Shown here piece after piece: positions 1-33,289 of a stretch of DNA of 33,289 bases (positions are counted from its first letter, which is position 1; each line of letters begins with the position of its first letter). Both the position numbers and the translations under genes were made by a program. Origin of the DNA: Bacteroidota bacterium (lineage in GTDB: Bacteria; Bacteroidota; Bacteroidia; B-17B0; Aurantibacillaceae). The stretch is taken from positions 1 through 33,289 of the forward strand of contig JAJONO010000055.1 of assembly GCA_021323535.1 (NCBI GenBank). Direction: 5' to 3'. Below the pieces are notes generated by a model. It ran no database searches and was not told where the DNA came from. It saw only the letters and a program-made list of their open reading frames with translations.

Positions 1-28
1 AAGATACAACTATGGACAGCTGTATCTT
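1..28. terminator. Hairpin downstream of the VOC gene
   Basis: Positions 1-8 (AAGATACA) and 21-28 (TGTATCTT) are perfectly complementary and enclose a 12-nt loop. The hairpin lies just past the stop codon of the leftward VOC gene, where a terminator is expected. The T-tract for leftward transcription would lie outside the window, so its type cannot be confirmed. Confidence 0.4.
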
Positions 29-31
29 TAT

Positions 32-421
32 TTAGATCGGTTCAATAAGATCCCACAGATTACCGTACAAGTCTTCAAAAACAGCCACGGTTCCCCAGGC
101 CTCAACAACAGGTTCTCTTACGATGGTGATTTTATGGTCGAGCAAATTCTGGTAATCCCTTTTAAAATTGTCGGTGTGTAAAAATAAGAAAACGCGCCCC
201 CCGGTTTGATTGCCAATTCTTGTACTTTGTACATCATTAGCTGCTTTTGCTAATAATAAACAACATTCCGATGAGCCTTTTGGAGCCACTAACACCCAGC
301 GTTTCGTTTCGCTTAAAACACTGTCTTCAATTAAAGTAAAATGTAATTTTTTGGTGTAGAATTCAATGGCTTTGTCGTAATCATCAACTACTAATGCGAT
401 ATGTGCGATGTGTTGTTTCAT
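32..421 (-). CDS. VOC (glyoxalase/bleomycin-resistance fold) protein
   Basis: This 129-residue protein has the pattern of a single vicinal-oxygen-chelate domain made of two beta-alpha-beta-beta-beta modules. It opens with HIALVVDDYDKAIEFYTKKL, whose first His is the usual first metal-ligand position. It closes with FEDLYGNLWDLIEP, where the late acidic residue is the usual last ligand. Members of the superfamily are small cytosolic lyases, dioxygenases or antibiotic-binding proteins that act as dimers. The sequence does not tell which reaction this one performs. The length is normal for a stand-alone VOC protein. It lies 36 nt downstream of a secreted-protein gene on the same strand and has no clear promoter of its own, so it may be read through from upstream. 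Confidence 0.85.
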   Translation of the reverse strand: MKQHIAHIALVVDDYDKAIEFYTKKLHFTLIEDSVLSETKRWVLVAPKGSSECCLLLAKAANDVQSTRIGNQTGGRVFLFLHTDNFKRDYQNLLDHKITIVREPVVEAWGTVAVFEDLYGNLWDLIEPI

Positions 422-457
422 CTATTGACAATAGTTAAAGGTCGGATTATGTTTAAA

Positions 458-1063
458 TTATTTTCCACAGGTCTTATTATAATCTAAAACAATGGGATTT
501 ATATATTCCTTTTTATAAGTTCCATCATTGATTTTGTTCATGATCTCAGGACAGTCGGAAAATACTCTTGCAATATCACATTTTCCGGATGTAAAAAGTT
601 CGTTGTTACCTTTTTTATAAACATAACCGTCAACGTCCAGATAAGAACCTTCTTCCGATTTAAACTCTGCAAGTGCATTTGTTCTGTGCACCTTCAGGAT
701 TTTAATTTTATCATCGGCAATTACCTGTAAAAAGAATTCCTGTTGTTTGGAAAAAACAGGCGCTATCACACCTAAATTGTCGGAGCAGGTTAGCATTTTG
801 TATGTTTTATTATTCAAAAAGAACACAATAGCTTTTACCGTAGATGGTTTCAATGTTGATTTATTGCCTTTGGCATCATAACACTTTACCTCCTTTTGCA
901 TGAATTCAAATTTTGGATCTGATTCGTTCTCAACAGGAATTTCGAAGGTCACTTTGGTAGTGTCGTTTTCGTCAGAAATAGTATAACCTTCCGCTTTTAT
1001 TTTCCTGGCCTGGAGATGAATTGAAACTAATAATGTTAGGAGAAGGAGGGAGAATTTTTTCAT
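458..1063 (-). CDS. Unrecognised secreted protein, copy A of a tandem pair
   Basis: I do not recognise the family. The 201-residue product starts with a signal peptide (MKKFSLLLLTLLVSIHLQA) and so should be periplasmic or surface exposed. It is a paralog of the product of the next gene (1199-1810). They share a D-D/N-D-T-T-K-V stretch near residue 34, a central C-x-DNLGV motif, and a C-terminal pattern of VA/AR-x-F-x-DCP-x-IM-x-KIN ending in DYNKxCGK. Three cysteines (in CSDNLGV, DCP and the penultimate TCGK) are shared and could form disulfides. Each gene is preceded by a nearly identical terminator-promoter block, so the pair arose by tandem duplication. Function is unknown. Confidence 0.8.
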   Translation of the reverse strand: MKKFSLLLLTLLVSIHLQARKIKAEGYTISDENDTTKVTFEIPVENESDPKFEFMQKEVKCYDAKGNKSTLKPSTVKAIVFFLNNKTYKMLTCSDNLGVIAPVFSKQQEFFLQVIADDKIKILKVHRTNALAEFKSEEGSYLDVDGYVYKKGNNELFTSGKCDIARVFSDCPEIMNKINDGTYKKEYINPIVLDYNKTCGK

Positions 1064-1089
1064 GTAAGTTCTTTTCTAAGTTACTGCAA

Positions 1090-1120
1090 TAAAAATACTC
1101 ATTTCCTTCACGCGCGCAAA
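1090..1120 (-). promoter_or_regulatory. Bacteroidota-type promoter of copy A
   Basis: On the minus strand TTTG (1117-1120) is followed by a 19-nt spacer and TATTTTTA (1090-1097). This resembles the TTTG/N17-23/TAnnTTTG pattern known for Bacteroidota vegetative promoters, with one mismatch in the -7 box. The start codon at 1063 would give a leader of roughly 20 nt. The same arrangement is conserved in the second copy. Confidence 0.5.
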
Positions 1121-1154
1121 AACAAAAACGACCATCTTTTTCAAGATAGCCGTT
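1117..1154 (-). terminator. Intrinsic terminator of copy B
   Basis: On the minus strand a 12-bp stem (1127-1138 with 1143-1154, including two G-U pairs) closes a GAAA tetraloop. It is followed by TTTTGTTTTTG. It lies just after the stop codon of the gene at 1199-1810 and matches the terminator at 1862-1899. Confidence 0.75.
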
Positions 1155-1198
1155 TTATATTTCAGTTTTAAAAAGTTTAATTCAAAAAGGTTAACGTG

Positions 1199-1810
1199 TT
1201 ATTTTCCACAAACTTTATTATAATCATTAACAATCTGAGCAATATAATCGTTTTGATATTCTTTATTATTAATTTTCTTCATTATATCGGGGCAATCAGT
1301 AAAATACTTTGCAACATCAGGTGTTTTGTCGAAAAAAAGTTCTCCATTATTTTTTCTATAAACATAAGGAAAATCACCAAAAGAAGCCATACCCTTGCCG
1401 CCGTTAATCCCTTCAAGTAAAAGGGTTCTATAAGCCCTTAGAGTTATAATTTTCTCTTCTGAAATTACGTGAAAAAAGAACTCCCTTTGATAGGAAGACT
1501 TTCCATCAACCACGCCTAAGTTGTCGAAACATGTTATCATTTTTATTGTTCTTCTTTCAAAAGTAAAGACAATCCCTTTTACCATTTTTGGTATCAATAT
1601 TTTTTTGACTTTAGTTGAATCATAGTATTTTACCTTCCATTGTAGTCTTTCTAAATCAGGATCTCCACCGAATGGAGAATCTAGCGGGATATCAAAAATT
1701 ACTTTCGTTGTATCGTTATTAACTTCGATAATATAACCACTGACTTTCTTTGCCTGGATATGATTTGAAAATAATACTGCGAGGAAAAAGATAAAGGGGA
1801 ATTTCTTCAT
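1199..1810 (-). CDS. Unrecognised secreted protein, copy B of a tandem pair
   Basis: This is the paralog of the protein at 458-1063, and again I do not recognise the family. I chose the ATG at 1810 because it gives a normal signal peptide (MKKFPFIFFLAVLFSNHIQA) and 203 residues. The frame is open to an ATG at 1834, but that would add eight residues before the signal peptide and would put the start almost on the -7 box at 1835. The mature part keeps the NNDTTKVIFDIP, ITCFDNLGV and DCPDIMKKINN blocks and ends in NDYNKVCGK, as in copy A. The cysteines in these blocks are conserved, whereas many surface residues differ, so the duplication is not recent. Function is unknown. Confidence 0.8.
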   Translation of the reverse strand: MKKFPFIFFLAVLFSNHIQAKKVSGYIIEVNNDTTKVIFDIPLDSPFGGDPDLERLQWKVKYYDSTKVKKILIPKMVKGIVFTFERRTIKMITCFDNLGVVDGKSSYQREFFFHVISEEKIITLRAYRTLLLEGINGGKGMASFGDFPYVYRKNNGELFFDKTPDVAKYFTDCPDIMKKINNKEYQNDYIAQIVNDYNKVCGK

Positions 1811-1834
1811 AATTATGTTGTTTCGTAACGACAA

Positions 1835-1865
1835 TAAAAATACTCATTTCCTTCACACGCGCAAA
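1835..1865 (-). promoter_or_regulatory. Bacteroidota-type promoter of copy B
   Basis: On the minus strand TTTG (1862-1865) is followed by exactly 19 nt and TATTTTTA (1835-1842), as in the other copy. The -33 element lies inside the T-rich tail of the hppD terminator. Confidence 0.5.
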
Positions 1866-1899
1866 AACAAAAACGGCCATCTTTTTCAAGACAGCCGTT
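1862..1899 (-). terminator. Intrinsic terminator of hppD
   Basis: On the minus strand a 12-bp stem (1872-1883 with 1888-1899, two G-U pairs) closes a GAAA tetraloop and is followed by a T-rich tract. It starts about 20 nt after the hppD stop codon. Confidence 0.8.
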
Positions 1900-1919
1900 C
1901 TCTATTTCAGTTTTTAAAA

Positions 1920-3080
1920 TTATAGCGTTCCGCGTCGTGCCTGCTCTCTTTCAATCGATTCGAACAAAGCTTTGAAGTTTCCTGCGCCGAAACCTTTTGC
2001 GCCCATACGCTGGATAATTTCGTAGAATAAAGTCGGACGATCCTCTACCGGTTTTGTGAAGATCTGTAACAGATATCCTTCTTCATCGGCGTCAACCAAT
2101 ATAGATAATTTCTGAAGTTCTTTAATGTCTTCTTTCATGATGGCCATGTGAACACCCAGGCGTTTTGGAATTTCATCGTAATACGCTTGTGGTGGTGGTG
2201 GTAAAAACTCAACTCCGCGCGCTTTTAACTCGGCAACAGTTTTAATGATATCATCTGTTGCGAGAGCAAGATGCTGAACACCGGCTCCTTCATAAAAATC
2301 AATATACTCTTCGATCTGAGATTTTTTCTTTCCTTCAGCCGGTTCGTTGATCGGGAATTTAATCCGTCCATTACCGTTGCTCATTACTTTACTCATAAGA
2401 GCTGAGTATTCAGTCGTAATTTGCTTATCATCGAAACTTAAAAAGTTTACGAAGCCCATCACGTCTTCATACCATTTTACGGTGGCGTTCATCTGGTTCC
2501 AGCCCACGTTTCCTACCATGTGGTCAATGAATTTCAGACCAACAGGTGCAGGATTATAATCACTTTTCCATTCTACATATCCCGGTAAAAAAGCGCCTTT
2601 GTAATTTTTACGTTCCACGAACATATGAACGGTTTCTCCGTAAGTATAAATTCCGGCACGAACCACTTCTCCGTTTTCATCTTTCTCTACCTTTGGTTCC
2701 ATGAATACTTTCGCGCCGCGTTTCGTTGTTTCCTCGAAAGCTTTGCGGGCATCTTCCACCCAAAGTGCAATGACTTTAACACCATCGCCATGTTTTTTTA
2801 CATGCTCGCCAATTGGCGAATCGCTTTTTAAAGCTGTTGTTAGTACAAGGCGGATCTTATCCTGCTTCAATACATAAGAAGAAGCTTCGCGATTGCCGGT
2901 TTCGAGTCCCGAATAAGCATACGACTGATATCCGAAAGCGGTCTTATAATAATGAGCGGCCTGTTTGGCGTTGCCCACATAAAATTCTACATAATCAGTT
3001 CCTAATAAAGGAAGGAAATCCTGGGCGCCTTCGAAAATTTTCTCGAGACCGTATTCTACGTTTTTTATTTCTTTTGACAT
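1920..3080 (-). CDS. hppD: 4-hydroxyphenylpyruvate dioxygenase
   Basis: This enzyme converts 4-hydroxyphenylpyruvate to homogentisate using Fe(II) and O2, the second step of tyrosine breakdown. The 386 residues form two VOC-type halves, as usual for the family. The C-terminal half carries the expected metal ligands: His187 in IDHMVGNV, His270 in VQHLALAT and Glu354 in FYEIIQRMG. The C-terminal GFGAGNFKALFESIEREQ helix that closes the active site is present, so the enzyme looks complete and active. It stands alone: the next steps (homogentisate dioxygenase, fumarylacetoacetase) are not in the window. A promoter-like sequence about 140 nt upstream and an inverted repeat in the leader suggest its own transcription unit, which ends at the strong terminator downstream. 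Confidence 0.97.
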   Translation of the reverse strand: MSKEIKNVEYGLEKIFEGAQDFLPLLGTDYVEFYVGNAKQAAHYYKTAFGYQSYAYSGLETGNREASSYVLKQDKIRLVLTTALKSDSPIGEHVKKHGDGVKVIALWVEDARKAFEETTKRGAKVFMEPKVEKDENGEVVRAGIYTYGETVHMFVERKNYKGAFLPGYVEWKSDYNPAPVGLKFIDHMVGNVGWNQMNATVKWYEDVMGFVNFLSFDDKQITTEYSALMSKVMSNGNGRIKFPINEPAEGKKKSQIEEYIDFYEGAGVQHLALATDDIIKTVAELKARGVEFLPPPPQAYYDEIPKRLGVHMAIMKEDIKELQKLSILVDADEEGYLLQIFTKPVEDRPTLFYEIIQRMGAKGFGAGNFKALFESIEREQARRGTL

Positions 3081-3092
3081 TTTTAAATTTTT

Positions 3093-3162
3093 GAATTGTG
3101 ATTTTTGATTTATGAATTAAAACTGCTGAGATCTGAAATTAGAAATCAGGAATCAAAAATTC
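3093..3162. repeat. Imperfect inverted repeat in the hppD leader
   Basis: The 19-nt segment at 3093-3111 and the 20-nt segment at 3143-3162 are imperfect reverse complements (both built on GATTTTTGATT-like text). They are separated by 31 nt. If transcription starts near 3210, the RNA could fold into a hairpin just ahead of the hppD start codon. The segment is AT-rich, so part of the match could be chance. Confidence 0.35.
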
Positions 3163-3216
3163 ATGACCACATCGCCATAGAATGAGCGCGTATGATGTAC
3201 TTTCTGTTCATCGTAT

Positions 3217-3247
3217 CAAAGTTAACAAATGAACCGGTTTTTAGCAA
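3217..3247 (-). promoter_or_regulatory. Probable hppD promoter
   Basis: On the minus strand TTG (3245-3247) is followed by 20 nt and a perfect TAACTTTG (3217-3224), matching the Bacteroidota TAnnTTTG -7 box with normal spacing. It would give a leader of about 130 nt. Confidence 0.5.
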
Positions 3248-3301
3248 TAAAATTTAGTTTAATAATACCCTAATCTAATGTAATTTTAGACGAATTACCG
3301 C

Positions 3302-4615
3302 CTAAATAAGTTCCCCATACAAATCAAAATCCGTAGCGCTCGTAATCCGCACTTTGGCGAAGTCTCCTAAACGAACGTAAGTATCGGCGGTAGCTTTTAC
3401 CAATACTTCATTGTCTACATCAGGACTATCAAACTCGGTTCTTCCGATAAAGTATTCGCCCTCTTTTCTGTCAAATAAAACATTGAAGTCTTTTCCGATT
3501 TTTTGTTGGTTCAATTGAAATGAAATTTCCTGCTGAATAGCCATTACCGCATCAGCGCGTTTCTTTTTAATTTTTACAGGAACATCATCCTTCAGAGCGA
3601 AAGCGTGTGTATTTTCTTCATGCGAATAAGTAAAAATTCCTAAACGGTCAAATTTGGTATCTTCTACCCAGCGTAACATTTCTTCGTGATCTTTTTCTGT
3701 TTCACCCGGATAACCTCCAATCAGCGTGGTACGCACAGCGATTCCCGGAACTTTATCACGGATCTGGTTCACTGTGTCAATGGTTTTTTGTTTCGTGATA
3801 CCTCTGCGCATGCTCTTCAGCATATTATCGCTGATGTGTTGCAAAGGCATATCAAGATAGTTGCACACATTTTTTCTTTTGTTCATCACGTCCAGCACTT
3901 CCATCGGGAATCCGCTAGGAAAAGCGTAATGAAGCCTGATCCACTCAATGCCTTCTACATCACTTAATCTGTCAACCAGGTCGGCAAGTTCCCGTTTCTT
4001 GTATAGATCAAGTCCGTAATAAGTAAGGTCCTGTGCAATGAGCAGTAATTCTTTTGTTCCGTTAGCCGCTAATTTTTTTGCACGTTCAATGAGATCTTCT
4101 TTGGAAACAGAAATATGTCCGCCTCGCATCAATGGAATGGCGCAGAAACTACAAGGACGATCGCAGCCTTCACTTATTTTAAAATAAGCGTAATGATTTG
4201 GTGTTGTTAACAAACGTTCGCCAACGAGCTCGTGTTTATAATCTGCTTTTAATGTCTTTAAAATTTTTGGAAGTTCCCTGGTTCCGAAATAAGCATCCAC
4301 TAAAGGAATTTCTTTTTCAAGATCGGATTTATAACGTTCGCTGAGGCAACCCGTCACATAAACTTTTTCAACAGCGCCCTCTTTTTTTGCCTGAACAAAA
4401 CGTAGAATAGTATCAATGCTTTCCTGTTTGGCATTCTCAACGAAACCACAGGTGTTAATGATCACGATCTGGTGATCGTCTTCTTTACTTTCATGCTCCA
4501 CAGAAAAGTTATTTGCTTTCAGCTGGCCCATGAGGACTTCACTATCAACAAGATTTTTGCTGCAGCCGAGAGTCACTACATTGACTTTGTTCTTTTTTAA
4601 GGTCTTGGTCTTCAT
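3302..4615 (-). CDS. rimO: Ribosomal protein S12 methylthiotransferase RimO
   Basis: This radical-SAM enzyme adds a methylthio group to the conserved aspartate of ribosomal protein S12. The 437-residue protein has the three parts expected. The N-terminal UPF0004 domain has cysteines 18 (LGCSKN), 56 (NTCGF) and 90 (TGCLSERY) for one 4Fe-4S cluster. The radical-SAM core has the C151-x3-C155-x2-C158 motif in EGCDRPCSFCAIPLMRGGH. The C-terminal TRAM region starts near residue 370. The LGCSKNLVDSE opening and the IPLMRG stretch favour RimO over the tRNA enzyme MiaB. It is divergent from the K+ channel gene with a 90-nt shared upstream region. Confidence 0.95.
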   Translation of the reverse strand: MKTKTLKKNKVNVVTLGCSKNLVDSEVLMGQLKANNFSVEHESKEDDHQIVIINTCGFVENAKQESIDTILRFVQAKKEGAVEKVYVTGCLSERYKSDLEKEIPLVDAYFGTRELPKILKTLKADYKHELVGERLLTTPNHYAYFKISEGCDRPCSFCAIPLMRGGHISVSKEDLIERAKKLAANGTKELLLIAQDLTYYGLDLYKKRELADLVDRLSDVEGIEWIRLHYAFPSGFPMEVLDVMNKRKNVCNYLDMPLQHISDNMLKSMRRGITKQKTIDTVNQIRDKVPGIAVRTTLIGGYPGETEKDHEEMLRWVEDTKFDRLGIFTYSHEENTHAFALKDDVPVKIKKKRADAVMAIQQEISFQLNQQKIGKDFNVLFDRKEGEYFIGRTEFDSPDVDNEVLVKATADTYVRLGDFAKVRITSATDFDLYGELI

Positions 4616-4681
4616 TAATTTTTTTCTCAGTACGGAGTCTATTCGTTAAATTAGCCGTAGACTAAATCCCCGCACAAGCTG

Positions 4682-4689
4682 CAAAGATA
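4682..4689 (-). promoter_or_regulatory. Candidate -7 box upstream of rimO
   Basis: On the minus strand TATCTTTG matches TAnnTTTG exactly, 67 nt ahead of the rimO start codon. I see no good -33 TTG at the normal distance, so this is only a partial match. Confidence 0.35.
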
Positions 4690-4705
4690 CGATTAACAAG
4701 GCATT

Positions 4706-5722
4706 ATGTTGCGTTTTTTAAGAGAATATAACCGTTTTTTACTCCCGTTTTACATTCTTAACGGTCTCTTGCTCATTGGCGTGCTTGGTTTTATGATCAT
4801 TGAGGATTATTCCCTGGTGGATGCTTTCTATATGACCGTAATTACGATTGCAACGGTGGGTTATGGCGAGGTTCATCCGTTAAGCCTTATGGGCCGTATT
4901 TTCACCTCTTTTTTAATTATTACAAGTTTTGGTACATTTGCTTATGCTGTTAGTGCCATTACCCGGTTTGTAACCGATGGGGAATTTAACCGCTTCTTTA
5001 AAAATAAACGCGTGAGTGCTGCTATTGAAAAATTATCGGAACATGTGATCATCTGCGGTTATGGGCGTAACGGACGTCAGGCTGCACACATTCTCAAGAA
5101 ACATGATAAACGTTTTGTGGTGGTGGATACAGATGAGAAAGTAACAGGCTTCATTACTCATAAATTTTCGGATCTTGTACTAAACGGAGATGCTACGCAG
5201 GATGAAACACTTCTTGCAGCCGGAATCATGAGGGCCAGCGCTCTTATCACAACGCTTCCAGCCGATGCGGATAATCTTTTCATTGTATTAACAGCACGTT
5301 ACCTTAATCCAACCATTAATATTATTTCCAGGGCAAGCGACGATGGTAGTGATACCAAATTAAAAATTGCCGGTGCCGACAATGTGATCATGCCTGATAA
5401 GGTAGGAGGCGCGCACATGGCAAGTTTAGTAATGAAGCCCGATGTGATGGAATTCATTGACCAGATTACAGCCCAGGGCGGAGATAACATTAACCTCGAA
5501 GAAATTACATTCGAAAAAATTACAGACGCTCTTAAAAACAAAACTTTAAAAGATCTAGAGATCCGTAATAAAAGCGGCGCCAACATCATTGGTTTCAAAA
5601 CTGCCGGCGGTCAATACCTCGTTAATCCAAGCGCTGACACGCAGGTTATTCCGCATTCGAAAATTTTCGTTTTAGGAACACCCGATCAGATTAAACGCCT
5701 GAAAGAAATCCTTACAGAGTGA
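4706..5722 (+). CDS. Two-TM potassium channel with RCK/TrkA domains
   Basis: The N-terminal part has a membrane helix (about residues 12-32), a pore helix with selectivity filter TVGYGE (residues 50-55) and a second helix (about 65-88). This is the minimal K+-channel pore. A Rossmann-type RCK/TrkA-N domain follows, with GYGRNG at 118-123 and the acidic end of strand 2 in VVVDTDE. A TrkA-C-like domain follows from about residue 255 to the end. The length of 338 residues is normal for MthK-like channels. It probably forms a tetrameric inner-membrane K+ channel gated by a ligand bound to the cytosolic RCK ring. The ligand (Ca2+, nucleotide or other) cannot be read from the sequence. Confidence 0.93.
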   Translation: MLRFLREYNRFLLPFYILNGLLLIGVLGFMIIEDYSLVDAFYMTVITIATVGYGEVHPLSLMGRIFTSFLIITSFGTFAYAVSAITRFVTDGEFNRFFKNKRVSAAIEKLSEHVIICGYGRNGRQAAHILKKHDKRFVVVDTDEKVTGFITHKFSDLVLNGDATQDETLLAAGIMRASALITTLPADADNLFIVLTARYLNPTINIISRASDDGSDTKLKIAGADNVIMPDKVGGAHMASLVMKPDVMEFIDQITAQGGDNINLEEITFEKITDALKNKTLKDLEIRNKSGANIIGFKTAGGQYLVNPSADTQVIPHSKIFVLGTPDQIKRLKEILTE

Positions 5723-5755
5723 TTCTGTGTGTTCTTCTTGGGATACTTCAATTTT

Positions 5756-5995
5756 TTTTACCACATAGGGCACTAGTTTTCATTTTCTATCACAGAAAGG
5801 GAAACATAGGTTTTCCGCCTTTGGTAGAAAATAGGTAGGCTGCAAAGCTCACTGTTTGTATCTGCGCTTAAGTTTTAGTGCAAGCGGTGTATAAATAAAA
5901 CTGGTGATTGTCTTACAATTTCTGTCGCAGACAGAAATCCTATGTTTCCCTTTAGGTGTTTTTGCAATTGAACCTATGTGTCATGTGTGGTAAAA
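5756..5995. repeat. Palindromic intergenic element between convergent genes
   Basis: Two arms of about 55-60 bp are imperfect reverse complements. TTTTACCACA (5756-5765) matches TGTGGTAAAA (5986-5995), and AAAGGGAAACATAGG (5797-5811) matches CCTATGTTTCCCTTT (5939-5953) without error. The centre holds a further perfect hairpin, ATTTCTGT (5918-5925) with ACAGAAAT (5931-5938), over a 5-nt loop. No protein-coding frame is plausible here. It fills the 284-nt space between the K+ channel and priA, whose stop codons face each other, and may act as a two-way terminator or be a MITE-like remnant. Confidence 0.6.
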
Positions 5996-6006
5996 CATAG
6001 TTGTTA

Positions 6007-8532
6007 TTAAACAGGGTCAACATCGATCTGTACTTTAAAATTCCATTTTTTGTAATTGTTATGAAGATCATCGATTGCCGTGTGGATTTTGGTACGGATG
6101 CTAATAGCGGATTCCTGTTTTGTGGTTTTGATCAGAAGCTGTTTGTAATATTGATTCTTAATTTTCGCAACCAAAGGAAATTCGGGACCAAGAATATTAT
6201 TTCCGAAATGCGGTTTAAGAAGTTGTAAAAGTTCCTGTGAAAGGTGATTTACTTCATTGAGATCTTTGCTCACCACACTTAATTCAAATAAGCGTGAATA
6301 CGGTGGATAATTGTATTGCTGACGTTCTTCGAGAATGCTCGTATAAAAATCGTCGAGTGTGTTTTCGATCACATGATCAATAACAATGTGTTTTGTTTGT
6401 GTGGTCTGAATAAAAACTTTCCCGCGTTTATCACTTCTTCCGGCACGTCCGCGAACCTGGGTGAGCAGTTGATAGGCTTTTTCAAAGGAACGGAAATCCG
6501 GGAAATTTAAAATGGAATCGGCATTTAAAATACCTACCACACTCACATTGTTAAAGTCCAAACCCTTCGTTACCATTTGTGTACCGATGAGAATATCAAT
6601 TTGTCCGTTTTCAAAATCGTCGATGAGTTGCTTATAAGCGTATTTACTTCGTGTGCTATCGAGATCCATGCGGGCAATTTTTGCTGCCGGGAAAAGTATT
6701 TCAATATCCTCTTCAATTTTTTCTGTGCCCAATCCTTTGAAGTGAAGTTGGTTGCTTCCGCAGGCGGCGCAGGTTTTAGGCGGAGGAACAGAGTATCCGC
6801 AATAATGACAAACCAATCGCTCCTGGTGTTTATGATAAATGAGAGAAACGTCGCATTGAACGCATTGTGGAACATGTCCGCATTTTTTACATTCTGTATA
6901 AGGCGCGAATCCTCTTCTGTTTTGAAATAAAATAACCTGTTCTTTATTTTTGAGAGCATTCTCAACAGCTTCGAAGAGAGGAGGGGTGAGGCAGGTTTTC
7001 ATCTGGTTGCTTTGTTCGAAGAAATTAACGTCGCACACTTCCACATCGGTTCCTCCTCCTGTAACAAATTGGGCAGGCAGACCAACTCTTGCAAATTTCC
7101 CTTGCTGAGCGTTGTAATTTGATTCGAGAGAAGGCGTGGCGCTTCCAAGAAGAACATTTGCACCGTGAAGTGAAGCTAAGTACAAAGCAGAATCCCTCGC
7201 GTTGTATCGTGGAGAAGGATCATGTTGTTTGAACGAATTATCGTGTTCTTCGTCCACAATGATCAATCCTAAATTATGAAAGGGTAAAAACAGAGACGAA
7301 CGCGCGCCTAGAATGATTCGGTATTTCGAGTTTTTGGTTCCTGGTTCCTGGTTCTCGGCTCTTGATTCTCCTTCAGTCTTTTGACTTAATACGTTATTCC
7401 AAATCTCCACTCTTTCATTCTCACTGAACCTTGAATGATAAACACCTACCTGTTCTCCAAAAACAGCGCCGAGCCGCGTGATGAGCTGGGTGGTTAGTGC
7501 AATTTCGGGGATCAGGAAGAGAATTTCTTTTCCTTTGGCAAGCGTATCTTTTATGAGCTGAATGTATATTTCTGTTTTTCCGCTGCCGGTAACACCATGT
7601 AATAAAACTGTTTTGTTATTTTCAAATTCAGTTTTTACCTGCGCGTAAGCTTTTAACTGAAGCTCACTTAAAGTTTTATTTACAGAATTGCTTTTTTCGA
7701 AGAGTAAACGTCCTACTTCAAATTCCTGTTCGCTAAGAATATTCTTCTTTACAAGAGCAGAAACCGCGGCAGCTTCCACTTTCCTGGTAAGTTCCGATTT
7801 CCGTATCCAGTTTTCAGTTTTTGAAGTATTGGTTTTTTCGAGATGTAAAAAATAAAGCAGGGCCTCGGCCTGTTTGAAGGCTTTTTTTTCTAATTGATCA
7901 AGAGCCGAGCTGAGTTTCTTTTCCTCTTTATATGCTTCGTTAAGTTTTACAAATGAAACAAGCTTGGGTTTGAACTTGTCCTTTACTTCTTCGTAAACAA
8001 CAATGGCGTTTTTCTTAAGAAGATTATTGATAACGGGTTGAAACGATTTTAAATTCAGCAGTGCTTGCACATCATCAAAGCTTAAATTCGGGGCGGCGTG
8101 CAAGGCATCAAGGATCATGTGTTCACGTTCTGTGAAATGATTATGACTTACTTCCTCAAAACTAAAATCACCATTTAATTGTATGTGTGAGGTGCTGCTG
8201 AGCTTTAATCCAGAGGGTAATGCGGCGTTCATAACATCACCCGGATTAGCACAATAATAGAATGAGATCCAGTCCCAGAATTTCAATTGCAATGGAGTTA
8301 CAACAGGATGATCATCTAAAATGCTTTCAATGTATTTTGCTTCGTATCCTTTCGGGGCCGTTTCATGAATGTTGTAAATAATACCAGTGTAAATTTTCGA
8401 TTTTCCGAATTGAACCAGCACTCTTTGCCCGATCTTCACTGAGTCGTTTAATTCCTGTGGGACACGGTATGTGTACTTGTTAGGAACACCCAAAGGCACG
8501 ATCACATCGGTGAAAAACGTTTTGCGCTCCAT
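6007..8532 (-). CDS. priA: Primosomal helicase PriA (replication restart)
   Basis: PriA recognises stalled forks and reloads the replicative helicase. At 841 residues it is somewhat longer than the E. coli protein. Visible parts are the N-terminal DNA-binding domain (from TDVIVPLGVPNKYTYRVP), Walker A GVTGSGKT (313-320), DEEH box (427-430), GSATPSLE (motif III, about 463-470), and eight zinc-binding cysteines at 548, 551, 557, 560, 575, 578, 588 and 591. The C-terminal helicase motifs GTQMVTKGLDF and QVRGRAGRS follow. Residues 386-402 form a low-complexity insert (GESRAENQEPGTKNS) encoded by 7-bp repeats; the helicase motifs on either side are intact. The ATG overlaps the stop codon of the upstream ZIP gene by one nucleotide, which suggests translational coupling. 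Confidence 0.97.
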   Translation of the reverse strand: MERKTFFTDVIVPLGVPNKYTYRVPQELNDSVKIGQRVLVQFGKSKIYTGIIYNIHETAPKGYEAKYIESILDDHPVVTPLQLKFWDWISFYYCANPGDVMNAALPSGLKLSSTSHIQLNGDFSFEEVSHNHFTEREHMILDALHAAPNLSFDDVQALLNLKSFQPVINNLLKKNAIVVYEEVKDKFKPKLVSFVKLNEAYKEEKKLSSALDQLEKKAFKQAEALLYFLHLEKTNTSKTENWIRKSELTRKVEAAAVSALVKKNILSEQEFEVGRLLFEKSNSVNKTLSELQLKAYAQVKTEFENNKTVLLHGVTGSGKTEIYIQLIKDTLAKGKEILFLIPEIALTTQLITRLGAVFGEQVGVYHSRFSENERVEIWNNVLSQKTEGESRAENQEPGTKNSKYRIILGARSSLFLPFHNLGLIIVDEEHDNSFKQHDPSPRYNARDSALYLASLHGANVLLGSATPSLESNYNAQQGKFARVGLPAQFVTGGGTDVEVCDVNFFEQSNQMKTCLTPPLFEAVENALKNKEQVILFQNRRGFAPYTECKKCGHVPQCVQCDVSLIYHKHQERLVCHYCGYSVPPPKTCAACGSNQLHFKGLGTEKIEEDIEILFPAAKIARMDLDSTRSKYAYKQLIDDFENGQIDILIGTQMVTKGLDFNNVSVVGILNADSILNFPDFRSFEKAYQLLTQVRGRAGRSDKRGKVFIQTTQTKHIVIDHVIENTLDDFYTSILEERQQYNYPPYSRLFELSVVSKDLNEVNHLSQELLQLLKPHFGNNILGPEFPLVAKIKNQYYKQLLIKTTKQESAISIRTKIHTAIDDLHNNYKKWNFKVQIDVDPV
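7337..7371. repeat. Heptamer repeat inside priA
   Basis: Five consecutive 7-mers (GTTCCTG twice, then GTTCTCG, GCTCTTG, ATTCTCC) lie within the priA reading frame. They encode a polar insert between the Walker A region and the DEEH box. The intergenic segment at 28282-28317 is built from the same kind of heptamer. Confidence 0.6.
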
Positions 8533-9290
8533 TAGCTGATGATGTATGCCAGCACAATGCCGCTTAGCATCATGATCACTTTGGCGATGTTGTATTTATG
8601 CTGCTCGCTGGTTTCGAAAAGAATAGCTGTTGAGATATGAAGAAAGATTCCGATCACCAATGCAAAAGCCGCCTGGCTGTATACATGGTAATTCTGCAAC
8701 CCGAACGATTGCAGAGCGTAACTGAAAAGATATCCTAAAGGTGTCATCAACGAAAAACCGATGAGTAAAAATAAGATACTTCCCTGTTTCGTCTTGTGCT
8801 CTTTTAACAAAAGCACGAAAGCAATTGATATAGGAATGTTGTGTAACACCAGGCCGTAGATCAACTGATGATTTATTGCAGGAGCATCTCCGCTTGCATT
8901 AAGGTTATAAATAGGAAGCCCTTCGAGGAAGGAATGGAGCATGAGGCCAATAATAATTCCGTAAGGTAAATGATCGTGGCATTCGTTGCTGTGTAAATGA
9001 ACATGACCATGTTCAATACCAGTACTGAAAGTATCGATGATCAATTGCATACAAAAGCCAAGTACAATGAAAAGCCCGGTAAGTTTAATATTGTTCACCA
9101 CCGTTTCGCCATGCTCCGAATGCCCGAATGCTTCCGGCAATAAGTGAATGATGGAAACGGCAAAAAGATAAGCGGCGCTAAAAGCGAGCAACAATCTCAA
9201 GCTGTTTTGTTTAATGGCGATCTTAAGAGCAAATAATCCTGATAACAATATCGGGGCTACGAGGGAAATTATGGCAATTGTAGTATTCAA
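8532..9290 (-). CDS. ZIP-family metal transporter
   Basis: This 252-residue inner-membrane protein has about eight hydrophobic segments and the metal-site signatures of ZIP permeases: HSFLEG (His119, Glu123) in the fourth segment and HNIP (His150) in the fifth. An earlier HLLPEAFGH lies in the second segment. A His-rich loop (HGHVHLHSNECHDH, about residues 94-107) lies between segments 3 and 4, as is common in ZIPs. Members move Zn2+ or other divalent cations into the cytosol; the preferred metal cannot be told. It starts 1 nt after the methyltransferase stop codon and overlaps priA by 1 nt, so it is inside a tight operon, although no functional link with replication restart is apparent. Confidence 0.92.
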   Translation of the reverse strand: MNTTIAIISLVAPILLSGLFALKIAIKQNSLRLLLAFSAAYLFAVSIIHLLPEAFGHSEHGETVVNNIKLTGLFIVLGFCMQLIIDTFSTGIEHGHVHLHSNECHDHLPYGIIIGLMLHSFLEGLPIYNLNASGDAPAINHQLIYGLVLHNIPISIAFVLLLKEHKTKQGSILFLLIGFSLMTPLGYLFSYALQSFGLQNYHVYSQAAFALVIGIFLHISTAILFETSEQHKYNIAKVIMMLSGIVLAYIIS

Positions 9291-9291
9291 T

Positions 9292-10026
9292 TTATTTTCT
9301 GAAAATAAGAATGAGTCGTTCCGAGACGTTCTCGTTGAACGGATTTAATTCATAATCGCCGAAACAATTTTCTGTTTTGAAATCATGTTCCGCTGCAAAT
9401 TTTTCAAAATCACTTTTGTAAAGCAAAGAAACTGTTTCTTCGAAGCTGAACTTTTTTCCGTGATGTTCAAAGTTAATTTTTTTTACGATATGATTGTTTT
9501 CAATATTTTTCCTGATGTTGAACGTTATGTCGCCACGTTGTTCAATGTATTCGGGTTTCATGGTTTGTTTTACTTTTGTGGCGTTGAAAAAATCAACTAC
9601 AAAAATTCCTTCGGGTTTCAGCGCTTTATTTACATTTTCAAAAACCAGGAAATTATCGGTGTATTCTTCAAAATAACCAATGCTTGTAAAAAGATTCACC
9701 ACGCAATCAAACCCGGCGGCCCGGAATGGTAAACGCATGTCATGTACAAAAAATTCCGCGTTGTCTTCCTTATTTTTATTAGCCTCAAAAATGCTGTTCG
9801 GAGAAAGATCGGTGCCTGTAACATTAAACCCTTTTCGCGCGAAGGCATTGGTGTGCCGACCCTTTCCGCAGGCAATGTCCCATATTTTTGAAGAAGCTGA
9901 AAGTTGAAGATGTTTGCAGAGATTGGTAATGAAAAGATCGGCTTCGCGGTCATCACGTTTGTTATAGAGCAAATGATAGTAAGGCGAATCAAACCAGTCC
10001 CTGAACCAACAATCGTTTTTCATCAT
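9292..10026 (-). CDS. Class I SAM-dependent methyltransferase
   Basis: The 244-residue cytosolic protein has the SAM-binding glycine-rich loop IWDIACGKGRHTNAFA (motif I, Asp50 to Gly56), an acidic end of strand 2 in TGTDLS (Asp73), and a motif IV-like stretch FDCVVNLFTSIGYF. The N-terminal cap begins with WFRDWFDSPYYHLLY and is aromatic rich. Folds of this size usually methylate small molecules, but neither substrate nor family name can be fixed from the sequence. Two ATG codons (10026 and 10023) are adjacent, and I used the first. It sits between the glycosyltransferase (23 nt upstream) and the ZIP gene (1 nt downstream). Confidence 0.88.
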   Translation of the reverse strand: MMKNDCWFRDWFDSPYYHLLYNKRDDREADLFITNLCKHLQLSASSKIWDIACGKGRHTNAFARKGFNVTGTDLSPNSIFEANKNKEDNAEFFVHDMRLPFRAAGFDCVVNLFTSIGYFEEYTDNFLVFENVNKALKPEGIFVVDFFNATKVKQTMKPEYIEQRGDITFNIRKNIENNHIVKKINFEHHGKKFSFEETVSLLYKSDFEKFAAEHDFKTENCFGDYELNPFNENVSERLILIFRK

Positions 10027-10049
10027 GCAAAGTTACAAAACCTTTTCGG

Positions 10050-10922
10050 TTAAATCTCCTTATAATTTTTATTCTCACCGGGTCTCCAGCCGGTTATTTT
10101 CTCTATGAAATACAGGAATTTATATTTGAGACTGAGTTTCGCTTTTGATGGATCATAAATGAATTTCCAGCGAGCGTTCCCGATCCTGTCAGCCATAATT
10201 TTCGGGTGCGTTCCACTGTATTCGCCAAGCAGATCAATGTTGTTATAGTCAAAATCCTGCACTACAGGAATGTTTTTTTTCATCCATTCATCGTCGTGCC
10301 ACATCTTATGAAAGCTTTCCTGTTTGGCTTGTTGTGCCTTTGGAGGTTTTACCCAACCGTAATGGTAAATGAAGGCTCCGGTTCTCTTTACACATAATTT
10401 AGTATTATTATTAAAACGAAAACCCTGAGCGTCTTTATAGGAACGTATACTTTTATCATTTTTTATAACGCGTATTTCGTTATGGTACCATCGTTTACCG
10501 AGACCAATATAATTATACTGTCCGTAAAAATGTTTGTAGCCAAATAATAAACCGTTCACCGATTTATCATCTTTGTATTTTAAGCAGGCCGCTTTTATTT
10601 TATCATGGTCTTCTTCATGAACACATTCATCGCTCTGAATATAAAAACACCAGTCATATTCTAAGGGGATCTTATCAAACACTTTGTTGGTTTCAGCCGA
10701 AAGAACAAGTCCGCCTTCCCGTAACGAATCATCCCATACCGTATCAATGATCTTTATTTTATCGGAAGCAATGGATTCAATGAGCTTACGGGTTTCGTCT
10801 TCGCTTTTTCCAACACCCACATAAAACACATCGCATATGGGTAGAATAGAATGAATGGCTTCTATAACGGGGTAATCGTACTTGATAGCGTTTCTTATGA
10901 TTGTAAATCCTGCGAGTTTCAT
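10050..10922 (-). CDS. Glycosyltransferase family 2-like protein
   Basis: The 290-residue protein has a GT-A-like N-terminus (GFTIIRNAIKYDYPVIEAI) of the kind found in family 2-like transferases. The region DWCFYIQSDECVHEED (about residues 90-105) sits where the DxD metal and nucleotide-sugar motif is expected. There is no signal peptide or clear membrane segment, so it is probably cytosolic or membrane-associated. It begins 8 nt after the stop codon of the tamL-like gene, which suggests co-transcription. The sugar donor and acceptor are unknown; a role in cell-envelope glycan synthesis is an inference from the fold and the outer-membrane neighbour. Confidence 0.8.
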   Translation of the reverse strand: MKLAGFTIIRNAIKYDYPVIEAIHSILPICDVFYVGVGKSEDETRKLIESIASDKIKIIDTVWDDSLREGGLVLSAETNKVFDKIPLEYDWCFYIQSDECVHEEDHDKIKAACLKYKDDKSVNGLLFGYKHFYGQYNYIGLGKRWYHNEIRVIKNDKSIRSYKDAQGFRFNNNTKLCVKRTGAFIYHYGWVKPPKAQQAKQESFHKMWHDDEWMKKNIPVVQDFDYNNIDLLGEYSGTHPKIMADRIGNARWKFIYDPSKAKLSLKYKFLYFIEKITGWRPGENKNYKEI

Positions 10923-10930
10923 GTTGTATT

Positions 10931-13456
10931 TTAGAATGGGTAACCGATACCGAAATTAGCCACCATTTGTTTCCACGGTTTTTTATCGTAGGTCCATCTG
11001 TTATCAGGTTCGTATTTAGGATCTCGTAAAGGTACTGCCAGATCAAAACGTAATACAAAGAAACTCAGATCCCAGCGAATCCCCATTCCTCCGCCAATCG
11101 CAATTTCCTGGTAAAAATCATCTACCTGGAACTCGGCATTTGGTTTGCTTTCATCTTTGTTCAACCTCCAAATGTTTCCTGCATCTACAAACATGGCGCC
11201 GTTAAATGTTTTGATAATGTGAAAGCGGTACTCAAAATTTCCTTCCAGTAACATATCACCGATCTTATCGAAACGAGCGTTACTGTTGCTTGGATCGTAT
11301 CCACCCGGACCAAGAGTTCTCGCTCTCCAGGCTCTTACGCTATTGGGACCACCACTGAAAAAACTTTGTTCATAAGGCAGTACCCCAAGATTAGCAAGTG
11401 GTTTTCCGATTCCTCCCACAACACGGTATACAATTCTTCCTTTTTTGTGAATAGGAATGTAAATCCGGTAATCAATGTCGGCTCTTAAAAACTGGGCAAA
11501 GGGCATTCCGAATAAAAGATATCTTCCTAAAGAATCAGGTGTGGCGCCACTGGATTTAAAATATTGTCTTAAAATATTTCCGGAAGATTGAAGATTAACG
11601 TGAACATAACTCACCGTTTTTTTACTGGTATTAGAGTTTTCTTTTGAAATATATGTAAAGCCGTATTTGCTTACGGTGGTAATGTGATCCTGGAAAGAGT
11701 TTTGAAGGAAGGCATCGTTATAGGCTGCAAGCGACGACTGAAATGCGCTGGAAAGATTAGCTCTTACGAGATAAGCTTCAAATGGAACCAGATCGTGCTT
11801 AAACCGGTTCTGATTCGTTCTGAAATTAAACCCATAATCAATATCGGTGATCACGCGACTGAATTCGGGACGTGATTGGTAATTCACCGATGATTTTACA
11901 AATGTGCGTGGCGACTGTTCTTTTTTGAAAGGAAGAAGAGAAAATGGGAAGAACGCGCGCGGTACCGAAAAGGTTGCTTCGGGACCAAACTGAAGTGTGT
12001 TGAATGTTTTATGAATCTCTGCAAGATCTGTAAAGTCCTGAGGCGCTTCTTCACCTCCTAATTGCTGTTGGGCGATGAAGGCTCCCTGTAATTTTATTTC
12101 AACCAGTTCTCCGCCACGAAAAAAGTTTTTGTTCTGGTAAACAAGACTTCCATCTACGCCAAGGTTACCGGATGTATTGATGCCTTCTGTTTCGGCAGTA
12201 ATTGACTGTTTAACCAATGGATTGCAGACAATGTAACAATCAAGTCTGTTCGAATATTCAGGATGCTTAAGGAAAGTGATGGTAACATTCTTAAAGATCC
12301 CGAGTCCGAGTAACGCTTTGTACGTGATCTCCGCTGTATCCTTTTTAAAATATTGCCCTTTATACAGATCAATGTTTTTGTAAATAACTGCCGAACGATA
12401 GGCCAGAGGTTTATTAAGAAGAAAAAGAACATCACTTTTTTCAACCTTCATAGTGTCTTTAAAAGGCACCTCTCTCAGATTGCCTGAAACAGGTTCTGTG
12501 ATCACATATACATTCTCGATTTTGAAACGCGTATGATTTACCTGGATCAACGAATCATTGCTTGAACTGTAGGCACGCGAAAATTTCTTGAGTTTCATTT
12601 TTACGGCAACCGTACGGTTATTTACACTTGAATCGAGTGTGTATTTGATATAGGCGTTATCAAAATAAAAATATCCGTTGTTAAGAGCGAAGTTGGTAAT
12701 GCGCTGACGTTCGGCCTGGAATTTTTCTGCGTCGTAGATCATACCACGTGCAAGTAATGTGTGAATGGTATCTTTGAGTATAAGTTCACCGAGTTTAAGA
12801 TCATCCATTTCATAAGAAATAGAATTAATGATGTATGGAGCTTTTGGACTGAGTTTGTAAAACACATCGGCCTTTTTTGTTTTCAGGTCAATGTGAACGC
12901 TATCAGAAACTTTATTATTAAAGAATCCTTTTGTGAAAAGATATTTTTCGAGTTGTAATCGTGTTTGTTCAGTTAAATTGGAATCCAGGATAACAGGAGC
13001 TTCGCCAATGTCGCGAAGGCTCTCAAGAAAAATCTGACTGTCTTTGTCTTTTAGCTTAGGGACTTTTGGTTTCTTGCCTTTTTTTTCACGCTCTGCATTT
13101 TTTTCTTCGTAGCGTTTTACTTTATCGGCATTTTCCTTGTCGTATTTCAAATTGCGTTTTTCTTTTTTTTTCCTGATCTTTTCTTCGTCAAATTTATTGT
13201 ACCACCACACATAGAAGTGGAAGGTGCGGAATAATTTACGGTTAGGCTTCTGGCGGATGAAAGCTTCAAAATTTTCTTTGTCAATTTTTGTTTCTTTAGC
13301 GTTAAGGATCTCAGCTTTGTCGAGCAGATATTCTTCTGGTTTTAGTTTTTTGGTAACATTACAGGAAGCAATAGAAAAAACGAGCGTAATAAAAAAATAA
13401 TTCCGGAGGATTTTTTTTCCTTTGAAAAGCAATGATATTTTTGACGGGAAATTCAA
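10931..13456 (-). CDS. tamL: BamA/TamA-family outer-membrane lipoprotein (TamL-like)
   Basis: The 841-residue protein begins with a lipoprotein signal ending in IASC (Cys32), followed by the NVTKKLKPEEYLL start that is usual for TamL-type proteins. A very basic, charged stretch (about residues 85-130, many Lys/Glu) and POTRA-like segments come next. The C-terminal half is a 16-strand-type BamA barrel containing the SGGPNSVRAWRARTLGPGGY segment, which corresponds to the VRGF/Y loop of Omp85 proteins. It ends in the barrel signal FGIGYPF with a terminal Phe. TamL works with the inner-membrane-anchored protein TamB in envelope homeostasis; no tamB is adjacent here. The gene is divergent from the TrmH-family gene with 40 nt between, and it heads the run down to priA. 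Confidence 0.85.
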   Translation of the reverse strand: MNFPSKISLLFKGKKILRNYFFITLVFSIASCNVTKKLKPEEYLLDKAEILNAKETKIDKENFEAFIRQKPNRKLFRTFHFYVWWYNKFDEEKIRKKKEKRNLKYDKENADKVKRYEEKNAEREKKGKKPKVPKLKDKDSQIFLESLRDIGEAPVILDSNLTEQTRLQLEKYLFTKGFFNNKVSDSVHIDLKTKKADVFYKLSPKAPYIINSISYEMDDLKLGELILKDTIHTLLARGMIYDAEKFQAERQRITNFALNNGYFYFDNAYIKYTLDSSVNNRTVAVKMKLKKFSRAYSSSNDSLIQVNHTRFKIENVYVITEPVSGNLREVPFKDTMKVEKSDVLFLLNKPLAYRSAVIYKNIDLYKGQYFKKDTAEITYKALLGLGIFKNVTITFLKHPEYSNRLDCYIVCNPLVKQSITAETEGINTSGNLGVDGSLVYQNKNFFRGGELVEIKLQGAFIAQQQLGGEEAPQDFTDLAEIHKTFNTLQFGPEATFSVPRAFFPFSLLPFKKEQSPRTFVKSSVNYQSRPEFSRVITDIDYGFNFRTNQNRFKHDLVPFEAYLVRANLSSAFQSSLAAYNDAFLQNSFQDHITTVSKYGFTYISKENSNTSKKTVSYVHVNLQSSGNILRQYFKSSGATPDSLGRYLLFGMPFAQFLRADIDYRIYIPIHKKGRIVYRVVGGIGKPLANLGVLPYEQSFFSGGPNSVRAWRARTLGPGGYDPSNSNARFDKIGDMLLEGNFEYRFHIIKTFNGAMFVDAGNIWRLNKDESKPNAEFQVDDFYQEIAIGGGMGIRWDLSFFVLRFDLAVPLRDPKYEPDNRWTYDKKPWKQMVANFGIGYPF

Positions 13457-13496
13457 AAAGTACTCGATAAATTGTACTAATTTAGGCTAAATATTT

Positions 13497-14258
13497 ATGA
13501 TTAGTAAGAACCGGGTTAAGCAAATACAGTTCCTCCATCAAAAAAAGTTCAGGGAGCAGAATAAATTGTTTCTCGCTGAAGGTATTAAGACTGTAAAAGA
13601 ACTTATTGCCTCGCGCCCGGAAGTTATTGAAGAACTCTTTGCAACCGTTGATTTCATTAAGGAGAATGAGCCTTTACTTAAAAAGAACAGGATCGGCTTC
13701 AGCGAAATTTCGGAAAAAGAATTAGGTCAAATAAGTTCACAAACAACACCTAATCAGGTTCTGGCGGTATGTCGTTTTTTTGAAGAAGGCGATTATTCAT
13801 TTGATTTTGAAAAGAACTTTTCCCTTTACCTCGACGATATCCGCGATCCCGGAAACTTCGGTACCATTATACGCATGGCCGATTGGTTTGGCATTTCTAC
13901 TATTTTCTGCTCACCTTCAAGTTGTGAGTTATATAACAATAAGGTCATTCAGGCTACCATGGGTGCTTTTATGCGTGTTAAAGTGGTATATCTGCCTTTA
14001 AACGAAGTAATGGATAAGAACAAACCTGCAAAGATTTATGGCGCGGTGTTAAACGGAAAGAACCTGTTTAAAGAAAAATTGGAGCCAGGTTTAATCTTAA
14101 TCGGAAATGAGGCTAACGGTATTAACAAAGAGAATCTTGAACTGATAAACGCGCCGCTCACCATTCCATCACATTCCAATAATGGCACCGAGTCACTCAA
14201 TGCCGCAATGGCAACGTCTATTATTGTGTCTGAGTTCTTCAGGCAGATTTGTGTTTAA
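13497..14258 (+). CDS. TrmH/SpoU-family RNA 2'-O-methyltransferase
   Basis: This 253-residue SPOUT enzyme carries the three knot motifs of the family: DDIRDPGNFGTIIR (113-126), LIGNEANGI (201-209) and SLNAAMATSI (233-242). An N-terminal substrate-binding domain of L30e/L7Ae type (about residues 1-95, KFREQNKLFLAEG) precedes them. Family members transfer a methyl group from SAM to a ribose 2'-OH in tRNA or rRNA; the target here is not known. The catalytic Arg in motif 1 and the Asn in motif 3 are present. Divergent orientation next to a TamL gene is an arrangement I have seen in other Bacteroidota, but I could not verify this here. Confidence 0.92.
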   Translation: MISKNRVKQIQFLHQKKFREQNKLFLAEGIKTVKELIASRPEVIEELFATVDFIKENEPLLKKNRIGFSEISEKELGQISSQTTPNQVLAVCRFFEEGDYSFDFEKNFSLYLDDIRDPGNFGTIIRMADWFGISTIFCSPSSCELYNNKVIQATMGAFMRVKVVYLPLNEVMDKNKPAKIYGAVLNGKNLFKEKLEPGLILIGNEANGINKENLELINAPLTIPSHSNNGTESLNAAMATSIIVSEFFRQICV

Positions 14259-14284
14259 AAAGCTCCGATTTATTTAACTGCAGG

Positions 14285-14304
14285 GAAACAGAGACACAGA
14301 GTCA
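14285..14304. repeat. Intergenic ACAGAGACACAGAG-type repeat
   Basis: The stretch AAACAGAGACACAGAG lies in the space between the convergent trmH-family and DUF1573 genes. Related text on the other strand occurs at 18675-18715 and 25325-25352. Such sequence is common in intergenic DNA, so the label describes only the likeness. Confidence 0.35.
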
Positions 14305-14343
14305 TATTGCTTAAGATTAATTCTGAGATTATGTAAGTGGATT

Positions 14344-14374
14344 CTCGCCCCTTCGACTGCGCTCAGGGTGACAT
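14344..14374. repeat. REP-like hairpin repeat, copy 1
   Basis: A stem of CCCT (14349-14352) and AGGG (14365-14368) closes a 12-nt loop TCGACTGCGCTC, followed by TGACAT. A second copy in reverse orientation at 25273-25297 has the same loop length and similar loop, with a different but still complementary stem. It lies between convergent genes. Confidence 0.5.
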
Positions 14375-14394
14375 GCTCGAACTGACAAACACGA

Positions 14395-14763
14395 TTATTT
14401 AGTGAGAACAACTCCTTTATACCTTAACTTATGCGGTCCTTTAGGATCATTGCTCACTACGTTAACCGTACGATCCTGACGATCGTAAACTGTTTTGGTG
14501 TCAAAGTTTACAGTTATTTTAGCCGATTGGCCTGGCGCTATGGGTTGCTTGGAATAATCTACGGTTGTGCACGAGCAGGAAATTTCAACATCGGTAATTA
14601 ATAAAGGCTGGTTGCCTTTGTTGGTAATATCGTAATCGAGGTGAATCACTTCGCCTTTTTTTACAAATCCGAAGCTTTTCTTGGCATCTTTTATTTCCAG
14701 TTTAGCCTGTGAAAATACACAGAAAGAGGAAAGAAGAAAGAGAACGATAAAATGTTTTTTCAT
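14395..14763 (-). CDS. DUF1573 secreted protein, shortest of three
   Basis: After a signal peptide (MKKHFIVLFLLSSFCVFSQA) the product is a single Ig-like/ASPM-SPD-2-type beta domain, as in DUF1573 proteins. Marks are the FGFVKKGEVIHLDYDITNKG stretch, a CSCT motif after the ITDVE strand, and KITVNFDTKTVYDR. I chose the ATG at 14763, which gives 122 residues; an ATG six bases earlier (14769) would add Met-Ile. The family is very common in Bacteroidota and its role is not settled. It is the last gene of a three-gene cluster of the same family and is separated from the middle one by a strong terminator, so it may have its own promoter. Confidence 0.85.
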   Translation of the reverse strand: MKKHFIVLFLLSSFCVFSQAKLEIKDAKKSFGFVKKGEVIHLDYDITNKGNQPLLITDVEISCSCTTVDYSKQPIAPGQSAKITVNFDTKTVYDRQDRTVNVVSNDPKGPHKLRYKGVVLTK

Positions 14764-14774
14764 AATCATTGATC

Positions 14775-14806
14775 AAAAATAAAAAATCCCGCCATTTCTG
14801 ACGGGA
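14775..14806 (-). terminator. Intrinsic terminator after the middle DUF1573 gene
   Basis: On the minus strand TCCCGTCA pairs with TGGCGGGA (14799-14806 with 14787-14794, one G-U pair) around a GAAA tetraloop. It is followed by TTTTTTATTTTT. It begins 23 nt past the stop codon at 14830. Confidence 0.85.
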
Positions 14807-14829
14807 CTCTTTATAAATTTTAAACCATT

Positions 14830-15264
14830 TTAATTTTCACCGGTGGCCGGTTTCGCTTTGATTTCACCTTTAATGCGCACTTTCATAGAGCTTAGTTTTG
14901 CATTAGAGGAAACAGTTACGTTTTTCTCGAAGCGACCTTCGCGTTTAGTGTCATATTTTACTTTGATCACTCCGCCTTTGCCTGGTAATATTGGTTCCTG
15001 TGGCCATCCTGGTTTACCATCGATGGTAGTTGCAGTACAACCACACTCACCTGTTACAGATGTAATCGTTAACGGTGTTTTACCAACGTTAGTGAATTTA
15101 AATTCGCGGATACCGTTAGCATCATAATCAATGCTTCCGTAATCGATCACTTCGTTCTCAAATTTAATGTCTGGAGCGTTTGGATCCGGGTTTGGAACTA
15201 CCTGCGCGTTTGACGTTAAAGTCAAACCGAGCAGAACAACTAATAAAGAAAGAAACTTTTTCAT
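14830..15264 (-). CDS. DUF1573 secreted protein, middle copy
   Basis: This 144-residue protein has a signal peptide (MKKFLSLLVVLLGLTLTSNA) and one DUF1573 Ig-like domain. Visible marks are IKFENEVIDYGSIDYDANG, REFKFTNVGKTPLTITSV, the cysteine motif TGECGCTATT, the LPGKGGVIKVKYDTKREGRF strand pair and a final SSNAKLSSMKVRIKGEI. It resembles the third member of the cluster (15329-15838) more than the first. It should be periplasmic or surface located. A clear terminator follows it. Confidence 0.88.
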   Translation of the reverse strand: MKKFLSLLVVLLGLTLTSNAQVVPNPDPNAPDIKFENEVIDYGSIDYDANGIREFKFTNVGKTPLTITSVTGECGCTATTIDGKPGWPQEPILPGKGGVIKVKYDTKREGRFEKNVTVSSNAKLSSMKVRIKGEIKAKPATGEN

Positions 15265-15328
15265 TTTATAATCTATTTATTGCAGGGGTAAAACAAATGA
15301 GATGCCAGAGAATAACAAGTTTTGTGAA

Positions 15329-15838
15329 TTAACCTTTTTTGTCATTAGTTGGGGCACCTGTAGGTACTTTGTTCTCAGGGAAAGCAGGAGTTTCTACTTT
15401 CTGTTCAATGTTCCCTTTAATGGTTAATACTACATTTCCGCTTTTCGCGTTTGAAGACACAGTAACTGTTTTATAGATACCGCCTACACGTTGAGTGTCA
15501 TATTTAATAACAATCTCACCGCTTTTACCCGGTAATACAGGCTCTTTAGGACACTGTGGAACTGTACATCCGCAGCTTGCCTGGCAATTAGTGATTACTA
15601 ATGGTTCTTTACCATTGTTTACGAATTTGAATTTGCACTCGCCATTGTCGCCTTGTTTAATATTTCCATAATCATGAACCATTTTGTCCATTTTAATGTC
15701 AGCGAGGCTGGTTGGTGCTGTTGTAGCAGTAGCAGGGGCTCCGTGGTTATGACCATCGTTTGCACTGTGGCCATCCTGTGCGAAAGAGAATGCAGTCAGT
15801 CCTGCAGTCAATGCTAAAGTAAAGATTAGTTTTTTCAT
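15329..15838 (-). CDS. DUF1573 secreted protein, longest copy
   Basis: The 169-residue product has a signal peptide (MKKLIFTLALTAGLTAFSFA), then a His-rich, Ala/Thr-rich linker (about residues 21-45, with DGHSANDGHNHG) that the other two copies lack, then the DUF1573 domain. The domain has VHDYGNIKQGDNGECKFKFV, a cysteine cluster NCQASCGCTVPQC and LPGKSGEIVIKYDTQRVGG. A short Pro/Lys-rich tail follows. The His linker and four cysteines after the domain start could bind metal, but this is only a guess. It is the first gene of the cluster and is divergent from valS. Confidence 0.88.
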   Translation of the reverse strand: MKKLIFTLALTAGLTAFSFAQDGHSANDGHNHGAPATATTAPTSLADIKMDKMVHDYGNIKQGDNGECKFKFVNNGKEPLVITNCQASCGCTVPQCPKEPVLPGKSGEIVIKYDTQRVGGIYKTVTVSSNAKSGNVVLTIKGNIEQKVETPAFPENKVPTGAPTNDKKG

Positions 15839-15913
15839 AGTAGTTTTTTTAATGTTGTTGTTTAGTTACTAAAACCGTGCCATAAAGATATAACATACAT
15901 GGAATTCTTTGCG

Positions 15914-15921
15914 TATTTTTG
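15914..15921 (+). promoter_or_regulatory. Candidate -7 box of valS
   Basis: TATTTTTG matches TAnnTTTG exactly and lies 36 nt ahead of the valS start codon. No -33 TTG is visible at the normal distance. Confidence 0.35.
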
Positions 15922-15956
15922 CGAAATTTAACAAAATATTTTAAAGCAGTTTAACG

Positions 15957-18629
15957 ATGGAAATAGCCAAGACCTATAACCCGCAGGAAGCAGAGAGTAA
16001 GTGGTATCCGTACTGGATGGAACATAAATTTTTTAAGTCTGTCCCTGACTCCCGCACGCCCTATACCATCGTTATTCCGCCACCCAATGTTACCGGCGTG
16101 CTTCACATGGGGCACATGCTCAATAATACCATTCAGGATGTTCTCATCCGCCGCGCGCGTATGCGTGGCTTCAACGCGTGTTGGGTGCCGGGTACCGACC
16201 ATGCCAGCATAGCAACCGAAGCAAAAGTAGTAAAACTTCTTGCAGATAAAGGCATAAAAAAAACGGACCTTTCTCGCGAAGAATTTTTGAAATACGCTCT
16301 CGACTGGAAAGAAAAGTACGGAGGAATTATTCTTGAACAGCTTAAGAAATTAGGCGCCAGTTGCGATTGGGACCGCACACGTTTCACCATGTCGGAAGAT
16401 ATGAGCGAAGCTGTTATTGATGTATTCATTGATCTTTATAACAAAGGACATATTTACCGCGGCGTTAGAATGGTAAACTGGGATCCCCAGGGAATGACTG
16501 CTGTAAGCGATGAAGAAGTTGTTCACAAGGAAGCAAGTTCTAAACTTGTTTTTGTAAAATACATGATTGAAGGAAGCAAAGAGTACATCACAGTTGCAAC
16601 TACCCGTCCGGAAACTATTATGGGAGATACTGCTGTGTGTGTACATCCCGAGGATGAACGTTACAAGCATCTCAAAGGAAAAAAATGTATTGTTCCTGTA
16701 GTGAATCGCGCAGTGCCCGTTATTTTTGATACTTACATTGATATGGAATTCGGAACGGGAGCACTGAAAGTAACACCTGCTCACGATATCAACGACTTTA
16801 ACCTCGGACAAAAACATAAATTACCTGTTATCGACGCGCTTACTCCGGATGGAAAAATAAGCGAAGCCGCAGGCGCGTATGTTGGCATGGACCGTTTTGC
16901 TGCCCGTAAACAAATCATTAAGGATTTACAAGAACAGGGACTAGTAGAAAAAATCGAAGAGATCAAAAATAAGATCGGTTATAGCGAAAGAACAAACGCG
17001 GTTATAGAACCAAAATTATCTATGCAGTGGTTCTTAAAAATGGGCGACGTAAGTAAACCCGCTCTTGAAGCTGTAATGAACGGAGAAGTAAAACTGATCC
17101 CGGAAAAATTTGTGAATACGTACAAACACTGGATGGAAAATGTTCACGACTGGTGTATCAGTCGTCAGTTGTGGTGGGGACAACAAATTCCTGCATGGTA
17201 CGATTCTAAGGGAAATACTGTTGTTTGCAAAACAAAAGCGGAAGCTGTTGAATTATTAAAAACCAAAAACTCAGAACTAAAACCTGAAGAAGTAACTCAG
17301 GACCCCGATGTAGTAGATACCTGGTTCTCTTCGTGGTTGTGGCCGTTAACGGTGTTTGATCCTAAAGTCATTCAGAAAGGATGGGACAATGCCAATGAAG
17401 ATTTAAAATATTATTATCCTACGAATGATCTTGTTACTGCTCCCGAAATTTTATTTTTCTGGGTGGCAAGAATGATCATTGCGGGGAAAGAATATACCGG
17501 TAAATCCCCTTTCAGCAATGTATATCTTACTGGAATTGTGCGTGATCAGCTGGGAAGAAAAATGAGTAAGTCACTCGGGAATTCTCCTGATCCGCTCGAT
17601 CTCATTGCAAAATACGGCGCCGATGCTATCCGTGTGGGTGTTTTATTTTCTTCTCCTGCAGGAAATGATCTCATGTTTGATACTCCGCTTGAGATTACTG
17701 ACGAAACTCCTCTCGAATCAAAATATTGCGAGCAGGGAAGTAAATTTGCGAATAAGATCTGGAACGCTTTCCGTCTTGTGAAAGGTTTTGAAATTGGAAA
17801 AGTAAAACAATCGGCTTCAGCTGCTGCGGCTATTACATGGTTTGAAAACAGGTTCTCTGAACAATTGGAGATCATCAATGACCAATACTCAAAATACAAA
17901 ATGAGCGATGCGTTGATGACGACTTATAAATTGATCTGGGATGATTTCTGCGCATATTACCTCGAAGCTATCAAGCCTGAATTCGTTGATGGAAAATCGA
18001 TGCCAATCGATCCGGAAACTTACTATAAAACCATTTCTTTATTTGAAGATGTTCTCAAAGTAATTCATCCATGGATGCCTTTCTTAACTGAAGAACTCTG
18101 GCATCTGGTAAATAAGCGTGGACCAAAAGATTCGATAATGATTTCAAAATGGCCAGAAGTAAAATCTACCGACGCTAAACTTCTGAAAGAGTTTGAAGCG
18201 GTGAAGCAAATTGTAACTGAAGTGCGTTCTATCCGTCAGAAGAAACAGATATCTCCGAATGAAAAACTCGAAGTATTTGAAAAATCAGACGCGTCGCGTT
18301 CAACGTTCGATGATGTGGTTGTGAAACTGGCAAACCTTTCTTCGTTCTCTTATACAAAACAAAAAGTAGAAGGCGCTACTTCGTTCATGGTGTTTACAAC
18401 TGAATTTTTTGTTCCTCTTGCGAAATACATCAATAGCGACGAAGAAAAGGAAAAACTGATAAAGGAGTTGGATTATGAAAAAGGTTTCTTAAAATCAGTC
18501 CAGGTAAAACTGGCCAACGAAAAATTTGTTTCTAATGCGAAACCTGAGTTGGTTGAAAAAGAACGCAAAAAAGAAAGTGATGCTTTGAGTAAGATTTCTT
18601 CATTGGAAGAACAGTTGAAGAATTTGTAA
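15957..18629 (+). CDS. valS: Valyl-tRNA synthetase
   Basis: This class I synthetase charges tRNA-Val in the cytosol. The 890-residue protein has the HMGH form of the HIGH motif at residues 50-53, directly after PPPNVTGVL. The editing domain includes ATTRPETIMGDTAV and the GTGALKVTPAHD block. The KMSKS loop is at 535-539. The anticodon-binding domain has WMPFLTEELWH, and a C-terminal Lys/Glu-rich coiled coil of about 65 residues ends the protein. It has the usual length and no damage. It is a single gene followed by a repeat-rich spacer, so it is probably transcribed alone. Confidence 0.98.
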   Translation: MEIAKTYNPQEAESKWYPYWMEHKFFKSVPDSRTPYTIVIPPPNVTGVLHMGHMLNNTIQDVLIRRARMRGFNACWVPGTDHASIATEAKVVKLLADKGIKKTDLSREEFLKYALDWKEKYGGIILEQLKKLGASCDWDRTRFTMSEDMSEAVIDVFIDLYNKGHIYRGVRMVNWDPQGMTAVSDEEVVHKEASSKLVFVKYMIEGSKEYITVATTRPETIMGDTAVCVHPEDERYKHLKGKKCIVPVVNRAVPVIFDTYIDMEFGTGALKVTPAHDINDFNLGQKHKLPVIDALTPDGKISEAAGAYVGMDRFAARKQIIKDLQEQGLVEKIEEIKNKIGYSERTNAVIEPKLSMQWFLKMGDVSKPALEAVMNGEVKLIPEKFVNTYKHWMENVHDWCISRQLWWGQQIPAWYDSKGNTVVCKTKAEAVELLKTKNSELKPEEVTQDPDVVDTWFSSWLWPLTVFDPKVIQKGWDNANEDLKYYYPTNDLVTAPEILFFWVARMIIAGKEYTGKSPFSNVYLTGIVRDQLGRKMSKSLGNSPDPLDLIAKYGADAIRVGVLFSSPAGNDLMFDTPLEITDETPLESKYCEQGSKFANKIWNAFRLVKGFEIGKVKQSASAAAAITWFENRFSEQLEIINDQYSKYKMSDALMTTYKLIWDDFCAYYLEAIKPEFVDGKSMPIDPETYYKTISLFEDVLKVIHPWMPFLTEELWHLVNKRGPKDSIMISKWPEVKSTDAKLLKEFEAVKQIVTEVRSIRQKKQISPNEKLEVFEKSDASRSTFDDVVVKLANLSSFSYTKQKVEGATSFMVFTTEFFVPLAKYINSDEEKEKLIKELDYEKGFLKSVQVKLANEKFVSNAKPELVEKERKKESDALSKISSLEEQLKNL

Positions 18630-18640
18630 TTTTTAGTTTA

Positions 18641-18753
18641 CGCAGATTTCACAGATTACGCAGATCGAAAAATCTGTATCGAACCTCTGTTCTCTGCGCC
18701 TCTGCGGTGAAATCTTATGTGTATTTTAGTTCTGCGAAAATCTGCGTAATCTG
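18641..18753. repeat. Repeat-rich spacer with 14-bp inverted repeat
   Basis: CAGATTACGCAGAT (18652-18665) is exactly complementary to ATCTGCGTAATCTG (18740-18753). AGATTTCA (18644-18651) is complementary to TGAAATCT (18708-18715). Between them lies a CTCTGTTCTCTGCGCCTCTG stretch like that at 25325. The segment fills most of the valS/DUF1801 gap and has no coding potential. Confidence 0.55.
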
Positions 18754-18784
18754 ATACTTACGCTGAAACTTCAGCACAGGCGCT

Positions 18785-19234
18785 ATGGCTAAAAAATTGT
18801 CGATAAAAAAAATAAAATTCCAGGATGTAAAATTCCGTAACGTTGATGAATTCCTTGACTATTTACCCGAGGACGAACGTAAAATTGTCAATCTCCTCCG
18901 CAAAATTGTATTTGATTGCTTACCCGAAGTCTCCGAAAAATTGTCCTACAATGTTCCTTTTTACCGCGTTCACAAAGGCATCTGTTTCGTCTGGCCAGCT
19001 TCGGTAAAGTGGGGCAAAGGACATACCTGGACCGGCGTCCGTTTCGGCTTTCAATACGGATATCTGCTCGCCGACGAGATCAACTACCTCGATAAAGGTG
19101 AACGAAAACAGGTCTACTGGAAGAACTTTTCAAGTATTAAAGAGATAGATACCGACCTCCTGAAATCCTACATCTTCGAAGCCGCTATCCTCGACCAGCA
19201 AGGGGCCGGGACCAAAAAAAAGACCTTTCTGTAA
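18785..19234 (+). CDS. DUF1801 domain protein
   Basis: The 149-residue protein matches the small YdhG-type DUF1801 fold. It has FRNVDEFLDYLPEDERKIVNLLRKIV near the start, then VSEKLSYNVPFYRVHKGICF, a run typical of the family, and a polar tail. There is no signal peptide, so it is cytosolic. The function of the family is not established. It stands alone on the plus strand. Its stop codon overlaps a TAACTTTG box that may drive the next gene. Confidence 0.8.
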   Translation: MAKKLSIKKIKFQDVKFRNVDEFLDYLPEDERKIVNLLRKIVFDCLPEVSEKLSYNVPFYRVHKGICFVWPASVKWGKGHTWTGVRFGFQYGYLLADEINYLDKGERKQVYWKNFSSIKEIDTDLLKSYIFEAAILDQQGAGTKKKTFL

Positions 19235-19239
19235 CTTTG
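19232..19239 (+). promoter_or_regulatory. Candidate -7 box before the vWA-like gene
   Basis: TAACTTTG matches TAnnTTTG exactly and overlaps the stop codon of the DUF1801 gene, 35 nt before the next start codon. No -33 element is evident. A 7-bp hairpin (19248-19254 with 19265-19271) lies between it and the start codon. Confidence 0.35.
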
Positions 19240-19274
19240 ACATTAATAGTTGTTATATCCTTAAAACAACTACC

Positions 19275-20426
19275 ATGAAAAAAGTAATTATCTGCATCTT
19301 TTGGTTTATTTTCTTTTTTATTCTCTGTTGCAAACTGCAATCACAAATTTCTTATTCGTCGCGTTACTCGATTAAACTCGATACAGTAAGCGTGGATCGT
19401 TACATGGTTCCTGAAACAAAAGAACCCGATACAAAAGCCATGTTTCTGAAAGTAAATTACGGAGATTTTTCTATCGTAAACCTGAAAGAGGCTGAGAAAC
19501 TTAAAAACGCAGTTATCTTACAAGTAGATTTGGTTTACACAAAATATCCTGTAGATGATGATTTTTCGGAATTGAACTTTAAGAGGGTCGAATATCTTCA
19601 CATGGTCTGCCCTTCTATTTTCAATAATACCATGGCTCAGTGGCGAATTGTGGCGCAAACCGGGGCCAAAACCGAATATGCTGCTAGCACCATGTTTCAT
19701 GGGTTTTATATAAAATACAAACCTGCTCCAACGAAAGAAAGCGCCGAAAGGGAATTTGGTTACCTTGCCGATGTTTTAAAAGGAAAAAAATCCCTCGAAG
19801 ATTCTTCTATTTTTAAAATAATGGAACGGAATAAGTGGAAGAACATAACCGTTGTTTCTGATTTTACAGGAAGCATGTCGCCTTATATTACACAGGTGAT
19901 GATGTGGTACAACATGACCTTTGCAGTAAAGAATATTGATGAGTTTGTGTTCTTCAACGATGGCGATATGAAGGACGATGCTGTAAAAAAAATGGGTTCA
20001 ACAGGAGGTTTATACTACGTAAAAGCGGCGAATAAAGATTCTGTTTTAAAAGTGGCGTCGTTATGTTCTTCAAGTGGTTTTGGAGGTGATGTGCAGGAAA
20101 ATAATGTGGAGGCCGCGTTGTTCGCTGTAAAGAAAAATCCCAAACTGAAAGAAATCGTGATGCTGGTAGATAATTGGGCGCCAATGAGGGATTATGCGAT
20201 GATCAGCATGCTCAAAGTACCTGTCAGAGTGATCATCTGCGGTAAAGGCGATAGGGATGCCGTTAATCCCGAATATCTTGATCTGGCATACCGTACCAAG
20301 GGTTCTGTTCATACAATAGAAGAAGATCTTCATAATATTTCGGCTGTAGCTGAAGGAAAATTGCTTAAAATTGATGGTGTGGAATTTCGCCTTATGGGAG
20401 GCAGATTCGTTAAGACCAAAAGTTAA
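19275..20426 (+). CDS. Secreted protein with a von Willebrand A-like domain
   Basis: The 383-residue product has an N-terminal hydrophobic segment (about residues 4-18) that looks like a signal peptide. From about residue 190 it has a vWA-like fold: ITVVSDFTGSMSPY places Asp196, Thr198 and Ser200 as a MIDAS-type metal site. KEIVMLVDNWAPMRDYAM and VPVRVIICG look like later strands of the Rossmann-like core. The N-terminal half is not recognised. vWA domains bind protein ligands through the metal. The gene ends 3 nt before an AlkC-like gene, so the two are probably co-transcribed, an odd pairing of an exported and a DNA-binding protein. Confidence 0.72.
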   Translation: MKKVIICIFWFIFFFILCCKLQSQISYSSRYSIKLDTVSVDRYMVPETKEPDTKAMFLKVNYGDFSIVNLKEAEKLKNAVILQVDLVYTKYPVDDDFSELNFKRVEYLHMVCPSIFNNTMAQWRIVAQTGAKTEYAASTMFHGFYIKYKPAPTKESAEREFGYLADVLKGKKSLEDSSIFKIMERNKWKNITVVSDFTGSMSPYITQVMMWYNMTFAVKNIDEFVFFNDGDMKDDAVKKMGSTGGLYYVKAANKDSVLKVASLCSSSGFGGDVQENNVEAALFAVKKNPKLKEIVMLVDNWAPMRDYAMISMLKVPVRVIICGKGDRDAVNPEYLDLAYRTKGSVHTIEEDLHNISAVAEGKLLKIDGVEFRLMGGRFVKTKS

Positions 20427-20429
20427 GTT

Positions 20430-21509
20430 ATGGAACCTCTCAAGGAAATGTTCAACAGAAATTATTATGAAAATCTGGCAACAGAATTTAGTAAAAACCA
20501 CAAAAGTTTCGACAAGAAAAAATTTTTAACGGATGTTACAAAAGATCTGAATTCACTCGAACTCAATCAGCGCCTCCGTCGTACCAGCGAAACATTAAAA
20601 CAACATCTTCCTTCGGATTACAAAACCGCTGTTGAGATCATGAAGAAAACAATTCCTGATCTTAATACAGGTTATACCTCGCTCGTTTTTCCCGATTTTG
20701 TTGGCCTTTATGGAAGGGATTATTTCGATTATTCCCTCGATGCTTTAAAATATTTCACTCAGTTTGGTTCTTCTGAATTTGCAATCCGGGAGTATCTTAA
20801 ACTCGATTTTGATCGTACCATTAAAGTGATGCAGGTGTGGGCAAAAGATAAAAATCACCATGTCCGCAGGCTGGCTTCAGAAGGCTGTCGTCCTCGTTTA
20901 CCATGGTCCTTCAAGCTTGATCAGGTGATAAAAGATCCTTCACTTACGTTTTCAATTCTTGAAACATTAAAGGAAGATAATGAGTTGTACGTAAGAAAAT
21001 CAGTAGCCAATCATCTCAATGATATTTCACGCGAGCACCCCGCTTTTGTTCTCAATGTGGTGAAAAACTGGAAAGGCAAATCACCGCACACCGATTGGAT
21101 CCTGAAACATGGAAGTCGTACACTTCTCAAAAAAGGAAACGTGGATGTATTAAAACATTTTGGAATAAAACACAGTGATTCTATCGAACTTCATCAGTTT
21201 AAAATTCATACTCCCAAGATCAAAACAGGACAAGAGCTCAAATTCAGTTTCAGTGTAAAGAACTCGGGCTCTAAAAATATTATGACACGTCTCGAATACG
21301 CCGTGTATTTCCGCATTGCTAACGGAACATTATCTAAAAAAGTGTTTAAGATCAGTGAACGCGAACTTGTGAAGAAAAGTAGTTCCATCATCGAAAAAAC
21401 ACACAGCTTTAAGCTTATTACCACGAGAAAATACCATTCAGGTAATCAAAAAATAGCTGTTATTATCAATGGTAAAGAAAGCCAGGCACTGGATTTTACC
21501 TTGTTGTAA
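20430..21509 (+). CDS. AlkC-like DNA alkylation repair protein
   Basis: The 359-residue protein resembles HEAT-repeat DNA glycosylases of the AlkC/AlkD group, which remove alkylated bases without flipping them. The marker segment is HHVRRLASEGCRPRLPW (about residues 143-159), followed by NELYVRKSVANHLNDIS, a helical-repeat pair typical of the family. From about residue 245 a beta-rich C-terminal domain begins (IKTGQELKFSFSVKNSG), like the Ig-like domain present in AlkC but absent from AlkD. There is no signal peptide, so it acts on the nucleoid. Substrate range cannot be read. It follows the vWA-like gene by 3 nt. Confidence 0.82.
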   Translation: MEPLKEMFNRNYYENLATEFSKNHKSFDKKKFLTDVTKDLNSLELNQRLRRTSETLKQHLPSDYKTAVEIMKKTIPDLNTGYTSLVFPDFVGLYGRDYFDYSLDALKYFTQFGSSEFAIREYLKLDFDRTIKVMQVWAKDKNHHVRRLASEGCRPRLPWSFKLDQVIKDPSLTFSILETLKEDNELYVRKSVANHLNDISREHPAFVLNVVKNWKGKSPHTDWILKHGSRTLLKKGNVDVLKHFGIKHSDSIELHQFKIHTPKIKTGQELKFSFSVKNSGSKNIMTRLEYAVYFRIANGTLSKKVFKISERELVKKSSSIIEKTHSFKLITTRKYHSGNQKIAVIINGKESQALDFTLL

Positions 21510-21618
21510 CACCTAAATCCACGGACCGACTTTTTCCGTATATACTTGTTAGGCTCCCGGGTACAAGAGATTTTTAAAACTAAAATTCTTTATTATCTTT
21601 AGCTTTCTTACACGAAAT

Positions 21619-24600
21619 ATGGTCAGAGTTTATTTGCCTTACTTACTGGTTTTCTGTTTTCTTTTTTCCTGTAAAGAAAGCGGGAATAAAAAAAATGTAA
21701 ATGTAAACGAGTCTAACGAAGTTGCGGTTTCGTCAACTAAACCGATTGTCGTTATTCATAGAGCGAAAACGTCATTTACCGAAGCAAAAAAACCGGTTTC
21801 AGTTAACGCGGCTAAAGCAAAAACTTTTCCTGCCAATGCTAATGTTATTGGTGTGGATGACCTTACCACCAGTGACGTGCCGGCACAACTAACCATTTTT
21901 ACTCCTGGTACAGACACCTTTCCGATGCCGAAAGTTATCACAGCTTCTGTGATTACCGTTCCCTGCAGACAACCGGTTCCGGTAACGGCAATGCCACCGC
22001 GTTTTAAAGACGCGGCCATCTCCGATATAAAATACCTTGATGTGGATCAGGGTATGAGCTCTTCGTTCATTAAAAGTGTTCTCAGCGATAAAGCCGGGAA
22101 TCTTTGGTTTGGTACAAATGGTGGCGGTGTGAGTCGTTACGACGGAAGAACATTTCTTCATTTCACTGAAAAAAATGGTTTAAGCAATAATAAAGTCCTT
22201 ACCATTTACCAGGACAAAAGTGGAAATATGTGGTTTGGCACAGAAGGCGGAGGCGTGTGTTGTTATGATGGGGAAAAATTCACATGGATCACTGAAGACG
22301 AAGGCCTGGGTAATAATACTGTGCTTTCTATCTGCCAGGACAAATCCGGTAAGATGTGGTTCGGAACAAATGGTGGAGGTGTAAATTGTTATGATGGTAA
22401 AACACTAACCACTTATACGGAAAAAGAAGGATTAAGTAATGGAAGTGTAAGAGTAATTCTGGAAGATAAAAACGGAAACATGTGGTTCGGAACAACCGGT
22501 TCAGGCGCCTGCATGTTCAATGGAAAATCATTTACATATTTTGGAGAAAATGAAGGATTCAACAGTACTATCATTCACACCATTATTGAGGCCAAAGATG
22601 GAAAACTATATTTCGGAACAGAAGATGGTGGCGTAAATATTTATGATGGCAAGACTGTAAAATTCATCACGGCAAAACGTGGGCTGAGCAGCAATTGTAT
22701 TGTTTCGCTTCACGAAGATAAATGGGAAAATATATGGATAGGCACCTACGATAGTGGGCTTTGTAAATACGATGGGAAGCAAATTACAGTGTATTCAACG
22801 CAACAGGGTCTTACCAACAATTATATTCTTGCCATGTGCGAAGATAATTCGGGAAGTTTATGGCTTGGTACTTTAGGTGGAGGCGTGTGTCGTTTCAACA
22901 ACGGTTCATTTAATCATTATACAGAAAAAGAAGGGATCGGAAGTAATACTGTTCGTTCAATGGTGCAGGATAGTTCAGGACACATCTGGTTCGGAACATT
23001 TGGTGATGGCGCCATTTATTACGATGGAAGCAGTTTCAATCATTATACCGAAGCAGAAGGAATGCCGAGCAGTCGTATCAAAGCTTCAGCAGTGGATGGA
23101 AACTATATCTGGTTTGGTACCGAAGAAAACGGAGCGGTTCGCTTCAATGGAAAAACATTCGAAAACTTTACACGTGAACAGGGACTAAACAGCAATTACA
23201 TTCTAAGTATGTGTCGCGATAAATCGGGAAGGATCTGGTTTGGCGCCGATGAAGGAGGGGTGTGCTGTTACGACGGAATGCAATTCATGTCGCTCATCGA
23301 CGAAGAAGGATTAAGCGAAGGAATTATTACCAGTATCATTCAGGATAAATCCGGAAACATGTGGTTTGGCACGGATGGTTACGGCGCCTGTTGTTACGAC
23401 GGTAAATTTTTAAAATGGTACACTACCAAATCAGGACTTTGTGGTAATGTGATCAAATATATTTTCGAAGATAAAGACGGAAATATCTGGTTTGGTAGCG
23501 AAGGAAAAGGAGTGAGTGTGCTTCGCGCGAGTACAATAAATACCAGGGAGCCATCATTTCAAACCCACACCGAAAAGGAAGGTCTGAGCAGTAACCTGAT
23601 TCGTTCTATCATTCAGGACAATTCAGGAAATGTATGGATTGCTACCGAACGCGGTTTGAATTACATGGTAGAAAAAAACGGAAAGAAAGAGTTTCATGTG
23701 TACACTTCAGCGGACGGGTTAAAAGCGAATAATTTTTATTACACCGCGCTCATCGATAAAAATAATACCATCTGGTGGGGAAATGGAAAGGCCCTCACAA
23801 ATCTCAATCTTAATAACTATAAACTTCCTTCGGTTGCGCCGTTCATTCAAATGACAGGCTTACAACTCGAACAAACATTCATCGATTTTTACTCATTACA
23901 GGACACTTTAAAGAAAGGCGGAAAAGTTGTTGTTGGAGAAAAAGATAAAAAGAATCTTAAAAGCGTAGAATTTAAGGATGTTGAACGTTTTTATAATTAT
24001 CCAACGAATTTAAGTCTGCCATATAATATCAATCATCTCGATTTTCATTTCAGCGCCATTGACTGGATCGCAGCGGATAAAATCGAATACCAGTACATGT
24101 TGAGCGGAACCGACGAGGACTGGAGCCCAATGACATCCGATAACCGCGCGTCGTTCAATAACCTTTCGCATGGAAGTTATGTATTTAAAGTAAAAGCCAT
24201 AGGTGTTGCCAGTACGTGGAGCCAGGTCTTCGAATATCCTTTCACCATTCGCCCGCCATGGTACCGCACCATCTGGGCTTACGCGTTTTATGTAATTGCT
24301 TTCTTTGGAATTGTGGTTGGATTCAACAATGTTCGTACGCGCCAATTAAAGATCCGTCAACAGGAACTTGAACAAACAGTTGCAGAAAGAACAGCGGAAG
24401 TTGTTGAACAGAAAGAACTCATTGAAGAAAAACAAAAAGAAATTGTTGACAGTATCAATTACGCAAAACGAATTCAGAGCGCGATGCTCGCAAGCGAACA
24501 ATTATTTACGAAGAACCTTAAAAATTATTTTGTACTCTTTGAACCAAAAGATATTGTAAGCGGCGATTTCTATTGGGCGTCGCCCGTTGCAGATGGAAGA

Positions 24601-25251
24601 TTTGCATTGGTAACTGCCGATAGCACTGGTCACGGTGTTCCGGGCGCCATGATGAGTATGCTCAACATTTCATGTCTTAATGAAGCAGTAAGCGAAAGAA
24701 AATTTACAAGTCCCGCAGCTATTCTTGGTCATGCTCGCCAGAGAATTATCTCGTCGTTGGCGGAAGACGGAAGTGCCGAAGGAGGTAAAGATGGAATGGA
24801 TTGTAGTGTAACTATTTTTGATTTTCAGAATAAAAGACTCACGTATGCAGCAGCGAATAATCCTGTATGGATCGTTCGCGCCCTTAAAGGCGACGAGACT
24901 CCACTCCCCGAAGGTGATAAGGCTATCAGGAACAGCACGCACGAACTTCTCGAATTAAAACCTGACCGCATGCCGGTTGGTAAACACTCAAAAGATAATG
25001 TTCCTTTCTCGGAACAGGTATTCGAATTGCAGGCCGGAGATGTAGTGTATACGTTAACTGATGGTTTCTGCGATCAGTTTGGCGGACCGAAACAAAAGAA
25101 ATTCACCTACAAAAAATTAAAGGAAATACTTCTGCAGATTGCAACCAATGAAACAAAAGCGCAGAAGGTGTATCTCAAAAAAACATTCGACGACTGGAGA
25201 GGAACCCTTGAACAAGTGGATGACGTGTTGATCATTGGCGTGAAGATATAA
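21619..25251 (+). CDS. Two-component-type propeller sensor with SpoIIE phosphatase output
   Basis: This 1210-residue protein has a signal sequence with a cysteine at residue 18 (LFSC, a weak lipobox) and a spacer. Fourteen propeller repeats of about 42 residues follow (SGNMWFGT, GGGV, YDGK, YTEKEGL, SNN), about residues 130-735, enough for two seven-bladed propellers. A Y_Y_Y domain (about 795-880), one membrane helix (about 884-904), a charged coiled coil and a SpoIIE/PP2C-type phosphatase (about 970-1210) complete it. The phosphatase keeps GDFYW, DSTGHGVPGA, DGMDCSV and LTDGFCDQFGG, the motifs that carry the metal-binding aspartates. There is no kinase domain, so it should sense a ligand outside and dephosphorylate a cytosolic protein, perhaps an anti-sigma antagonist. 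It is a single gene. Confidence 0.92.
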   Translation: MVRVYLPYLLVFCFLFSCKESGNKKNVNVNESNEVAVSSTKPIVVIHRAKTSFTEAKKPVSVNAAKAKTFPANANVIGVDDLTTSDVPAQLTIFTPGTDTFPMPKVITASVITVPCRQPVPVTAMPPRFKDAAISDIKYLDVDQGMSSSFIKSVLSDKAGNLWFGTNGGGVSRYDGRTFLHFTEKNGLSNNKVLTIYQDKSGNMWFGTEGGGVCCYDGEKFTWITEDEGLGNNTVLSICQDKSGKMWFGTNGGGVNCYDGKTLTTYTEKEGLSNGSVRVILEDKNGNMWFGTTGSGACMFNGKSFTYFGENEGFNSTIIHTIIEAKDGKLYFGTEDGGVNIYDGKTVKFITAKRGLSSNCIVSLHEDKWENIWIGTYDSGLCKYDGKQITVYSTQQGLTNNYILAMCEDNSGSLWLGTLGGGVCRFNNGSFNHYTEKEGIGSNTVRSMVQDSSGHIWFGTFGDGAIYYDGSSFNHYTEAEGMPSSRIKASAVDGNYIWFGTEENGAVRFNGKTFENFTREQGLNSNYILSMCRDKSGRIWFGADEGGVCCYDGMQFMSLIDEEGLSEGIITSIIQDKSGNMWFGTDGYGACCYDGKFLKWYTTKSGLCGNVIKYIFEDKDGNIWFGSEGKGVSVLRASTINTREPSFQTHTEKEGLSSNLIRSIIQDNSGNVWIATERGLNYMVEKNGKKEFHVYTSADGLKANNFYYTALIDKNNTIWWGNGKALTNLNLNNYKLPSVAPFIQMTGLQLEQTFIDFYSLQDTLKKGGKVVVGEKDKKNLKSVEFKDVERFYNYPTNLSLPYNINHLDFHFSAIDWIAADKIEYQYMLSGTDEDWSPMTSDNRASFNNLSHGSYVFKVKAIGVASTWSQVFEYPFTIRPPWYRTIWAYAFYVIAFFGIVVGFNNVRTRQLKIRQQELEQTVAERTAEVVEQKELIEEKQKEIVDSINYAKRIQSAMLASEQLFTKNLKNYFVLFEPKDIVSGDFYWASPVADGRFALVTADSTGHGVPGAMMSMLNISCLNEAVSERKFTSPAAILGHARQRIISSLAEDGSAEGGKDGMDCSVTIFDFQNKRLTYAAANNPVWIVRALKGDETPLPEGDKAIRNSTHELLELKPDRMPVGKHSKDNVPFSEQVFELQAGDVVYTLTDGFCDQFGGPKQKKFTYKKLKEILLQIATNETKAQKVYLKKTFDDWRGTLEQVDDVLIIGVKI

Positions 25252-25272
25252 TTGGCACTCAGATCTGTGGGT

Positions 25273-25297
25273 GTCACTTCGGGCGTAGTCGAGAAGC
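25273..25297. repeat. REP-like hairpin repeat, copy 2
   Basis: CTTC (25277-25280) pairs with GAAG (25293-25296) around a 12-nt loop. On the reverse strand it reads CTTC-TCGACTACGCCC-GAAG-TGACA, clearly related to the copy at 14344-14374. Stem bases differ between copies but stay complementary. Confidence 0.5.
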
Positions 25298-25324
25298 ATT
25301 ATGCAATTCTAACAATTAAATTAC

Positions 25325-25352
25325 ACCTCTGTTTCTCTGCATCTCTCTGTGG
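25325..25352. repeat. Intergenic CCTCTGT/CTCTGTGGTT-type repeat
   Basis: ACCTCTGTTTCTCTGC followed by ATCTCTCTGTGGTT lies ahead of the gene at 25381. It is the same kind of sequence as at 14285-14304 (opposite strand) and 18675-18715. Confidence 0.35.
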
Positions 25353-25380
25353 TTAAAAACATCTTTGCTGTTAAATAAGT

Positions 25381-26055
25381 ATGACCTTCGAAGAATTCAA
25401 AAATCGTCACGAACTTTTTTCTATGATAGACACTCCTGAAAAACTGGAGCGTTGTAAATGGCAATATGAGAATTATCTTGCGGGACTTGAAGACGCAAAA
25501 TATTTTGAGCCATATGAGAAAGAAGTTGTAGAAGGAAATTTTCCTGATCAGTATGAAATCAATCTTAACAGGATGTTGGTTCCCGAAAGAATCGAGGAGG
25601 ATCAATTGATATTTCTTGTAAAACCATCTTTTGAACCCGAGTATTCACTTGAGATCCTAAAACAAGAGAATGAATTCGTTGCACGGATTTTCGTAATGAA
25701 AAATAATTACTGGTATCAATACTATGAGAATAGAAATGTATCCATTGCAGAGAATGATATGAAAAAAACGTTTCTTCCCAACGAACTTGGCGAAGATCTA
25801 TTCAAACTCTCGGGTAAAATTTTCAGGGAAGCACGACCCGCAACGGCGGGAGGCTGGATCCTCGACGGCGTCCGGTATTATTTCATCCGTAAAATTAACG
25901 GTGAAGTAAAAACGGTGCTTAAACATTCGCCGGAAGAAAATACCTGGCCCGAAAAAGTTATTTCTCTTTTCGAACAGATTTCCGACTGCATTATAAAAAA
26001 CGAGGATATGAAAAAAGTTAACCCTCTTTTATCGTCTATTCTAAATTACATGTAA
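25381..26055 (+). CDS. Unrecognised 224-residue cytosolic protein
   Basis: I do not recognise this protein. It starts with MTFEEFKNRHELFSMIDTPE, is rich in Glu, Lys and aromatic residues and has no signal peptide, membrane segment or cysteine cluster. A central block GGWILDGVRYYFIRKINGEV (about residues 157-176) looks like beta strands and may be the conserved core. The frame is open over its full length with normal codon use, so it is likely a real gene. Its stop codon lies 2 nt from the stop codon of the convergent T9SS gene. Small acidic proteins of this shape include immunity proteins, but no toxin gene is adjacent, so I do not propose that role. Confidence 0.65.
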   Translation: MTFEEFKNRHELFSMIDTPEKLERCKWQYENYLAGLEDAKYFEPYEKEVVEGNFPDQYEINLNRMLVPERIEEDQLIFLVKPSFEPEYSLEILKQENEFVARIFVMKNNYWYQYYENRNVSIAENDMKKTFLPNELGEDLFKLSGKIFREARPATAGGWILDGVRYYFIRKINGEVKTVLKHSPEENTWPEKVISLFEQISDCIIKNEDMKKVNPLLSSILNYM

Positions 26056-26057
26056 GA

Positions 26058-26717
26058 TTATTTCACTACAGTAATCTTTCTTGACATCACAGTTTTTCCA
26101 TTTTCAGAAAAGCTCAGGTAATAAATTCCTATAGATAAATCTGAAATGTTTATTGATTTTTTATCAGTGTCAACATTAAAGGACTTTACTTTTTGTCCGA
26201 TAGCGTTAATGATGTTGCAACTCAATATAGCGGCTGTTGGATTGTTAATGACAATAAGATCTTCCGCCGGATTAGGGTAAACTGAAACACCGTTAAACAG
26301 GCTTAACTCTTTAATACCTGTGGGCGCGCAGGATGGGGCAGCAGGGAAACTTACCAAAGTACACGAAGTTGAAAAATTAGGAACACCGGTAATGCTTGCG
26401 CCGGATTCAAAATAAGCTCCACTCGAGCCTCCTGGTGTAACAGTGAGAGAAGAGCCCGTTTTCATATACACCAGTGTGGTGCTGTTCATTTTCAACTTCA
26501 GTTGTGCGCCTGTCTCAAGATAATACGTACGTCCGTTGTTTCCGGTTGTATCATAAGCAATTCCTGTACTGCAAACTTTTACTACAAATGGTGCAGAGAA
26601 GGGAACTGTGGTAGCGGTTGTTACAACAAGGCTGGCCTGAGCCGAAGCTGTACACTGAGATTTAGCTGTATAAAAGAAGCAGGAAATAATAATGAGATAA
26701 AGTAGTTTTGTTTTCAT
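26058..26717 (-). CDS. Small T9SS-secreted protein
   Basis: I chose the ATG at 26717 because it gives a regular signal peptide (MKTKLLYLIIISCFFYTAKS); the frame is open to 26867 but the extra 50 residues are Lys-rich and do not look like protein. The product has 220 residues. The middle part is Ser/Thr/Gly-rich with repeated short strands (YLETGAQLKL, VYMKTGSSLTV, AYFESGASI), which suggests a small beta-helix or beta-sandwich. The last ~75 residues are a type A T9SS sorting domain (VYPNPAEDLIVINN ... IGIYYLSF ... KITVVK). It should be exported across the outer membrane and anchored or released. Function is unknown. Confidence 0.8.
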   Translation of the reverse strand: MKTKLLYLIIISCFFYTAKSQCTASAQASLVVTTATTVPFSAPFVVKVCSTGIAYDTTGNNGRTYYLETGAQLKLKMNSTTLVYMKTGSSLTVTPGGSSGAYFESGASITGVPNFSTSCTLVSFPAAPSCAPTGIKELSLFNGVSVYPNPAEDLIVINNPTAAILSCNIINAIGQKVKSFNVDTDKKSINISDLSIGIYYLSFSENGKTVMSRKITVVK

Positions 26718-26933
26718 ATAATTTTTTATGTAAAAATAGAATATCATGTCTTTACAATGAATTTTTACAGTAACCGGGAAGCAGGCTTTACTCATTTGCT
26801 TCTTCTCTTGTTCTGGCTTTTTATTTTTCTCCTTATTAAGATCCTGATTACTCTTAGTGAAACTCAATTATGAATGAGCCGGTTTCTTGTATTCAGAAAT
26901 ACGTCTTCGTAACTTGTAAGAAATATCAGTATC

Positions 26934-28265
26934 ATGAAAACAATACTCGCGGGTTCATTTTTGTTTTTAGCAATTACAGCAAAAAGTCAGTTTATCACCA
27001 CAGTTGCCGGTAACGGGATATCGAATTATTCGGGTAATGGAATACCTGCTACCCAGGCTACAATGAGAGGTCCTCACCAGGTAACCTTCGATGGCAATGG
27101 AAATTATTATTTCTGTGACGAAACCAACAATGTGGTGCGTAAGGTTGATGCTAACGGAATAATTACTACTGTAGCCGGAAACGCTGTGGGAGCAGGCATG
27201 GGTCAGGGGAGTTTCACAGGAGATGGAGGACAGGCAACAGCAGCTGGTTTGTATTATCCCATTAAGACTATCTTCGATACCTTGGGTAATATGTACGTCG
27301 CTGATTGTGTAAATCACCGTATCAGAAAAATAGATGTAAATGGAGTGATCACAACATTTGCGGGGAATGGAAATGCGTGGAACTCTGGCGATGGCGGTAC
27401 TGCGCTTAGTGCCGGCATACGAAACCCGTCTTATATAAAGTTTGATCAATCATGGAACATGTATGTAATTTCATCAAACGGAAATTGCATCCGTAAAATA
27501 AATCCACAGGGAATTATAAGTACAATTGCGGGAACAGGTTCTATTGGCTATAGTGGTGACGGGGGCCCGGCTACTGCCGCTAAACTTTATTATCCCTCAA
27601 GCCTGGTAATTGACGCTGTTGGTAATATTATTTTTTCTGACCGGTGGAACAACAGGATCAGGAAAATTGATGCAATGGGAATTATTACAACCATTGCCGG
27701 AACAGGCCTCCCCGGTTATAATGGAGATGGAATTCCGGCATTATCCGCGCAGTTGAATTATCCATTCAGTCTCACCTTAGACAGTTTAGGAAATCTTTAT
27801 ATGGCGGATATGAGCAATCATCGTGTCAGGAGAATAAGTACATCGGGTATTATTACTACTATTGCCGGAAACGGTTTAATGGGTTATACCGGTGATGGCG
27901 GACTGGCAGATACAACCCGGCTAAAGAATCCCACAGGTGTTGAATTTGACAATGCGGGAAATTTATATATTTCAGATTCGGGTAATAGTCGTATCAGAAA
28001 AGTAGAACACGCAATTATTACAGAAATAAATAAGAATGATGATAAATCGGCTCTGATCATTTATCCTAACCCTTTTACAAATGTTGTTACAATTAAGTCG
28101 GTTTCAGTACCTGAGCAAATTGATGTTTTTAACTCGCTCGGGGAACGTGTATTTACAACAAGTGCAAAAAGTTTAACAACAGAAATAGATCTGAGTCAAC
28201 TTTCGGCGGGAATTTATATTCTGAAGTTAAAAAATAAAACCTCGCGCTTAGTTAAAGTTGACTAA
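26934..28265 (+). CDS. NHL-repeat protein exported by T9SS
   Basis: The 443-residue product has a signal peptide (MKTILAGSFLFLAITAKS). Six NHL-type repeats of about 55 residues follow, with the pattern TTIAGTG-x-GYSGDGGPATAA-x-L-x-x-P, then D-x-x-GN-x-Y-x-AD-x-x-N-x-RIRKID, which should form one six-bladed propeller. A type A T9SS sorting domain ends the protein (IYPNPFTNVVTIKS ... LSAGIYILKLKN). NHL propellers bind proteins, RNA or small ligands; no enzyme site is evident. It is divergent from the small T9SS cargo gene with a 216-nt spacer and is probably surface exposed. Confidence 0.87.
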   Translation: MKTILAGSFLFLAITAKSQFITTVAGNGISNYSGNGIPATQATMRGPHQVTFDGNGNYYFCDETNNVVRKVDANGIITTVAGNAVGAGMGQGSFTGDGGQATAAGLYYPIKTIFDTLGNMYVADCVNHRIRKIDVNGVITTFAGNGNAWNSGDGGTALSAGIRNPSYIKFDQSWNMYVISSNGNCIRKINPQGIISTIAGTGSIGYSGDGGPATAAKLYYPSSLVIDAVGNIIFSDRWNNRIRKIDAMGIITTIAGTGLPGYNGDGIPALSAQLNYPFSLTLDSLGNLYMADMSNHRVRRISTSGIITTIAGNGLMGYTGDGGLADTTRLKNPTGVEFDNAGNLYISDSGNSRIRKVEHAIITEINKNDDKSALIIYPNPFTNVVTIKSVSVPEQIDVFNSLGERVFTTSAKSLTTEIDLSQLSAGIYILKLKNKTSRLVKVD

Positions 28266-28281
28266 GTGTTATAGTTTCATG

Positions 28282-28317
28282 CTTCTTGTTTCCTCACTCT
28301 TGCTTCTTGTCTTCTTG
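28282..28317. repeat. Intergenic heptamer repeat
   Basis: CTTCTTG, TTTCCTC, ACTCTTG, CTTCTTG and, after one extra T, CTTCTTG again follow each other between the convergent NHL and beta-barrel genes. The period of 7 and the consensus match the repeat inside priA at 7337-7371. Confidence 0.55.
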
Positions 28318-28328
28318 TTCGCAAATTA

Positions 28329-29270
28329 TCAGATCTTCCTGTACCATTGAACCATAGGAATAGGAACTGGCCAGGTGTTGCCATCAACAATAACTCCGGT
28401 AAAACCAAACTGGAAAGCCTTGTTAGGTTCGCTCTGCCACCTTATTCCGGGAATGATTAGCGCGAAGCCTGGTTTTTTTTGTGTTGTGTAATAGGTGTAA
28501 TAGTTTCCATTAGGATCATGGGCATAGTTTTGTATTTTTCTTTCTCCGCCAGGCAACATCCAGAAAGAATCAAATACGAGGCTAATTCGTTTCGAAACTT
28601 TCACCATTCCTGCAATGGATGCAAGAGTTCTCCCATCGTTGTCGTTATCGGTGATAACAGCTCCATATCCTGCCGAAACAGAAATGTTGGCTCTTCTGTC
28701 TCCTAAGGTAAGAGCGCCGAAAGGCAGTGCAATAGCAAAATCAGGCAAGGCCCAGGAGCCTGTTCCTGCAAGTACACCAAGTCCAAGATGCACCTTTTCT
28801 GCAAAACGTATGCTATACTTGGCAGTGCCAATAACCGGTATCGCAAACCAGGAAGTCATGATCCCAAGTCCGAAATTTTTACTGACGCCAAATTGAAAGT
28901 CCGGACCGTAAAGGTTCCATTGAACATAACTTTCTCCTTTCTGGATGGGAAGCCCGTTAGTGGTTATAAAGTATCGTGTCGAAAATACTTCTTTCGGAAT
29001 ATAATCGCCTTTGCTATTAAGATCTCCTCCCTGAAGTTCTTCAACCGATTTTATTTCATGTTTGGGAATGGCCACTTGTCCTATGTTTTTAGTGTCCATA
29101 AGAACTTCGCGTGCATCCTGCGAAATAATTTTACCAACGAAAGTGGTTCCGTCGTTTTTAGTAACCACATACACTTTGGAATTGTTTTTTGTACTATCAT
29201 TCTGCGAGAAAAAAAATCCCGGACTCAGAAAAAGAGATAGCAGGAGGATTAAATTGAAATTTGTCTTCAT
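28329..29270 (-). CDS. Predicted outer-membrane beta-barrel protein
   Basis: The 313-residue protein has a signal peptide (about residues 1-22, ending FFFSQ). A short N-terminal domain (about 30-85, DGTTFVGKIISQDAREVLMD ... EIKSVEEL) looks like a small SH3-like barrel. The rest is made of alternating hydrophobic strands with many Gly and aromatic residues (QFGVSKNFGLGIMTSWF, VHLGLGVLAGTGSWALP), typical of an outer-membrane barrel. It ends in VQWYRKI. I do not recognise a named family. It is convergent with the NHL gene and divergent from ssb. Confidence 0.72.
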   Translation of the reverse strand: MKTNFNLILLLSLFLSPGFFFSQNDSTKNNSKVYVVTKNDGTTFVGKIISQDAREVLMDTKNIGQVAIPKHEIKSVEELQGGDLNSKGDYIPKEVFSTRYFITTNGLPIQKGESYVQWNLYGPDFQFGVSKNFGLGIMTSWFAIPVIGTAKYSIRFAEKVHLGLGVLAGTGSWALPDFAIALPFGALTLGDRRANISVSAGYGAVITDNDNDGRTLASIAGMVKVSKRISLVFDSFWMLPGGERKIQNYAHDPNGNYYTYYTTQKKPGFALIIPGIRWQSEPNKAFQFGFTGVIVDGNTWPVPIPMVQWYRKI

Positions 29271-29601
29271 AATAAATTTTGTACTAAGCTAAATCAGATG
29301 CTTGCGGAAAGAAAACTGTTAAGTGATGAATAGAAATTTTCTATTGCAACTAATCATTTTAGAATCTCAGAATAAGAATGTTTTCCTGTAAAATTGCACC
29401 GATCAATAATAAACTAATTGACATTTGCATTTAATGCAAAAGAAAAAATGTTCTTGCGTCAAGGATCCAAATGGTTTCAACCACTTTTATGCAAATACAA
29501 TCAGTTAAACACCGACTTAAAAGCGATTCGTAACAGAACTTTGCAGTGTCGGATAAACAAAAAAACAGTTTTCACTGTGATAAGAAATAAATAGAAATAA
29601 T
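29271..29601. other. 331-nt spacer between barrel gene and first ssb
   Basis: No gene is evident here. The spacer is AT-rich and holds a 17-bp palindrome (29424-29440) and an ATGCAAAT half-site (29488-29495). GAACTTTG near 29537-29544 is one base off the Bacteroidota -7 box and could belong to the ssb promoter. Nothing looks like a tRNA or a coding frame. Confidence 0.5.
29424..29440. promoter_or_regulatory. 17-bp palindrome, operator-like
   Basis: TTTGCATT (29424-29431), one central T, and AATGCAAA (29433-29440) form a perfect inverted repeat, in the space shared by two divergent genes. The half-site recurs about 50 nt downstream. It has the look of a dimeric repressor site, but no regulator is known. 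Confidence 0.4.
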
Positions 29602-29949
29602 ATGATGAACATCAAAAATCACGTGCAGTTGATTGGTCGTTTGGGAGCAGATCCTCAGATCAGGACCATGGAAAACGGAGCAGTATTCGCCAGATTTGCG
29701 CTGGCGATCAATGAGAGTTATACCAATAAGAAAGGGAAGAAGGTGAATGGTATTCAATGGCACCAGGTGGTTGCATGGGGAAGTCTTGCCGAAATTGCTG
29801 GTAAGATCCTTCAGAAAGGTACCGAAGTAACAGTTGATGGTAAGCTTTTAAACCGGAGTTGGACAGATAAAGAAGGGATTAAGAGAACGGGTACCGAAAT
29901 CGTAGCGAATGAATTGCTGGTGATTAACAACACAAATAAAGCTGCATAA
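29602..29949 (+). CDS. ssb: Single-stranded DNA-binding protein, short form (first copy)
   Basis: This 115-residue protein is a single OB-fold. It opens with NHVQLIGRLGADPQIRTMENG and contains the SSB strand GIQWHQVVAWGSLAEIAGKIL and the TEVTVDGKLLNRSWTDKEG loop. It stops shortly after the OB-fold. The flexible linker and the acidic DDxPF-type tip that recruits partner proteins in long SSBs are missing. Two ATG codons are adjacent (29602, 29605), and I used the first. A second ssb follows at 30183. The replication SSB is probably encoded elsewhere, and these two may act in recombination, DNA uptake or a mobile context. Confidence 0.92.
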   Translation: MMNIKNHVQLIGRLGADPQIRTMENGAVFARFALAINESYTNKKGKKVNGIQWHQVVAWGSLAEIAGKILQKGTEVTVDGKLLNRSWTDKEGIKRTGTEIVANELLVINNTNKAA

Positions 29950-29954
29950 ATAAA

Positions 29955-30049
29955 GTCGTCGACACAGGCATACTGATTTTAATTTACCATCATTTCTAAT
30001 TATAATCAAACAAGGTGGATTAATTTCAGGAACCTGTGTTCCGGACGAC
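29955..30049. repeat. Inverted repeat downstream of first ssb
   Basis: GTCGTCGACACAGG (29955-29968) is complementary, with a 3-nt bulge, to CCTGTGTTCCGGACGAC (30033-30049). The 64 nt between are AT-rich. It could be a long hairpin in the transcript between the two ssb genes. Confidence 0.45.
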
Positions 30050-30182
30050 AATAAGTTGAAGTGAAATTTGTAATCAGCGGAATCTGTGGTTGAAAACAGA
30101 CTTAGGAATAAAAGATCCGGAATAACCAATGATCCCGTATTATCAGGCGTAGCTCAAAATAAAAATAAAAATCAATAATATC

Positions 30183-30521
30183 ATGAATACAGTAAACAGA
30201 GTACAACTCACAGGAAATCTCGGTAAAAAACCAGAGATCAAATCATTCGAAAACGGAAACAAAGTCGCAAAATTCTCCGTGGCAACAAACGAAGAATACA
30301 CAACCAAAACTGGTGAAAAAGCTACTGATACACAATGGCACAATGTCGCTGTTTGGGGTAAGTTGGTAGAGGTAGTGGAAAGTGGTCTCGACAAAGGAAC
30401 TTTTGTTAGTGTAGAAGGGCGTCTAAGTACAACGCAGTATACCGATAAAAGTGGCGTGAAAAAATACTTCACCGAGATTGTTGCAACCGAGGTGATTGTA
30501 AAAGAAAAAGCCGGGTCGTAA
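30183..30521 (+). CDS. ssb: Single-stranded DNA-binding protein, short form (second copy)
   Basis: This 112-residue OB-fold protein has MNTVNRVQLTGNLGKKPEIK, the QWHNVAVWGKLVEVVESGLDKG strand and VSVEGRLSTTQYTDKSGVKKY. It ends in KEKAGS. Like its neighbour it has no linker and no acidic tip. The two proteins are clearly related but well diverged, and their flanks are not alike, so the duplication is old or they were acquired separately. An inverted repeat lies between the genes and a hairpin array follows this one. Confidence 0.92.
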   Translation: MNTVNRVQLTGNLGKKPEIKSFENGNKVAKFSVATNEEYTTKTGEKATDTQWHNVAVWGKLVEVVESGLDKGTFVSVEGRLSTTQYTDKSGVKKYFTEIVATEVIVKEKAGS

Positions 30522-30641
30522 AGCCGGCCATTAGGCTGATTTGAGCGCGGTGTTTCTCCTGGTACATCGCCTTGGGGGTTACATCGCCTCAGATCGGTCC
30601 GGATCAAATTACAAGTTCCAATGTTAAACTATTGCGATTTT

Positions 30642-30676
30642 GGAGCCTGATACCATCTGAATTTCCATCAGGTTCC
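30642..30676. repeat. Hairpin 1 of the array
   Basis: GGAGCCTGAT (30642-30651) and ATCAGGTTCC (30667-30676) pair over 10 bp with one mismatch and a 15-nt loop. It precedes the three-unit repeat and is not part of its period. Confidence 0.45.
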
Positions 30677-30678
30677 AG

Positions 30679-30773
30679 CCCTGAAGCAGCAATGCTTCAA
30701 CGGTATTCAACCCTGAAGTGCAATGCTTCAGAGGTATTTAACCCCGAAGTGTAATCCTTCGGGGTTTTATATT
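30679..30773. repeat. Three tandem hairpin repeats, ~31-bp period
   Basis: Units start at 30679 (CCCTGAAGC), 30711 (CCCTGAAGT) and 30742 (CCCCGAAGT). Each unit is a stem whose two halves read GAAG...CTTC around GCAATG- or TGTAATC-like loops, followed in the first two units by GGTATTyAACC. The third unit is also the strong terminator at 30740-30770. Copies differ mainly in stem bases, and pairing is kept. Confidence 0.7.
30740..30770 (+). terminator. Intrinsic terminator after second ssb
   Basis: AACCCCGAAG (30740-30749) pairs perfectly over 10 bp with CTTCGGGGTT (30757-30766) around a 7-nt loop and is followed by TTATATT. It lies about 220 nt past the stop codon of ssb and ahead of the gmhA-like gene. 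Confidence 0.75.
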
Positions 30774-30859
30774 ACCCACTCGTCTAATCAACAACGGAAG
30801 ACTAATATTTAAACCAAAATACTTACCTCCAAATGATCAAAAAAACATAAATTTATACC

Positions 30860-31377
30860 ATGGTTAAATTTATCCAGGATAAGATTCAGGCATCCATCGA
30901 CCTTAAAACGAAGTTGATGCAGGACACTCAAATCCTGTCTCAGGTCAGCGATCTTGTTTCAGATATTATAACATGTTACAATAACGGCGGAAAAGTGCTC
31001 TGGTGCGGCAATGGAGGCAGTGCGGCCGATGCGCAGCACCTCGCAGCCGAACTCAGTGGGCGCTTCTATTATGATCGTCCGCCGCTTTTTTCAGAAGCCC
31101 TTCACGTAAATACCAGTTATACCACAGCTGTTGCTAATGATTACAGCTACGATGTCATTTATAGCCGTCTCGCAACGTTATCAAAGCGATTGAAGAAGCA
31201 AATTCTCTGGGAATGATCACTGCTGCTTTTACAGGTGAAAGCGGAGGTAAAATGAATGGACTTTCGAAATACCTGGTCAATATTCCAAGTAAAGATACTC
31301 CCCGGATCCAGGAATGCCACATGGTGCTGGGCCACACTATATGCGAACTTGTAGAGCTTAAACTGTTTCCAAAATAA
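30860..31377 (+). pseudogene. gmhA: Phosphoheptose isomerase-like SIS gene broken by an internal deletion
   Basis: The gene starts as a normal GmhA-type SIS protein, the isomerase that converts sedoheptulose 7-phosphate to a heptose phosphate for lipopolysaccharide. It has GNGGSAADAQHLAAELSGRF with His60 and Glu64, the expected zinc ligands. After VANDYSYDVIYSRL the frame is lost and reading ends at 31216. A second frame (31174-31377) carries the rest, NVIKAIEEANSLGMIT to TPRIQECHMVLGHTICELVE, with the other zinc-ligand candidates Gln and His. Between the halves about 21 residues are missing, including the STSGNS phosphate-binding loop; the frame change fits a loss of about 64 nt. An assembly error is the main alternative. 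The end lies 1 nt before the next start codon. Confidence 0.8.
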
Positions 31378-31378
31378 A

Positions 31379-33289
31379 ATGTTTAAAAGAACAACCTCCT
31401 ATATTTTCTTCTTTCTTGTTCTTTCTACCTGTTTCCTTCCGGCGCAAAACCGGAAAATAGACAGTCTTAACCGTATTTTTCCGACATCGCACGACACCAT
31501 GAAGGTGTACATCCTGTGTTCCATTTCGCGTTTCTATGAAGCTAACGATCCTCAAAAAGCAATTAAAATGGCCGATAGCGCGCTCGGTATCGCCAAAAAA
31601 GCCAATTACCAGATGGGCATCGGTGGGGCTTACGGAAGCCTCGGAAGCTGCCTCTGCACTGCTGGGCGTTATGACGAATCTATTAATGCACTCATCAGCG
31701 CCATTAAAATTTTTGAGGCCAAGGGCGCTAAAAGGAATCTTGCTAATAACTACAATGGTTTGGCGAATGCCTACATGGGATTGAAGAATAATGATAAAGC
31801 TTACGAATATTTTCTTAAGTCCTACAATCTTTCCAAAGAGATCGATAATAAATTCATGATCGCGGTAGCCGGAGTGGGTGTTGGAAATATGCTGATGGAA
31901 AAAGGCAAGCATAAAGAAGCTATCGAGTATTACAAAACATCCGAAAAAGTATTTAAAGATAATGGTGTTACTAATTACGAAGCCATGTGCATTACCATGA
32001 TTGGCGAAACCTACGCAAAGGATTCTAATTATGTGGAAGCTGAAAAATATTTCGTCAAATCACTTCCTCTCTTCAAAAACTCCAATGATGAATATGGACT
32101 AGCTGTCAACCTCGCTAACCTTGGGAGCGTTGAGGCAAACCGTAAAAACTACAAAAAAGCTGCAGAATATTACAACCAGGCGCTTGAAATAAATCTTCAC
32201 CGTAAAGCCATGGATAATATCCAGAACTCTGCAAAAGGACTAGCGGAAGTTCTCGAGCTTCAGAACAAACCTGCCGAAGCGCTCGCGGCTTTTAAAATTT
32301 ACATGCAGTACAAAGATTCTGTAGTAAATACGGAGCGTAACAAAGCTATTGCAGAAGCAGAAGGGAAATACGAGAACGAGAAAAAAGAACAGCAGCTCCA
32401 GGTAAAAAATCTCGAACTTGAAAAATCGCACATTGAGGTTACGCAACGCAACAGGTTAATTTATGTTTTCGTTGGGGCTATTGTTGTGTTCCTGGTGTTA
32501 TTGTTTTTTGTGTATCGCCAGTTTGTCCAAAAGAAAAAAGCAAATGTTCTGCTTCAGAATAAAAATGATGAGATCGAAAAACAAAAGAACATCATCGAGG
32601 AAAAGAACAAAGATATTACCGACAGTATCAACTATTCCAAACACATTCAGCAGGCCATTATCCCTTCACCTGTAAAAGTGAAACAATATTTACCGAATTC
32701 GTTCGTGATCTTTAAACCGAAAGATATTGTGAGCGGCGATTTTTATTTAGTAGATGAAGTAGCAGGATTAATTTACCTCGCCGTAGTAGATTGTACCGGC
32801 CACGGCGTACCAGGCGCCATGCTAAGCGTCTTCGCTAATTCTTCGATCAAAAACATTATCACAACTAATTATTTCCGCGATAATCCTGCGGGAATTCTCA
32901 GCGATCTGTGTTTCCAGTTCAAAAGTAATTTGCAGTCGCACACCACATCCATGACGGTGAACGACGGTGTAGACATGAGTATTTGTATCATCGATCTTCC
33001 CAATAATAAATTATACTTCTCCGGTGCTAAAAATGGTTTAATGCAGTTACGTAACAGCGAACTAATGGAATATCCAGCTGCGCGTTGGGGAATAAGCGGA
33101 AGTAACACCGGCGAACATTTGTTCTTCCATAATCATATTATCGATCTTCAGAAAGGCGACAAATTCTACATGAGCACCGATGGTTTCGTAGATCAGTTTG
33201 GCGGACCAAAAGGAAAAAAATTCAAACAGAAACAATTGAAGGATCTTGTTATGAATTACAGCAACCTGAGCTTCGATGCGCAGGCCGAT
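31379..33289 (+). CDS. TPR sensor with SpoIIE phosphatase, 3' end outside window
   Basis: The frame is open from the ATG at 31379 to the end of the window (637 codons, no stop). A signal peptide (FFFLVLSTCFLPAQ) is followed by about six TPR-like repeats (for example KQ/HKEAIEYYKTSEKVFKDNG and YKKAAEYYNQALEINLH), about residues 40-300. Then come a coiled coil, a single membrane helix (about 361-381), a second coiled coil and a SpoIIE/PP2C-type domain from about residue 425. The latter has GDFYLVDE, DCTGHGVPGA, NDGVDMSI and MSTDGFVDQFGG, the metal-binding motifs. The linker reads KDITDSINYSKHIQQAI, like DSINYAKRIQSAM in the propeller sensor. It is probably a periplasmic sensor with phosphatase output. 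It starts 1 nt after the broken gmhA. Confidence 0.92.
   Translation, partial: MFKRTTSYIFFFLVLSTCFLPAQNRKIDSLNRIFPTSHDTMKVYILCSISRFYEANDPQKAIKMADSALGIAKKANYQMGIGGAYGSLGSCLCTAGRYDESINALISAIKIFEAKGAKRNLANNYNGLANAYMGLKNNDKAYEYFLKSYNLSKEIDNKFMIAVAGVGVGNMLMEKGKHKEAIEYYKTSEKVFKDNGVTNYEAMCITMIGETYAKDSNYVEAEKYFVKSLPLFKNSNDEYGLAVNLANLGSVEANRKNYKKAAEYYNQALEINLHRKAMDNIQNSAKGLAEVLELQNKPAEALAAFKIYMQYKDSVVNTERNKAIAEAEGKYENEKKEQQLQVKNLELEKSHIEVTQRNRLIYVFVGAIVVFLVLLFFVYRQFVQKKKANVLLQNKNDEIEKQKNIIEEKNKDITDSINYSKHIQQAIIPSPVKVKQYLPNSFVIFKPKDIVSGDFYLVDEVAGLIYLAVVDCTGHGVPGAMLSVFANSSIKNIITTNYFRDNPAGILSDLCFQFKSNLQSHTTSMTVNDGVDMSICIIDLPNNKLYFSGAKNGLMQLRNSELMEYPAARWGISGSNTGEHLFFHNHIIDLQKGDKFYMSTDGFVDQFGGPKGKKFKQKQLKDLVMNYSNLSFDAQAD

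Follow-up and report, generated by a model that had tools for sequence, protein, structure and literature searches.

The only gmhA orthologue found in the draft genome of an uncultured Bacteroidota bacterium carries a clean 61-nt out-of-frame deletion, confirmed at the level of the assembly, that would remove the phosphate-binding and catalytic loop of the sedoheptulose-7-phosphate isomerase. Our main reading, to which we give roughly even odds (about 0.5), is that this is a recent and real deletion. The event would then have occurred very recently in the lineage that was sequenced, or exist as a variant in its population, and the locus would produce no working GmhA, an activity loss suggested by the missing loop. 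In kind the event is ordinary, either a recent mutation or an assembly error.

The window, that is the whole stretch of 33,289 nucleotides analysed here, is the entire contig C130 of a draft genome that totals 5.31 Mb over 141 contigs (completeness 97.48 %, contamination 1.18 %), and its first 200 bases have no match on any other contig of the genome. The gmhA gene occupies positions 30860-31377 as two halves in different frames (Table 1). Elsewhere in the window, three consecutive DUF1573 genes lie at 14395-15838 on the minus strand.

Table 1. Positions in the window of the gmhA lesion and its neighbours
Feature	Position	Strand	Remark
ssb gene 1	29602..29949	+	neighbour in some congeners
ssb gene 2	30183..30521	+	neighbour in some congeners
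gmhA half 1	30860..31171	+	first 104 residues, with the beginning of the SIS domain and the zinc ligands H60 and E64
Deletion junction	31172..31173	+	2 nt against 63 nt in relatives (21 codons including the STSGNS loop)
Out-of-frame tail of the shortened ORF	31172..31216	+	14 residues and TGA
gmhA half 2	31174..31377	+	frame differs from that of half 1; 67 aa plus TAA, with the zinc ligands Q and H
ATGA	31213..31216	+	ATG of a 54-aa ORF in the half 2 frame, overlapping the new stop
TPR/SpoIIE-type regulator	31379..33289	+	runs off the contig

The size of the lesion follows from comparison with relatives. By tblastn, all 109 loci examined in relatives (L007-L115, a set in which some loci are one genome taken from two collections) have 63 nt between the two halves, and a pattern-based count, which parsed 81 of 106 loci, gave a spacing of 21 residues every time. 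With 2 nt in the window against 63 nt in the relatives, 61 nt are missing and the net shift is one base; the breakpoints are placed by comparison with relatives that differ by about 25 % in DNA. The lost segment comprises the STSGNS loop, which in GmhA binds the substrate phosphate, together with the strand that precedes it. Instead of the single ORF of about 190 aa expected of GmhA, a gene caller sees an ORF of 118 aa ending at TGA 31214-31216, with half 2 following out of frame up to its TAA at 31375-31377. The original prediction had placed the junction within 31160-31180, with the loop gone along with about 21 residues and the frame shifted by one base. The breakpoint at 31171/31174, the reduction of the relatives' 21-codon segment to 2 nt and the reading of half 2 in the other frame bear this out, and only the predicted length of about 64 nt has to be corrected, by 3 nt, to the 61 nt given by all the relatives' loci.

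SIS-type homology is found on both sides of the lesion. Against the NCBIfam model TIGR00441, half 1 matches positions 4-72 with 82.6 bits and half 2 positions 94-154 with 57.5 bits, each below a cut-off (209.45) that applies to the whole protein. In Pfam the first ORF matches SIS_2, and a scan of half 2 at E 0.001 returned no match. Residues 1-107 and 124-192 of a congener protein match the two halves, and because these matches are collinear and have E-values of 7.5e-57 and 4.1e-36, chance is excluded. Identity to the protein of the relative G003 is 82 % and 87 % for the two halves. The congener GmhA in turn has 2xbl as its best match among solved structures (E 1.7e-53). In the gonococcal enzyme the zinc ligands are reported as H61, E65, Q175 and H183 (PMC5387315). 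By alignment their congener equivalents are H60, E64, Q171 and H179. The window retains all four, with H at 31037 and E at 31049 in half 1 and Q at 31309 and H at 31333 in half 2, as predicted. The window gene therefore resembles GmhA (TIGR00441; PDB 2xbl, 2x3y) in its collinear halves and its H/E/Q/H zinc positions, and also in the adjoining hddC-like and gmhB-like genes of a conserved neighbourhood. Unlike GmhA, it lacks 21 residues including the STSGNS loop and its frame is broken, so that as assembled it is probably non-working; loss of the loop should abolish GmhA activity.

The gene is widely conserved, and the surviving halves have not decayed. In a set of 60 genomes that includes the window's own, 57 have a match to half 1, and 33 of 36 congeners have an open frame of at least 194 residues; two more have pieces cut by a contig end, and one, 60 % complete, has no match. 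Over both halves, 67 columns are invariant in 40 relatives' loci (37 distinct), and the window departs from none of them. It carries four residues unseen in other sequences, and single relatives carry 0 to 9. At the codon level, 65 of 165 codons (151.3 nonsynonymous sites) are invariant among relatives and the window changes none, which puts unconstrained nonsynonymous divergence at no more than about 0.02 per site (95 % upper bound). Relative to the nearest congener, synonymous divergence is saturated (pS 0.78) and pN is 0.098. Since none of the 65 invariant codons has changed, any loss of gmhA is very young, and the lesion, if real, falls within a short final portion of the lineage's history. 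The relaxed constraint expected of a pseudogene after its lesion is not seen; unrelaxed constraint is what is expected of a lesion that is very young or of one that is unreal. The earlier description of the event as recent or an assembly error, in a gene otherwise free of decay, agrees with these counts and with the failure to find another orthologue. Contig C200 of genome G031 had looked like a close strain, with 98 % identity over 52 residues, but its DNA is only 74-76 % identical; it therefore belongs to a congener with an intact 3′ part and not to the same species.

The genes around gmhA were compared in 11 congener loci. An hddC-like and then a gmhB-like gene follow gmhA in 10 of them, the contig of the eleventh ending first; the gmhB-like gene begins 0.6-2.7 kb after gmhA, and the congeners' hddC-like genes are 63-71 % identical to this genome's. 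A TPR/SpoIIE regulator stands directly after gmhA in 7 of the 11, and at least two ssb matches lie upstream in 4. In the window, a tandem pair of different full-length ssb genes occupies 29602-30521, just upstream of gmhA. Between ssb2 and gmhA, at 30670-30770, lie three hairpin units in a tandem array with a period of 31 nt (2.6 copies, TRF score 106), of which the last hairpin is intrinsic-terminator-like. The array has a folding energy of -42.9 kcal/mol (z -7.0; none of 200 shuffled sequences did as well), occurs at a single place in the genome and belongs to no Rfam family. The regulator that follows gmhA is one of two SpoIIE-phosphatase signalling proteins on the contig (21619-25251 and 31379-33289), one with a two-component-regulator propeller and one with TPR repeats.

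The regulator shares its last 99 nt exactly with the end of contig C96. Beyond that stretch C96 carries a 334-aa gene, a guanylyltransferase most similar to HddC (NF049965; 212.8 bits against a cut-off of 300), a phosphatase whose best counterpart is GmhB (NF006506; 132.2 bits against a cut-off of 178) and, judged by eye, a glycosyltransferase-like protein. The 334-aa gene, which separates the regulator from the hddC-like gene (L128, G000:C96:35000-42465, 6286-7290, minus strand), has no Pfam match and was not found in the 11 congener loci. Elsewhere the genome encodes an HldA-like kinase (312.3 bits, below its cut-off of 345), HldC (198 bits, above its cut-off of 181.5), HldD at a contig end (303 bits, above 274.6) and seven GT9-family matches above cut-off. 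Every other heptose step thus has a candidate gene (HldA-like, HldC, HldD, GmhB-like, HddC-like, GT9), three of them below curated cut-offs, which answers the earlier suggestion to look for heptose genes. The same suggestion extended to another gmhA, and none was found in this 97.48 %-complete genome: searches with both halves and with the congener's half and full protein gave only weak SIS-type or chance matches.

Several local explanations for the junction were tried. In G003 a 13-nt near-repeat lies inside gmhA with its copies 69 nt apart, but slippage between such copies was rejected as the origin of the event because it would delete 69 nt and remove codons that the window keeps. A hairpin at the junction was likewise set aside, the only flanking inverted pair being 10 nt long with arms 149 nt apart. 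Recoding or a programmed frameshift was rejected because the loop itself is absent, and no RNA element matches Rfam at gathering scores in 30500-31500.

The following gene begins, as had been stated, 1 nt after the old stop codon (ATG at 31379, stop at 31375-31377). Lowered expression of that gene through polarity, which had been suggested as possible, is less sure than it seemed because the ATGA overlap could permit reinitiation: the overlap is a possible reinitiation site, and reinitiation there could carry ribosomes to the old stop beside the ATG of the following gene. The overlap is a by-product and not an adaptation, since the intact gene of G016 has the same GGA ATG ATC.

Evidence on the assembly itself comes from contig ends and from a survey of reading frames. 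Contig ends that overlap by a constant length are a signature of de Bruijn graph assembly, and graphs of this type drop sequence on their own at long exact repeats. Among 58 contig ends compared, all five overlapping pairs overlap by exactly 99 nt, and the assembly therefore looks like a de Bruijn one. At the codon-bounded breakpoints the repeat is only 0-2 nt (40 relatives, 37 distinct). Exact repeats common to both neighbourhoods in the relatives measure 5-13 nt and lie away from the breakpoints, and the window has no direct repeat of at least 8 nt in 31060-31290. With so little repeat for the graph to collapse, junction-spanning reads are likely, and the lack of a long repeat slightly favours a junction that is present in the reads. 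The frame survey compared 979 ORFs from 1.46 Mb of the congener G016 with 717 kb of the genome, or 13.5 % of it, gmhA being included by choice. It gave 153 orthologue-like matches, of which 142 were covered at least 80 % by one match; of the 11 others, gmhA was the sole gene split in two frames and the other ten were single partial matches. In the reverse survey a single match sufficed to cover 140 of 142. As the only frame split among 153 comparisons, gmhA does not point to an assembly that is generally frame-broken. A frame break flagged in the reverse survey, in an antisense ORF over ssb, was spurious. An apparent break in a gene of the relative G016, compared with the genome's orthologue (L188, G016:C7, 9198-9742), was seen in one survey pass and left unflagged in the revised survey.

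These data bear directly on whether living cells carry the lesion or instead have an intact gmhA from which 61 nt were lost in assembly or consensus. The second possibility, through low coverage, a chimeric read or the path of a minor strain chosen at a bubble, is a serious contender that we place a little short of even odds. The lack of decay and the full-length frames of the congeners speak for it, and candidates for the other heptose steps are as expected if gmhA is truly intact, which counts against a real mutation. So does the contig end about 2.1 kb downstream of the lesion, which means that the graph branched nearby in an already fragmented draft. Assembly errors are, moreover, a documented source of false pseudogenes (PMC11017572), likewise seen as frame breaks without decay in draft assemblies. 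The abstract of that work deals with per-genome counts of frameshifts and internal stops, whereas here there is one 61-nt deletion and no other frame split in the gene sample. A narrowly worded literature search for indel errors in metagenomes returned no papers. Against an assembly error stand the junction without a long repeat to collapse the graph, the otherwise unbroken frames of the survey and the finding of no orthologous piece on another contig, although that search would miss an isolated 61-nt piece. It is on this balance that we infer, at the even odds given above, a deletion present in living cells.

Two further readings would accept the deletion and give it another meaning. In one, the loss is settled and the isomerase step has passed to a SIS paralogue on contig C133, leaving gmhA free to decay. 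This paralogue (177 aa) is the best remaining match to the full congener GmhA (29 % identity, E 1.7e-11), has an intact SSSGNS and belongs to a cluster of surface-sugar genes that includes an epimerase and an adenylyl/cytidylyltransferase-like gene. However, by-eye alignment finds no counterparts of the zinc ligands E64 and Q171, its score of 76.9 against the GmhA model is far below the cut-off of 209.45, and gmhA itself shows no decay; we consider such a replacement very improbable. The cluster (L129, G000:C133, 6579-9226), which besides this second SIS isomerase-like gene and the epimerase holds a very divergent kinase-like protein and an HldC-like nucleotidyltransferase, is possibly a separate heptose-like sugar route. 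In the other reading, the ORFs coupled by ATGA encode a SIS protein in two pieces that lacks the loop and serves a non-enzymatic function. The overlap and the open second frame would allow this, but the ATG and its context are inherited from the ancestral frame, the protein would lack a strand as well as the loop, and none of the 109 relatives' loci has the arrangement, so that we find the idea barely credible.

A recent real deletion, the reading we prefer, has a known parallel. Shigella gmhA mutants arise under phage selection in the laboratory, and the S. flexneri mutants are likewise reported to carry frame-breaking or deletion mutations of gmhA (PMC8788674). There, spontaneous mutants were reportedly established by sequencing, phage assays and complementation; the present case is one assembly, known from its sequence alone and from a different phylum. 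Phage selection is thus a possible cause of the deletion. The fuller scenario, in which an uncultured environmental Bacteroidota population is losing surface heptose through a swept or polymorphic gmhA deletion, for example under phage pressure and with the rest of the pathway present, we regard as unlikely, if worth stating. The case is mainly a caution: when a conserved gene in a draft genome shows a clean lesion, artefact and biology are about equally likely. If the lesion is real, the first step of heptose supply would stop unless another isomerase substitutes, and the halted supply would truncate heptose-containing surface glycans. The locus would then make this uncultured Bacteroidota lineage a naturally occurring gmhA-null, and might be a sign of phage selection outside the laboratory.
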